A stretch of DNA of 64,000 nucleotides, taken from Aliarcobacter cryaerophilus ATCC 43158 (GTDB taxonomy: Bacteria; Campylobacterota; Campylobacteria; Campylobacterales; Arcobacteraceae). The DNA lies in NCBI RefSeq assembly GCF_003660105.1, contig NZ_CP032823.1, positions 434,001-498,000 of the forward strand, read 5' to 3'. The position numbers and the translations under genes are program-made. The notes below the pieces were generated by a model. That model did not search any database, was not told the DNA's origin, and was given only the letters and a program-made list of their open reading frames with translations. Of the stretch, positions 1 through 64,000 are shown piece after piece (the stretch's first letter is position 1; the number at the start of each line of letters is the position of its first letter).

Positions 1-357
1 AGTCCTTATGAGATAAAAAATAGTGATTTTAGATTTGATTTTTGTTTAGAATTAAATCAGGTAAAAAAAGTGAAACTAATATCAAAAACTGATTGTAAAA
101 ACTCAGAAATTCTACATCTTGAATCTTTATATAATGAAGTTCATAGTAGATATATAAATGATATTTTTGAAAATGATTTAAAATATACACGAAAAAATAA
201 AGAATTTTTAGATACATTTAAAATATTAACCGAAGATGATTATAAAAAAGTATTTAGAAATTATTATAAAGAAGAAGATTTTAATAAAAATCCATTATCA
301 AAAATGACAAAAGACTTATATAATCAAATAAAAAATTTAAAAGGAGATAAAAGTTGA
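1..357 (+). CDS. Partial CDS of unknown function (5' end outside window)
   Basis: The reading frame is open from the first base of the window to a TGA at 355-357, so the start lies upstream; a GTG at 70 is in frame but has no clear ribosome-binding site. The visible 118 residues are charged, Lys/Asp/Asn-rich and probably helical, with no signal peptide, membrane segment or motif I recognise. The stop overlaps the TTG start of the acetyltransferase gene (TTGA), which implies translational coupling and one operon. No function is assigned. Confidence 0.6.
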   Translation, partial: SPYEIKNSDFRFDFCLELNQVKKVKLISKTDCKNSEILHLESLYNEVHSRYINDIFENDLKYTRKNKEFLDTFKILTEDDYKKVFRNYYKEEDFNKNPLSKMTKDLYNQIKNLKGDKS

Positions 358-908
358 ATTTTTATGAAAAAGAACAGAATATGCAAAACCTAAAATTTTC
401 AATATTAAAAAAAGATGATATAAATGCTGTTGTAGAGATTATAAACAAAGCATATAGAGGGGAAATTTCTGGAAAGGCTTGGACAAGTGAAGGCAAAATC
501 TTAAGTGGAATTAGAGTAAATGAAGATATGATAAAAGAGATTTTAGAAGAAAAAAATTCTAAAATTTATATTACAAAATTTGAAGATAAAATTGTAGGAA
601 CTATTCAAGCAAAATTAGAAAACAATTCTATTTATATAGGTTTGTTTGCTGTAAATCCTTATTTTCAAGGAAGTGGAGTTGGAAAAAAGCTTTTAGAATT
701 TACTGAAAAATCTTCTATGAAGTTATACAATGCAGATAAATTTATAATGCAAGTAATCTCAATAAGAACTGATTTAATAGAGTTTTATAAAAGAAGAGGC
801 TACAAAGTTACTAACTCTTTTTTGGAGTTTCCAAAATCTGAACTTTGGGATTTTAGAACTAATGAAGAGTTAAAATTTGTAGTTTTAGAAAAAGATATTT
901 TAAGGTAG
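354..908 (+). CDS. GNAT-family N-acetyltransferase
   Basis: A 184-residue protein that probably transfers an acetyl group from acetyl-CoA to an unknown amine. The GNAT fold is shown by the strand IYIGLFAVNPYFQGSGVGKK (about residues 95-115), which carries the acetyl-CoA binding motif A (Q-G-x-G-V-G), followed by the usual C-terminal FYKRRGY segment. The TTG at 354 is chosen over the ATG at 381 because a GGAG sits at good spacing upstream of it and it overlaps the preceding stop by 4 nt. No signal peptide, so cytoplasmic. The substrate cannot be read from the sequence. Confidence 0.85.
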   Translation: MNFYEKEQNMQNLKFSILKKDDINAVVEIINKAYRGEISGKAWTSEGKILSGIRVNEDMIKEILEEKNSKIYITKFEDKIVGTIQAKLENNSIYIGLFAVNPYFQGSGVGKKLLEFTEKSSMKLYNADKFIMQVISIRTDLIEFYKRRGYKVTNSFLEFPKSELWDFRTNEELKFVVLEKDILR

Positions 909-914
909 ATAGTA

Positions 915-2606
915 TTGTTTAAAATATTTCTAATTATCTCAATACTATTTTTAAACTCTTTTGCAAATGATATAAAAACTATTGACTATAAAGGCGATGT
1001 AGATTTAGTTTTAGGGGATTTTTCTAAATCAAATCTTGATACTATTTGTGGTTTTTCATATCCAGAGATTTATAAAATTTGGAAAAAGAATCCAACTTTT
1101 ACTCCTAAAGATATAGAAAATTGTAGTGAATTATTAAAAGAGTATTCACAAAGCTTAGGTTTTTATAGAGCCAAAATTGATTATGAGATTAAAAATGATA
1201 TTGCGACAATAAATATATTTAGAAATGAAGCTATAAAAGTTTCATCTATAAAAGTAGAAAATGAGTATAAAAAATTTGTAAATTTTACAAAAGATGAGGT
1301 TTTTATCTCTTCAAAGTTTACTGAATCAAAAAAAAATATAAGAAAGTATTTAAATGAAAATGGTTATTCAAAAGCAGATATAAATGCTAAAGCTTATGTA
1401 AATTTGGATGAGTATAAAGTTGAATTAATTTATATAATAACAAAAAACAAACTTCAATACTTTGGTGAGATAAATATTCAAAACAGTGCAAATATTAGTC
1501 AAGAGTTTTTACAAAAAAATATTGAGTTTAAAAAAGGAGCTATATATAACTCAAAACTTATTGATAAAACTTATGAAAACCTATATAACTTTGGCATTTA
1601 TAAAACTATAATAGTTGAGCCAAATCTTAATTCAAATAGTGATTTTATTCCTATAGATATAAAATTAGAAGAAGGCTTTTTCAAAGAAAATATGTTTGGT
1701 TTTGGATACGACAGTGATAAAAAATTTAGATTTAAAGCTCAACATAAAAATGAGAACTTTTTAGGAGATTTAAAACAATTTACAGTAGGAACAAAGGTAA
1801 ATAGTGAAGGCTATGAACTTTACAATAATATCTTTGATCCATATTTTATAAAAGATAATATCTCGTTAAATAACGATATTTCATATGAAAATATGAATTA
1901 TACAAGTTATTCACAAAAGAAGATAGAAGATAGATTGACTTTTTCAAAAGAGATTTTCACTTTACCAAATAGTGTTGGATTTTTAGCTGAGCACTCTACA
2001 ATTAAATCAGATTTAAAAGAGTATCAAAGTGGAACTTATCTTTTGAACTCTTTGTTTTATGAGATTAAATTAGATAGAAGAGATGATAGTTTAAATCCTA
2101 AAGATGGGTATTTTTTATCTTTTTATATTGAAGATGGATCAAAATTTATAGGAAGTGAGTATGATTATTTAAAAACTGTTTCTGATTTAAAATATATTAA
2201 AACTTTTGATAATCTTACTGCGTCTTTTAAAACAAAAATAGGGACTCTTGATAGAGATTTGCCTATTTTTAAACACTTTTTTGCTGGAGGTGCATATAGC
2301 AATAGAGGATATGCTTATGAAAAAGTTGGTGTAAAAGATAGTGATGATAACCCATATGGTGGGCTTAGTATGATAGATAGTAGTTTGGAGTTTGAGTATA
2401 ATATTTATAAAAATATTGGTATTGTTACTTTTTTTGATTCTACAATGCTTAGTTTAGAATCAAATAATTTTAATGATAAATTCTACAACTCTTTTGGGTT
2501 TGGTGGTAGATATTACACTCCAATTGGTCCGTTTAGAGTTGATTTTGGTTTTCCAAAAGATGATGGTGGATTTGTATTTCATATAGGAATAGGGCAAGTA
2601 TTTTGA
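915..2606 (+). CDS. tamA: TamA-like Omp85-family outer membrane protein
   Basis: A 563-residue outer-membrane barrel of the Omp85 superfamily. It begins with a signal peptide (residues 1-17, FKIFLIISILFLNSFA), continues with POTRA-like repeats to about residue 240, and ends in a surface-antigen barrel domain. The conserved FFAGGAYSNRGYAYEKVG segment (lid-loop RGY motif) is near residue 455 and the last residue is Phe, as expected for recognition by the BAM complex. Translation starts at TTG. The gene overlaps the following tamB-like gene by 4 nt, and that pairing argues for TamA rather than BamA. Role: with TamB, outer-membrane protein insertion and/or phospholipid transport. Confidence 0.88.
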   Translation: MFKIFLIISILFLNSFANDIKTIDYKGDVDLVLGDFSKSNLDTICGFSYPEIYKIWKKNPTFTPKDIENCSELLKEYSQSLGFYRAKIDYEIKNDIATINIFRNEAIKVSSIKVENEYKKFVNFTKDEVFISSKFTESKKNIRKYLNENGYSKADINAKAYVNLDEYKVELIYIITKNKLQYFGEINIQNSANISQEFLQKNIEFKKGAIYNSKLIDKTYENLYNFGIYKTIIVEPNLNSNSDFIPIDIKLEEGFFKENMFGFGYDSDKKFRFKAQHKNENFLGDLKQFTVGTKVNSEGYELYNNIFDPYFIKDNISLNNDISYENMNYTSYSQKKIEDRLTFSKEIFTLPNSVGFLAEHSTIKSDLKEYQSGTYLLNSLFYEIKLDRRDDSLNPKDGYFLSFYIEDGSKFIGSEYDYLKTVSDLKYIKTFDNLTASFKTKIGTLDRDLPIFKHFFAGGAYSNRGYAYEKVGVKDSDDNPYGGLSMIDSSLEFEYNIYKNIGIVTFFDSTMLSLESNNFNDKFYNSFGFGGRYYTPIGPFRVDFGFPKDDGGFVFHIGIGQVF

Positions 2607-5491
2607 TAATTTTAAAAGCTTTAAAGTATATACTTTTTACAATAATATCTTTATTTTTAGTAACATTTTTATATCTTATTACATCAAAAGATGTTACACA
2701 AAAGATATTTAACTATCTTAGTGTTGAATTTCCTATAAAATATAGTAAAGTTGAAGGAACCATATATGAAGGGTTTAAAATATATGATTTAAACTACGAT
2801 GATATGGTAAAAGCAAAAAGTATATATATAAAACCTAATATTATTTCACTTTTAGTAAAAGAGATAAATATTTCTGATTTAAAAGTAGAAAGTATAGGAA
2901 TAGAAGATAAATTAATCTCTTTTATAAAAGAGATTAATCAAAATGAAAATAAAAATGAAAATAGTAGTTTTGAGTCTCCTTTTTCTCTGTTTATAAAAAA
3001 TCTTGAACTCTCAATGTATGATTTTTCATACGAAAATCAAAAAATAGATGAGATAGTTTTAAATGCTAAAAATATCAACTCAAATTTTAAAGATAAAATA
3101 AGTGCCGATGTATTTGCAAAAATCAAATCAAACTTAGTAAATCTTGAAGCAAAAGTAGAGATAGAAAATAATTTCTATAAACTTAACTCAAATATTGATT
3201 TAAAAGAGTATGCAAAATCAAAAATCTATTTAGATGCAACTGGGGATTTAGAAAAAGTTAGTTTTTCTATAAAAAGTGATGATTTAAAAGTTTTAAACTT
3301 AAAAGAGAACATTGAGATAAAAGATATAAAACTTATAGGAAATTATGATATTAAAAATTCTAATCTTGATATTTCAAGTTTAACATCTATTTTAAATTAT
3401 GAGCAAATTTTTACAAAACTAGATGCAAAAGCGAATCTTTTAAACAATGATTTAGATAGTTTAAAATTTCAAGCAAATTTTTACACAACAATAAAAAAGA
3501 GTATTTATAAATCTTTAGATAAAGATTTAAATATAAAATCAAATTTCATTGGAGATTTAAAGCAGATAGAATTTAAAAATATTTTAGAAGCAAATTTGCT
3601 AAAAATAGATGATTTTATTTTAAAAATAGATAGTTCAAATTTAAATGGAGTTGCAAAAATAGATAATAAAAATATAGAGATTATTTCTACTTTTGATATT
3701 TTTACTAATTATGCAAATAAAAAATCTAATTTGGATTTAAAGTTAAATTTAGATGATTTAGAAAATTTATCTTTAAATTCAAAATCTATTATTGAAAGTT
3801 TAAGATATGATAATTTTAATTTAAAAGAATTGGGAAATATTAATATAAACTCTAGTTACAAAAAAAACTTTTTGAATGTGGATTTAAACTCAAAGTATAT
3901 AAATATGAATTTAAATACAAAAAATCTCAAAAAGATTATGTTTGATTTTAATATAAAAAATTTAAATCCAAATACTATTTATAAATTAGATAAAAATATA
4001 AAAATTTCAAAGATAAGCTCAAATATAAAAGGAGAGTTTGAAGATAATCTTATTTTAAAATCAAATACTATTTTAAATGATAGTTTTGATATAGATATTG
4101 AACTAAAAAATAAAAACAATAATCTTGAAGCAAAGTTTCAAAATATCTCTTTTAAATCAATTTTAAATAAAAACGGTGAAATTTTAGATATAAAAACAGA
4201 GATAAGAGAGCTTAATATATTCGAAAAAGAGTTAAAAAAGATTTTAGAAATTCCAGATTTAAATCTTTTTGGTTTGGCAAATATTAATTTAGAAATATTA
4301 AAAAATAGAGTTAATTTTGATATTTTAACTCCTAAAATTTCTTTTGAAAATCAAAATATAGAAAATATAGATATAAAAGGAAATTTTGAAGAAGAGAGGG
4401 TTAGTTTTGATAAGATAGATTTTCATATAAAAAAAGCATATGATATAAATTTTAATAAAAAATTTACACTATTAAAAAAGGCTTTTTTTAATATATCAAA
4501 TCTTTCTTCAAACTTTGAGTTTGAAAATATTTCTTTAAATAGTTCAAAAAGTAATCAAGATTTGATTTTAAAAATAGCTACAAAAGATTTCTTTATAGAG
4601 CACCTTGTGTATGGAAAAGGATTTATAGATTCTAATGTTGATATTAATTTTAAAGAAAATAGTAAAATCTATATATCTGGAGTTGTAAATCCAAATAAAT
4701 TAGTAAGTTCTTATAATATTCCGGCTTTAAATATTAGTAATGATAAAGATATAATTATTGTAAGTAATGGAAATAATGAGATAAAAAAAGATTTTTTTAC
4801 TAAAAATATTGCACTTGATTTAAAATTTATCTCAAAAGAGATTAAATATATTACAAAAAATATAGAACTAAAACTAGATGCCGATTTACAAATCAAAAAA
4901 GAGTTTGAAGAGGATTTAAGAATTTTTGGAAGAGTTTCAAATATAAATGGAGTTTTTAGTGAACTTGGAAAAAAATATAAAGTAGAGAATTCAAATTTGC
5001 AATTTAGAGGTTTAGAAAGTATAAATCCTATTTTAGATATTAAAGCAAATACAAAAATTGATAATGTAGAGATTTTTATTGATATTACAGGTTCTATGGA
5101 AAATCCTAGATTAAACTTAAAATCAAATCCATCTATGAGTTCAAAAGATATTTTGTCTTATTTGATTTTTGGAACAAAATTTTCAAATAGTTCAATGAAT
5201 GAACAAAATAAAGAGGCTCAAGCTTCTTTATTTATATTAAATGAGTTATCAAAAGATTATGTAAAAGAGTTAGGAATTGATATATTACACTTTGATTATG
5301 ACCCAAAAACTCAATATATAGAGACAACAGTTGGTAAAAAAATAGGTGAGAAAAATCAAATTATGCTTAAAGATAAAGCTACAAATGGAGAGTTGATTTT
5401 TTTAAGAGAGCTTACAAAACTTTGGAATTTGGAGTTGGGTCTTATGGAAAAGACCCAAAGCATAGATTTGATTTACAAAAAAAGATATTAA
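2603..5491 (+). CDS. tamB: TamB-like (DUF490) translocation and assembly module protein
   Basis: A 962-residue AsmA/TamB-like protein. One N-terminal membrane helix (residues 6-25) is followed by a very long, Asn/Lys/Ile-rich beta-repetitive region spanning the periplasm. The C-terminal TamB domain carries the typical SMSSKDILSYLIFGTKF segment near residue 850 and ends in a barrel-like strand (IDLIYKKRY). TTG start overlapping the tamA stop; a weak AGGG precedes it. Family members form a hydrophobic groove bridging inner and outer membranes and partner TamA. Shorter than the roughly 1,260-residue E. coli protein but in the range of epsilon-type homologues. The stop overlaps the convergent PBP1A gene by 4 nt. 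Confidence 0.88.
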   Translation: MIILKALKYILFTIISLFLVTFLYLITSKDVTQKIFNYLSVEFPIKYSKVEGTIYEGFKIYDLNYDDMVKAKSIYIKPNIISLLVKEINISDLKVESIGIEDKLISFIKEINQNENKNENSSFESPFSLFIKNLELSMYDFSYENQKIDEIVLNAKNINSNFKDKISADVFAKIKSNLVNLEAKVEIENNFYKLNSNIDLKEYAKSKIYLDATGDLEKVSFSIKSDDLKVLNLKENIEIKDIKLIGNYDIKNSNLDISSLTSILNYEQIFTKLDAKANLLNNDLDSLKFQANFYTTIKKSIYKSLDKDLNIKSNFIGDLKQIEFKNILEANLLKIDDFILKIDSSNLNGVAKIDNKNIEIISTFDIFTNYANKKSNLDLKLNLDDLENLSLNSKSIIESLRYDNFNLKELGNININSSYKKNFLNVDLNSKYINMNLNTKNLKKIMFDFNIKNLNPNTIYKLDKNIKISKISSNIKGEFEDNLILKSNTILNDSFDIDIELKNKNNNLEAKFQNISFKSILNKNGEILDIKTEIRELNIFEKELKKILEIPDLNLFGLANINLEILKNRVNFDILTPKISFENQNIENIDIKGNFEEERVSFDKIDFHIKKAYDINFNKKFTLLKKAFFNISNLSSNFEFENISLNSSKSNQDLILKIATKDFFIEHLVYGKGFIDSNVDINFKENSKIYISGVVNPNKLVSSYNIPALNISNDKDIIIVSNGNNEIKKDFFTKNIALDLKFISKEIKYITKNIELKLDADLQIKKEFEEDLRIFGRVSNINGVFSELGKKYKVENSNLQFRGLESINPILDIKANTKIDNVEIFIDITGSMENPRLNLKSNPSMSSKDILSYLIFGTKFSNSSMNEQNKEAQASLFILNELSKDYVKELGIDILHFDYDPKTQYIETTVGKKIGEKNQIMLKDKATNGELIFLRELTKLWNLELGLMEKTQSIDLIYKKRY

Positions 5492-7479
5492 AATTCCATA
5501 CTATTTCCATCAGGAGATGTTTGGTCTATAATGATTTGAGAATCTATATCAGGAAGTGGTGATACATCTGTATAAAGTTCTTCTTTACCCATAAATTCGC
5601 CACTATAAACATTGTTTGGTTTTGTAAAAGTTCTTGGTATTTCAGGATGAATTTCAAGATACTTTTTGAAAAAATATGAAAATGCAGGAGCAGCTATTGT
5701 GCTTCCTGTTTCTGCTCTTCTCATTGGCGTATTATTATCATTTCCAAACCAAACAATAGTTTGAATAGATGGAGAATAACCACAAAACCAAGCATCTATA
5801 TTATCATTTGTTGTACCTGTTTTTCCAACTAGTTCTATCCCATCAACTGCTGCTCTTCTTCCTGTCCCTTTTGTTACAACATCTTTTAAAATAGAAGTTA
5901 TTAAATATGATTGCTCAGGAGAGTTAAGCTCTTTTCTTTGTGGTTCAAAAGTTACACTTTTTCCATCTTTATTTACAATTTGTTCTACAATATATGGTTT
6001 TACTTGTACTCCATTGTTTGAAAAAATTGTATAAGCTTGACTAAACTCTATTAAATTTACACTCATTGAACCTAAAGTTACAGATAAATTATCAACAATA
6101 TCTTTAAATCCATATCTTTTTAAATCATCTGTAGTAGTATTTACTCCAACATCTGTTACTAAATTTAAAGTTGAAAGATTTCTTGATTGTACTAATGAAT
6201 CTCTAAGACTTACAATTCCTTGAAAGTTTCCACCATAATTTTTTGGTTGCCATTTTTTTTGAACACCACCAACTGTATATGTGTAAGTTCTACCTATATC
6301 AAAAAGTTGTGAAGCTGGATTGTATCCTTCATTTAAAGCAGTTTGATATAAAAATGGTTTTATTGCACTTCCTGCTTGTCTTTTTGATTGGAATGCTCTG
6401 TTAAATACTGATTGATTATAATCAACTCCACCAACCATTGCCAAAATTCTTCCAGTGCTACTTTCTAAAGTTAACATAGCGGCATTTAGTTCTTTTGTAA
6501 ATGCATCGTTATCTGGATTTTTTGAACCATCTCTTATATTTTTATCTCTTTGCATAGCTTCGTCGTATGCTTTTTTTATAGCAGCATTTGCAATTTCTTG
6601 AGTCTCTAAATCTATTGTTAAATATACTTTGTATCCACCATATAAAATATCTGGAATATCATTTACAAGCTCGCTAACAGCATAATCAATAGCATATGGA
6701 GCAATATTTTGAGTCAAAGTCTGGTTATAAATAGTCGGAGTTTCGTTTATTGACTCTTCAAATTGTTCATTATTAATCCAACCTAAAGTATGCATTCTTG
6801 TTACAACTTGATTTGCACGTGCAAGTGAAACTTGAAGATTTTTTGTTGGGTCATAAAAACTAGGAGCTCTAGGAAGTCCTACTAAAATAGCTATCTCTTT
6901 TAGAGTTAATTCATATAGATTCTTTTTAAAATAACCTTTTGCAGCAGTTTTTACACCATAATATCCATGACCAAAATATACATGGTTTAAATATCTTTCT
7001 AAAATCTCCTCTTTTGTAAGAATTGTTTCAAGTCTTACAGCCAATAAAGCCTCTTTTACTTTTCTTATAATCTTTTTTTCTCTGCTTAAAAGTAAAACTT
7101 TTATAAGTTGCTGAGTAAGAGTACTAGCACCTTCACTATATCCGCCTGATTGAATATTTTTTATAACAGCTCTACTAATAGCATCTGGATTTACTCCAAA
7201 ATGTTCAAAAAACTGTGTATCTTCAATAGCAACAAGTCCTTCTATTACACGTGCTGGAATATCATCATAGTTTACATACTCTCTATTTTCATCTTTAAAA
7301 GTATTTGCCAAAAGTTTTCCATTTTTATCAAAAAATTGTGTACTTTGTTTTGGATTGTAGTTTACAACACTATCTATATCGTCTTTTATCTCTTGATATA
7401 AATCGTATAGATATACAAATGTAATAGCTCCAAGAACTACTCCTAAAAATATTATCGCTTTTGTTAAAAATTTTAACAT
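5488..7479 (-). CDS. mrcA: Penicillin-binding protein 1A (bifunctional transglycosylase/transpeptidase)
   Basis: A 663-residue class A PBP that polymerises and cross-links peptidoglycan. After one N-terminal membrane anchor (residues 5-27) comes the GT51 domain with the catalytic EDTQFFEHFGV motif near residue 87 and GASTLTQQLIK. The transpeptidase domain shows SAIKPF (SxxK nucleophile, about residue 378), SRNLS (SxN) and GKTGTT (KTG, about residue 555). The C-terminus is an acidic tail. The ATG lies 2 nt downstream of the ABC ATPase stop, so the three minus-strand genes gpmI-ABC-PBP are probably co-transcribed. Converges on tamB. Confidence 0.93.
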   Translation of the reverse strand: MLKFLTKAIIFLGVVLGAITFVYLYDLYQEIKDDIDSVVNYNPKQSTQFFDKNGKLLANTFKDENREYVNYDDIPARVIEGLVAIEDTQFFEHFGVNPDAISRAVIKNIQSGGYSEGASTLTQQLIKVLLLSREKKIIRKVKEALLAVRLETILTKEEILERYLNHVYFGHGYYGVKTAAKGYFKKNLYELTLKEIAILVGLPRAPSFYDPTKNLQVSLARANQVVTRMHTLGWINNEQFEESINETPTIYNQTLTQNIAPYAIDYAVSELVNDIPDILYGGYKVYLTIDLETQEIANAAIKKAYDEAMQRDKNIRDGSKNPDNDAFTKELNAAMLTLESSTGRILAMVGGVDYNQSVFNRAFQSKRQAGSAIKPFLYQTALNEGYNPASQLFDIGRTYTYTVGGVQKKWQPKNYGGNFQGIVSLRDSLVQSRNLSTLNLVTDVGVNTTTDDLKRYGFKDIVDNLSVTLGSMSVNLIEFSQAYTIFSNNGVQVKPYIVEQIVNKDGKSVTFEPQRKELNSPEQSYLITSILKDVVTKGTGRRAAVDGIELVGKTGTTNDNIDAWFCGYSPSIQTIVWFGNDNNTPMRRAETGSTIAAPAFSYFFKKYLEIHPEIPRTFTKPNNVYSGEFMGKEELYTDVSPLPDIDSQIIIDQTSPDGNSMEF

Positions 7480-7480
7480 C

Positions 7481-8170
7481 TTAATTCCTAAATTTTTTGT
7501 TTTTAAAGCTTGAGTTTAAAAGCTTTTTAGTATATTCATTTTGTGGGTTATTTAGAACTTCCTGTGTTTTCCCAAACTCAGCAATATACCCGTTTTTTAT
7601 AATCACAATATCATCACAAATATCTTTGATTGATTCAATATCATGAGTTACAAAAAGTATTTTAATATTTAGCTTATCTTTTAAATCTTTTACAATATTT
7701 ATAATATTTGTTTTATTTTCAAAATCAAGTGCAGTTGTTGGTTCATCAAGTAAAAGAAGTTTTATATCACGGCTTAGCGCTATTGCAATTACAACTCTTT
7801 GAGTTTGCCCACCACTAATTTGTGAAGGATATTTTTCTAAGATTTCTAAAGGTAAATCTAAAAGTTTAAAAACCTCTTCTTTTTTCTTATCACTACAGAA
7901 AATTTGATTTTTTATCTTTGTCATAGATGATAGAGATGTAAAAGGATTTTGTGGAATAAATCCAATAGTATCAAAACTCAATTCAAAATCACTAATTATA
8001 TTCTTTTTTACATCTAACGAACTAGAGAGTAAATTTAAAATAGCTTTTAGTGTAAGTGATTTACCACTTCCACTCTCTCCTATTAAAGCTGTTGAACTTT
8101 TTATAGTAAATGCAATATCAACTAAGTTTTTACTATTTAAACTAATTTTTAACTCTTTTATATCTATCAA
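7481..8170 (-). CDS. ABC transporter ATP-binding protein (peptide/nickel type), orphan
   Basis: A 229-residue ABC ATPase with Walker A GESGSGKS (33-40), Q-loop PQNPF, signature SGGQTQR, Walker B LLLLDEP and the H-loop VTHD, all intact. The spacing and the D-loop TTALDFENK resemble DppD/NikD-type subunits, but the C-terminal oligopeptide extension of DppD is absent and no permease or binding-protein gene is adjacent, so the transported substrate is unknown. The start overlaps the end of gpmI by 4 nt; PBP1A begins 2 nt after the stop. Confidence 0.85.
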
Positions 8171-9642
8171 ATTAATGGTTCATCCATCTCTTTTGGAATA
8201 GGAAGTTGCATTAGTTTTAAAACAGTTGGTGCAATATTATTTAGGCTTCCCTCTTTTACTTTTGTAACATTTTGTGCAATAATGAAACAGTAAACATCTC
8301 CAACTGTATGATTTGTAAGAGTATTACCCTCTTCATCTTTCATCATTTCACAATTTCCATGATCAGATGTTAAAACTATATTATAGTCCTCTTTTTTTGC
8401 CTCTTCTAAAATAAGCCCAAGTTCATAATCAACTGCCTCAACAGCTTTTACAGCTGCTTCATAAACTCCAGTATGTCCTACCATATCACCATTTGCAAAG
8501 TTTACAACTATAAAATCAGTTTGATTTTTCATAGCAAGTTTTACAGCTTTTCCAACAGCAGGAGCTGACATTTGTGGTTGTAAATCATATGTTGCTACAT
8601 TTGGAGATGGAACTAAAACTCTAGTTTCATTTAAAAATGGCTCTTCAACTCCACCATTAAAGAAAAATGTAACATGAGCATATTTTTCAGTTTCTGCTGT
8701 ATGAAGTTGAGATAAACCAGCATCTGAAATAACTTGTGCTAAAGTATTTGTTGGATTGTCTTTTGGAAAAATTACAGGAATTGGAATATTTTTATCATAT
8801 TGAGTCATACTTGCTAATTGAAGTTTTAGCTCTTTTCTTGCAAACTCTTTAAAATTATCTTTTGCAAAAACACTTGAAAGTTCTCTTGCTCTATCGCTTC
8901 TAAAATTACAAAAAATAACTCCATCTTTATCTCTTATTCCATCATAACCATCTAATGCAGTTGGTATTAAAAATTCATCAAATATTTCACTTTTATAAGA
9001 ACTATCTATGAAATCTAAAATATTATCTTTAGTTTTTGGAGTCGCATTTGCTATTGCATTATAAGCAAGTTCTACTCTATCCCATCTATTATCTCTATCC
9101 ATTCCATAATATCTTCCACCAATTGTTGCAATTTTGATATTATCATTACAAATATCTATAACTTGTTTGATATAAATTTTTGCACAATCAGGGGCTACAT
9201 CTCTTCCATCTGTTATTAAGTGAAGCCAAACTTTTTTTCCATAGTTTTCACATATCTTTGCAAGAGCAATAATATGTTCTATATGAGAGTGAACTCCACC
9301 ATCACTTAAAAGTCCTACTAAATGTATATTATTTGAGTTTGATATTGTATTTTTTACAACATCATTATCTTTTAAACTGTTATTTTTAATAGCTAAATGA
9401 ATTTTTACTAAATCTTGATATAAAACTCTTCCACTTCCAATAGTCATATGTCCAACTTCACTATTTCCCATCTGATTTTCTGGTAATCCAACATGCTCTC
9501 CATAAGTATGGATTAAACTATAAGGCACATTTGAAAAAAGGTAGTCATATGTTGGTTTTTTTGCATTACAAAAGGCATTAAAAGTACAAGAACTATTATG
9601 TCCAATACCATCTGTTATAATTAAAACTGTTTTTTTACTCAT
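8167..9642 (-). CDS. gpmI: 2,3-bisphosphoglycerate-independent phosphoglycerate mutase
   Basis: A 491-residue cytoplasmic glycolytic/gluconeogenic enzyme interconverting 3- and 2-phosphoglycerate. It is of the alkaline-phosphatase superfamily with two metal ions. Visible motifs: N-terminal IITDGIGHN (Asp11 metal ligand), GNSEVGHM with the phosphoserine Ser61, HLITDGRD, the RSDRAREL segment, and the C-terminal metal site [11 protein letters not shown]. The length is slightly below the usual ~505-515 but all catalytic blocks are present. First gene of a minus-strand run with the ABC ATPase and PBP1A, divergent from mraY. Confidence 0.95.
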
Positions 9643-9674
9643 CTTGTTTAAACCTTTTAAAAACTTAAATATTA

Positions 9675-9680
9675 TATAAT
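9675..9680 (+). promoter_or_regulatory. Probable -10 element for mraY-murD
   Basis: TATAAT lies 34 nt upstream of the mraY TTG in the 71-nt divergent spacer with gpmI. No good -35 is visible, which is usual in Campylobacterota, whose sigma-70 promoters depend mainly on the -10 and upstream AT periodicity. Confidence 0.5.
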
Positions 9681-9713
9681 CTCACAATATTTTATCAAAT
9701 CTAAGGTTTAATT

Positions 9714-10775
9714 TTGTTTTATTGGCTCTACAGACATTTAGAAATAAACATTTTTCAATATATTTCAGTTCGCGCAGGAATTAGCTTTTTTTTAGCTTTT
9801 GTTTTTACAATGTATTTAATGCCAAAATTTATAAGTTGGGCAAAAAGCAAAAAAGCTTCACAACCTATATATGAGTTAGCACCACAAGCACATCAAGCAA
9901 AAGCAGGAACTCCTACTATGGGTGGAGTAGTTTTTATATTTTCTACAATTATTGCAACAATTCTAACAGCAAAATTAAACAATTTTTATATTGTAGGCGG
10001 GCTTTTGACTCTTGCTTTATTTTCACTAATTGGTATAAAAGATGATTTATCAAAAATTCTAAAAGCAAAAAATAGTGCAGGGCTTAGTGCAAGAATGAAA
10101 CTTCTTTTACAGTTTTTGAGTGCAGGATTTGTTGTAGCAATACTATTTTATCTTGGACATACAAGTGATTTATACATACCATTTTACAAATTTCCTATAT
10201 TTGAAATGGGAATTTTAGCTATTATTTTTTGGATGTTTATAATTGTTGGATCATCAAATGCAGTAAATCTTACAGATGGGCTTGATGGTTTAGCAACTGT
10301 TCCTTCAATCTTAGCATTTTCAACTTTATCAATTTTGGTTTATGTTGTTGGTCACATTGGTTTTGCGAACTATTTATTAATGCCAAGTATTAGCATAGCT
10401 GGAGAGTTAGCAATTATGGGAGCTGCAATTATTGGTGCTTTGATTGGGTTTTTGTGGTTTAATGCTTATCCTGCTGAAGTTTTTATGGGAGATAGTGGTT
10501 CTTTACCTTTGGGTGCATTTATGGGGTATTTGGCAATTGTTGCAAAATCTGAAATTTTACTGATAGCTATTGGGTTTATTTTTGTGTTGGAGACAGTTTC
10601 AGTTATGTTACAAGTTGGTTCATATAAATTAAGACAAAAAAGAGTTTTTTTAATGGCACCTATTCATCACCATTTTGAACAAAAAGGTTGGAAAGAAAAT
10701 AAAATAATTGTGCGATTTTGGATAATATCTTTTATGGCAAATCTTGTTGCACTATTAAGTTTAAAGTTGAGATAA
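9714..10775 (+). CDS. mraY: Phospho-N-acetylmuramoyl-pentapeptide transferase
   Basis: A 353-residue polytopic membrane enzyme that attaches phospho-MurNAc-pentapeptide to undecaprenyl phosphate, making lipid I. Hallmarks: [12 protein letters not shown] near the N-terminus, the DDLSK metal motif, [10 protein letters not shown], the [12 protein letters not shown] motif and the C-terminal [11 protein letters not shown]. About ten hydrophobic helices are apparent. TTG start preceded by AAGG. Followed after 2 nt by murD, forming a small cell-wall operon detached from a larger dcw cluster. Confidence 0.95.
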
Positions 10776-10777
10776 AA

Positions 10778-11938
10778 ATGCAAAATTTAAGAATTTTAGG
10801 AAAAGGGAAAACAGCACTTGCTTTGAAAAAAAGATTCCCAAATGCTGATTTATATGATGACAATGATTTTGAATCTTTTGATAAAAATTCAAATGATTTA
10901 ACTATTGTAAGCCCTGGAATGCCACCACATAATAAACTTGTGCTTGCTTCAAAAAATATCATTAGTGATTATGACTTATTTTATGATGAAATGCCTTTTA
11001 CTATTTGGATTAGTGGAACAAATGGTAAAACTACAACAACTCAAATGTGCCAGTATCTACTTGAGAAATTTGATTCTTGTTATGGTGGTAATATTGGTGT
11101 TCCTTTGAGTGGATTAAATAAAGATAAAAAAATTTGGATACTTGAAACATCTTCATTTACACTTCACTATACAAAAAAAGCAAAACCAAATATCTATATT
11201 CTTTTACCAATAACAGAAGATCATATAACTTGGCATGGAAGTTTTGATGAATATAAAAAAGCAAAATTAAAACCTTTAGAACTTATGAGTGAAACTGATA
11301 TTGCTATTATACCGGCTTTATATAAAGATTTTAAAACATCTGCTCATACAATATATTATAATTCAAGTGATGATTTGTGTAATCATTTTAAAATTGACAA
11401 AACTAAAATAAAGTTTAATGAACCATTTTTACTAGATGCTATAATGGCAATTATTTCAAGAAAGATAATATTTGATGATGTTGATTATGATTTAATAAAC
11501 TCTTATAAAATTGATAAGCACAAAGTTGAAGAGTTTAGAGATAGTAAAAATAGATTATGGATTGATGATAGTAAAGCTACAAATTATGATGCAACAATAA
11601 ATGCATTAGTTCCATATAAAGATAAAAATATACATATTATTATTGGTGGAGATGATAAGGGTGCAAGTTTAAAACCACTTTTTAATAATATAAAAGATTT
11701 CGACATTATTATTTATGCAATAGGAAGTAATACTCAAAGAGTTTTAAATTATTGTGAAGAGTTTAAAATATCTTGTGTTAAGTGCGAATATTTAGAACAA
11801 GCAGTTAAAAATATAGATAAAAACTTAAAAGAGAATAGTATAGGAATACTATCACCCGCAGCAGCATCGCTTGATCAATTTAAATCTTATGCTCACAGAG
11901 GCGATGAATTTAAGAAATTTGTAAAAAATTTAAGTTGA
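10778..11938 (+). CDS. murD: UDP-N-acetylmuramoylalanine-D-glutamate ligase
   Basis: A 386-residue cytoplasmic ligase adding D-Glu to UDP-MurNAc-L-Ala. The ATP loop WISGTNGKTTTTQM is near residue 82, with ITEDHITWHG, the WIDDSKATNYDA motif and the C-terminal LSPAAASLDQFKSY all present. I start at the ATG at 10778, two bases after the mraY stop and behind a GAG, rather than the in-frame ATG at 10718 that would overlap mraY by 58 nt. At 386 residues it is a short family member (E. coli 438), the shortening being mainly in the N-terminal UDP-binding domain. Confidence 0.92.
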   Translation: MQNLRILGKGKTALALKKRFPNADLYDDNDFESFDKNSNDLTIVSPGMPPHNKLVLASKNIISDYDLFYDEMPFTIWISGTNGKTTTTQMCQYLLEKFDSCYGGNIGVPLSGLNKDKKIWILETSSFTLHYTKKAKPNIYILLPITEDHITWHGSFDEYKKAKLKPLELMSETDIAIIPALYKDFKTSAHTIYYNSSDDLCNHFKIDKTKIKFNEPFLLDAIMAIISRKIIFDDVDYDLINSYKIDKHKVEEFRDSKNRLWIDDSKATNYDATINALVPYKDKNIHIIIGGDDKGASLKPLFNNIKDFDIIIYAIGSNTQRVLNYCEEFKISCVKCEYLEQAVKNIDKNLKENSIGILSPAAASLDQFKSYAHRGDEFKKFVKNLS

Positions 11939-11956
11939 AATTAATAAACTACTCTG

Positions 11957-11962
11957 TATAAT
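11957..11962 (+). promoter_or_regulatory. -10 element of the tRNA cluster
   Basis: A consensus TATAAT lies 19 nt before the first base of tRNA-Phe, in the 42-nt gap after murD. Confidence 0.6.
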
Positions 11963-11980
11963 CTCACTCCAATTTATAGT

Positions 11981-12056
11981 GGTTCGATAGCTCAGTCGGT
12001 AGAGCAAAGGATTGAAAATCCTTGTGTCGACAGTTCGATTCTGTCTCGAACCACCA
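11981..12056 (+). tRNA. trnF: tRNA-Phe (GAA)
   Basis: A 76-nt cloverleaf with acceptor GGTTCGA pairing TCGAACC, anticodon stem AAGGA/TCCTT, anticodon GAA at 12014-12016, T-loop GTTCGATTC and an encoded CCA end. First of four tightly spaced tRNAs. Confidence 0.97.
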
Positions 12057-12068
12057 TTTATTTATGGC

Positions 12069-12145
12069 GCTGGTGTAGCTCAGTTGGCTAGAGCAGCTGA
12101 TTTGTAATCAGCAGGTCGGGGGTTCAACTCCCTTCACCAGCTCCA
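12069..12145 (+). tRNA. trnT: tRNA-Thr (TGT)
   Basis: A 77-nt cloverleaf: acceptor GCTGGTG/CACCAGC, anticodon stem GCTGA/TCAGC, anticodon TGT at 12103-12105, T-loop GTTCAACTC, encoded CCA. Confidence 0.96.
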
Positions 12146-12205
12146 TTTTTTTAGTCGTGCGTAAGTTTTAAAAAACAGCGCTTGACCAGAGCAATACTTT
12201 TATAT

Positions 12206-12290
12206 GGTGAGGTTGGAGAGTGGTCAAATCCTGCGGACTGTAAATCCGCCGCCTACGGCTTCGAAGGTTCAAATCCTTCTCTCACCACCA
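12206..12290 (+). tRNA. trnY: tRNA-Tyr (GTA)
   Basis: An 85-nt class II tRNA with a long variable arm (CCGCCTACGGC region). Acceptor GGTGAGG/TCTCACC with one G-T pair, anticodon stem GCGGA/TCCGC, anticodon GTA at 12240-12242, encoded CCA. Confidence 0.96.
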
Positions 12291-12300
12291 CGCAAATGTT

Positions 12301-12377
12301 GCGGGAGTAGCTCAGTTGGCTAGAGCTTCTGCCTTCCAAGCAGACTGTCGCGAGTTCGAGTCTCGTCTCCCGCTCCA
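12301..12377 (+). tRNA. trnG: tRNA-Gly (TCC)
   Basis: A 77-nt cloverleaf: acceptor GCGGGAG/CTCCCGC, anticodon stem TCTGC/GCAGA, anticodon TCC at 12335-12337, T-loop GTTCGAGTC, encoded CCA. Last tRNA before the tuf leader. Confidence 0.96.
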
Positions 12378-12477
12378 TTTTTTTATTGATTACTGGGAGC
12401 TGAGTTATAATTGCACATTATTTTTATAACTCTACAATTTATACTCCCAATTAATTTAATTTTTAGTATTTTATTAA

Positions 12478-12483
12478 TATAAT
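12478..12483 (+). promoter_or_regulatory. Probable -10 element of tuf
   Basis: A TATAAT about 115 nt upstream of the tuf ATG. Transcription from here would give a leader of about 108 nt containing the hairpin at 12511-12554. A second TATAAT at about 12411, just after the tRNA-Gly gene, is an alternative. Confidence 0.45.
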
Positions 12484-12510
12484 ACTCATCACAATTTGTG
12501 AAAACAAATC

Positions 12511-12554
12511 CCCTCTGAATAGAGAAGCCCTTATTGGCTTATCTACTCAGAGGG
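12511..12554 (+). promoter_or_regulatory. Stem-loop in the tuf 5' leader
   Basis: CCCTCTGA (12511-12518) pairs with TCAGAGGG (12547-12554). Inside, AGA(g)AAGCC (12521-12529) pairs with GGCTT(a)TCT (12536-12544) with one mismatch. It lies between the likely promoter and the tuf start without a U-tract, so it looks like a leader structure (processing site or attenuator) rather than a plain terminator. Its function is unknown. Confidence 0.5.
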
Positions 12555-12597
12555 CAATTAAGCAAAAATAAAAATAAATTTAGAAGGGGAAATTCCT

Positions 12598-13806
12598 ATG
12601 GCAAAAGAAAAGTTTTCAAGAAATAAACCGCACGTAAATATCGGTACAATTGGTCACGTTGACCACGGTAAAACTACTACAACAGCAGCAATATCTGCAG
12701 TTTTAGCTGTAAAATATGGTGGAGAGATGAAAGATTACGATCAAATCGATAACGCTCCAGAAGAAAGAGAAAGAGGAATTACTATTGCTACTTCTCATAT
12801 TGAGTATGAAACTGCTAAAAGACATTATGCTCACGTAGATTGTCCAGGTCACGCCGATTATGTTAAAAACATGATTACTGGTGCTGCTCAAATGGATGGA
12901 GCTATTTTAGTTATCGCTTCAACAGATGGACCAATGGCACAAACTAGAGAGCATATCTTACTTTCTAAACAAGTTGGAGTTCCTTATATAGTTGTATTCT
13001 TAAATAAAGAAGATCAGTTAGATCCATCTGATAAAGATGAGATGTTAGAATTAGTTGAAATGGAAATTAGAGAATTACTTTCTACTTATGATTTCCCAGG
13101 TGATGATACTCCAATCGTTGCTGGTTCTGCATTTAAAGCATTAGAAGAAGCAAAAGCTGGTGCTGTTGGACCATGGGCTGAAAAAATCGTTGCATTAATG
13201 GATGCAGTTGATTCTTATATCCCAACTCCAGAAAGAGATACAGAAAAACCATTCTTAATGCCTGTTGAAGATGTATTCTCAATTTCAGGAAGAGGAACAG
13301 TTGTTACTGGAAGAATTGAGCTTGGAACTATTAAAGTTGGTGAAGAGATCGAAATCGTTGGATTTGGAGATACTAGAAAAACTACAGTTACTGGTGTTGA
13401 GATGTTCAGAAAAGAGATGGATCAGGGTCAAGCTGGAGATAACTGTGGAGTTCTTTTAAGAGGTGTTAAAAAAGAAGAGGTTGAAAGAGGACAAGTTCTT
13501 TGTAAGCCAGGAACAATTAAACCTCATACAGAATTTAAATGCGAAGTTTATATTCTTTCAAAAGAAGAAGGTGGAAGACATACTCCATTCTTTAGTGGAT
13601 ATAGACCACAATTCTATGTTAGAACAACAGACGTTACAGGTTCTTGTGTATTAAATGAAGGTACTGAAATGGTTATGCCAGGTGATAATGTTGAGATGAC
13701 TGTTACTTTGGTTGCTCCAATCGCTCTTGAAAAAGGAACAAAGTTCGCTATTAGAGAAGGTGGAAGAACTGTTGGTGCTGGAGTTATTTCAGAAATCATC
13801 AAATAA
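12598..13806 (+). CDS. tuf: Elongation factor Tu
   Basis: A 402-residue GTPase that delivers aminoacyl-tRNA to the ribosome. G-motifs: GHVDHGKTT (P-loop, residues 19-27), DCPGHADY (G3, about 81-88) and NKED (G4, about 136; NKCD or NKVD is commoner), followed by beta-barrel domains 2 and 3 complete to VISEIIK. The codon choice is more GC-tolerant than in neighbours, as expected for the most expressed gene. A strong GAAGGGG lies before the ATG. Followed by rpmG after 9 nt. Confidence 0.98.
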
Positions 13807-13815
13807 GGATTCTTT

Positions 13816-13983
13816 ATGGCAGCTGTAAGAATTAAAATAGGATTAAAATGTCAAGAGAGTGGAGATATTAACTACACTACTTGGAAAAATCCAAAAACTC
13901 ATACTGAAAAGTTTGAAGTTAGAAAATATTGTCCAAGATTGAAAAAACACACTACTCATAAAGAAGTGAAGTTAAAATCTTAA
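13816..13983 (+). CDS. rpmG: 50S ribosomal protein L33
   Basis: A 55-residue protein beginning [12 protein letters not shown] and ending [13 protein letters not shown], the standard bL33 length and composition. Only some zinc-type cysteines remain (Cys12 and Cys39, read from the translation), so this is a partly C-minus form. It sits between tuf and a terminator, with an AAGGA at good spacing. Confidence 0.95.
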
Positions 13984-13993
13984 GAACAATTTT

Positions 13994-14020
13994 GCTTGAG
14001 AGAGTTTCTCTCAAGCTTTT
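13994..14020 (+). terminator. Rho-independent terminator after rpmG
   Basis: A perfect 10-bp stem GCTTGAGAGA/TCTCTCAAGC with a 3-nt loop followed by TTTT, ending just before tRNA-Trp. It probably ends or attenuates the tuf-rpmG transcript. Confidence 0.8.
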
Positions 14021-14022
14021 GT

Positions 14023-14098
14023 AGGCTAGTAGCTCCAATGGTAGAGCATCGGATTCCAAATCCGAGTGCTGGGGGTTCGAGTCCCTCCTGGCCTGCCA
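14023..14098 (+). tRNA. trnW: tRNA-Trp (CCA)
   Basis: A 76-nt cloverleaf: acceptor AGGCTAG/CTGGCCT with one T-G pair, anticodon stem TCGGA/TCCGA, anticodon CCA at 14056-14058, T-loop GTTCGAGTC, encoded CCA. A tRNA-Trp between rpmG and secE is the usual arrangement in this group. Confidence 0.97.
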
Positions 14099-14174
14099 CT
14101 ATTAAAGTTTTTTAAAGAGATTTTATTAAAGTTTTTTTAAAAAATTTAGTTTAAAATTTGAAATGGAGAAAGAT

Positions 14175-14357
14175 GTGAGCAAAGCTAGTAACTATATAAA
14201 TAATGTAAAATCAGAATTAGCTAAGGTTATATTTCCAGTGAAATCACAAATAAAAACAGCTTATATATCTGTTTTTATTGTTGTTACGGTGATAGCTTTG
14301 TATCTTGCTATGATTGATGGAGCAATGTCTTTTACTCTATCTTCAGTAATTAAATAA
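14175..14357 (+). CDS. secE: Preprotein translocase subunit SecE
   Basis: A small single-span SecE (60 residues from this start). An amphipathic segment (NYINNVKSELAKVIFP) precedes one membrane helix (AYISVFIVVTVIALYLAMI). I choose the GTG at 14175, giving MSKASNYIN, because GGAG lies about 7 nt upstream of it; the in-frame ATG at 14163 lacks an SD and would add four residues. SecE clamps SecY in the inner-membrane translocon. nusG follows 10 nt later, the conserved secE-nusG pair. Confidence 0.9.
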   Translation: MSKASNYINNVKSELAKVIFPVKSQIKTAYISVFIVVTVIALYLAMIDGAMSFTLSSVIK

Positions 14358-14367
14358 GGAATAAAAA

Positions 14368-14895
14368 ATGGCACATAAATGGTATGCAATTCAGACATAT
14401 TCGGGAAGTGAATTATCTGTTAAGAAAGCTATGTTAAAACTAGCAGATGAGATGGCTGATGATAGAATTGCTGAAGTATTAGTACCAACTGAAGACCTAA
14501 TTGAAGTAAAAAAAGGTAAAAAGACTATTATAGAAAGACCTTTGTATCCAGCTTATGCTTTTGCAAAAATTGATTTAGATACTGCTTTATGGCATAGAAT
14601 CCAATCAATGCCAAAAGTTGGAAGGTTCATTGGTGAGTCAAAAAAACCAACAGCTTTAAGTGATAAAGATATAAATCTTATTTTAGAAAAAGCTAAAAAT
14701 AAAGCAGCAGCAAAACCAAAAATCTCTTTTGATGAAGGAGAGATGGTAAGAATAAATGAAGGACCATTTGCAAACTTCAACGGAATAGTTGAGAATTTTG
14801 ATTTAGTTTCTGGAGTATTAAAATTAAATGTATCTATATTTGGAAGAAATACTCCAGTTGAAATCTCTTATACGCAAGTAGAGAGAATAGTTTAA
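14368..14895 (+). CDS. nusG: Transcription termination/antitermination protein NusG
   Basis: A 175-residue transcription factor. The NGN domain starts KWYAIQTYSGSE and includes the YPAYAFAKI segment that binds RNA polymerase; the C-terminal KOW domain is at EGPFANFNGIVENF. It links RNA polymerase to Rho or the ribosome. ATG with AAGGAATAAAA upstream; secE is 10 nt before it. Confidence 0.97.
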   Translation: MAHKWYAIQTYSGSELSVKKAMLKLADEMADDRIAEVLVPTEDLIEVKKGKKTIIERPLYPAYAFAKIDLDTALWHRIQSMPKVGRFIGESKKPTALSDKDINLILEKAKNKAAAKPKISFDEGEMVRINEGPFANFNGIVENFDLVSGVLKLNVSIFGRNTPVEISYTQVERIV

Positions 14896-14908
14896 ATTTT
14901 AATTTAGG

Positions 14909-14953
14909 CATTAGGCAAAGAAACTTGCTTCAACTTAGTTTTTTTGCCTAATG
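14909..14953 (+). promoter_or_regulatory. Stem-loop between nusG and rplK
   Basis: CATTAGGCAAA (14909-14919) pairs with TTTGCCTAATG (14943-14953), extended by AAAC/GTTT. It has only an internal T7 run, so it may be a processing or attenuation hairpin or part of the rplKA autoregulatory leader. Confidence 0.5.
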
Positions 14954-14995
14954 TCTAATCATTAAAATCATTATAATTTTTAAAGGAATAGCAAT

Positions 14996-15421
14996 ATGGC
15001 TAAAAAAGTTCAAGGATATTTAAAACTACAAATACCTGCAGGTGCAGCAAACCCATCACCTCCAGTTGGACCAGCTCTTGGGCAAAGAGGTGTTAACATT
15101 ATGGAATTTTGTAAAGCATTTAACGAAAAAACTAAAGATAAAGCTGGATATAGATTACCAGTTGTTCTTACAATTTATACAGATAAAAGCTTTACTTTTG
15201 AAGTAAAACAACCACCAATGACTGAACTTATTAAAAAAATTTCAGGAATCAAAAAAGGAAGTAGTAATCCACTTAAACAAAAAATTGGAAAACTATCAAA
15301 AGATCAAATTATGGAAATCGTTGATATGAAAATCAAAGATTTAAATACTGATGATAGAGAAGTTGCTGCAAAAATTGTAGCTGGAAGTGCAAGATCTATA
15401 GGAATTGATACAGAATTATAA
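14996..15421 (+). CDS. rplK: 50S ribosomal protein L11
   Basis: A 141-residue uL11 with the N-terminal [20 protein letters not shown] region and the C-terminal RNA-binding domain ending [10 protein letters not shown]. Binds the GTPase-associated centre of 23S rRNA. AAAGGA upstream of the ATG; followed by rplA. Confidence 0.97.
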
Positions 15422-15445
15422 TTCTGTTTTTATGTTAAGGTATAA

Positions 15446-15471
15446 CCACTAACCTTTATTAATATTAGTGG
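15446..15471 (+). promoter_or_regulatory. Stem-loop in the rplK-rplA spacer
   Basis: CCACTAA (15446-15452) pairs with TTAGTGG (15465-15471) around a 12-nt AT loop. It lacks a U-tract. Possibly a translational control or RNA-processing element for rplA. Confidence 0.4.
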
Positions 15472-15502
15472 AAGCAAAAAAAATAAAATTGCGGAGAATA
15501 AA

Positions 15503-16201
15503 ATGGCAAAAGTTTCAAAAAGATATAAAGCGTTAAGTGCAAAAGTTGAAGAGAGAAAATACTCTTTAGCTGATGCTTGTAATTTAGTAAAAGATTTAAA
15601 ATCTGCTAAATTTGATGAGAGTGTTGAAATTGCACTTAACTTAAATGTAGATCCAAGACATGCAGATCAAATGATTAGAGGAGCAGTTGTTCTTCCGAAT
15701 GGTACAGGAAAAACTGTAAGAGTTGCTGTTTTTGCAAAAGGTGTAAAAATGGATGAAGCAAAAGCTGCAGGTGCTGATATTGTTGGTAATGATGATTTAG
15801 CTGATGATATTCAAGCTGGGAAAATTAATTTTGATGTTTTAATTGCAACTCCTGATTGTATGGGAATTGTAGGTAAAGTTGGAAGAATACTTGGGCCAAA
15901 AGGTTTAATGCCAAATCCAAAAACTGGAACAGTTACTATGGATGTTACAAAAGCAGTAAACGATGCTAAAGGTGGTCAAGTTACATATAGAGTTGATAAA
16001 AAAGGTAATATGCAAGCTGCTATTGGAAAAGTTTCTTTTAGTGTAGAAGCTATCAAAGAGAATGCTGAAGCATTTATTGGAGCTATTAACAAAGCTAAAC
16101 CTTCAACTGCAAAAGGAAGATATATTGCTAATGCAGCAATTAGCTTAACAATGAGTCCATCTGTTATTTTAGATAATATGGAATTATTAGAGATTAGATA
16201 A
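15503..16201 (+). CDS. rplA: 50S ribosomal protein L1
   Basis: A 232-residue uL1 with the characteristic [16 protein letters not shown] loop near residue 125 and the conserved GKVSFS segment. Forms the L1 stalk and, in other bacteria, represses its own mRNA. GCGGAG lies before the ATG. Its TAA stop is inside a terminator-like hairpin. Confidence 0.97.
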
Positions 16202-16224
16202 GGTTATCCTTATCTAATTTTTTT
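16196..16224 (+). terminator. Terminator/attenuator hairpin overlapping the rplA stop codon
   Basis: AGATAAGG/CCTTATCT with a TTAT loop, followed by AATTTTTTT. The TAA of rplA (16199-16201) is in the 5' arm, so ribosomes terminating there should open the hairpin. It could couple read-through into rplJL-rpoBC to rplA translation. Confidence 0.65.
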
Positions 16225-16226
16225 GC

Positions 16227-16355
16227 ATTCAAAAATATTGAAATTGTTCAATATTTTTGAGTGTTCAAAGCACTGAAATAAAACTGAAGACAGCTGGTAA
16301 AAGAACTCCTCGTTCTTTTGTAAGTCCCGCCTAGGATGATGTTTTGAAAGGAGGA
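16227..16355 (+). promoter_or_regulatory. rplJ (L10) leader
   Basis: The 160-nt spacer holds a 16-bp hairpin (16227-16242 with 16247-16262, one T-G pair) and a second hairpin AAAAGAAC (16299-16306)/GTTCTTTT (16312-16319), then conserved-looking GTCCCGCCTAGGATGATG and the rplJ SD (AAAGGAGG). Position and layout match L10 leaders, where L10-L7/L12 binds and represses rplJL translation; the class assignment is inferred. Confidence 0.55.
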
Positions 16356-16362
16356 AAATATA

Positions 16363-16851
16363 ATGACTAGACAAGAAAAATCAGAAATTATAAATTTTTT
16401 ATCTGCTGAATTTAAAAACTCTTTAGCTGTTGTTGTTTGTGACTACAAAGGTCTTACTCATAAAGAGTTAGAAGTTTTAAGAAAAGATGCAAGAGAAAAT
16501 GGAACTAAAGTTCAAGTTGTAAAAAATACTTTAGTTTCTAAAGCTGTTAAATCAGCTGATTTAGGAGATATTGATTTAAGCGGAACAAATATTTATTTGT
16601 GGTCTGATGATCAAATTTCAGCTTGTAAAGTAGCTGATAAATTTGCAACTACTACAAAAGATAAATTCTCTATTAAATCAGGAATTATTGAAGGTCAAAT
16701 TTGCGATGCTGCAAGAGTTAATGCGTTTGCTAAATTACCATCAAGAGAAGAACTTCTTGGAATGCTTGCATCTGTATGGATGGGACCTGTTAGAAACTTT
16801 ACTATTGGTCTTGATGCTCTTAGAAGAAAAAAAGAAGAAGAGGCTGCTTAA
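16363..16851 (+). CDS. rplJ: 50S ribosomal protein L10
   Basis: A 162-residue uL10 with the N-terminal rRNA-binding domain (VVVCDYKGLTHKELEVLRK) and a C-terminal helix that anchors L7/L12 dimers. Excellent SD (AAAGGAGG). Followed by rplL after 48 nt. Confidence 0.97.
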   Translation: MTRQEKSEIINFLSAEFKNSLAVVVCDYKGLTHKELEVLRKDARENGTKVQVVKNTLVSKAVKSADLGDIDLSGTNIYLWSDDQISACKVADKFATTTKDKFSIKSGIIEGQICDAARVNAFAKLPSREELLGMLASVWMGPVRNFTIGLDALRRKKEEEAA

Positions 16852-16899
16852 TTTTAAGCTAAAAATATATTAAATTAAAAAAAATAAAAAGGATAGAAA

Positions 16900-17268
16900 A
16901 TGGCAATTTCTAAAGAAGACGTTTTAGAATTTATTTCTGGTTTATCTGTATTAGAGTTATCAGAATTAGTAAAAGAATTTGAAGAAAAATTTGGAGTATC
17001 TGCACAACCTGTTGCAGTTGCTGGTGCTGCAGTTGCTGTTGAAGCTGCTGAAGAAAAAACTGAATTTGATGTTATCATTCTTGATTCAGGAGACAAAAAA
17101 ATCAATGTAATTAAAGAAATTAGAGCAATTACTGGTTTAGGATTAAAAGAAGCAAAAGATGCTGCAGAGCAAACTCCTTCAACAATTAAAGAAGGAATTT
17201 CTAAAGCTGATGCTGAAGCATTCAAAGCTCAACTTGAAGCTGCTGGTGCAAAAGTAGAAGTTAAATAA
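16900..17268 (+). CDS. rplL: 50S ribosomal protein L7/L12
   Basis: A 122-residue bL12: N-terminal dimerisation helix pair, the Ala/Val-rich hinge ([15 protein letters not shown], about 36-50) and the C-terminal factor-binding domain ending [16 protein letters not shown] before the ATG. Confidence 0.97.
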
Positions 17269-17284
17269 GTTTTATAACTTATCG

Positions 17285-17360
17285 TATATAGGGATTTTCC
17301 CTATATAAGTTTGGCATCTTTGAGGGCTAAGGTTAAGATTTTTTTATAAATTTTAACCTT
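17285..17360 (+). promoter_or_regulatory. rplL-rpoB intercistronic hairpins (attenuator region)
   Basis: Two stems: TATATAGGG/CCCTATATA (17285-17307), and a 12-bp stem 17329-17340/17349-17360 with one G-T pair and a U-rich loop. In many bacteria this spacer carries an attenuator and RNase III site that lowers rpoBC expression relative to rplJL. The role here is inferred from position. Confidence 0.55.
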
Positions 17361-17409
17361 ATCCTTTATGGATGCTTTTGTGCTTTATAAGAAAATAAAG
17401 CAAACATAA

Positions 17410-26096
<8,687 letters not shown>

Positions 26097-26098
<2 letters not shown>

Positions 26099-26117
26099 AT
26101 AGGGCTTTGCCCTATTT
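26097..26117 (+). terminator. Hairpin at the end of rpoC
   Basis: A perfect 9-bp stem AAATAGGGC/GCCCTATTT with a TTT loop, beginning inside the rpoC TAA. The U-tract is short (ATTTATG), and the next gene starts 7 nt later, so termination may be partial. Confidence 0.6.
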
Positions 26118-26123
26118 ATGTAA

Positions 26124-26507
26124 ATGGAAATAGTTCACTTTTTTTTTATCTTTATTGCTATTGAACTTTTTGAGTCAAATTGGCAAAAATCTTCTACTCT
26201 TTATGGAATGCTAGAAAATAATTTTTTAGTATACAAGAAAAATATCTTTCTTTATTTTATTTTACATATATCATTTTTTTATTCAATTTATATATCTATC
26301 TCTTCAAATAATTTTGGTTTCTGGATGAGTTCAATTTTAGCTTTAAAATTTTTTGATATTATTTTTAAACTTTCTATTATGAAAAAACTTTCTGATGGTA
26401 TAAATATAAATGAAATAATACCTTTTGACGCAAATATCACTCCAATTCTTAGATATTTAAATGTACTAATTTATCCACTACTTTTTATTTTTGCTACTAC
26501 TTTATAA
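26124..26507 (+). CDS. Small integral membrane protein of unknown function
   Basis: 127 residues with three to four hydrophobic segments (residues 2-15, 40-60, 65-82, 108-125) and a basic loop KLSIMKKLSDG between the third and fourth. No family recognised. No good SD; it starts 25 nt after rpoC and may be expressed by read-through. Could be an inner-membrane hypothetical conserved in the genus; that needs a homology check. Confidence 0.6.
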   Translation: MEIVHFFFIFIAIELFESNWQKSSTLYGMLENNFLVYKKNIFLYFILHISFFYSIYISISSNNFGFWMSSILALKFFDIIFKLSIMKKLSDGININEIIPFDANITPILRYLNVLIYPLLFIFATTL

Positions 26508-26546
26508 ATTTTGTGATAAAATTAATAAAAATTTAAAGGGATAAAA

Positions 26547-26834
26547 ATGCAATTTTTAATAATAGCTTATGACTACGATGATGCTTTTGATAGAAGAATG
26601 GAATCAAGAGATCAGCATTTAATTAATGTAAAAAAAATGATGGAAAGTGGGAATATTGTATCTGCTGGAGCTTTAATTGAAGATGATAAAATGGTTGGTT
26701 CATCTTTATTTGTCGATTTTGATACTGATGAAGAACTTGATTTATGGCTTGAAGATGAACCTTATGTTACAAATAAAGTTTGGAATATGGATGAAATACA
26801 GATAGTTCCTGTAAAACTACTTCCAAAAAACTAA
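26547..26834 (+). CDS. YciI-family protein
   Basis: A 95-residue ferredoxin-like fold protein of the YciI/YCII family: N-terminal FLIIAYDYDDAFDRR, a central basic segment with His (DQHLINVKKM) and the VSAGALIEDDKMVGSSLFVDF strand pair. AAAGGG SD before the ATG. The enzymatic role of the family is poorly defined. The last 14 codons and the terminator form the attachment site used by the downstream element; the gene remains intact after integration. Confidence 0.88.
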   Translation: MQFLIIAYDYDDAFDRRMESRDQHLINVKKMMESGNIVSAGALIEDDKMVGSSLFVDFDTDEELDLWLEDEPYVTNKVWNMDEIQIVPVKLLPKN

Positions 26835-26871
26835 AAACTAATTCAAACAAGCCCTTTTTATAGGGCTTGTT
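26792..26871 (+). repeat. attL: 80-bp direct repeat at the left end of the integrated element
   Basis: Matches 50585-50664 at 77 of 80 positions. It comprises the last codons of the YciI gene and its terminator hairpin (ACAAGCCCT/AGGGCTTGT, 26847-26870). The integrase gene starts about 100 nt further in. Confidence 0.88.
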
Positions 26872-26974
26872 TCTACTTCTTAATCTCACATTACATCATA
26901 TTAAATCATAATAAATTAGACTAATTCAAGTTTTTTTCAGGTAATATTTCAGGTATTATAAGAATTATTAAAAG

Positions 26975-28276
26975 ATGAGTACCTTAAAAATGCCAAAAAT
27001 ATCAAAACCTCTTAGTGATACAGAGATTAAAAATGCCAAATATACAACTGATGAAGAATTTGAAGTACTAAAAAAGAAATTAGAAGAATCAAATTCAAAT
27101 GAAAAAGCAATAAAGAAAAATAAGTTAGCAGATGGAAAAGGTTTGTATCTTATTATTAAAGCTAATAGCTCTAAAGTATGGAGATTTGATTTTAGATATG
27201 GAAATAAAAATCTTAGTATGTCTTTTGGTGTTTATCCAGAAGTAACTTTAAAAGAAGCTCGAGAAAAGAGAGAAGAAGCTAGACAGTTATTAGCTAATAA
27301 TATTAATCCAATTTCAGCTAAACGAATTAAAAAAGCTTCTGAATCTTTGACTTTACAAAATGTAGTTGATGAATGGATAGAGTTAAGAAAAAAAAGTTCA
27401 AGTGAAGCAACAATAATCCAAAATAGAAGAATGTTAAATAATATTACAAATTGGTTAGGTAATATTGCAATCAAAGATATTAAAAGAGTTGATACTATAA
27501 ATATTTTAGAAAAAATACAAAATAAAGGTGTTATAGAAACTGCTCATAGACTTTTATCGTTAATGAATAAAATATATATGTTTGCTGTTACTAAAGAGTA
27601 TATAGAGCATAATATAATTGCTGATATTGATAAAAAATCTGTATTAATTCCAAGTAATAAAAATATTCACCATCCAGCAATAACATCTCCAAATGAAATA
27701 CAAGAACTACTTAAAGACATTAATTCTATAGGAGAAAAATATAAATGTGATATTAGTGTTATGTTTATATTTAAAATAATTCCTTATGTTTTTGTAAGAA
27801 GCGAGAATATAAGGCTTATGAGATGGAATGAGGTAGATTTAGAAAAAGGAATTTGGGAAATACCTAAAGAAAAGATGAAAACTCATATTGATTTTGTTTG
27901 TCCTTTATCAAGACAAGCAGTAGATATTATAAAACAAATAGAACCATATTCTAGACATAGAAGTGAATTTGTATTTCCATCACCTTTTAAATCTGATAGA
28001 GGAATTTCTGGAGCTACATTATCAGATACATTAAATAAATTAGGTTATCAAAATAAGCATACCTTTCATGGATTTAGAAGTATGTTCTCAACAATAGCTT
28101 ATGAATATTATAAAGAACATGGACTTCATAGTGATATTATAGAATCTTGTTTGGCACATAAAGAAAAAAATAAAGTGAAAGCAGCTTATAATAGAGAATC
28201 AAAATATAAATATTTTGAAGAAAAAAAAGAGTTAATGCAATGGTGGGCTGATTGGTTAGATAAATTAGTAAAATAA
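26975..28276 (+). CDS. int: Tyrosine recombinase/integrase (P4-type, DUF4102 N-terminus)
   Basis: 433 residues. The N-terminal arm-binding domain has GKGLYLIIKANSSKVWRFDF and SFGVYPEVTLKEAREKREEA, a central SAM-like core-binding domain follows (about 125-215), and the catalytic domain shows Arg in FVRSENIRLMRW (about 275), HGFRS (HxxR, about 363), LAHKEKN and the presumed nucleophile Tyr in AAYNRESKYKYFEE. It should excise and integrate the element at the YciI site. Unusually long tandem GGTA motifs (26939-26958) just upstream may be its arm sites. No strong SD. Confidence 0.93.
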   Translation: MSTLKMPKISKPLSDTEIKNAKYTTDEEFEVLKKKLEESNSNEKAIKKNKLADGKGLYLIIKANSSKVWRFDFRYGNKNLSMSFGVYPEVTLKEAREKREEARQLLANNINPISAKRIKKASESLTLQNVVDEWIELRKKSSSEATIIQNRRMLNNITNWLGNIAIKDIKRVDTINILEKIQNKGVIETAHRLLSLMNKIYMFAVTKEYIEHNIIADIDKKSVLIPSNKNIHHPAITSPNEIQELLKDINSIGEKYKCDISVMFIFKIIPYVFVRSENIRLMRWNEVDLEKGIWEIPKEKMKTHIDFVCPLSRQAVDIIKQIEPYSRHRSEFVFPSPFKSDRGISGATLSDTLNKLGYQNKHTFHGFRSMFSTIAYEYYKEHGLHSDIIESCLAHKEKNKVKAAYNRESKYKYFEEKKELMQWWADWLDKLVK

Positions 28277-28319
28277 ATAGATTAAGTTCCCTATAAAGGA
28301 ACAAAGGATAGTATTCCAA

Positions 28320-28613
28320 ATGAACATAATAAGTAAAAGAACATTAATACAATTTTATGAAAAACATACACAAGCTAAAACTGCTTTAGAAGTTTGGCAT
28401 CAAGATGCAAAAAAAGCAGAGTGGAAAACTCCTGATGATATTAAAAAAATTTATTCTAGTGCCTCTTTTTTAGAAGACAATAGAGTTGTTTTTAATATCA
28501 AAGGCAATGATTATAGGCTTATAGTTCATATTGATTATTTAAGAAAAATAGTAAGAGTTAAGTTTATTGGTACTCATGCAGAATATAACAAAATAAATGC
28601 AAAGGAAATCTAA
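28320..28613 (+). CDS. higB: HigB-type toxin (mRNA interferase)
   Basis: A 97-residue RelE-superfamily toxin of the HigB group: N-terminal ISKRTLIQFYEKHTQAKTAL, WHQDAKKAEWKTPDDIK, NRVVFNIKGNDYRLIVHIDY and the C-terminal FIGTHAEYNKIN (catalytic His/Tyr region). Toxins of this family cleave mRNA in the translating ribosome. It precedes the antitoxin by 1 nt, the typical toxin-first HigBA order. Located directly behind the integrase, a position often used for element stabilisation. Confidence 0.88.
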   Translation: MNIISKRTLIQFYEKHTQAKTALEVWHQDAKKAEWKTPDDIKKIYSSASFLEDNRVVFNIKGNDYRLIVHIDYLRKIVRVKFIGTHAEYNKINAKEI

Positions 28614-28614
28614 A

Positions 28615-28977
28615 ATGCAATTAAAAATTTTAAAAACTGAAAAAGATTATGATAAAGCTCTAAATAGGATTGATGAGTTAATGGAACTAAATCCAAAAAT
28701 AGGAACTCCACAAAGTGATGAACTTGAAATATTAGCTTTATTGGTTGAAAAATATGAAGAGATAAACTGGACTATTGAAACTCCAGACCCAATAGAAGCT
28801 ATAAAATATAGAATGGAAGAGATGAATTTAAAACAAAAAGATTTAATACCTTATATTGGAAATAAAAGTAAAGTATCTGAGCTTTTAAATAGAAAAATAT
28901 CTCTTTCTTTAACTATGGTTCGAAATTTATCTCAAGCTTTACATATTTCTGTAGAAACTTTAGTTAAGATTGTATAA
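28615..28977 (+). CDS. higA: HigA-type antitoxin, HTH protein
   Basis: 120 residues from the ATG at 28615, which has AAGGAA at good spacing and follows the higB stop directly; an in-frame ATG at 28597 would overlap the toxin and lacks an SD. The N-terminal helical region (DYDKALNRIDELMEL) is followed by an XRE/Cro helix-turn-helix (NLKQKDLIPYIGNKSKVSEL, LNRKISLSLTMVRNL). It neutralises HigB and represses the operon. Confidence 0.87.
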   Translation: MQLKILKTEKDYDKALNRIDELMELNPKIGTPQSDELEILALLVEKYEEINWTIETPDPIEAIKYRMEEMNLKQKDLIPYIGNKSKVSELLNRKISLSLTMVRNLSQALHISVETLVKIV

Positions 28978-28984
28978 TTATATA

Positions 28985-29081
28985 GCTCGACTTTTTAGGA
29001 TTTTTAGAAAAATCCGTTTCAAAAAGTGAGCAAACAACTGGCTAGGTAAAATATTAGCAAAAAGGTGTTAATCCAGTTGTT
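28985..29081 (+). other. Two stem-loops at the start of the gene-free region
   Basis: First: GCTC(g)ACTTTTT (28985-28996) pairs with AAAAAGTGAGC (29021-29031), enclosing GGATTTTT/AAAAATCC (28998-29015). Second: AACAACTGG (29033-29041) pairs with CCAGTTGTT (29073-29081). No U-tract follows either, so they are not standard terminators for higA; candidates are RNA domains or origin structures. Confidence 0.5.
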
Positions 29082-29281
29082 ACAAGACACTTTCTTTATA
29101 ATATTAATTTATTATAAAATATAAAAGTTAATTTATAAATTTAAGTTTATTTGTCTATCTTTCGAATAATTATTTCTCAAATCAAATCAAGAAAAATCAA
29201 ACTAAAATAAACTTTTAATAAAATCTCTTTATTTACAAAGCCTATAAAATCTTATATACTAGCTTTATAAATATTTAGAGC

Positions 29282-29370
29282 TTTGGCAAGCTTACACTGC
29301 TTAGTTAGATTTATCGCCCGATAAATTTGCCTAAGCTCTAAGTATTTAAATTGAGTGTAAGATTGCCAAA
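29282..29370. repeat. 17-bp imperfect inverted repeat with competing inner pairing
   Basis: 29282-29298 pairs with 29354-29370 (one mismatch; core TTGGCAAGCTTACACT). AGAGCTT just outside/inside the left arm can alternatively pair with AAGCTCT at about 29333-29339, and TTTATCG/CGATAAA forms an inner hairpin, so mutually exclusive folds are possible. Could be an origin, oriT or RNA switch; undetermined. Confidence 0.5.
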
Positions 29371-29478
29371 AAGCACTCTAATTTTTTATTAATCTTAAAA
29401 TAATTCAATTGTTAAATTAAAAAATATAAAAGCCACTTAATTGTTGGAGAATATTTTGAAGTTTAAAAAGGAGGTTCC

Positions 29479-29522
29479 TAGCAATTCTTTCCATGTTAGT
29501 TTGGCGACTACAAGAATTGCTA
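29479..29522. repeat. 11-bp perfect inverted repeat
   Basis: TAGCAATTCTT (29479-29489) and AAGAATTGCTA (29512-29522) around a 22-nt loop. An AAGGAGGTTCCT element just before the left arm resembles an SD but has no sensible ORF. Flanking this, similar sequences near 29430 and 29580 (AAAAGCCACTTAATTGTTGG versus AAAAGCAACTTAAATGTTGA) look duplicated. Confidence 0.4.
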
Positions 29523-29639
29523 AAAAAGTGAAAGCATAATAACATAAATCACAAATAAAATCAACCTTATTCTAATTTAAAAAAGCAACTTAAATGTTGA
29601 GAATAAAATATTGTCTAAATAAAACTATTATTAAGCGGT

Positions 29640-30010
29640 AGAATGTAAGGACTGCACTGTAAGGCGAAATCCTACAATAAATGGAATACTTGCATGAGGT
29701 GAGAATGAACTCACTGAAAATAATCATAGCCAAATAAGAGACCAAATCAGCAAGGTGTGAGGATGTGTATGTGGTACGATTCACCTTGGAGATGCCCGTT
29801 CTACTATTTTAATATAGTAGTAAGAACACTCCTATAGATTTACCAGTTAAGATATAAAACAGAGGTTTTTAAATTAGTAAAATACTAATACTGGATTGAT
29901 AAAGATATAGGTTACTAGATAAGGGGAACCGTCTAGTGTAATTGTGTTGTAGATTAAGAGCTGAACAATAATCTACTTAAGTCGAAGCGACTGACCGAAA
30001 AAGTCGAGTC
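29640..30010 (+). ncRNA. Candidate large structured RNA of unknown class
   Basis: About 370 nt with no convincing ORF and many short perfect stems in series: GTGAG/CTCAC (29699-29714), AAGGTG/CACCTT (29752-29787), CTACTAT/ATAGTAG (29801-29820), CCAGT/ACTGG (29843-29894) enclosing ATTAGTA/TACTAAT (29873-29889), ACTAGA/TCTAGT (29914-29937), GTAGATTA/TAATCTAC (29949-29976), and AGTCG/CGACT (29980-29992) with a competing AGTCG at 30002-30006. GC content looks higher than in the flanks. The group I/II intron core is not convincingly present. Strand inferred from the neighbouring plus-strand hairpin and SD; not certain. Confidence 0.4.
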
Positions 30011-30017
30011 ATAACTT

Positions 30018-30068
30018 AACTTGCCCTTGTAACAAAGTGTTAAATTCATTTTGTTGCAAGGGCAAGTT
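30018..30068. repeat. 17-bp hairpin following the structured region
   Basis: 30018-30034 pairs with 30052-30068 (core AACTTGCCCTTG/CAAGGGCAAGTT, one G-T) around a 17-nt loop. It is followed by a 60-nt pyrimidine-rich run (30070-30128), and its 3' edge GTTGTCTCC (30066-30074) can also pair with GGAGACAAC at 30146-30154, so two alternative hairpins share bases. Confidence 0.55.
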
Positions 30069-30155
30069 GTCTCCGCTTCCCTCTCTCCCCTATCAAATCA
30101 TCTTCCTTCTCTTCTTTCTTTTCACTTAAAAATTAGATTAAAAAAGGAGACAACG

Positions 30156-30272
30156 ATGACAAAAAAGGTGGTTAAGATTTATATTATGAAATTAAATTTT
30201 CTAAAATTTTTTCTCCAAATTTATTTCTCTCAAATTCTTCTATTTCTTTATTTATTTTTTCTAACTTTTTAG
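30156..30272 (+). CDS. Possible 38-residue hydrophobic peptide
   Basis: ATG behind a strong GGAG (30146-30149) reading MTKKVVKIYIMKLNFLKFF and on to a hydrophobic tail. It overlaps the 3' end of the minus-strand gene by 89 nt, so much of its hydrophobicity may simply mirror that gene's Lys/Asn codons. Its SD can be buried in the GTTGTCTCC/GGAGACAAC hairpin. A toxin-like or leader peptide is possible, but coding is unproven. Confidence 0.2.
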   Translation: MTKKVVKIYIMKLNFLKFFLQIYFSQILLFLYLFFLTF

Positions 30273-31278
30273 GTTCTAAAATTATTTTGTATATTTCTTC
30301 TTTAGATAATTCTTTATTTATCTTTTTTAAATATTCACTAATTCTTTTGTAATTTTTAAACTCATCTAATTTCTCAAACTCTAATGATATTTCTTTTATT
30401 AGTTCTTTATTTATTTCATTTTTATTTTCACTAAAATATCCATAAATTTCATTTACAACAGATACTTTATTGTCATATAAAATATCTTCCTCTTTAAAGT
30501 TATTATTTGAATAAACTAAAAAACCTATTGCATGATATAACAATTCATCATTATTTGAATTTATGAATAATTCAAAATCAGTTTTAATCAAATAATTAAT
30601 AAAGAAGTACATATCATTATCCCAATATTGTATGAATGATAAGTGATTGTATATGTGTTCAAATTGCTTTTGAGAATGCTCAATTATTTCTTTAATTAAA
30701 TTTTGCTTCTCTTTTTTTTCATTAAAATTAAAATTATCAGTTTTTGATTTAGCATTATCTTCATTTGAAAAGTTTTCATCTGTAAATTCTATAAAGTTTG
30801 TATGTTCTTTTTCTAATTTTTCTTTTAAATATAATAACCTTTTATCAAAGTTACCTTTTTCGAACTCTTTTTCTTGATTTTTGAATATATAATCACTTAG
30901 TGCTTTATTGAAGTCATATTTTTCAATCAAATTTGATTCATACTCATAATCTGTTGAAGAAAAGAAATTCTTTTTATTTTTTAAATTGCTTAAAAAGTAA
31001 AAATAAAAGTCTTTAATATATTCTTCATAAATACTTCTTAGTGATGAACTAGTACTTTTAAAGCTTTGAATATATTTATTTTTATTTATTTTCATAAAAT
31101 TATTTTTTATATAATTTGTTGCTTCAAAATTAATAATTTCACCAGTTTGTAAAAACTCTTCAATTTCAGAATCTGTAAAATATTTGTGAAGAAGTTCTAT
31201 TATTGGTCTATTTTGATTTTTCCAGTTATAGTATGTTTTATCTGAAATATCTAAAATTTTTTTTATATTTTCTTTCAT
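30184..31278 (-). CDS. Putative DNA-binding regulator with N-terminal HTH, unknown family
   Basis: 364 residues. The N-terminus (MKENIKKILDISDKTYYNWK) looks like a helix-turn-helix reading head; the rest is a Lys/Glu/Asn-rich, largely helical body with no recognised domain or membrane segment. It is transcribed away from the AlpA/ParA operon, and its promoter region contains two identical 18-bp repeats, so I infer it is a repressor of the transfer operon. An alternative is a plasmid-type Rep accessory factor. Confidence 0.6.
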   Translation of the reverse strand: MKENIKKILDISDKTYYNWKNQNRPIIELLHKYFTDSEIEEFLQTGEIINFEATNYIKNNFMKINKNKYIQSFKSTSSSLRSIYEEYIKDFYFYFLSNLKNKKNFFSSTDYEYESNLIEKYDFNKALSDYIFKNQEKEFEKGNFDKRLLYLKEKLEKEHTNFIEFTDENFSNEDNAKSKTDNFNFNEKKEKQNLIKEIIEHSQKQFEHIYNHLSFIQYWDNDMYFFINYLIKTDFELFINSNNDELLYHAIGFLVYSNNNFKEEDILYDNKVSVVNEIYGYFSENKNEINKELIKEISLEFEKLDEFKNYKRISEYLKKINKELSKEEIYKIILEPKKLEKINKEIEEFERNKFGEKILENLIS

Positions 31279-31312
31279 TTTTATACCTATATTTTTATTT
31301 TGATTTTAGATT

Positions 31313-31370
31313 ATATCAAAATAATGTAAATAGTACAATATATTATCAATTAATATCAAAATAATGTAAA
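31313..31370. promoter_or_regulatory. Putative operator: two 18-bp direct repeats
   Basis: ATATCAAAATAATGTAAA occurs identically at 31313-31330 and 31353-31370, 40 bp apart (about four helical turns, same DNA face). The second ends 5 bp before the -35 box of the rightward promoter, and the pair lies in the divergent spacer, a typical operator arrangement. Confidence 0.65.
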
Positions 31371-31375
31371 AAACA

Positions 31376-31404
31376 TTGACACTACTTAAAATATTGTATA
31401 TAAT
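31376..31404 (+). promoter_or_regulatory. Consensus sigma-70 promoter of the transfer operon
   Basis: TTGACA (31376-31381), a 17-bp spacer, TATAAT (31399-31404): a perfect consensus, rare in this AT-rich genome where -35 boxes are normally poor. It drives the AlpA-like gene and probably everything to about 41.5 kb. Such a strong promoter presumably needs repression, consistent with the adjacent repeats. Confidence 0.8.
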
Positions 31405-31410
31405 ACATTT

Positions 31411-31439
31411 TATACATTTATTTATAAAATAAATGTATA
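31411..31439. repeat. 13-bp perfect inverted repeat at the operon's start site
   Basis: TATACATTTATTT (31411-31423) and AAATAAATGTATA (31427-31439) with a 3-nt gap, beginning about 7 bp after the -10. It could be an operator or a hairpin at the 5' end of the mRNA. Confidence 0.55.
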
Positions 31440-31461
31440 TATTACAATAAGGAGTTAATAA

Positions 31462-31653
31462 ATGGAAGACAAATTTATTCAAAGTGGTGAGATAGAGAAA
31501 TATATAAGTATAGGTAAAACAAAAATAACTGAAATAATAAAAAATGGTAAATTTGTGAAGCCTATTCTTATTGATGGTTTTAGTTATCCACTATATAGTG
31601 TTGAAGAAATTAAAAACTGGATGGAGGAACAAAAACAAAAAAGACATATATAA
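31462..31653 (+). CDS. AlpA-like small DNA-binding protein
   Basis: A 63-residue protein with a MerR/AlpA-like winged helix: FIQSGEIEKYISIGKTKITE forms the HTH and YPLYSVEEIKNWMEEQ the wing/C-helix typical of AlpA and excisionase-like proteins. A good SD (AAGGAG) precedes the ATG. First gene after the strong promoter; it may act as excisionase/directionality factor or as activator of integrase or transfer genes. Confidence 0.7.
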   Translation: MEDKFIQSGEIEKYISIGKTKITEIIKNGKFVKPILIDGFSYPLYSVEEIKNWMEEQKQKRHI

Positions 31654-31802
31654 AAAACTCCCTCTTTAAAAAACTTTTCGACGAGTGACAAAAGAGAGAG
31701 GTAGGTAAAACCATAAATATTAGTTTTTAACCATTGCAATTATATCATAACTCATAATAGTAATGATTATTCAACCTTTTTTTAAATTAAAGAGGATTAA
31801 AA

Positions 31803-32585
31803 ATGAAAAATCAAAAAATAGTAACGGCAAACACAAAAGGTGGTTCATCTAAATCAACAAGTTCAATGCAATCTATTGCTACATATTTTCTTGCCCGAGG
31901 ACAAGAAGTAGAGTTGCTTGAGTTAGATAATCAAAACCAAGATGCAAAAATATTTTCAAAATCAAGAATAAAAACAAAACAAATAAATGTTGAATCTAAT
32001 GCAAAAGACCTAAATCAAACTGTAAGGGATTTGTTTTTGAGCGAAGATAAAAATAATAAAGTAATGGACATCGGGGGTAATGCCACTACCTCTAATTTTT
32101 TATCAGCACTAAAATCAACACATATGTATAATATGGTTGATTTGTTTGTAATCCCTATGTCTGGTGGTTCACAAGATTTGCTCAATGGTGTTAATACCCT
32201 TAAAATTATTTTAGATATGGATAAAAACGCAAAAGTATTATTTGCTTTATCTCGGGTGAGAAATCCAAAAAGAATTCAATTTCAATACGGTGATTTTTTG
32301 AATGACGATGAGTTAAAAAAATATCCATATATTATATTGCCAGAGAGCGATTGTATAGATTTGAGCCGTAAACTTAAAAAAACTGTGTACGAGCTTGCTC
32401 AAGATGAGCAAGAAAAAGAAAATATAAATAAAAAATTATTAGAATCCTTCAATAAAAATGATAAAAACTCAATATATTCATACAGTCTTATTTTGGAGAT
32501 TTTTGAAGATTCTCAAAATTATAAAAAAGAAATTATTGATGTAGCTCATCAAACACTGGACGAGGTACTCAATGGAAAAAAATGA
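31803..32585 (+). CDS. ParA/MinD-family ATPase
   Basis: 260 residues with a deviant Walker A (TKGGSSKST, residues 11-19, signature Lys12 and Lys17), a switch region around LLELDNQNQDA, and MDIGGNATTSNFLSAL as Walker A' / B region. Members partition plasmids or position secretion machinery. No ParB gene is obvious; the adjacent 127-residue membrane-anchored coiled-coil protein, overlapping by 14 nt, is a potential partner. Probably stabilises the excised element or localises the transfer complex. Confidence 0.82.
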   Translation: MKNQKIVTANTKGGSSKSTSSMQSIATYFLARGQEVELLELDNQNQDAKIFSKSRIKTKQINVESNAKDLNQTVRDLFLSEDKNNKVMDIGGNATTSNFLSALKSTHMYNMVDLFVIPMSGGSQDLLNGVNTLKIILDMDKNAKVLFALSRVRNPKRIQFQYGDFLNDDELKKYPYIILPESDCIDLSRKLKKTVYELAQDEQEKENINKKLLESFNKNDKNSIYSYSLILEIFEDSQNYKKEIIDVAHQTLDEVLNGKK

Positions 32586-32955
32586 TGAGGTAACTATAAG
32601 TGAGGCAAAAAGAGTTACCGCCGAATTAAAAGCATCAATATTAAAACTTGATGTTTTAAATCAAGATGTTATTAATAACATTACTCAACTGCAAGATTTA
32701 AATTCAAAAATGAAAGATTATACATCTATTATAAGCAAGTTTGAATCAAAAGATGAAAAAGAGATGGTTCGAAATTACTCTCTTTATTTATCTTTTCTTG
32801 CCCAAAAAATCGAAGATTTAGGAAAAAATCAAGATTTAAAAAAAATAGAAAGAATCATAAACATAAGCAACAAGATAGTTAGTTTATCAGTGGTTAAGAT
32901 ATCAGTAATTGTCGCAGTTGTTACAACTGCATTGAATTTCATAATTTTAAAATAG
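32572..32955 (+). CDS. Coiled-coil protein with C-terminal membrane anchor
   Basis: 127 residues: soluble helical region rich in Lys/Asp/Leu heptads (about 5-95), then a single C-terminal membrane segment (ISVIVAVVTTALNFIIL). Overlaps the ParA-like gene by 14 nt, implying coupled translation. Topology suits a tail-anchored partner of the ATPase. No family recognised. Confidence 0.65.
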   Translation: MEKNDEVTISEAKRVTAELKASILKLDVLNQDVINNITQLQDLNSKMKDYTSIISKFESKDEKEMVRNYSLYLSFLAQKIEDLGKNQDLKKIERIINISNKIVSLSVVKISVIVAVVTTALNFIILK

Positions 32956-32965
32956 AGGTCTAAAA

Positions 32966-33361
32966 ATGAAAAATAAAGTTGAATTCTTATCGAAAATTAT
33001 TATTGAAAATACAAGAATAGATGAAATAGAACTAAGCGAAGAATATATTCTAACTATTGAGATTAATTCATTAAATGGAAAAGAGACAGAAGATATTATT
33101 TTTTTAAATGATTTTTCTAGAAAAAAAGTAGTTATAGATGGTTTTTTTTTAGATATAAAATGTGTATTAGATACAACTAATATCGAAAAAATAGGTGTTG
33201 CAATTTCAAAAAAATTAAAAATAGATTTTGTAGAAGAGTGGGAGTTCATTTTTATCACAAAAAATAAACCTTGTCTTTTTGAACAGATTTCAATCAGAAC
33301 ATTTTCTTCCCAATTTAAATTAAATCCAAAGCAAGAAAATTATAAATGGAGTAAAAAATGA
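32966..33361 (+). CDS. Hypothetical soluble protein
   Basis: 131 residues, mixed alpha/beta by appearance (strands EYILTIEINS, KVVIDGFFLDIKCVL, EWEFIFITK), no signal peptide or membrane helix. SD AGAGG lies close to the ATG. Ends 4 nt into the next gene (ATGA overlap). No function assigned; co-expressed with the transfer genes. Confidence 0.6.
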   Translation: MKNKVEFLSKIIIENTRIDEIELSEEYILTIEINSLNGKETEDIIFLNDFSRKKVVIDGFFLDIKCVLDTTNIEKIGVAISKKLKIDFVEEWEFIFITKNKPCLFEQISIRTFSSQFKLNPKQENYKWSKK

Positions 33362-34062
33362 AAAATATATTATTAAATAAATTTCAAGCTCTTAAAAAAT
33401 GGAGCTTGAAAAATGAAGTTGAATTACAAAAGGTGTCAGAAAAAATTGAACTTCAAGAGCAAAAAATCAAAGATTTAAAATCTAATCAATTTCAAAAAAA
33501 AGATAAAGATATAAAAATCGAATTAGAAAAAGAAAAAGATAATACCGATTTTTTAAAAAAGGTTTATAAAGTAAAATCAGATTTAAGCCCAAATATTGGG
33601 TTTGATAATGATAATTTTTCAGAAAAAATAAAAGAAGCTGAAAAAATTGAAACTGATATAGGAGATGTAAGAAATGAAAGTAAAAAGATTGATTTAAAAA
33701 TCGATGATTTATCAACTAATAATTTGACTCAAACACAAAAAGACAAACTATTTGAAGAAATTGAAAAAGATATTTTAAATTTAAAATCAGCAGTCGAAAA
33801 ACTAAGAGATGAGAACCAAAATCTAAAAATAGAGCTTGAATTACTGATTGAAAAAAATAAAATTGAGAGACAAAAATCAGGACTTGAAAAAGAAAATTCT
33901 AATTTAAAAGATAAGCTTGAATCCCTAAAAAATAAGACTCAAAATTCAAAAAATGAATTTGAATCAGATTCAAAAAATAAAATCACTTATTCAAATTCAA
34001 AAGATACTAAAAAAATCCAAGAGTATCAAACACTCGAAAATAAAAACGAAAAGGAGCGATAA
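33358..34062 (+). CDS. Coiled-coil protein
   Basis: 234 residues dominated by Lys/Glu/Asn heptads (about 20-60 and 95-205), no membrane segment. Probably a long rod or scaffold. Overlaps the preceding gene (ATGA) and abuts the next (TAAATG), so it is inside one polycistronic unit. No homologue recognised. Confidence 0.6.
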   Translation: MKNILLNKFQALKKWSLKNEVELQKVSEKIELQEQKIKDLKSNQFQKKDKDIKIELEKEKDNTDFLKKVYKVKSDLSPNIGFDNDNFSEKIKEAEKIETDIGDVRNESKKIDLKIDDLSTNNLTQTQKDKLFEEIEKDILNLKSAVEKLRDENQNLKIELELLIEKNKIERQKSGLEKENSNLKDKLESLKNKTQNSKNEFESDSKNKITYSNSKDTKKIQEYQTLENKNEKER

Positions 34063-34908
34063 ATGGAACTTATGACGGATAGAGTAATTTTTTATTACAT
34101 ATTTTTTTCATCAATAATTATTTTACTTACCATGCTTTGGGGCTTAACAAAGTATAAAAAACTTACTAATTTTCAAAGAAGTAACAGAAATAATTTTGTT
34201 ATAAAACAAGGAATTATATTAGTTGTTTTAATTGCCATTTCTATGGGGTTAAATCACATCTTAACTTTTACTTTTGAACATTTTCAAAACAATATAAGTC
34301 AAACAGAGAGTATATTTAAGTTTCAAGTTTTTGCCACTATAGGCTTAGTTTTTTTAGTTGTAAATTATTTTTATAATCGTAAATTAGAGTTGGTAGATGA
34401 GCGAGTGGTAAAACTTAATCAAGAGACTCCATTATTCAACTTTTCTTCTGTTCAAAAAATTGTAAAAAAGATAAAAGACTACTCTCATTTTTATAGTGGG
34501 ATAACATATGATTATAGTCCAAAAGATTTTACTATCCAAAATGTAACAATTAACATCTCAAAGGCTGATATGGAAGAGTTTAATGAGTTACAAGATAAAC
34601 AAGTTCAAATAAATCAATTTTACTCAAAATTAATAGAGTATATTAATTTAAAATCTGAAACTTTTGATTATAAAAAAATCTCTGATGAAGATTTACAACA
34701 AATAAAAACAGTAAAAACTCTAAAGTTTCTAATTATTACAAAATTTGAAATCTTTAAAGAAAACCAATACTTTCCAAGTATTTCACAACTTTTTCAGATA
34801 GCCAATCCAGAAGAAACAGAGTTTTTAAATTTCTTGCGAGATTACTCTCATGACAAGTACTCTAGTCTAAGCCTAAAACATGCAATTTTTTATATAAAAG
34901 AGGTATAA
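34063..34908 (+). CDS. Membrane protein of the transfer operon
   Basis: 281 residues with three N-terminal helices (about 8-28, 48-68, 84-101) and a 175-residue cytoplasmic tail, helical and acidic. Starts directly after the coiled-coil gene stop and precedes the coupling protein by 1 nt. Could be the coupling protein's membrane partner; no family recognised. Confidence 0.6.
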   Translation: MELMTDRVIFYYIFFSSIIILLTMLWGLTKYKKLTNFQRSNRNNFVIKQGIILVVLIAISMGLNHILTFTFEHFQNNISQTESIFKFQVFATIGLVFLVVNYFYNRKLELVDERVVKLNQETPLFNFSSVQKIVKKIKDYSHFYSGITYDYSPKDFTIQNVTINISKADMEEFNELQDKQVQINQFYSKLIEYINLKSETFDYKKISDEDLQQIKTVKTLKFLIITKFEIFKENQYFPSISQLFQIANPEETEFLNFLRDYSHDKYSSLSLKHAIFYIKEV

Positions 34909-34909
34909 A

Positions 34910-35167
34910 ATGGAAAACAATATAAACGATAAAATAAGGGTTAATACCTATACAAAACTTGATGATAATGAGGAGAAATTAATTGATGATGTTTTTTGGT
35001 CTTCGTATCTTTGGATAATTCTATTTTTTGTTTTTTCAATAAGTTTAAAAATACATTTTTTTGCTTTTGCACTTTTTATCTATTTTTTCTCTTTTAAATT
35101 TCAAAAAAATTTACTAAGAAATAAAACTAAAGATGCCAAAATAAAGGAGTTATCCCCCCCCTTTTAA
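34910..35167 (+). CDS. Coupling protein, 5' portion (membrane anchor), out of frame with the ATPase part
   Basis: 85 residues: a short acidic N-terminus, then two adjacent membrane helices (SYLWIILFFVFSISLKIHFF and AFALFIYFFSF) followed by basic residues, the standard N-terminal anchor of VirD4/DotL coupling proteins. The frame ends at TAA 35165-35167 immediately after a run of eight C. One extra C (or two fewer) would fuse it to the frame encoding the ATPase, giving a 695-residue protein of normal coupling-protein length. SD AGAGG before the ATG. Confidence 0.7.
   Translation: MENNINDKIRVNTYTKLDDNEEKLIDDVFWSSYLWIILFFVFSISLKIHFFAFALFIYFFSFKFQKNLLRNKTKDAKIKELSPPF
35154..35161 (+). repeat. C8 homopolymer at the frame break of the coupling-protein gene
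   Basis: Eight consecutive C in a gene otherwise almost free of such tracts. Poly-C/G tracts of this length are the classic phase-variation sites of Campylobacterota. As sequenced the gene is OFF; C9 or C6 would read through, and -1 slippage could also produce some full-length protein. Confidence 0.75.
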
Positions 35168-35394
35168 ATAATGATAACTTAAAGAGTAAATATAGTGTTC
35201 ACTTAGGAACGATTGTAAAAAGGCATAAAAAGGATTTAGATATTTTAAGTATTTACAATCAAGCTAGAAAATTTTTAGGTCTTGATTATGAGACAGAAAC
35301 AACAATTCCATCTCAAAAAAGAACTTCAAGTAAAGAGAATGCAATAGCTCCAGTATTAATTGATGATTCAATTTTAAAAGAGCATTGTGCTTTA

Positions 35395-36996
35395 ATGGCT
35401 ACAAGTGGAGGTGGAAAAACTGAATTACTTTTAAATGCTTACATTGAATCAAGTATATCAAGAGGAGCAGGAGTATTTGCAATTTTTGGAAAAGCTGACA
35501 ACTCAATGCTTCAAAGAGTTCAAAGCCTTTGTGCAACTTACAATAGGTTATCAGACTTATTAATTTTTGACTTTAATCCAGATAAAAGAGGTAAATTTAA
35601 CTCAAATACAATTAATTTGTTTGAGCTAGGAGCTTCAAAAGACATTATTACTATGCTAACTAGTATTGCTGATTTAGAGGGAAATGATGACGGGGGGTGG
35701 AATGGAAAAGCAAAGCTTTATTTATCTTCACTTTTAAAAGTAATATTAACTTTAAGAGATGCAAATTTCTTTTTAGACATTTCAAAAATTGATAAAGTTT
35801 TTAATTCATGTAATAAAGTTGATGAGTATCAAAAACATTTAGTGAAACTTGATTATTTCTCATTTAATAGACTTCTTAGCGAAACAGATTTATTAATCAA
35901 ATTTTTACTAATTTTTGATGATATTTATGAGACAAATAAAAATGAGATTAATGCTAAGTTGTATTCAAACTTTATTAAGATTATTGAAGATGAAAGTAAA
36001 AATAATAGCTCATTATCTCATCTTGATAATAGTGTAAAAAATCAATTTCATAATGAGTTAAAGAATGTTGTAATTATGCTTTCAAATGTTCCAGATTGGC
36101 AAAAGCTAAAAGAATCATATCTAAATGGAGTAACAACAGAGGGTGGAACTACTATTAAGGGCATTGAAGCAGTAAGCTTGAGATTTCCACAAAGAAGTGG
36201 AACTTTCTATGACCTTTCAGTTGCTCAAGGATTGATGGATAGTTTAGTTAATTTCTTTGACTCTTTTGCACCAATTCTAAAAAATGTAAATAGTGATTTA
36301 AACATTTTGGATGCAATTGATTCAAACAAAATAGTTATTGTAAATCTTCCTGGACAAAATAAAATCTATAGTCCAATTTTAGCGGAACTTCTTGTATCAA
36401 CTTTGAATCTACTAGCCGAAAGAAGAGGTAAGGACTTTATCCCTGATACTACAACACTTGTAATTTTGGATGAGATTAATTCATGGTTAAAAACAAAAAA
36501 CAATCAAAGCTATCAAATTGGAGATTTACTCTCAGTTATTAGAGGTTTGTATATGGGAGCAGTACTATCTTTTCAAAGTGATTTAAAAGAGACAATGGGA
36601 AGTATTGATAACTCGCAAATAATAGCTAATGTAAAAACAATCATATCTTTAAAATTAGAAGATGTAGAACTTATAAAACTTCTCAACTCTAAGGTGCAAA
36701 AAGTAGAAAAAATTACACTTGAAGAGAGTATGAAAAGAGATAAAACTCTAAAAAAATCTCAAAATAATGAAGATTCAAAACTCTCAAAAAGCGAAGAAGA
36801 CTTTTTTAAACCAGAAATGTTAAGCAACATTAAAAATGGGGAAGGGTACATAATTAGAAACTCTATAGCTTCACCATTTATGGCTAAGTATATGGTGCAA
36901 AAAAACTTATACAAAACTGCCAAAGATGATGTTGTCCTAAACAGATATGTAGATGTTGATGTTATTAGAAAAAAACAAATGGAACTAGGAGCTTAA
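35395..36996 (+). CDS. Coupling protein (DotL/TrbC-like type IV ATPase), 3' portion
   Basis: 533 residues from the first in-frame ATG; the frame is open from 35131, and that upstream part (RHKKDLDILSIYNQARKFLG) clearly belongs to the protein, so the ATG next to Walker A is unlikely to be the natural start. Walker A SGGGKTE, then a FGKADNS motif as in DotL/TrbC rather than the DPKGEL-type of VirD4/TraG, and Walker B TTLVILDEINSW with a following SFQSDL sensor region. Pumps DNA or substrate into a transfer channel. See the C8 tract for the frame break. Confidence 0.82.
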   Translation: MATSGGGKTELLLNAYIESSISRGAGVFAIFGKADNSMLQRVQSLCATYNRLSDLLIFDFNPDKRGKFNSNTINLFELGASKDIITMLTSIADLEGNDDGGWNGKAKLYLSSLLKVILTLRDANFFLDISKIDKVFNSCNKVDEYQKHLVKLDYFSFNRLLSETDLLIKFLLIFDDIYETNKNEINAKLYSNFIKIIEDESKNNSSLSHLDNSVKNQFHNELKNVVIMLSNVPDWQKLKESYLNGVTTEGGTTIKGIEAVSLRFPQRSGTFYDLSVAQGLMDSLVNFFDSFAPILKNVNSDLNILDAIDSNKIVIVNLPGQNKIYSPILAELLVSTLNLLAERRGKDFIPDTTTLVILDEINSWLKTKNNQSYQIGDLLSVIRGLYMGAVLSFQSDLKETMGSIDNSQIIANVKTIISLKLEDVELIKLLNSKVQKVEKITLEESMKRDKTLKKSQNNEDSKLSKSEEDFFKPEMLSNIKNGEGYIIRNSIASPFMAKYMVQKNLYKTAKDDVVLNRYVDVDVIRKKQMELGA

Positions 36997-37506
36997 ATGC
37001 AAAAAGAAACACTTAATTTAACTGCTTGGGAGCAAATCAAAGAAAAAGTTAAAAGATGGTTTGGAAAAGGTGAGTATGGAACTTCAAGAGATTTTCTTAA
37101 TTTACATAAAATGAGGGAAAACTCTACAGATTTAGAGTTTTTACTTATAACAAAAGAGTTTAAAGAGAATGGTTTAAAAAAAGATGTTTATGGAACTCAA
37201 TACGATTTAAAACAGGAATTTAAAGATTTTGAAGAGAGAAAAGCTAAAGGTGAATTTGTAGGTGAGAATGAACAAAAAGCTTTAGATTTTTTAGAGAAAT
37301 ATAAATTAAAACTTTCAGCTCTTGACTCAAAAGTTGATGAGTTGGCAAATTTAAAAAAAGAGATTGCAACCATTAAAAGTGTAATTAATGGCAATGATTT
37401 AGATGTAAAAAAAGAAGAAGAGCTACAAAGCTATAAAACTTATCAAGAAGCAGAAGATGAAAAAGAACGAGCTAGACGACAAAGATGGCGAGAGAAAGGA
37501 TTGTAA
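36997..37506 (+). CDS. Hypothetical helical protein
   Basis: 169 residues, Lys/Glu-rich, no membrane segment; KEKVKRWFGKGEYGTSRDFL near the N-terminus and a coiled-coil region (DSKVDELANLKKEIATIKS) then a basic C-terminus. The ATG directly follows the coupling-protein stop (TAAATG), suggesting coupled expression. Function unknown; an adaptor for the coupling protein is possible. Confidence 0.6.
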   Translation: MQKETLNLTAWEQIKEKVKRWFGKGEYGTSRDFLNLHKMRENSTDLEFLLITKEFKENGLKKDVYGTQYDLKQEFKDFEERKAKGEFVGENEQKALDFLEKYKLKLSALDSKVDELANLKKEIATIKSVINGNDLDVKKEEELQSYKTYQEAEDEKERARRQRWREKGL

Positions 37507-37507
37507 A

Positions 37508-38002
37508 ATGGTAACAAATGCTAGAAAAATAGATTTTATTCAAAAAATAAAAGATATGCAAGAAAGAACAAGAGCTTCAAAAACGGAGCTTTTGAAAAAA
37601 TTAGATTTAAAAGATGAAGAGTATAAAACTTTTTCATCTAAATTAAGAGAGATTCAAAACTCTAATCACGATATTTTAGGGCTTATGGCTTTAGTTGATA
37701 TTTATTATTTAACAAAAAAAGAGTTAGCAAAAAAAGAGTTAAATCGACTAGAAAATCAAAATGATACTACTACTCAAAAAGATAAATTAATCAATGATTT
37801 TTTTGAGCAAGTAGGGGAGAGAATTAATATTATTGAAAAAGCTGAAAGTCTTGATTTAAAAGAGTTCTTAAATAGTAATACTTTGTATGAAATTTTTGAT
37901 GATAAGAAATTTGAGAAATATATTAATCCTCAAAGTTCTGAAAATATAGCAGAAAATATAAAAGGAAATGAGCATGAGTACTCAAGAGAAAACGAAAGGT
38001 AA
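37508..38002 (+). CDS. Hypothetical soluble protein
   Basis: 164 residues starting at the ATG at 37508, 1 nt after the previous stop; an in-frame ATG at 37457 would overlap that gene by 50 nt. N-terminal KTELLKKLDLKDEEYKTFSSKLREIQ looks helical and possibly HTH-like; no membrane segment. The 3' end overlaps the next gene. Confidence 0.55.
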   Translation: MVTNARKIDFIQKIKDMQERTRASKTELLKKLDLKDEEYKTFSSKLREIQNSNHDILGLMALVDIYYLTKKELAKKELNRLENQNDTTTQKDKLINDFFEQVGERINIIEKAESLDLKEFLNSNTLYEIFDDKKFEKYINPQSSENIAENIKGNEHEYSRENER

Positions 38003-38327
38003 TTTAGAAGTTTTACACGAAGCTTTAGGCGATGAGATAATTAAACAAGTTGTCTCAAAGCTTGATATTTACGAATCAAAAATCAAAGATATATTTGAGA
38101 TTATGGAAGAGCTTCAAGAAATTATTCTTTTACAAGCAAGTGAACAAAAAGCAAAATTAAACTCTCAAAGTGAACTTGAAATTAATGCTCGTATCTCAAA
38201 ATCAATGGAAGAGTTTGAATTACAGTTTGAAAAAATGTTGAATGATAAAAAAACAAAAAACAATAATAAATTTGTCTATTTGATGATAGTTATTGCATTT
38301 TTACTTTTTGCATTGTTCTTTAAATAA
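37974..38327 (+). CDS. Small coiled-coil, tail-anchored protein
   Basis: 117 residues. Central coiled coil (KLDIYESKIKDIFEIMEELQ) and a C-terminal membrane helix (FVYLMIVIAFLLFALFF). Start at 37974 because AAGGA is 7 nt upstream; the ATG at 37968 is too close to it. Overlaps the preceding gene by 29 nt. Architecture repeats that of the 127-residue protein at 32572. Confidence 0.6.
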   Translation: MSTQEKTKGNLEVLHEALGDEIIKQVVSKLDIYESKIKDIFEIMEELQEIILLQASEQKAKLNSQSELEINARISKSMEEFELQFEKMLNDKKTKNNNKFVYLMIVIAFLLFALFFK

Positions 38328-38344
38328 CAAATAAAGGATGTGAA

Positions 38345-38647
38345 ATGGATGATTTATGTTTATTGACTCCACCAGAAATAGCTAAAAAGATTGGAGCAAA
38401 AAAAACTACGGATTTAACGAGTGGTGTAAAGAATCTTTCAGCTTCAAGTCTGAATAACTTAAAAATATCAAATCCAAGTAAGTATGAAATAGTTATGTTA
38501 GGTTTAATCGTAAAAAAACTTCATATTAATTTTAATGATTTGATATTTTTTTCAGAAGCTTTGAAATTTAAAAATATTAAAAATGAAAATTTTGATATAA
38601 ATGATTTATTATTTATAAATCTTCTTAGCAATTATCAAAAGAGCTAA
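38345..38647 (+). CDS. Hypothetical small protein
   Basis: 100 residues, no membrane segment. The N-terminus (LTPPEIAKKIGAKKTTDLTS) resembles a helix-turn-helix, but the match is weak. AAAGGATGTGAA SD before the ATG; 1 nt before the next gene. Possibly a small regulator or chaperone of the following large membrane protein. Confidence 0.5.
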   Translation: MDDLCLLTPPEIAKKIGAKKTTDLTSGVKNLSASSLNNLKISNPSKYEIVMLGLIVKKLHINFNDLIFFSEALKFKNIKNENFDINDLLFINLLSNYQKS

Positions 38648-38648
38648 T

Positions 38649-41531
38649 ATGAAGAAGTATATATTACATATATTTTTATTTACTATTTTATTTTTAACAA
38701 ATAGTATTGGTGCAGAGATAATAAGGTATCAAACAGAAAATAGAAGCTCTTTGCTAGATGATAAAATGGCAGCTACTATAATTAGAGGTGCAACATCAAA
38801 TTCTTTAAACTTTAATACTAGTACTTCAATATGTAAAGATTTATATAAATTCGTTTATGATGAAAATGAAAATATAAAATCAAAAACAAGAGTTGAAGCT
38901 CAAAAATATCTAATAGATTTTAACTTTAAAGAAGGAACTTTTACTTGCTCATACATAAATGAACAAGAATTTGGAGATGCTAGTAAATCAATAACTCTTT
39001 CAATTCCAAACTGGACTTTGCTGTTAGGGTACATTGATGGCACAAAATCAGGTTCAAGTCTTGTTAATATTCCATTAGAGATAGATAATATATATAATCT
39101 GTTTGATGCTGAATATAAGCCTTCAAATCTTAGTGTAATGCCTGATTATGGTCATTATGAGACAACTTGGGAAGCAATTAAAAAACTAGGTAAGAAAATA
39201 TTTACAATTGGAAATAGTACAGACGATACAAATAGTTTGAGTACAAACTCCTATAATGTTGAAAAAAGAGCAAAAGATTTAGGGCTACAATACCTTAATT
39301 ACAACAAAGATAAAGAGAATTTTACGGTATCGCAATTTGTAACTGGTCTAGTAACTTTAAATGGTAATGTTGTATCAGGAGTAAGTCAAACGGGAGATAT
39401 AATCATAAATCCTGAAATTGAAAAAAAGATGACAATTCTTGATTCTGTTGAATATTCTAAAGGAATATGGGAAACATTTAAAGATAAAGTGTCAGAAGTT
39501 TATACTAATATGACTGGTGGTCAAGTTGATAATGTAAACTATACTAGTGTATTTAGTTTTGAACAATATTTTGATAAAAAAATATTTGGACTTTACTATG
39601 AGTTTATGTCTTTTGGTTGGCAGGCTGTTTTTGATTATGCAGGAATTTTAATTCTTGCTATGGTTTTTTTATATACAGGTGGAATTATTGGATATAAATA
39701 TTTAATGTTTAAATTAAATAGTAGCAATGAAAATAAAGAGTGGGATTTCCCTTTCTCAAATAGATTGACTGCTATTGTAATTATGTTAGTAGTATTTTTT
39801 ATTCATTTTCCAAGTGGGAATTCCGAATCAATAGTTTCTTCTAATAATAATCAAAGTGATAAAGTATTTGAGATAACTACCACAAATAATAATCAAGCTA
39901 CACAATTAGATTCTCAAACAACTATGTTTAAGATTGGAATTGGATTTTTAGGTAATATTGGAGCAACCATAGCTGATATTACAGCTACAAATGCAACAGT
40001 TTTTTATATGAGATATTTATTTAATGCAACACATACAAGAAGCTATGAAGATACATTAAATATTCTTAATCAAACTAGAAGAGAAATTGTTGAACAAGCT
40101 GTACTTCAATCATTCTTTAAGGACAATTGTATAGCGTCTCATGAAGTAAGTTATAAAAAATATAATGGTTTTCAAATGGCAGATTCTCATATTGATTTAC
40201 TTTGGAATCTAGATAATGGAAGTAGTAAAATTTTTGATGGCAAAGGCACAATTTCTCCTTTAATGTGTAAGAATCTTGAAACATCTTTAATGATAGGCAG
40301 AGAATATTTGAAGAAAACTAAGGCTGTTAGCGAGAAAACAATTACCAATTTATCTAAAAACTCAAATTTTAATGTTACAACTAATAATAGTTCATATACT
40401 ACAATGAGTCAATTATATGTAGATACTCAGTTATTGGGTGTAAAAAATGTTGGTTGGTTTATGGCTTCAACTCTTCCAGTAAGTCATGTTTTTATGCTAA
40501 ATTCAAATATTATTAACAATGCTTATGATGGATTATCAAGAACAACAAATGGTGAAGCAGTAACAACAATGTTAGTGAATAAAGCTAATGATTTATATAC
40601 AAAAGAAGATGAAAATTTATCTAAGCAAACACTTGATACTGAAATTTTAGGCTCTGTTACAAGCAACTGGATTAAAAATACTTTTTCTACATTAACATCA
40701 TATCAAATATATAATATGTTGCCATATTTTGGTGAAATTAGACAATTTTTTGAAAAAGCAGTTGAAGGAGCAGGTGAATCTTTGTTTGAAGTTGCAGGTA
40801 TATTTATGCCACAAGGTAAACTATTATCTTTCGCTAAATCATCATTAGATAAATTCACAAAAGAAGCAAACGAACAAAAAACTAAAAAAAGCTTGAAAGA
40901 TAATAGTAAAGTTTCTCAAAGTATAGATTTTTTAAGTTCTGGATTTAAGTCATTTATGATTTATGTTACGGCATTTTCATTAGCAGTTATTTTCTATAAA
41001 CTTATGATACAAGGTATTTTTGCAGCTATTATAACACTATTAGCCATATTAAAAATAGGGCTATATTTTTGGGATTGTTTCATGCACTTTTTTGTATCAC
41101 CATTTATGATTCTTTGGCAAATGACAATCAAGGAAAAAACAGATAGGGTTAATTCTTATATGGTGGATGGTTTTATACTTTACGTGATTAAGCCTACACT
41201 AATTGTGAGTTCTTTTTTTATGTTTATTATTAGCTTTGAAATTATTACTGGAGTTTACTCATTAATATTTGATATTTGTTTTTCAACACTAAATTTATCA
41301 AATTCATTATATGAAGATTCAAGTATTTCTTTATCTTTTGTGACACAAAGTGTTATAACTGGATTTTCGGATATTTTTATCTATTTTATAGGAATGATAT
41401 TAGCTTATTTTATTATTCTAAAAGGTGATGATATGATATTAGCTAAATTCAAATATAAAGATGAAACAGAGAGTGGATTATTACATCAATTAGGTGAAAG
41501 AGTTCAAGCATTAGGTGGAGCAAGAATTTAA
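38649..41531 (+). CDS. Large polytopic membrane protein, DotA/TraY-like topology
   Basis: 960 residues. Signal peptide (1-22, LHIFLFTILFLTNSIGAE), a ~300-residue periplasmic domain, three membrane segments (about 333-355, 372-390 and 430-450), a ~300-residue second extracytoplasmic domain with Cys residues, then about five C-terminal helices (775 to 945) including MHFFVSPFMILWQM. This layout matches DotA/TraY proteins of type IVB systems better than VirB6/TrbL. Co-occurrence with a DotL/TrbC-like ATPase strengthens that reading. Sequence identity to the family was not tested. Confidence 0.6.
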   Translation: MKKYILHIFLFTILFLTNSIGAEIIRYQTENRSSLLDDKMAATIIRGATSNSLNFNTSTSICKDLYKFVYDENENIKSKTRVEAQKYLIDFNFKEGTFTCSYINEQEFGDASKSITLSIPNWTLLLGYIDGTKSGSSLVNIPLEIDNIYNLFDAEYKPSNLSVMPDYGHYETTWEAIKKLGKKIFTIGNSTDDTNSLSTNSYNVEKRAKDLGLQYLNYNKDKENFTVSQFVTGLVTLNGNVVSGVSQTGDIIINPEIEKKMTILDSVEYSKGIWETFKDKVSEVYTNMTGGQVDNVNYTSVFSFEQYFDKKIFGLYYEFMSFGWQAVFDYAGILILAMVFLYTGGIIGYKYLMFKLNSSNENKEWDFPFSNRLTAIVIMLVVFFIHFPSGNSESIVSSNNNQSDKVFEITTTNNNQATQLDSQTTMFKIGIGFLGNIGATIADITATNATVFYMRYLFNATHTRSYEDTLNILNQTRREIVEQAVLQSFFKDNCIASHEVSYKKYNGFQMADSHIDLLWNLDNGSSKIFDGKGTISPLMCKNLETSLMIGREYLKKTKAVSEKTITNLSKNSNFNVTTNNSSYTTMSQLYVDTQLLGVKNVGWFMASTLPVSHVFMLNSNIINNAYDGLSRTTNGEAVTTMLVNKANDLYTKEDENLSKQTLDTEILGSVTSNWIKNTFSTLTSYQIYNMLPYFGEIRQFFEKAVEGAGESLFEVAGIFMPQGKLLSFAKSSLDKFTKEANEQKTKKSLKDNSKVSQSIDFLSSGFKSFMIYVTAFSLAVIFYKLMIQGIFAAIITLLAILKIGLYFWDCFMHFFVSPFMILWQMTIKEKTDRVNSYMVDGFILYVIKPTLIVSSFFMFIISFEIITGVYSLIFDICFSTLNLSNSLYEDSSISLSFVTQSVITGFSDIFIYFIGMILAYFIILKGDDMILAKFKYKDETESGLLHQLGERVQALGGARI

Positions 41532-41561
41532 TTCTTGCTTCAATATTTAAAAGGAGTTAAA

Positions 41562-41699
41562 ATGAGAAAAAAAATAAAAAATAGTTTAGATAAAACAATT
41601 CAATATTTAGATTTTGAGTTAAAAAACGATACACAAAATCTAAAAAAAACAAGAAGATTTTGGTTAAAGATTTTAACAAAAATAAATTCTTATTTATAA
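41562..41699 (+). CDS. Small basic protein (45 aa)
   Basis: ATG behind a strong AAAGGAG, encoding MRKKIKNSLDKTIQYLDFEL and a basic C-terminus (KKTRRFWLKILTKINSYL). It begins 30 nt after the polytopic protein, in the same orientation. Amphipathic and basic; could bind nucleic acid or membrane. Coding status supported only by SD, start and length. Confidence 0.45.
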   Translation: MRKKIKNSLDKTIQYLDFELKNDTQNLKKTRRFWLKILTKINSYL

Positions 41700-41791
41700 A
41701 TTTAGAATAAGCTAATATTGATTTGTATAGAATTTACTTTTAATGTATTGAGTAATTTATTTAATACAAATATACACAAGGAAAATAAAGA

Positions 41792-42472
41792 ATGAGATTT
41801 AACACAACTGATTTAATCACTAAGAAAACAATCAAAGATAGTTTTTTTGAGGAATGGAATGACTTAATAACTAAAATTTTATTTTGGACTATAATTTTTT
41901 CTCCTTATCTAATAGTCTTAAATGATATTTATCAAAATAAATTAATGCACGATGCTAAATTTTGGATTAAAAGAGCAGGATTATATTTTGCTTTTATTGT
42001 TTTTACCTATTTTTTTATTGGAGTATTTTCACAAGCTAATGCACAATATTTAATCGCAATTAACTTGTTCCTAATATATGTAATGATGTTTGCAATTTTA
42101 AAAGCTCAATCAAAATATGGATATTTACTTAAAGCAAAATGCGATGAGTATAAACCATCTATTGAAGAAATTGAAAATATTATTAAAGTTCAAAATAGCG
42201 ATGAAAATGAAGAAAATATAAATAAAAAGAAAAAGTTTAGAATTATGTTTGGATTAGTTGGAACTTTGTTCTATCTTATTGTTCTTTTTAATATACCTAT
42301 CGCAAGTGCTTTTATTATGTCAATTTTAATAATAGGGTATGATATTTTTGAACAAAAATATTTTAAAAGAGATATCACTGAATTATTTTGGAAGAAAAGA
42401 ATAACTTACTATATCCTAGTTTTGTTACCTATTTTATTTATTATAAATTATATTATTTATGATGGCTTTTAA
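41792..42472 (+). CDS. Membrane protein of unknown function
   Basis: 226 residues with four to five hydrophobic helices (about 30-48, 62-85, 88-105, 150-180, 203-223) and a central basic/acidic loop (NENEENINKKKKFR). AAGGAAAAT before the ATG. Last plus-strand gene of the transfer region; whether it shares the operon is unclear because a 92-nt AT-rich gap precedes it. Confidence 0.6.
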   Translation: MRFNTTDLITKKTIKDSFFEEWNDLITKILFWTIIFSPYLIVLNDIYQNKLMHDAKFWIKRAGLYFAFIVFTYFFIGVFSQANAQYLIAINLFLIYVMMFAILKAQSKYGYLLKAKCDEYKPSIEEIENIIKVQNSDENEENINKKKKFRIMFGLVGTLFYLIVLFNIPIASAFIMSILIIGYDIFEQKYFKRDITELFWKKRITYYILVLLPILFIINYIIYDGF

Positions 42473-42509
42473 AGAAGTGGTGGAAGATTAAATTCTTCCA
42501 CCATATCGA

Positions 42510-44039
42510 TTATTTCCTTCTTGTATTTTGTCTTATAGAAACTATTAATTGATAAATTAGATATGCAATAGCTATTTTATAACATAATCCTAAAATAGTA
42601 ATTTTTTCAGATCCAGTCATTAGCGAAAATGGATTTAATGAATTTGCAAAAGATTTTAAATATAAATCAGATGAAAAATACACATAAAGCATATAAAAGC
42701 TAACCAATAAATAAATAAGTATAGGATGAATGATTACGTTGTCTTTTTCTAATATTAAATAAGAAAGATAGGCTAATATAATACAATTAATAATGAATGT
42801 AATTGTAACAACACCTGTAGTGTCAAATGTTAATTCAATTAAATCTAAAATAATTTTATTATTAATAGAATTATTAGTAAAATCACAAGCAAAAAGTGAA
42901 TATCCAAAAGTAAGTGATACAATCCAGAAAAAAGGCAAGAACCAATTTTGTGAATGATTAGAACTCCATTCATGTAGTATGAATATTAATCTTTCAAATG
43001 TTCTATAATCACTTTTTTTCAAAGAATTATATTCTTCCATTCTTTTTTTCATTTCCAATTTATAAAATCTATTAGCCTCAATAATATTATTTGAATTATC
43101 ATAAAAATTCTTAATAATTCTTGCTGTCTCTCTATTGGCAACATTTATATCAGTTGGTTCTCCAATAAATTTATAATCATTTGTTATTTCATCATACTTC
43201 TTTCTTGATTTCGATGTAATATCTAAAAAATTTGCTTCGGCATCAAAAATAGAATTTCTTAAATCAAACTTTCCAGAAACTATAGTATCCCTAAATATTG
43301 CTTTTCCCAAAAACTTTGTGTACTTAAAATCTAGGTCACAATTAAATTCTGATTCACTAAAAACTGATATTTTTTCAAAATCAGTTCTCTCAAAATTAAC
43401 TTTTTCAAATTTACTTTGATAAAAATCAGCTAAATCTTTAAATTTAGTATTATAGAATATTGCATCATTTACATCACAGAATTGGATTTTTACTTTTGTA
43501 TTTTCTTCAAATATGGAATTAGTTAAATCTAATTTAGTAATTTTGAATCGCTTAGAATCATTTTCCTTTTTTCTTTCTGATGAATCTATTATGAAATTTT
43601 TTTCTATTGAACAATTTTTTAATATCAGAGACTTAATCTCTTTAAATTTTTCTTTTATATTATTGTTATTTTTTATAAGTTGTTCTTTAAGAACAACTCC
43701 TTCTAATTCTAAATTATCTATTTTTGAATTAAAAAATAATAAATCTTTTATTTTAATTTTATCTTCTGAAGGATTATTAAAATAATACTTCTCAATTTCA
43801 GAATCTTTAAAAATAATTGATTCACAAAATATGTGTCTAAATTCTCCTTTAATAGTACATTTTTCAAAAATCACCTCACAATTTTTATTTATTATTAAAT
43901 TATCTGAAAAGCAATTAGTAAAAGTACAATTAATAAATTTAATTTTTTCAACTTTAGTTAAATCATCTTTTATTTCATTTTTAAAATTAGAAAATTTTTT
44001 ATTTTTGAACGTTATATTTTTTTTTATAATTTTTAGCAT
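42510..44039 (-). CDS. Pentapeptide-repeat protein with C-terminal membrane domain
   Basis: 509 residues. From about 10 to 285 it is made of A(D/N)Lxx-type repeats (DLTNSIFEEN, DAIFYNTKFKDLADF, ANFLDI), predicted to form a right-handed quadrilateral beta-helix. After a helical linker with WSSNHSQNWF come four membrane helices (about 365-382, 405-430, 433-450, 470-500). Such fusions occur as possible channels or effectors; the function of this one is unknown. Its position between transfer genes and the relaxase suggests cargo, perhaps defensive. Confidence 0.75.
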   Translation of the reverse strand: MLKIIKKNITFKNKKFSNFKNEIKDDLTKVEKIKFINCTFTNCFSDNLIINKNCEVIFEKCTIKGEFRHIFCESIIFKDSEIEKYYFNNPSEDKIKIKDLLFFNSKIDNLELEGVVLKEQLIKNNNNIKEKFKEIKSLILKNCSIEKNFIIDSSERKKENDSKRFKITKLDLTNSIFEENTKVKIQFCDVNDAIFYNTKFKDLADFYQSKFEKVNFERTDFEKISVFSESEFNCDLDFKYTKFLGKAIFRDTIVSGKFDLRNSIFDAEANFLDITSKSRKKYDEITNDYKFIGEPTDINVANRETARIIKNFYDNSNNIIEANRFYKLEMKKRMEEYNSLKKSDYRTFERLIFILHEWSSNHSQNWFLPFFWIVSLTFGYSLFACDFTNNSINNKIILDLIELTFDTTGVVTITFIINCIILAYLSYLILEKDNVIIHPILIYLLVSFYMLYVYFSSDLYLKSFANSLNPFSLMTGSEKITILGLCYKIAIAYLIYQLIVSIRQNTRRK

Positions 44040-44089
44040 ATTACCTTTTTTCTAATTTAAAAATATCTTATTAATTATATCAAAAAATA

Positions 44090-45730
44090 TTATCTTTCTT
44101 TTTCAAATTCGTCTTTAATTTTGTTAATAAACTCTTTACTAGATTCATTAAAGTTAACTTTCTTAATATCAGTCCATCCTTTTTGAATCATCAATTTAGC
44201 AATTAATTTTGCATCTTCATCTGTTATATTTTCAGTTGATAATATCTCTTCAATTCTATCTTCAATCTCAATATTTTTATCTTTACTTTTAAATTTAACA
44301 TTATCATTTTCTTGAGAAATATAATATCTTGATAAATCAATATCACTTTCAAGATTGTAAATATCTTTGAATATCTTATTTTGGTATGAGTTAAAGAACT
44401 TTAGATTTTCAATATTTGATTTTTTACTATAATCTAAATCATTTACAATGTTAGCTTTTGCATTGTTTTGTAAGTGAAATAAGATAGTACTATCATCAAG
44501 TCCTATTTGATTAAAATATACGGTATAGCTTTTATCTTCATAGCTAAATTTTAATCCAGTCTTTTTTCTTTTACCTTGAATATTTTGATTTCTAAATCCT
44601 AAATCTTTGTATCCAAAGTTTGAAAGTATATCTTTTAGTTCAACTTCATTTTTTGCATATTTTAAAGCTTCTAATATATCATTTTTAACAGCATTGTTAA
44701 AAGATAGATATTTATTATCACTTTTTACATTAGATGATGATTTACTTCTACCTTTCATATTTTCCATTACTAAATCATTTGATGAAATCAAAGGAAAGAT
44801 ATAATCTCTTTGCTTTAGCTCTTCAATTATTGTAGATTGAAAGCCATTTGTATATTTAATATAATCTCTTGCTAGAAAGTTATCTCTAGTCATAAGCTCT
44901 TTTAATTTTACTTTATCTTTATTTGCTATTGCAATTAAAGTCTCATTTGTAATCTCATCAATTGGAATAGGGTAGATATCTTTTATATTATTACTTCTAA
45001 ACTCAAAGTTCAAATTTAATCTATCTAATCTTTTTTTTATATTGTTCATAGCTTTAATATAAAACTGTAAATTACCAGTTGCAGTTGCATAATCATATAA
45101 AAGCTCTAAGTTCTTTGTTAAATCATCACCTTTTGAATTAACATAGTTAATTACTTGCTTATCTGTCATCTTTTGAGTGAACCAAGAGAATCTACTACAT
45201 TTTTCCATTAAACCTTGAAACTTATTTACACTTCTATCTTTCTCTTCATCAAAGTGAAATACTAAATTGTATTTACTTGCTATATTAGATAAATGCTTTT
45301 TTAAATGATAATAGTTTAATCCAGTATGTTTTGTAGAATTAAATAAAAGATGAAAGTGTGGCTCAATATTATCAAAATCTATATCACTGTTAAAAGCTCT
45401 ATTGTGATAAGCAGCTAAAGTATCACTACTTAATTCAAAACTCTTATTTGAAAAGTACTCTTTTTTATTTCCATTTTTATCTATGTATTCTCTAGTTTTT
45501 ACTCTAAAAGTATATTTTGTATTGATTATCTCATCAAGCATTAATTTCATTACATTGTTAATTTTATCTTTTGAATTAAATCCATTTGCAATTAATTGGC
45601 TTGTATCAATAGAGCATTTAAAATGAGCTTTGTGTTTTAAAGGATTATATTCATCAATACTATTATAAATAGTTTCTGCATGGTCTAAAATATGTAAATC
45701 AACTCTATATGATGATTCATTCTTGCTCAT
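44090..45730 (-). CDS. HUH endonuclease: relaxase or replication initiator
   Basis: 546 residues. The motif EPHFHLLF (His125, His127) is the HUH metal site; candidate nucleophile tyrosines Tyr140/Tyr141 lie downstream in GLNYYHLKKH. A HUH-then-Tyr order is seen in rolling-circle Rep proteins, whereas relaxases usually carry the Tyr upstream (none obvious but Tyr22/Tyr28), so both roles remain open. The C-terminal 300 residues are helical and charged. It reads out of the AT-rich repeat region to its right, the likely nick/origin site. Confidence 0.75.
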   Translation of the reverse strand: MSKNESSYRVDLHILDHAETIYNSIDEYNPLKHKAHFKCSIDTSQLIANGFNSKDKINNVMKLMLDEIINTKYTFRVKTREYIDKNGNKKEYFSNKSFELSSDTLAAYHNRAFNSDIDFDNIEPHFHLLFNSTKHTGLNYYHLKKHLSNIASKYNLVFHFDEEKDRSVNKFQGLMEKCSRFSWFTQKMTDKQVINYVNSKGDDLTKNLELLYDYATATGNLQFYIKAMNNIKKRLDRLNLNFEFRSNNIKDIYPIPIDEITNETLIAIANKDKVKLKELMTRDNFLARDYIKYTNGFQSTIIEELKQRDYIFPLISSNDLVMENMKGRSKSSSNVKSDNKYLSFNNAVKNDILEALKYAKNEVELKDILSNFGYKDLGFRNQNIQGKRKKTGLKFSYEDKSYTVYFNQIGLDDSTILFHLQNNAKANIVNDLDYSKKSNIENLKFFNSYQNKIFKDIYNLESDIDLSRYYISQENDNVKFKSKDKNIEIEDRIEEILSTENITDEDAKLIAKLMIQKGWTDIKKVNFNESSKEFINKIKDEFEKER

Positions 45731-45754
45731 AATACTCCTTTAAAAGAAAGCTTG

Positions 45755-45985
45755 ACGATAGTTAAGCATATAGCTTAGACATTAAAATATTGTAGCAATT
45801 TATTGCTTAAATATTTTATGTCATTACCTGATTAATATAATTACATTCAAAATAGTTAATAGATAGTTTATATATTAGTTATATTTGGTGTACATATAGA
45901 ATAATATAGTTAATATATTAGTTAAAGATAGATTTATATAATTTATTATATAGTTTTATATTAGTAAAATATATAGTTAGGATAT
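45755..45985. other. AT-rich, repeat-dense region upstream of the HUH gene; candidate oriT/origin
   Basis: Contains the palindrome TAAGCATATAGCTTA (about 45762-45776), a long hairpin 45784-45817 (AAAATATT..AGCAAT / ATTGCT..AATATTTT with a 2x2 internal loop), and then iterated TAGTTAATA/ATATTAGTTA-type motifs between about 45850 and 45980. No G/C-rich nick motif stands out. Placement directly before the HUH endonuclease is what makes an origin plausible. Confidence 0.45.
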
Positions 45986-45991
45986 ATGTAT

Positions 45992-46327
45992 ATGTCAATT
46001 TCAAAACAAGCTTTAGCTTTGGCAAAAAATAAAGAAAAAGAACAAATAAATAGTAAAAAATCTAAATATCAAGATTATGAAGCTGATATATTGTTTCTAA
46101 AAAAAGAGGGCTTTTCTGTTTCAAGAATTGCACAATTTTTAGAAGATACTTATAATTTAAAAAATGATAAAAGTTTAACTGCTTTGCAAAGTTTTATAAA
46201 AGTTAGAGAAAAAAAAGTTGAAAATGTAGAACAATTTAATACAGTAAATAAAATTGAAAATAAAGAAAGTAATATGTATTCAACAGAACAGGATTTATTG
46301 AATCTTGTTAGTGGATTTAGAAAATGA
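45992..46327 (+). CDS. Small hypothetical protein, possible accessory DNA-binding factor
   Basis: 111 residues from the second ATG (45992), which has AGGA at better spacing than the ATG at 45986. The N-terminus is basic and helical (ALALAKNKEKEQINSKKS), then ADILFLKKEGFSVSRIAQFL resembles a helix-turn-helix as in small relaxosome accessory proteins. Divergent from the HUH gene across the candidate origin, a typical position for an auxiliary mobilisation protein; that role is inferred. Confidence 0.6.
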   Translation: MSISKQALALAKNKEKEQINSKKSKYQDYEADILFLKKEGFSVSRIAQFLEDTYNLKNDKSLTALQSFIKVREKKVENVEQFNTVNKIENKESNMYSTEQDLLNLVSGFRK

Positions 46328-46340
46328 TTGGTAAAATAAA

Positions 46341-48428
46341 ATGAAAAAAAGTTTTTTAAATAAAATAAACAAAGGTGGTATTAGCCATCCCTTTCATAAA
46401 AGTTTTAAGATTGAAAAATGGATTGAAGATTTTCAAAAATATTTAGAGGAGGAATCAAAAAAATTAACCATTTTTGAAGATGAAAAAGATATTGAATCTG
46501 AAGGCTCTTATTTTGATCAGGATTTGAATATTTTTATTGCGGGATTAATATTTGGTATTTTTTTAGAAGAGATAAGAGAAGAGTTGAAAAATTTATATAA
46601 TAATGAAAATCCATTTTTAGCTTATGAAGAAATAATAAAATTTTATTTTTCAATTTCTAATAGAGAGAAAAAAATATTGTTAGAAAAATTTAAAAACTCT
46701 GAAACAAATTTAATTAATATAACATTTAATAATAATTTTATGAAAAATGAACTAATAGCAGAAGATATAGTTCACGGTTCTGTTGATAGCATATCGAATG
46801 CAATACACAACTGTATCATTAAAATGAATGAGAATATTAAATTAAAGATTTCAGATAAACCTATTTCAAAACTCTCTTTTGTAAAAAAAGAAGCTTATTT
46901 ATCAGGAATGTATAGTGCATTAGAAAATTATTGGAATTTAATTATTTTATTAGATTATCAATTCTTTAGAAAAAAAAGTGAAAATGGAGAAACTTATTAT
47001 ATTGTATTCCAAGCAGAATCGGAATATGAAAAAATTTCTCTTATAAGTAATCAACGAAGAGAAAAAATAGTTACTCAACGGGCATTTTTTGCAATAGGAG
47101 ATGATTATTTATATACAAAAATAAAAAAAGAATTTAAATACATTAAAAATTCTAAAGCTTTTCAAGTAGTTAAATTTAGTGAAAATAATAAAATTATGAG
47201 TACTTATTTATCTTTATTATCCCAAGAAGCATATTTAAGTGATTTTATTCCTACTGAGATTATGAAAAATTACTATAATAATCAATTCAACATTTTAGAT
47301 ATTTTAAAGGTTTTTAAACAATTAGTGCTATTAGCTCTACAATTTGAAGATAATTATGTAGATGAAAATATTGAAGAAAATGAATTTGAAAAACTTCTTC
47401 AATTCTGTCCAATAATAAAAAAAAGAAAATTAATTAAATCTTTATGTGAACTTACAGGATATAAATTCTTAAAAATTGAAATAATATTAAAATTTTTAGA
47501 ATATGAAGGAAATAAAAATGATGATTTATGGGTAAATCCAATAATTTCAATATCAAAAGATGAATACATTTTATTAACAGGAGCGATTGACTCACCTAAT
47601 TTATTACGAACAGTTGAGAAATGGCTTGTAAAGCTAGATATTCCATTGGATAAAAGAGGTGATTACTATGAAACATTAATTGTAAAAGATTTTAATAAAG
47701 TAATAGAAAATAACAAAGAAATTAAAGATTTTAATAAATCAGTTAGTAAAAGAATCAAATTAAATAATAATAAAGAAGAACAAATAGATTTTCTTTGTAG
47801 AATAGGTAATAAAATATTATTAGCTGAAACAAAATGTATTATTACATCAGATTCTCCTCAGAGAGAATTTAATACCTATAAAAGATTAAAGGATGAGGCT
47901 TCAATTCAAGTTAATAGAAAAAAAGAGTTTATATTACAAGATTTGAGAAAAGTTTTTGAGATTTTAAAGTGGGATTTTAATCCTAATGTTGAATATGAAA
48001 TTATAACATTTATTATTAATAGCAATAGAACTTTAGTAGGTTTAAGTATTAATGATATACCTATAATTGATAAAGAAATATTGTTAAATTATTTTAGAAA
48101 AAATAAATTCCCAATTTTATCAATGGAAAAAAATGAACAAATTATCCACATAGCATATTTTATTCTTTACAATAATTTAGAAGAAATGTATAAAAATTTT
48201 ATGATTTATTTGAAAAATCCACCACCAATAATTTTGCATAAACATTCTTTTGAAAGAAAATTAGTTCAAATGCCTAGGTTAAGTGAAAAATCACCAATAA
48301 TTATTCTTTCTCGATTAATTCCTATTAAAATACATCCAAAAGAAATTTTAGAAAAAGATTACCCTTTTAAAATCGAAAAAGAAAAAGAATTTGATGAATA
48401 TATTAATAAAGTTGATTTTATTATTTAA
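46341..48428 (+). CDS. PD-(D/E)XK nuclease-domain protein, possible defence effector
   Basis: 695 residues with no membrane segment. Near the C-terminal third, YYETLIVKDF (Glu444) followed by QIDFLCRIGNKILLAETK (Asp483, Glu496, Lys498) fits the E...D...ExK core of restriction-endonuclease-like nucleases, with strand-strand spacing typical of NERD/REase folds. The N-terminal 400 residues are helical and unassigned. It lies immediately upstream of the retron RNA, within element cargo, so an anti-phage role is plausible. No partner methylase or ATPase adjoins. Confidence 0.6.
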   Translation: MKKSFLNKINKGGISHPFHKSFKIEKWIEDFQKYLEEESKKLTIFEDEKDIESEGSYFDQDLNIFIAGLIFGIFLEEIREELKNLYNNENPFLAYEEIIKFYFSISNREKKILLEKFKNSETNLINITFNNNFMKNELIAEDIVHGSVDSISNAIHNCIIKMNENIKLKISDKPISKLSFVKKEAYLSGMYSALENYWNLIILLDYQFFRKKSENGETYYIVFQAESEYEKISLISNQRREKIVTQRAFFAIGDDYLYTKIKKEFKYIKNSKAFQVVKFSENNKIMSTYLSLLSQEAYLSDFIPTEIMKNYYNNQFNILDILKVFKQLVLLALQFEDNYVDENIEENEFEKLLQFCPIIKKRKLIKSLCELTGYKFLKIEIILKFLEYEGNKNDDLWVNPIISISKDEYILLTGAIDSPNLLRTVEKWLVKLDIPLDKRGDYYETLIVKDFNKVIENNKEIKDFNKSVSKRIKLNNNKEEQIDFLCRIGNKILLAETKCIITSDSPQREFNTYKRLKDEASIQVNRKKEFILQDLRKVFEILKWDFNPNVEYEIITFIINSNRTLVGLSINDIPIIDKEILLNYFRKNKFPILSMEKNEQIIHIAYFILYNNLEEMYKNFMIYLKNPPPIILHKHSFERKLVQMPRLSEKSPIIILSRLIPIKIHPKEILEKDYPFKIEKEKEFDEYINKVDFII

Positions 48429-48446
48429 AAAATATGTAAAGTTAGG

Positions 48447-48452
48447 TAAAAT
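48447..48452 (+). promoter_or_regulatory. Probable -10 element of the retron
   Basis: TAAAAT seven bases before the first base of the a1 repeat, the position expected if transcription begins at or just before the msr RNA. No clear -35. Confidence 0.45.
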
Positions 48453-48458
48453 GATACA

Positions 48459-48630
48459 TAACCACTTTTTAGCTGGCTTAAATCTAATTTTGATTAAAGC
48501 TTGTGCCTGATGATTAATCAGGTCGAATTATATTGATGGTATTGGCTGCAGAAATTTAAATAAATTCTCAGCTCCATCCGAATCAGAGAATTTATTTAAA
48601 TTTCTGCATCTTAAAAGTATTAAGTGGTTA
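48459..48630 (+). ncRNA. Retron msr-msd non-coding RNA
   Basis: Inverted ends a1 TAACCACTT (48459-48467) and a2 AAGTGGTTA (48622-48630) are perfect complements. Just after a1 comes TTAGCTG, with the putative branching guanosine at 48472 as in other retrons. Then two msr hairpins (48476-48484/48492-48500 with one mismatch; CCTGAT/ATCAGG 48506-48522) and the msd: a perfect 23-bp stem 48547-48569/48586-48608 with a 16-nt loop. The order (a1, branch G, msr stems, long msd stem, a2) matches known retrons; sits 20 nt upstream of the effector gene. Confidence 0.9.
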
Positions 48631-48650
48631 ACTTTTTATAATAGGTAGAT

Positions 48651-49580
48651 ATGAGTTTTTATATTAGTGATGATGAATTAGTCAATTATTTTTCTAAAAT
48701 TTCATTTGTATTTAATAATATTAAGTTAATAAGAGAGCATTTAGATATTATTTTTGTTTTTGGAAGTGCTGATAATTCTCTAAATTCAGGAAGAAGTTTA
48801 TTTATGAATTATATTAACGAGAAAGATACCCCATTCAAATTTATTACTATAGAAAAACTATATAAAGATTTGAGAACATTTGCATTTAAGACAAAAGGGA
48901 TTAGTTCAGAAAAAATCAAATTGGCTCATCTTGAGTACATAGCAATAAAAAATGCTTTTTCTATTTTAATATTTCCAGAAAGCCCAGGTTCTTTTGCTGA
49001 ATTAGGTTACTTTTCAGCTAAAGAAGATACGAGAAAAAAAATTATTGTTTCAAATAAATTAAAATATAATATTAAGTCAACATATGTTAACTCAATAATT
49101 GAAATTATCCATCAAGATAAAGAAATAAAGGAAATATTATATACAGATATTGAAAGTACATTATATTTTAATCAATATATAGAAAGGTTATTAGATAATT
49201 ATACTGATTATAATGAAGAGATTTTTAAAGCTAAAGATAAGGTTAGTAATGAAATGTATCAATTATCTGTTTTATATGAAATCATAAGATTATTTCCAGG
49301 TTTAATTTATACAGAGCTTTTATTTACAGTAAGATATTTTTTTGATAAATTATCAATAAAGATTGATGATGTAGAAACATATTTAAAATCTATGATATCT
49401 TTATTAGTTATATCAAATTTAATTGAGAGAGAAGAATTTAGATACAATCAAAAAACAAACAATTTATTTAAAGTAGTTGATGATAATTTTTCTTGCTTCA
49501 AATTTGAGCATTCAGAAGATGATTATTTAAAAATACTGAAGCATACAAGTGAATTTTCTAAAAGGAAAAATCTAAAATGA
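48651..49580 (+). CDS. Retron effector: nucleoside-deoxyribosyltransferase-like with C-terminal winged helix
   Basis: 309 residues. The N-terminal Rossmann-like domain shows FVFGSADNS (36-43) and ILIFPESPGSFAELGYFSA (105-123), with Glu110/Glu117 as likely catalytic acids, as in nucleoside 2-deoxyribosyltransferase/N-glycosidase effectors of Eco1 (Ec86)-type retrons. The C-terminal ~100 residues (LFPGLIYTELLFTVRYFFDK) look like a winged helix that would contact msDNA. Lies between the ncRNA and RT, the type II-A order, and overlaps the RT by 4 nt. In the type system the effector depletes a nucleotide cofactor when the retron is triggered; here inferred. Confidence 0.85.
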   Translation: MSFYISDDELVNYFSKISFVFNNIKLIREHLDIIFVFGSADNSLNSGRSLFMNYINEKDTPFKFITIEKLYKDLRTFAFKTKGISSEKIKLAHLEYIAIKNAFSILIFPESPGSFAELGYFSAKEDTRKKIIVSNKLKYNIKSTYVNSIIEIIHQDKEIKEILYTDIESTLYFNQYIERLLDNYTDYNEEIFKAKDKVSNEMYQLSVLYEIIRLFPGLIYTELLFTVRYFFDKLSIKIDDVETYLKSMISLLVISNLIEREEFRYNQKTNNLFKVVDDNFSCFKFEHSEDDYLKILKHTSEFSKRKNLK

Positions 49581-50500
49581 TATTTTTAGAATCTATATGT
49601 AAAAGATTTGAAAAAAATTTAAATCAGATTGTTGATTTTTCGACTACAGCAAATAAAAGATATAAGACATATAAAATAAAAAAAAGAACTTCAGGTACAA
49701 GAACAATTGAGCAACCATCACAAGAATTAAAATTATATCAAAAATTTATAAGTGAAAAGATATTTCTCAATTTACCTGTACATGAAGCAGTTTTTTCATA
49801 TAAAAAAAATATTTCAATTAAGAATTTAGCAGATAAACATAAAAATAATAGATATTTATTAAGAATAGATTTTAAAGACTTTTTTCCATCAATAAAGGGA
49901 GATAATATAAGATTATTTTTGAAAAATTCTAATTTAAAATTAAGTGATTTAGAAATAACTTTGATAAATTTGTTTGTTTGCAAAAATAATAAACTAACAA
50001 TAGGAGCATCTTCCTCTCCATCGATAACAAATGCAATATTATTTAGTTTTGATGATGATGTTTATAAATTTTGCTTAGAACAAAATATTATATATTCTAG
50101 ATATGCTGATGATTTATATTTCTCAACAAATGAGGAAGGAATACTTTCATCTATTTTGGAGTATGTAAAGAATTATATATTTTCATATAAAATAGATTTA
50201 CATATTAATTATGATAAAAATATTTATACTTCTAAAAAACATAGAAGAATAATTACAGGTTTAACAATAACTACTGATGGTAATATTTCTGTAGGTAGAA
50301 AACAGAAACAATATATAAAAAGTTTAATTAATTCATATAAATATAAATGTTTAGAAGATGAACAAATTAATTATCTTAAAGGGTATTTAAATTTTTTGGT
50401 TTATATAGAACCTACTTATATTGATAATTTAAAAAACAAATATGGAGAAGTTATAATTAATGAATTGTTTATTAATAAGTTTAACAATAAATGTAATTGA
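49577..50500 (+). CDS. ret: Retron reverse transcriptase
   Basis: 307 residues, the usual retron RT size. Finger/palm motifs: RTIEQPSQELKLYQK (RT1), NLADKH (83-88, equivalent of the retron NAxxH motif), LLRIDFKDFFPSI (motif A, Asp98), TIGASSSPSITN (motif B, 141-152), SRYADDLYFS (catalytic YADD, 176-179) and RIITGLTI (226-228, equivalent of the retron VTG motif that recognises the msr). It reverse-transcribes the msd to branched msDNA primed from the branching G. Overlaps the effector gene (ATGA), so both are coupled. Confidence 0.95.
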   Translation: MIFLESICKRFEKNLNQIVDFSTTANKRYKTYKIKKRTSGTRTIEQPSQELKLYQKFISEKIFLNLPVHEAVFSYKKNISIKNLADKHKNNRYLLRIDFKDFFPSIKGDNIRLFLKNSNLKLSDLEITLINLFVCKNNKLTIGASSSPSITNAILFSFDDDVYKFCLEQNIIYSRYADDLYFSTNEEGILSSILEYVKNYIFSYKIDLHINYDKNIYTSKKHRRIITGLTITTDGNISVGRKQKQYIKSLINSYKYKCLEDEQINYLKGYLNFLVYIEPTYIDNLKNKYGEVIINELFINKFNNKCN

Positions 50501-50540
50501 TATTAAATTATTACGGTAAAATATACGGTAATCAATATTT
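50501..50540. repeat. Right-end arm-type repeat of the element
   Basis: Two copies of ACGGTAA 12 bp apart (50513-50519 and 50525-50531) within a 40-bp segment that matches 54821-54860 at 36 positions. It lies 45 bp inside attR. A related tandem GGTA pair occurs near attL, upstream of the integrase. Probably integrase arm-binding sites. Confidence 0.6.
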
Positions 50541-50584
50541 TTTTTTGATAAAAGTTCTATTTTATAGTATTTATAATATCTAAT

Positions 50585-50664
50585 TGAGATACAGATAGTT
50601 CCTGTAAAGCTACTTCCAAAAAACTAAAAACTAATTCAAATAAGCCCTTTTTATAGGGCTTGTT
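50585..50664 (+). repeat. attR: 80-bp direct repeat at the right end of the element
   Basis: Copy of 26792-26871 with three substitutions; includes the duplicated YciI-gene 3' end and terminator. A decayed second integrase begins 119 nt beyond it. Confidence 0.88.
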
Positions 50665-50782
50665 ACTATAATATGTACTTAAATAAAAACAGACTAAAAC
50701 ATATAAATTTAAATAAAATCAAATAATTTAACGGGATAATTTACAGTAACTTTTAAACTATAAAAAGGAATTACCGCTAAAA

Positions 50783-51094
50783 ATGGCAAGATTAGTAAAA
50801 CCACTAACAGATAAAGATATTAGTACAGTACAACCTAGAGAAAAGGACTATAAATTAAATGATGGAAAAGGTTTATTTGTTATTGTAAAAATTGATGGTA
50901 CAAAGTATTTCAGATTTGATTTTTCATATGGTGGAAAAAGAAAATCTACTAGCTTTTGAGTTTATCCAAAAACTACACTAAAAAAAGCCAGAGAAAAAAG
51001 AGAAGATGCTAGAGAGTTATTATCAAAAAATATTAATCCTATATCAGCAAAAAGTATAAAAAGAGCTTCAGATGGAATGACCCCAAGTTGGTAG
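50783..51094 (+). pseudogene. Truncated, interrupted integrase (second element)
   Basis: Begins MARLVKPLTDKDIS and continues with DGKGLFVIVKIDGTKYFRFD, homologous to the N-terminal domain of the integrase at 26975; a TGA at 50957-50959 interrupts it, then VYPKTTLKKAREKREDAREL continues in the same frame until about 51079, where homology stops and TAG ends the frame. No catalytic domain remains. It has the same orientation and spacing from its att copy as the intact integrase, so it is the remains of an element integrated in tandem at the same site. Confidence 0.9.
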
Positions 51095-51125
51095 ACACTT
51101 TTTTATTCAGTTAACACCTTGGGGT
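51080..51125. repeat. IS-like inverted repeat at the integrase truncation point
   Basis: ACCCCAAG (51080-51087) and CTTGGGGT (51118-51125). TGACCCCAAGTTGGTAGACA resembles terminal repeats of IS3-family elements, which would explain the abrupt end of the integrase remnant; no transposase sequence remains. It might equally be a terminator hairpin. Confidence 0.35.
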
Positions 51126-51173
51126 GAGTAACATTTTAATTCCTCGTATAAAATATATTTTGATTTAAGCTCT

Positions 51174-51911
51174 TTAATTTAATCTATAATCTGGATTCCA
51201 TTCAAGCTCAGTTTTTGCTCTTTGGATAGAAATCCTACTATCTACATCAGAAATATTATAAATATTATTTGTAATACAGTTTATTGCTAAAAATGCTGCA
51301 TGTGCTGCTGCTTCCACATGAACTGGAGGTACAAAATCTACAGGATTTTCAAAACCAGTTCCATTGCCGTATAACAATCCATTTCTAAGAACTATTCCTA
51401 CAAAAGGAGCATTTAAAACTTGCTCTTCCAAGCTAGCTACTGCTTTGGAAGTACTTCCATATACTGGATCTTCAAAATTCAATAAAGCAGATTCTTCTGT
51501 ATGAGGTAAAGATGAAGGCTCATATACAAAAGCAATACTTTGAGCAATCATTTTTTTCACACCTGCTTTAATAGATGAATTAACTAAATTTTTTGTTCCA
51601 ACTTCTCTTAGCCTTGCATTACTTTCTAATGCTTCTTCAATCTTAGTTGGATCAAGACCTGCTGGTAAATCTGTTAATTGATGAAATACAATTTTAGGTT
51701 TAATAGAACCTAAAACTTCTTCAAGTTTTTTTTCATCATAAACATCAACAATAACTGGCTCCACACCAATTTGCTTAAGTATCTCTATTTTATTTTCACT
51801 TCTTGTTGTTCCATATACTGTCCAGCCATTTTTTACTAACATCTTACATAATGATCTACCAATTACACCAGTTGCTCCTGCTACAAATATTTTTTTGTTA
51901 CAAGCCATCAT
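51174..51911 (-). CDS. NAD(P)-dependent epimerase/dehydratase (extended SDR), apparently shortened
   Basis: 245 residues. The N-terminal dinucleotide fold has FVAGATGVIGRSLCKML (GxxGxxG) and an acidic strand end; YGSTSKA looks like the YxxxK catalytic pair. Against typical 290-320-residue members, the stretch between LLYGNGTGFENP and VHVEAAAHAA and the segment before AKTELEWNPDY are missing, as if two in-frame internal deletions had occurred. Start MMACNKK has GGAGA upstream. Substrate unknown; may no longer be active. Confidence 0.7.
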   Translation of the reverse strand: MMACNKKIFVAGATGVIGRSLCKMLVKNGWTVYGTTRSENKIEILKQIGVEPVIVDVYDEKKLEEVLGSIKPKIVFHQLTDLPAGLDPTKIEEALESNARLREVGTKNLVNSSIKAGVKKMIAQSIAFVYEPSSLPHTEESALLNFEDPVYGSTSKAVASLEEQVLNAPFVGIVLRNGLLYGNGTGFENPVDFVPPVHVEAAAHAAFLAINCITNNIYNISDVDSRISIQRAKTELEWNPDYRLN

Positions 51912-52323
51912 AATTCTCCATTTATATCTATTGCAGATATTAAATATCTATAATATGATTATTCTCTAAACATAATTAAATATTACTTAGATAAAGAAAA
52001 AATAGAATCTGTATTTTCAATTAACTGGAGCAGTAACATAAATTCATACCTAAAATTTAAAAGTATAAGTTCAACAACCTGTTCATTAGTTTAAAGAATC
52101 AACAATAAATTTAATTACATTAAAAACACTTGCTTTTATATTTTTATTCAGTTATAATTTTTGTCTTGAAGATGATTTAGGGTTTTTGACTACATCTTTT
52201 GTTTGCTTTTATTGATAACTACAAAGAATTGATACTAACTTACTTAATACAAATTAAAACTCCACTTAAACTTTATAGATTACTTTTTAATTAAAGTAGA
52301 AAAATAAATTAAAAGGAAATGCC
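51912..52323. other. 412-nt spacer without a clear gene
   Basis: AT-rich. A minus-strand stretch around 51990-52070 reads as a short peptide (YEFMLLLQLIENTDS) without start, possibly a regulator remnant of the epimerase. The last ~50 nt are the leader of the cold-shock gene with AAAAGGAAAT as SD. Nothing else seen. Confidence 0.35.
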
Positions 52324-52542
52324 ATGGCAGATCAAAATATCGGAACAGTAAAATGGTTCAATTCGGAAAAAGGTTTTGGATTTATCCAAATAGAAAATGG
52401 AAATGATGAATTCTTCATTCACCACAGTGAAATTCAAAGTTCTGGATACGGTAGAGTATCTTTAGATGAAGGGCAAAGAGTATCTTTCGAAATTGGAAGA
52501 AATGAAAAAGGTCCTCAAGCAAAAAACGTTAGATCAATATAA
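52324..52542 (+). CDS. Cold-shock domain protein
   Basis: 72-residue OB-fold RNA/ssDNA-binding protein. Both nucleic-acid-binding motifs are present: KGFGFIQIE (RNP1) and EFFIHHSEI (RNP2), with [11 protein letters not shown] at the start. Good SD (AAAAGGAAAT). Family role: RNA chaperone during cold shock or other stress. It is an intact gene within a degraded neighbourhood. Confidence 0.95.
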
Positions 52543-52553
52543 CTTTTTACTAT

Positions 52554-52587
52554 AATATATTCCAGACTATATAGTTTGGAATATATT
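52554..52587 (+). terminator. Hairpin after the cold-shock gene
   Basis: 11-bp stem AATATATTCCA (52554-52564)/TGGAATATATT (52577-52587) with an inner ACTATATAGT palindrome, so the whole forms a long near-perfect stem. Weak U-tract afterwards. Confidence 0.5.
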
Positions 52588-52644
52588 AAATTCTTTAAAA
52601 TAGTATAACTACAACAAACTACAATCAAAATATAAAAGAGAGAA

Positions 52645-52803
52645 ATGTCAATAATAAATGTAAATATAAAAATAAAACAGTCAGTTTTATTAAGACTTAT
52701 AAAAAATGGAGAATCTTTAGAAGATGCTTCTTCAAAAGCTGGATTATGTATTAATCTATCAAAAACTTATTTAAAACCAAAAAATCCATTTGCAATATAT
52801 TAA
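52645..52803 (+). CDS. Possible 52-residue protein with HTH-like segment
   Basis: ATG preceded by AAAGAGAGAA and ending TAA at 52801. Translates to MSIINVNIKIKQSVLLRLIK and a segment GESLEDASSKAGLCINLSKT that resembles the helix-turn-helix of resolvases or small regulators. It could be a complete small gene or the N-terminal remnant of a larger one. Not recognised further. Confidence 0.35.
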   Translation: MSIINVNIKIKQSVLLRLIKNGESLEDASSKAGLCINLSKTYLKPKNPFAIY

Positions 52804-52890
52804 ATAAATTTGTAAATTAAATCCTTTAAAATAGTATTAATAGAGGATGATATTTTATAAATCAGATACTAAAAAAATATTAAAAAATCA

Positions 52891-52908
52891 ACGGTAATTT
52901 ATATTTAT
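52891..52908. repeat. Third copy of the element right-end motif
   Basis: ACGGTAATTTATATTTAT, identical to 54845-54862. Immediately followed by the truncated katG sequence, so this may mark an old element-chromosome junction. Confidence 0.5.
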
Positions 52909-52917
52909 GTTTAATGA

Positions 52918-53136
<219 letters not shown>

Positions 53137-53280
53137 AAGGTTTTCCTTTTACTAAAACTTTAGTTCAATTCCATAAATAATAAAAATTATCCTCTAATAA
53201 AAATATTAATTTAGTTTTAAGTAAATGATATATATAATTCTGTCACAAAATTAAAAATTAATAAATAAAAAGGATTAAAT

Positions 53281-53877
53281 ATGTTAGTAACAAAAAAAGC
53301 TCCAGATTTTACAGCAACAGCTGTATTAGCAGATGGTCAAATTTCAGAAGATTTTAACTTATATAAAAATATTGGGAAAAATGGTGCAGTATTATTTTTC
53401 TACCCATTGGATTTTACTTTTGTTTGTCCATCTGAAATAATTGCATTTTCAAACAGAATCAAAGATTTTGAAGATAGAGGAATTCAAGTAATTGGTTGTT
53501 CGGTTGATTCTCAATTCTCACACTTTGCATGGAGAGAAACTCCAGTTGAAAATGGTGGAATTGGAAGAGTTAAATTTCCATTAGTTGCAGATATTACAAA
53601 ACAAATTTCAAAAGATTTTGATGTTTTATTTGGTGATTCAGTTGCATTAAGAGGTTCTTTTTTAATTGATAAAGATGGAACAGTAAGACATGCAGTTATC
53701 AACGATTTACCACTAGGAAGAAACATAGATGAGATGATTAGAATGGTTGATACTATGTTATTTACAAATGAGCATGGTGAAGTTTGTCCAGCTGGATGGT
53801 CAAAAGGTGACGAAGGAATGAAAGCTGATAAATCTGGTGTTGCTGAATATTTAGCTAAAAATCAAGATAAATTATAA
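53281..53877 (+). CDS. 2-Cys peroxiredoxin (AhpC/Prx1 type)
   Basis: 198 residues. Peroxidatic Cys in LDFTFVCPSE (about residue 50), resolving Cys in HGEVCPAGW (about residue 170), and the conserved catalytic Arg in ALRGSFLIDKDG. Reduces H2O2, organic peroxides and peroxynitrite in the cytoplasm. AAAAGGATT SD; thioredoxin starts 12 nt after the stop and is its likely reductant. Confidence 0.96.
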   Translation: MLVTKKAPDFTATAVLADGQISEDFNLYKNIGKNGAVLFFYPLDFTFVCPSEIIAFSNRIKDFEDRGIQVIGCSVDSQFSHFAWRETPVENGGIGRVKFPLVADITKQISKDFDVLFGDSVALRGSFLIDKDGTVRHAVINDLPLGRNIDEMIRMVDTMLFTNEHGEVCPAGWSKGDEGMKADKSGVAEYLAKNQDKL

Positions 53878-53889
53878 AAGGAATTTAAA

Positions 53890-54207
53890 ATGGGAAAATA
53901 TATAGAACTAAATCAAAACAATATGGAAGAAACTATTAAAGAAGGTGTTGTACTAGTAGATTTCTGGGCTCCTTGGTGTGGACCTTGTAGAATGCTTGCA
54001 CCTGCAATTGATCAATTAGCACAAGAGTTTGAAGGTAAAGCAAAAATTTGTAAAGTAAATACAGAAGAGGAAGCAGATTTAACTGCTAAATATGAAATAA
54101 GATCTATTCCTACTATTCTATATTTTAAAGATGGTAAGATTGTAGATCAAACAATTGGTGCTACTACAAAAGCTAAAATTGAAGAAAAATTAAATAGCTT
54201 AATATAA
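53890..54207 (+). CDS. trxA: Thioredoxin
   Basis: 105-residue classical thioredoxin with FWAPWCGPCRML (WCGPC active site, Cys about 31 and 34), cis-Pro in RSIPTI and the C-terminal helix. AAAAGGAATTT SD. Operon partner of the peroxiredoxin. Confidence 0.96.
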   Translation: MGKYIELNQNNMEETIKEGVVLVDFWAPWCGPCRMLAPAIDQLAQEFEGKAKICKVNTEEEADLTAKYEIRSIPTILYFKDGKIVDQTIGATTKAKIEEKLNSLI

Positions 54208-54210
54208 AAA

Positions 54211-54235
54211 GTGCCTAACTATAAAAGTTAGGTAC
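54211..54235 (+). terminator. Hairpin after trxA
   Basis: 10-bp stem GTGCCTAACT (54211-54220)/AGTTAGGTAC (54226-54235) with one G-T pair and a 5-nt A-rich loop, right behind the trxA stop; the U-tract is poor. Confidence 0.5.
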
Positions 54236-54368
54236 TAAATATTGGTGTAAAATAATATAGTATATCAAATAGATATTATTTAAATATCTATTTTTGTATA
54301 TTTTAACTACACACAAACTACTCACAAAAAAACTATAATTCCCATATAAATTAAATCAAAGGATTAAC

Positions 54369-54638
54369 ATGAAAAAAATTTCACTATTTATAATATCATT
54401 ATTTATAAGTATCAACTTATATGCAAATGAATCTAGTAAATCAAAAAACGAATATGAAAATAATAATGACCATATGGGGAATCATATACATGATGGAAAA
54501 ATGACTAATCATATGAATATGAATGGAATGACAGATGAAGAGATGAAAAATATGCATAAAAATATGAGTCAAGAAGAAATGAAAGAAATGCACAAAAATA
54601 TGCAAAATAATAATATGAAACATATGAATCACAAGTAA
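54369..54638 (+). CDS. Secreted Met/His-rich protein, probable metal-binding
   Basis: 89 residues. Signal peptide (KKISLFIISLFISINLYA, cleavage after residue 19) then a mature part of Met, His, Asn and Lys with repeats of the form (D/Q)EEMKxMHKNM, which occur twice. Such methionine/histidine arrays commonly bind Cu(I)/Ag(I) in the periplasm, but no specific family is recognised. AAAGGATTAAC SD. No copper pump is adjacent. Confidence 0.7.
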   Translation: MKKISLFIISLFISINLYANESSKSKNEYENNNDHMGNHIHDGKMTNHMNMNGMTDEEMKNMHKNMSQEEMKEMHKNMQNNNMKHMNHK

Positions 54639-54820
54639 TATAAATAGGAAATGATCTGGCTACACAATAGGACATATAAAGAAGTATCTTAAAATTATTG
54701 AAGATATTGAATTAATATTACTTCATATAGGATTCAACTTAAAAGAAGTGATAAATAATATAGATTCAGAACATAAGATTATTAAGTTAAAGTATTTATA
54801 AAATAATTGTACTGATTTTA

Positions 54821-54862
54821 TATTAAATTATAACGGTAAAATTTACGGTAATTTATATTTAT
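54821..54862. repeat. Second right-end arm-type repeat
   Basis: 40 bp matching 50501-50540 at 36 positions, including both ACGGTAA copies. It lies in the 325-nt gap after the Met-rich gene. Upstream in that gap, about 54662-54802, is a start-less frame (GHIKKYLKIIEDIELILLHI) that may be a decayed gene. Likely the right end of the tandem element whose integrase remnant is at 50783. Confidence 0.6.
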
Positions 54863-54963
54863 TATTTAATAAATTAAAATAAAACTAAATAGTTTTAAAG
54901 TAATTTACAAAGATCTTTTAGAGTAAAATAAAAACTATTTTTTAAAACAATAAAAGGCTAAGA

Positions 54964-55413
54964 ATGGAAACATTTGAAAAAACTACTTTAATCGATTGTA
55001 CAGCAAAAGATTTATTTGATTTTCATCTTGATACAAATAATATAAAATTAATTACTCCTAAGCATACAAAAGTACAGTTGTTGGATTATGAAGATAATAC
55101 TTACGAAGGTAAAATCATAAAAATAAAAACTACAAGAGCTTTTATTTCCATGAATTGGATAATAAAAATAGAAAAATTACAATATCCAAATCTAATGGTT
55201 GATATTGGTTTAAAATCGCCTTTTTCTTATTGGGAACACAGTCATATATTTACTCAAAAGGGTAATTTATGTGAATTAAAAGATATTATTAAATTTAAAT
55301 TACCTTTTGGTATATTTGGAAAAATAATCTCACAAATAGTTAAAAAAGATATAAAAAATATGTTTGAATATAGACATCTTCAAACAAAAAAATATTTTAG
55401 TAAAAAGGATTAA
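54964..55413 (+). CDS. SRPBCC-family (START/polyketide cyclase-like) protein
   Basis: 149 residues: N-terminal ETFEKTTLIDCTAKDLFDFH then the LITP segment and beta-strands with a C-terminal amphipathic helix, typical of SRPBCC ligand-binding proteins. No catalytic residues to read. AAAAGGCTAAG SD. Heads the apparent stress/lipid operon, 3 nt before the glutathione peroxidase gene. In comparable clusters such a protein probably handles a hydrophobic ligand. Confidence 0.75.
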   Translation: METFEKTTLIDCTAKDLFDFHLDTNNIKLITPKHTKVQLLDYEDNTYEGKIIKIKTTRAFISMNWIIKIEKLQYPNLMVDIGLKSPFSYWEHSHIFTQKGNLCELKDIIKFKLPFGIFGKIISQIVKKDIKNMFEYRHLQTKKYFSKKD

Positions 55414-55416
55414 GGT

Positions 55417-55950
55417 ATGAGATTTATTTTGGGTCTATTTTTATTTATAACAACTTTATTAGGAGAGCAGAGTATGAATATATATGATATTGAAGTAAAA
55501 GATATTGATGGTAAATTATTTACTATGAAAAAGTATGAGAATAGAGTAATACTTATTGTAAATGTTGCTAGTAAATGTGGTTTTACAAACCAATACGAGG
55601 GTTTAGAAGAGTTAAATGAAAAATACTTTAACAAAGGATTATCAGTTTTAGGATTTCCTTGTAATCAGTTTTTATCACAAGAACCAGGAACTGAAGAGAA
55701 TATAAAAGAGTTTTGCTCTTTAACTTATGGTGTAAAATTTGATATGTTTAGTAAAATAGATGTAAATGGAGAGAATACTCATCCTTTATATAAATATTTA
55801 AAGGAAAACTCAAAAGGAGTTTTAGGAACAGAAGCTATAAAATGGAACTTTACAAAATTTTTAGTTGATAAAAATGGTAATGTTGTAAAAAGATATGCTC
55901 CTAGTACAAAACCAAGTGAGATTGAAAAAGATATTTTAGATTTACTATAA
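55417..55950 (+). CDS. Glutathione peroxidase family protein (exported)
   Basis: 177 residues with an N-terminal hydrophobic segment (RFILGLFLFITTLLGE) acting as signal peptide or anchor. NVASKCGFTNQYEGLEEL carries the peroxidatic Cys (not Sec), GFPCNQF the second Cys and Gln region, and KWNFTKFLVDKNG the WNF Trp/Asn; so the Cys-Gln-Trp-Asn tetrad is complete. Without a glutathione system it probably uses thioredoxin-like reductants. A start at the internal ATG (about 55474) would give a cytoplasmic form; the upstream ATG is 3 nt after the preceding stop. Confidence 0.9.
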   Translation: MRFILGLFLFITTLLGEQSMNIYDIEVKDIDGKLFTMKKYENRVILIVNVASKCGFTNQYEGLEELNEKYFNKGLSVLGFPCNQFLSQEPGTEENIKEFCSLTYGVKFDMFSKIDVNGENTHPLYKYLKENSKGVLGTEAIKWNFTKFLVDKNGNVVKRYAPSTKPSEIEKDILDLL

Positions 55951-56040
55951 AAATAAACTATATTTTTATCAATTAACATATTAATAATACAAAGAAACTT
56001 TTTATTGTAATAAACTATTAAAATTTTTTAAAGGTTTTTT

Positions 56041-56799
56041 ATGGAAAAAAAAGTTTGGATTATAGGTTGTAGTGGTGCTATTGGTTTTGAACTTGTTAAA
56101 CTATGGTTGAAAAGTGGTTTTAAAGTAGTTGCAAGTTCAAGGAATGTTGAAAATTCAGAACAGTTTTTGAATTTAAAATCAGAATATAGTACAAATTTAA
56201 AACTTCTAAATATTGATGTTTTAGATGAACAAAATACAAAAAAAGTTGCACATGAGGCTTTTAATAACTTTAATGGTTTAGATATCTGTTTTTATAATGC
56301 TGCTATTTATGAATCAATGAGTTATGAGCAATGGAATATAGAAAACTTTGAATCGATGATAAATAGTAATTATTTGGGAGTAATTAGAGTATTAAAGCCA
56401 ATAATTAGCCACTTGGAAAATCAATTAAATATATCAAGAGTTGTTTTAAATTGTAGTTTAGCAAGTTATTTTGGTTTGCCTTATGGTGGAGCTTATAGTG
56501 CTTCAAAAGCAGCTTTATTAAACTTTGCACAGTCAATCCAGCCTGAATTAAAAAGAAAAAATATCTATCTTCAAGTTATAAACCATGGATTTGTAAGAAG
56601 CAGACTTACTGCTAAAAATGATTTTAAGATGCCACAAATTATGGAAGCAGATTTTGCTGCTAAAAAAATATTTGATGAGCTTAATAAATCTTATAGATTT
56701 GAGATAACTTTTCCAAGATTTTTATCAAACTTTTTAAAGTTCTTATCTTTTTTACCATATACAATTAGTCTAAAAATTACAAGTAAATTTCTAAAATAA
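56041..56799 (+). CDS. Short-chain dehydrogenase/reductase
   Basis: 252-residue classical SDR: IIGCSGAIGFELVKLW (TGxxxGxG variant), the CFYNAA strand (NNAG-equivalent), Ser in NCSLASY and YSASK (Tyr-Lys catalytic pair). Cytoplasmic NAD(P)H oxidoreductase of unknown substrate. The C-terminus has an extra hydrophobic tail (FLKFLSFLPYTISLK), which may dock it to the membrane. The stop overlaps the next ATG by one base (TAATG). Confidence 0.88.
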   Translation: MEKKVWIIGCSGAIGFELVKLWLKSGFKVVASSRNVENSEQFLNLKSEYSTNLKLLNIDVLDEQNTKKVAHEAFNNFNGLDICFYNAAIYESMSYEQWNIENFESMINSNYLGVIRVLKPIISHLENQLNISRVVLNCSLASYFGLPYGGAYSASKAALLNFAQSIQPELKRKNIYLQVINHGFVRSRLTAKNDFKMPQIMEADFAAKKIFDELNKSYRFEITFPRFLSNFLKFLSFLPYTISLKITSKFLK

Positions 56800-58043
56800 T
56801 GAAAAATAGTACACTATTGTTTTATGGTATTTTAGGAATTCCAATTGCTTTTTTGGGATTTCCTTTGTATATTTATTTACCGCCTTTTTATGTTCAGCAT
56901 ATTGGTTTAAATATCGGGCTTGTAGGAGCTCTTTTGTTAATTGCAAGATTGATTGATATGATTGCAGACCCATTTATAGGAAGATTTTGTGATATTTATA
57001 GCTCAAAATTCAAGATTATTTTAATATCATCTCTTTTTTTAACTCTTGGTCTATTTTTTCTAATAAAACCAATATCTAATAGCTACTTTTATCTATTTAT
57101 TTTTTCTATAATTACATATATCTCCTACAGTTTTGTATTGATTCCATATTTAAGTTTAAATGCAATTTTAGGTAAAAATGAACTTGATAATACAAAACTT
57201 GCTTTTTCAAGAGAGATTTTTATAATATTTGGTGTTTTACTTTCACTTTTACTTCCCTATCTTTTTTTAGTATCTAATGATTCAAAAAAGAGTTTAGAGC
57301 TATTACTTTATTTTGTTTTGATTGTTTTTCCTATAGTTTTGATACTTTTTTATAATAAGCTAAAATTTTTGGAGATTAAAAACAAAAATATATCTCATAA
57401 TAACTTTTTTAAGTCTTTAAAAAATCTATTTAAAAAATATCCAAATCAAAAAAAACTTTTTTTATCATTTTTGTTTAATAATTTAGCAAATGCACTTCCA
57501 GCAACTCTATTCTTATTTTTTGTTAAGTATATTTTGGTTTTAGAGCAGCATACTGGTTTATTTTTAATAATCTATTTTTTAAGTGCAATTTTTGCTTTTC
57601 CTATTTGGATAAAAATTTCAAAAAAGATATCAAAAAAATCAACTTGGATTTTGTCAATTTTTATTGCTATTAGTGCATTTATTTTTGTCCCTTTTTTAAA
57701 TGAGGGTGACTTTATAACTTTTTCTATAATTTGTATAGTTACGGGAGCTTGCCTTGGTTCTGATATGGCAATTCCATCATCAATTCAAGCAGATGTTGCA
57801 AATTTTATAAAAAAGCAAGAGGATTTAACTTCTGTTTTATTTGGTTTTTGGGCTATGCTTACAAAACTTTCACTTGCTTTAGCACTTGCAATATCATTTA
57901 TAACTTTGGAGTTTACAGGCTTTGATAAAGAAGATATAAACCAATACTCAATCGTTGCTATTATCTTTTTATACTCTACTCTTCCAATAATTTTTAAGAT
58001 TTGTGCAATATTTTTTTTAAATAGATATGAAATGACAAAATAA
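56799..58043 (+). CDS. MFS transporter of the GPH (MelB-like) type
   Basis: 414 residues with about twelve membrane helices. LLIARLIDMIADPFIGRFCD (about 48-67) matches the GPH/MelB-type signature R.x.D...DP..G, and the second half repeats a similar pattern. Would couple solute movement to cations. Translationally coupled to the SDR. In related lipid-stress clusters a transporter at this position is common; its substrate is unknown. Confidence 0.85.
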   Translation: MKNSTLLFYGILGIPIAFLGFPLYIYLPPFYVQHIGLNIGLVGALLLIARLIDMIADPFIGRFCDIYSSKFKIILISSLFLTLGLFFLIKPISNSYFYLFIFSIITYISYSFVLIPYLSLNAILGKNELDNTKLAFSREIFIIFGVLLSLLLPYLFLVSNDSKKSLELLLYFVLIVFPIVLILFYNKLKFLEIKNKNISHNNFFKSLKNLFKKYPNQKKLFLSFLFNNLANALPATLFLFFVKYILVLEQHTGLFLIIYFLSAIFAFPIWIKISKKISKKSTWILSIFIAISAFIFVPFLNEGDFITFSIICIVTGACLGSDMAIPSSIQADVANFIKKQEDLTSVLFGFWAMLTKLSLALALAISFITLEFTGFDKEDINQYSIVAIIFLYSTLPIIFKICAIFFLNRYEMTK

Positions 58044-58193
58044 ATATACAGAATTATATTTATTTATAATAAATTTACATATTATAATTACTCAAATATT
58101 TTTATTATGAGCAGAGATTCTAGTATTTATAAAATAAAAGATTGATATCTTAAAATTAACTTTTACAAAACTTCATCAAAAAGGAATATATAG

Positions 58194-59432
58194 ATGAGAA
58201 TAGCGGTTTTAGGAGCTGGAATTAGTGGGCTTGGAAGTGCTTATATTTTAAGCAAAAAGCATGATGTTGATTTGTATGAAAAAGAGAATAGATTAGGTGG
58301 ACATGCAAGAACTACTATAGTTCAACAAGATGATAACTTTTTTGGAGTTGATACTGGATTTTTAGTATTTAATTATGCAACTTATCCGCTTTTAACAAAG
58401 CTATTTAAAGAGCTTGATGTAAAAATAGAGAACTCTGATATGAGTTTTGCATTTTGGGATATAAATAAAAATATAGCTTATAATGGTTCATCTTTAAAAG
58501 GGATATTTGCTCAAAAAAGAAACCTATTTTCGTTTACTCACTATAAAATGATAAGTGATATTTTATCTTTTAATAAGAAAGCAAATAGAGATTTAATGAT
58601 TGAATCAAAAGATTTAGATAAAACTTTAGGTGAGTATATAAAAGATTATTCATACGCTTTTAAAAATAGATATCTTCTTCCAATGGGAGCTTCAATTTGG
58701 TCAACTCCAAGTGAAGAGATGAATAATTTTCCAGCAAGAACATTTTTAAACTTTTTTAAAAATCATGGACTTTTAGGAGTTTCATCACATCATCAGTGGC
58801 TCACTGTTTCAAATGGGAGTATAAATTATGTTGAAAAGATAAAAGATAAAATTTCTGGAAAAATATTTTTAAATTCTGATGTTATAAAGATAAAAAGAGT
58901 TAAAAATGGTGTATATTTAATACATAAAGATGGTAGGAAAACTTTTTATGATAAGGTAGTTTTAGCTATGCATGCACCTGAAGCTTTAGAGATTTTAGAA
59001 GATGCATCACCCAAAGAAGTAGAGATTTTAAGTGCTTTTAAATATAAAGAAAATAGAGCTGTTTTACATAGTGATAATAATATCCTGCATCCAAATAGAA
59101 AAATGTATGCAGCATGGAACTATACTAGTTCAAATCTAGAGAATAAAGCTGTTACTTTAACTTATTGGATAAATGCTTTACAAAATTTAAAAACAAAAAA
59201 AGATTATTTTGTATCTTTAAATGAGACAAAAAGTATAAAAAATGTGATTGAAAATATCTCATATGAGCATCCTCAATTTGATTTAAAAGCAATTTTGATG
59301 CAAAGTAGAAAAGATGAGATATGTGGAGTTAATAACACCTATTATGCAGGAGCATATTGGAGATATGGATTTCATGAAGATGGACTTTTAAGTGCTACAA
59401 AAGTTGCTTCTAAACTTATGAGTGAGTTTTAA
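58194..59432 (+). CDS. FAD-dependent amine oxidase-type oxidoreductase
   Basis: 412 residues, with FAD-binding VLGAGISGLGSAYILS and the following YEKENRLGGHARTT (ADP-binding fold plus the GGHxxT flavin motif). The C-terminus has AGAYWRYGFHEDGLLS, the usual second FAD motif. Related NAD/FAD-binding proteins sit beside DUF1365 and cfa genes in ECF sigma/ChrR-regulated operons; the reaction is not fixed here and may be fatty-acyl desaturation. AAGGA SD. Stop directly abuts the next ATG. Confidence 0.88.
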   Translation: MRIAVLGAGISGLGSAYILSKKHDVDLYEKENRLGGHARTTIVQQDDNFFGVDTGFLVFNYATYPLLTKLFKELDVKIENSDMSFAFWDINKNIAYNGSSLKGIFAQKRNLFSFTHYKMISDILSFNKKANRDLMIESKDLDKTLGEYIKDYSYAFKNRYLLPMGASIWSTPSEEMNNFPARTFLNFFKNHGLLGVSSHHQWLTVSNGSINYVEKIKDKISGKIFLNSDVIKIKRVKNGVYLIHKDGRKTFYDKVVLAMHAPEALEILEDASPKEVEILSAFKYKENRAVLHSDNNILHPNRKMYAAWNYTSSNLENKAVTLTYWINALQNLKTKKDYFVSLNETKSIKNVIENISYEHPQFDLKAILMQSRKDEICGVNNTYYAGAYWRYGFHEDGLLSATKVASKLMSEF

Positions 59433-60188
59433 ATGATAAATAAAAAATCAAATCACAATATTTTTGAAGGAACAATTTATCATAAAAGATATCTTCCAAA
59501 AAAATATGATTTTAAATACAATTTTTACCTTCTTGATATTGATGTTTTTGATTTAAAAAGTTTAAAAAATAAGATTTTTTCTATAAATAGATTTAATTTA
59601 ATGAGTTTAAAAAGTGTTGATCACTTTGGAAGCAGTTCGGATTTTTTAACAAATATAGAGGAACTTTTAAAGAAATTTGATTTAAAAGCTACTTCAAAAA
59701 TGAGATTTTTAACACTTCCACGAGTTTTAAATTTTGTTTTTAATCCAATTAGTGTTTTGGTCTTATTTGATGAACAAAATCTTCCAACTCATATTTTAGC
59801 TGAAGTTCATAACTACAATAGCGGTCGTATTGTTTATTGTGTAAAACTTGAAAAAAGGAATAACTCATATTTTGGAGTTGTAAAAAAAGATATGTATGTT
59901 TCACCTTTTTTTGAGTGCGAGGGAGTTTATGAGTTTGAGCTAAAATATGATGAGAATAAACTTTTTATTAAAATAGATTTATATGAAGACAAAGAGCATA
60001 AATTAACAGCAATTTTTAACTCAAAATCAAAGCCATATAGTTTTAAAAATATATTAAAAATATTTGTAAGATATATATTTAGCACTTTTTTAGTAGTAAG
60101 TAGAACATTTTATCATGCTTTTAGGCTTTATTTAAAGGGTTTGAAAATCTATACTCCAAGAGATAATGACAAAATAAAAAGGTATTAA
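59433..60188 (+). CDS. DUF1365 family protein
   Basis: 251 residues, begins FEGTIYHKRYLPKKYDFKYN and contains FLTLPRVLNFVFNPISVLVL, the hallmark DUF1365 segment (PRxxGxxFNPxSx). C-terminal hydrophobic helix. Function experimentally undefined; consistently linked to FAD oxidoreductase and cfa-like genes as here, which suggests fatty-acid modification. Starts right after the preceding stop. Confidence 0.9.
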   Translation: MINKKSNHNIFEGTIYHKRYLPKKYDFKYNFYLLDIDVFDLKSLKNKIFSINRFNLMSLKSVDHFGSSSDFLTNIEELLKKFDLKATSKMRFLTLPRVLNFVFNPISVLVLFDEQNLPTHILAEVHNYNSGRIVYCVKLEKRNNSYFGVVKKDMYVSPFFECEGVYEFELKYDENKLFIKIDLYEDKEHKLTAIFNSKSKPYSFKNILKIFVRYIFSTFLVVSRTFYHAFRLYLKGLKIYTPRDNDKIKRY

Positions 60189-60190
60189 AG

Positions 60191-61417
60191 ATGAAAAAAT
60201 TATGGAATAAATTTGGGGATAATCTATTTTCAAAGATTAAAATAGGAACTTTGGAAGTTATTTATAAAGATAAAACAGTAAAACTTTATGGTGAAAAAAA
60301 ACTTGAAGATAAAATCACTTTAGAAATATACAATAATAGATTTTTCACAAGAACAGTTCTTTATGGAGATATTGGTTTTTGTGAAAGTTTCATAGATAAA
60401 GATTTTGAAACATCAAATCTAACAAAACTAATAGAACTTGCTCTTTTAAATTCAAAATATCTTGGAACTACAAGTGAAAATGAGAAAAGAAAACTTATAA
60501 ACTTAATGCCTTTTTTTAATAGATTAAAACATACTTTAAGAAGAAATTCAAAAACAAATGCAAGAAAAAATATCTCTGCTCACTATGATTTATCAAATGA
60601 TTTTTATAAACTGATGCTTGATAAAACAATGATGTACTCAAGCGCAATATTTGAAGATAAAAATCAAGATTTATATGATGCTCAAAAAAATAAGCTTGAA
60701 AAACTATCAGGAAAATTAAATATTAAAGAGGGCTCAAAAGTTCTTGAAATTGGTTCAGGGTGGGGAGCTATGGCTATTCATTTAGCAAAAGATAAAAAAT
60801 GTGATGTTACAACTGTAACATTAAGTGTTGAGCAAAAAAAGCTTTGTGAAAATAGATTTAAAAAAGAAGGAGTTGAAGATAAAATTGATATTTTACTAAA
60901 AGATTATAGAGATTTAAATGGGCAATTTGATTCAATAATTGCTGTTGAGATGTTTGAAGCTGTTGGAAGTGAGTATTTTCATATATTCTTTAAAAAGTGT
61001 CAAGAGTTATTAAAACCAAGTGGAGTTTTAGTTTTACAAGTAATTACAATTCCAGACCAAAGATATAAATCTTACTCAAAAAGTAGTGATTTTATACAAA
61101 AGTATATTTTTCCAGGTGGGCATTTGCCAAGTATTTTAAAGTTGTTGCAAACAACTTCAAAATACACAAGATTGAATTTAAATCATCTTGAGGAGTTTAC
61201 AGAAGATTATGCAAAAACATTAAATATCTGGCATGAAAATTTTGAAAATAATTTAGATGAAGTTAAAAAACTTGGATTTGATGAATATTTTATAAGAATG
61301 TGGAAAATGTATCTAAACTATTGTGAAGCTGGATTTATTACAAGAAATATAAATCTTCATCAACTAGTTTTTACAAGAGATCAAAATATAAATTTAAATA
61401 AAGGATTAAATAAATGA
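60191..61417 (+). CDS. cfa: Cyclopropane-fatty-acyl-phospholipid synthase-type methyltransferase
   Basis: 408 residues. SAM site VLEIGSGWGAMAIHLA (about 176-191), HYDLSNDFYKLMLD (substrate/bicarbonate region), VEMFEAVGSEYF and FPGGHLPS, all family motifs. Transfers a methyl group to an unsaturated acyl chain of membrane phospholipid. In this operon type the enzyme may build a methylated (furan) or cyclopropane fatty acid. Starts 2 nt after the DUF1365 stop; the end overlaps the lipoprotein ATG by 4 nt (ATGA). Confidence 0.93.
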   Translation: MKKLWNKFGDNLFSKIKIGTLEVIYKDKTVKLYGEKKLEDKITLEIYNNRFFTRTVLYGDIGFCESFIDKDFETSNLTKLIELALLNSKYLGTTSENEKRKLINLMPFFNRLKHTLRRNSKTNARKNISAHYDLSNDFYKLMLDKTMMYSSAIFEDKNQDLYDAQKNKLEKLSGKLNIKEGSKVLEIGSGWGAMAIHLAKDKKCDVTTVTLSVEQKKLCENRFKKEGVEDKIDILLKDYRDLNGQFDSIIAVEMFEAVGSEYFHIFFKKCQELLKPSGVLVLQVITIPDQRYKSYSKSSDFIQKYIFPGGHLPSILKLLQTTSKYTRLNLNHLEEFTEDYAKTLNIWHENFENNLDEVKKLGFDEYFIRMWKMYLNYCEAGFITRNINLHQLVFTRDQNINLNKGLNK

Positions 61418-61941
61418 AAAATTTAGTATTGCTTTTTTTAACAACAATTTTATTAACAGGATGTACAAGTATGAAAATAGAAGATTTTAACAATACAAAA
61501 CCAGAGTTTATTCCTCAAGAGTATTTTAATGGAAAATTAAGAGCATATGGAATCGTAAAAGATAGAAGTGGAAAAATAATAAGAAGCTTTAAAGGAACAA
61601 TGATAGGCTCTTGGGATAAAAACGGTGTTGGAACTTTAGATGAGTTTTTTGTTTATGATGATGGTGAAGAGATGAAAAGAGTTTGGACTTTGAAACCAAC
61701 TTCTGATAAAAAATTTATTGCTACAGCAGATGATATAGTTGGGGAAAGTCCTATGATAGCAAATGGAAATACAGTAATGATTGATTATGTAATGAGAACA
61801 CCTTATAAAAACTCAACTATTGATTTAAGTGTGCAAGATTGGCTTCATTTACAAGATGATGGAGTTATTATAAATCACTCAAAAATGAAAAAATTTGGGT
61901 TTGTTGTTGGTGAGCTAGTAATCACAATAATAAAAGAGTAG
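61414..61941 (+). CDS. DUF3833 lipoprotein
   Basis: 175 residues with a lipobox LLTGC (Cys17) after a hydrophobic signal; mature part KIEDFNNTKPEFIPQEYF, GKLRAYGIVKDRSG and TMIGSWDKNG fits DUF3833 proteins found at the end of DUF1365/cfa clusters. Anchored in a membrane facing the periplasm. Role unknown, likely lipid trafficking. Last gene of the operon, followed by a terminator. Confidence 0.88.
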   Translation: MKNLVLLFLTTILLTGCTSMKIEDFNNTKPEFIPQEYFNGKLRAYGIVKDRSGKIIRSFKGTMIGSWDKNGVGTLDEFFVYDDGEEMKRVWTLKPTSDKKFIATADDIVGESPMIANGNTVMIDYVMRTPYKNSTIDLSVQDWLHLQDDGVIINHSKMKKFGFVVGELVITIIKE

Positions 61942-61973
61942 CTTGGCTAATCTTATTTCAAAAAGCTAAATTA

Positions 61974-61996
61974 ATAAGCCCATTTTTAGGGCTTAT
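61974..61996. terminator. Bidirectional terminator
   Basis: ATAAGCCC (61974-61981) pairs with GGGCTTAT (61989-61996) around ATTTTTA. Flanking T- and A-rich runs make it usable on both strands, by the DUF3833 gene from the left and the mini-gene from the right. Confidence 0.75.
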
Positions 61997-62007
61997 AATT
62001 TTAATAT

Positions 62008-62073
62008 CTACACAGAAGTAAAGAAACTAATAAAAGCAAATAAACTTCCTATTATTAAAACTGATTCACTCAT
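62008..62073 (-). CDS. Candidate 21-residue membrane miniprotein
   Basis: Minus-strand ATG at 62073 preceded by GGAGAATATCA, encoding MSESVLIIGSLFAFISFFTS plus V and a TAG. One hydrophobic helix, as in small accessory subunits (KdpF/CydX/CcoS-like). It stops just before the bidirectional terminator, a sensible gene end. Too short for standard gene callers. No family match claimed. Confidence 0.5.
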   Translation of the reverse strand: MSESVLIIGSLFAFISFFTSV

Positions 62074-62447
62074 TGATATTCTCCAAATTTTAAATATTTT
62101 AAATAATATCAAGAAAATTTAAAAATATCTAAAAAAATTACAATTTGTAATGTTTTTATCTTATAAATATTTTTTACTATATTTAAACTAGTGAAATCAT
62201 ACAGAGAAAAATAATCTCAAAATAGTGTAAAAAAGTAACATATTTAAATAAAACTGAAATGCTTATTCACTTAGTTGTTTTTAGAACAAATTAAACTAAA
62301 AGAGTACCTGAAAATGGTAAATATTTTTTTACATTTCTTAACAAAGTTACTTAAAAATAAGCTTTTACTTTATAACTATTTATCCGAATATAAGTTTGAT
62401 TACAATAATTTGTTATTAATATTTACTTTTAAGTAGGAGGAGTTAAT
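62074..62447. other. Divergent control region before the hydrogenase genes
   Basis: 374 nt, very AT-rich. Holds the 15-bp palindrome ATTACAATTTGTAAT (62137-62151) and a smaller TAAC-AAA-GTTA dyad near 62339-62349. AGGAGGAG directly before hydA is a strong SD. No consensus promoter or FNR-like TTGAT-N4-ATCAA is evident. Confidence 0.45.
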
Positions 62448-63683
62448 ATGAATGGTAACATTGAGCGAGTAAGAGAAGTTTTTACTCAAAAATCAACTAG
62501 AGTTGATACAAATAAAGGGGATGAGTTTTATAACTCATTATTTGAAAAATCAAAAGCTAGATTAAAACTTTTAAGAGATCAAAAACCTCTTAGAGATATA
62601 GATATGATTGAGGTTATTGAAACTGAAGGAGTAAACAGAAGAGATTTTATGAAGTGGGTTAGTGCAACAACTGCAACACTTATGCTTCCACCTATGTTTG
62701 CTCCTTTAGTTGCAGAAGCTACTGAACTAATGAATAGAGTTCCAGTAATTTGGATAGAGTTACAAGATTGTGCTGGAAATACAGAAGCTCTTTTAAGAAG
62801 TTCTGCTCCAACTGTTGATGATTTACTTTTTGATGTTTTAAGTTTAGAGTTTCATCATGCTTTAATGGCATGTGCAGGAAATGATGCAGAACATCAATTA
62901 GATGATGCTATTGAACATTTTAAAGGAAAGTATTTACTTTTTGTTGAAGGATCTATTCCAACTGCTATGAATGGAAATTATGGGACAATTGGACCATCAG
63001 GTGAAACTTTTCAAGAACATTTAGCAAGATTGTCAAAAGATGCAGCTGCTATTGTAGCTGTTGGAACATGTGCCACATTTGGTGGAGTTCCAGCTGCTGC
63101 TCCAAATCCGACTGGTGCTGTTGGAGTTATGGATTTAGTAAAAGGAAAACCAATTGTTAATATTCCAGCTTGTCCAGCGAATCCAGCAAATATGGTTGGT
63201 GTTGTTTTACATTATGTTTTAACTGGTCAAGTTCCTGAACTTGATTCACTTTTAAGACCAAAATTTGCATTTGGATATAGAATTCATGATAACTGTGAAA
63301 GAAGAGCTCATTTTGATGCAGGAGAGTTTGTAGAAGAGTGGGGAGATGAAGGAGCTAAAAACAATTGGTGTTTATATAAAGTTGGTTGTAAAGGACCAAT
63401 GACATTTAATAACTGTTCAATTATTAGATATAACGATGGTGCAAACTGGCCAGTTGGTGTAGGGCGAGGATGTATTGGATGTAGTGAACCAGATTTTTGG
63501 GACAAATATGCTTATGAAAGACCAATGGCAACTGCAAGAATTAAACCACCAACAGGTGGAGTTGAAAAAACTGTTGATGAATTTGGTCTAGGACTTTTAA
63601 CAGCAACTGCTGTTGGTATTGGAGTTCATGCAATTGCAAGTGTAGTTGCTGGTAAAAAATCAAATGAAAATGAGGAGAGATAA
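62448..63683 (+). CDS. hydA: [NiFe] hydrogenase small subunit (membrane-bound uptake type)
   Basis: 411 residues. A 62-residue N-terminal stretch precedes the Tat motif NRRDFMKW (63-70) and its hydrophobic segment; the mature part carries cluster ligands (LQDCAGNTEA, VGTCATFGG, NIPACPANP, then C-rich GCKGPMTFNNCS and GRGCIGCSEPDFWD), and a C-terminal membrane helix (LGLLTATAVGIGVHAIASVV) anchors it outside. The first cluster motif lacks the usual second Cys (CAGN instead of CxGC). Transfers electrons from H2 oxidation to the quinone pool through a cytochrome b. The stop overlaps the large-subunit ATG (TAATG). Confidence 0.93.
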   Translation: MNGNIERVREVFTQKSTRVDTNKGDEFYNSLFEKSKARLKLLRDQKPLRDIDMIEVIETEGVNRRDFMKWVSATTATLMLPPMFAPLVAEATELMNRVPVIWIELQDCAGNTEALLRSSAPTVDDLLFDVLSLEFHHALMACAGNDAEHQLDDAIEHFKGKYLLFVEGSIPTAMNGNYGTIGPSGETFQEHLARLSKDAAAIVAVGTCATFGGVPAAAPNPTGAVGVMDLVKGKPIVNIPACPANPANMVGVVLHYVLTGQVPELDSLLRPKFAFGYRIHDNCERRAHFDAGEFVEEWGDEGAKNNWCLYKVGCKGPMTFNNCSIIRYNDGANWPVGVGRGCIGCSEPDFWDKYAYERPMATARIKPPTGGVEKTVDEFGLGLLTATAVGIGVHAIASVVAGKKSNENEER

Positions 63684-64000
63684 TGACAAAAAAACATTTA
63701 GTAGTAGATCCAATTACAAGGATTGAAGGACATCTTAGAATTGAAGCAATTATAGATGAGAACAATGTTATCACAGATGCTTACTCTTCTTCTACAATGT
63801 TTAGAGGAATTGAAGAGATTTTAAAAGGAAGAGATCCTAGAGATTGTGGACTTCTTGCAATGAGAATTTGTGGAGTTTGTACAGGAACTCACTATCAAAG
63901 AAGTATTGAAGCTGTTGAAAATGCTTTTAGTGTAACTATTCCTAAAAATGCAAGATTGGTACGAAATCTTATCCAAGGTGCTTTATATCTTCACGACCAT
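63683..64000 (+). CDS. hydB: [NiFe] hydrogenase large subunit, 5' part (runs off window)
   Basis: Frame open to the window end; 106 residues visible. Starts TKKHLVVDPITRIEGHLRIE, and RICGVCTGTHYQRS provides the N-terminal CxxC ligands of the Ni-Fe site plus the conserved His. GAGGAGAG SD. The C-terminal ligand motif lies outside the window. Confidence 0.95.
   Translation, partial: MTKKHLVVDPITRIEGHLRIEAIIDENNVITDAYSSSTMFRGIEEILKGRDPRDCGLLAMRICGVCTGTHYQRSIEAVENAFSVTIPKNARLVRNLIQGALYLHDH

Follow-up and report, generated by a model that had tools for sequence, protein, structure and literature searches.

A frame-breaking C8 tract, possibly a phase switch, in the coupling-protein gene of an integrated element of Aliarcobacter cryaerophilus

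Why is a coupling-protein gene broken near its 5′ end by a run of eight cytosines when the rest of its coding sequence is open? We addressed this question in a 64,000-nucleotide stretch of the chromosome of Aliarcobacter cryaerophilus ATCC 43158 (hereafter the window), in which a C8 homopolymer at positions 35154-35161 of the forward strand shifts the reading frame of the gene. The 5′ part of the gene (34910-35167, forward strand) is an 85-residue frame that specifies two hydrophobic helices and ends in KELSPPF at a TAA codon (35165-35167) three bases past the tract. A second frame, displaced by -1, is open from 35131 to 36996 (621 codons without a stop), and the 3′ part of the gene that lies in it (35164-36996, forward strand, 610 open codons) specifies the linker and the ATPase, with a Walker A motif (GGGKT) and a Walker B-like motif (LVILDE). 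Joined across the tract, the gene has about 695 codons; the tract falls at codon 82, less than an eighth of the way along, and in the protein it corresponds to the linker that connects the anchor helices to the ATPase. A preliminary description of this sequence had proposed that the C8 run splits a coupling-protein gene in this way and that the next frame, open from 35131, carries the linker and ATPase, and both proposals are borne out. In the downstream frame, no ATG, GTG or TTG occurs until 35395, immediately ahead of the Walker A motif, so that a product of ordinary re-initiation would lack both the linker and the beginning of the ATPase fold.

As judged from its sequence, the split gene resembles those for type IV coupling proteins (T4CPs) of the DotL/TrbC type. 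A profile of IcmO/DotL (6sz9) matched over the P-loop region with E=6e-12, the NCBIfam TrbC (59 bits, cut-off 800) and SXT TraD (39 bits) models scored below their curated cut-offs, and TraG-D_C reached 21 bits against a cut-off of 22 bits. Two hydrophobic N-terminal segments and the GGGKT motif can also be read in the orthologues. Like DotL/IcmO, TrbC (IncI-type) and TraD of SXT, the protein has an N-terminal anchor and a Walker A motif; unlike them, the window gene is frame-shifted, and neither the element that carries it nor the genome has a recognisable VirB4/TraU-type ATPase. The structures that AlphaFold predicted for the coupling protein and for the HxH protein described below were too poor for use (mean pLDDT 33 and 41, respectively).

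The gene belongs to an integrated element that measures about 23.8 kb and is bounded by an 84-bp direct repeat, the two copies of which are 95% identical. The attL-like copy (26792-26875, forward strand) consists of the 3′ end of a YciI-like gene with its terminator, and the attR-like copy is at 50585-50668 (forward strand). Between them, also on the forward strand, are a tyrosine integrase (26975-28276; Pfam Phage_integrase) that is 83% identical to the integrase of a related element in genome G029, a ParA-like ATPase recognised by profile match (31803-32585), and a tightly spaced row of genes from 33358 to 41531 in which the coupling-protein gene begins at 34910. Directly upstream of that gene are two conserved element genes (33358-34908), encoding a 234-aa protein and a 281-aa membrane protein and present in all four relatives; downstream are four small conserved genes (36997-38647; 169, 181, 119 and 100 aa), also found in the relatives, and a gene (38649-41531) whose product, a membrane protein of 960 aa, is conserved among elements of this family. 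This membrane protein has one distant match, encoded on a Caminibacter plasmid as part of a row of genes that also specifies an ATP-binding protein and a lytic transglycosylase. A 546-aa protein with an EPHFH (HxH) motif, encoded on the reverse strand (44090-45730), is conserved in the relatives and has no Pfam match; it is a putative relaxase or Rep-type nuclease. At its right end (48651-50500) the element carries a type II-A retron, with an NDT effector and a reverse transcriptase, as cargo. Just outside the right repeat (50783-51075) lies the remnant of a second integrase gene; its DNA matches to the integrase that the element itself encodes are at 79% and 70%, and it points to an earlier tandem integration. 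Genome G006 holds two copies of the element (L054/L055, G006:C1:1911001-1942500), in one of which the HxH gene is split by an insert of about 2.5 kb.

With integrative mobilizable or conjugative elements that use a tyrosine integrase, the window element shares the integrase, the 84-bp repeats, ParA and the coupling protein, as well as a possible HUH protein and the retron II-A cargo. It differs from them in that its transfer genes are incomplete by known profiles and its relaxase is a candidate only. Measured against a self-transmissible ICE, the integrase and att repeats are present and a VirB4-type ATPase or type IV secretion system (T4SS) is not recognised. The TIGR00929 and PF12846 profiles detected no VirB4-type ATPase in the window genome (G000), G003 or G006, and G029 gave only a marginal TIGR00929 match (36 residues, E 9e-4). 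A complete T4SS cluster was likewise not recognised in the element or the genome. A helper may allow the element to be mobilized, or its machine may have diverged beyond the reach of the profiles used.

To place the interruption in its lineage, we compared the gene with four close orthologues from three species of the same genus (one each in G003 and G029 and two in G006), found among 104 genomes of the family. All four are uninterrupted and specify proteins of 691-693 aa, in agreement with the earlier expectation that the joined product of about 695 codons would be of normal length. The 85-aa frame of the window is 84-93% identical to their N-termini. A partial protein in G016, 45% identical, is likewise open across the tract point. 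No further relatives were found in GTDB r220 contigs, IMG/VR or plasmids, and distant T4CPs on plasmids align over only about a third of the protein. The tract itself is missing from all four orthologues: at the position of CCCCCCCCTTTT in the window, three of them read CCCTCTT and the G029 gene reads TTCTCAT. The C8 state is thus derived and unique to the window's lineage. It also differs from a one-base slip, since the relatives share no C-tract and, measured against the ancestral reading, the window gene has a net five extra bases. In G003, two linker codons have been lost next to the tract site, which indicates that in-frame length changes are tolerated in the linker.

Several lines of evidence indicate that the downstream frame has remained under selection. 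The dN/dS of this frame was 0.106-0.118 between the window and its relatives and 0.102-0.138 among the relatives themselves, and polarised changes numbered 61 synonymous and 32 nonsynonymous on the window branch; for the G003 branch the corresponding counts were 59 and 38. In a mixture calculation, nonsynonymous changes this few had P=0.03 if the gene had been unconstrained for about 5% of the branch and P=0.004 for 10%; the calculation is rough, as it takes site counts as the neutral ratio and uses distant outgroups. The remaining main genes of the element align full-length to those of the relatives. The preliminary description had allowed that the downstream frame might prove clearly decayed; this possibility is ruled out by 621 codons free of extra stops and by a dN/dS of about 0.11, as in the relatives. 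Because purifying selection is the same as in the relatives, the break must be very recent, reversible, bypassed or not real.

The tract is also exceptional in length. Runs of C in the window comprise 67 C3, four C4, no C5-C7 and the one C8, and in shuffled windows CCCCCCC is expected 0.3 times, with at least two matches in 5 of 100 shuffles. Across the 2.1-Mb genome, which consists of the chromosome and a 101-kb contig, a pattern search recorded eight G/C runs of at least six bases: five of six, none of seven, one of eight (the C8 tract) and two of eleven, this census omitting runs in five pairs spaced 2066 bases that are presumably rRNA operons. C8 is therefore far outside the run-length distribution of the genome, and the separate class formed by the long runs indicates growth by slippage rather than chance. 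One of the 11-base runs, a G11 (G000:C1:1928056-1928066; L003:1501), spans the start region (MGGGDKM...) of a gene for an OmpA-like protein and is a possible slip switch. The other is an intergenic C11 on the 101-kb contig (G000:C2:90928-90938; L007:1501); a frame that resembles a TonB receptor (L007:2411-2818, reverse strand) and stops after 135 aa lies about 900 bp away. Over a stretch of 577 bp this contig shows 98-99% identity to plasmids of Aliarcobacter and Arcobacter.

With a cut-off that 11 of 14 controls passed, MutL was detected in none of the 31 genomes of the genus. Together with frame-switching G8-G10 tracts in sister species, this makes slippage plausible in the window. The preliminary description called C/G tracts the usual phase-variation device in Campylobacterota; their use in the genus agrees with this, but C8 is absent from 13 of the 31 genomes, and A. 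butzleri RM4018, the first genome of the genus, was reported to lack such tracts (PMC2147049). The rest of the genus is mostly poor in them. In H. canadensis, "strong candidates" were defined by a run of C7 or longer together with an actual frameshift, in a genome with 16 poly-G genes, and the window tract, in the first fifth of its gene, falls within this definition (PMC2823697).

Another genome of the genus, G030, has about 33 G/C tracts, almost all G9 and many near the 5′ end of TonB-dependent-receptor-like genes. We sampled 21 of these loci (L031, L059-L078), 19 of which had an evaluable upstream start; 17 of the 19 were out of frame at G9 or G10 and two were in frame. A Plug domain was confirmed in three sampled G030 loci and in one G028 locus (L030), the receptor identity of most G030 tract genes being a reading of their sequences. 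The whole looks like a large phase-variable TonB-receptor repertoire, probably undescribed, as we found no paper on it in the literature. Other C8-C10 runs in the genus (L017, L019, L022, L042) lie inside a methyltransferase-like gene, two acyltransferase-like genes and a NeuD-like acetyltransferase gene, which look like typical surface contingency genes. The window tract and the receptor tracts of G030 and G028 are alike in being frame-breaking G/C runs near the 5′ end; however, the latter recur in many paralogues, whereas the window tract is unique.

Taken together, these results lead us to favour, tentatively and at slightly less than an even chance, a tract of the phase-variable type in the coupling-protein gene, with the sequenced clone in the OFF state. 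According to this model, the element's DotL/TrbC-type gene would have gained a lineage-specific poly-C tract in the tolerant linker between anchor and ATPase, most simply by a synonymous change from CTC to CTT followed by expansion of a C3. At a length of eight the frame is broken, and the sequenced clone would make only the 85-residue anchor; with the remainder of the gene intact and selected, the break would be very recent on an evolutionary scale. An eight-base G/C run in a cell without MutL would be expected to change length by slipped-strand mispairing, such that in-frame lengths would arise at a presumably appreciable frequency and ON and OFF cells would coexist. The coupling protein would then be under a de facto translational phase switch, possibly a selected one, with a presumed effect on DNA transfer. 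Compared with the contingency loci of Campylobacter and Helicobacter, the window gene has in common a G/C homopolymer in the first fifth, two open frames, a broken frame in the assembly and no MutL. It differs in that the tract is single, is only eight bases long, is absent from all orthologues and lies in a transfer gene of a mobile element rather than in a surface gene. Phase variation is known chiefly for surface structures and DNA methylation. A length of eight is also low for a tract that switches fast. The switch proposed in the preliminary description thus finds agreement in the split gene, the unusual run, the undecayed downstream frame and the lack of MutL; the run exceeds chance, lies in the 5′ fifth of the gene and joins two open frames, but a tract kept at differing lengths in orthologues, as expected of a phase-variable gene, was found in none of the four.

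The same broken frame and the same absence of the tract from the orthologues would also follow if expansion of the tract had recently broken the gene for good, leaving an element on its way to immobility. That no convincing conjugation ATPase was found in the window genome or the other carriers hints that the gene is perhaps dispensable, and the interrupted HxH gene in one G006 copy shows that such elements do decay. However, the 610 downstream codons contain no second lesion, selection is unchanged and the other genes of the element are intact, and we regard a recent one-way loss as rather unlikely, though a serious competitor.

A fault in the consensus or assembly at the homopolymer, with a true or majority length that keeps the frame, would account for a single affected element gene and for selection that appears normal, and single-base errors at C8 or C9 are a common residual fault of long-read assemblies. 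Yet 127 A/T runs of at least seven bases in the open reading frames of the window cause no visible frame breaks, two 11-base G/C runs were recorded elsewhere in the genome, and the roughly five bases gained relative to the relatives exceed any one-base error. We therefore consider this explanation unlikely, and a little more so than loss of the gene.

Some full-length protein might instead be made from the C8 allele by programmed -1 ribosomal frameshifting or by polymerase slippage. C CCC CCC has the form X XXX XXX of a slippery heptamer and is correctly placed in the zero frame, the shift required is in the -1 direction, and a Shine-Dalgarno-like AAGGAG (35144-35149, forward strand) lies five bases before the heptamer. 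However, AAGGAG also stands as the codons AAG GAG in G003 and G006 and is judged to be ancestral coding sequence rather than a stimulator, downstream structure was not notable (z -0.9 and -0.65), and CCC is not a favoured -1 codon. The orthologues neither have a shift site nor need one, and with the site not conserved and no notable structure we rejected frameshifting as the main mechanism; a contribution from either process is improbable. That the two frames, though both open and co-oriented, are separate genes for an anchor and an ATPase, as in a split coupling protein, is so unlikely that we rejected it: the second frame lacks a start until 35395, inside the ATPase core, and the gene is fused in all four orthologues.

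If the tract is a phase-variable one, it could serve selected bet-hedging, in which the element phase-varies its own coupling protein and only a fraction of carriers is transfer-competent. We consider this extension doubtful. The proposal that transfer is toggled ON and OFF presumes a transfer machine, and no convincing VirB4/AAA_10-type ATPase was found in any of the carrier genomes, that of the window included, which makes any benefit of toggling uncertain; to say that conjugation is switched takes two steps of inference and goes beyond the evidence. Judged by titles and abstracts, the literature offers no clear precedent for a T4SS coupling protein controlled by a contingency switch. If the phase switch is real, DNA transfer from a mobile element would be stochastically confined to a subpopulation of cells. 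Should the gene simply have been broken not long ago, it would still be a sign that slippage acts in this genus, the first genome of which was said to contain no G:C tracts.
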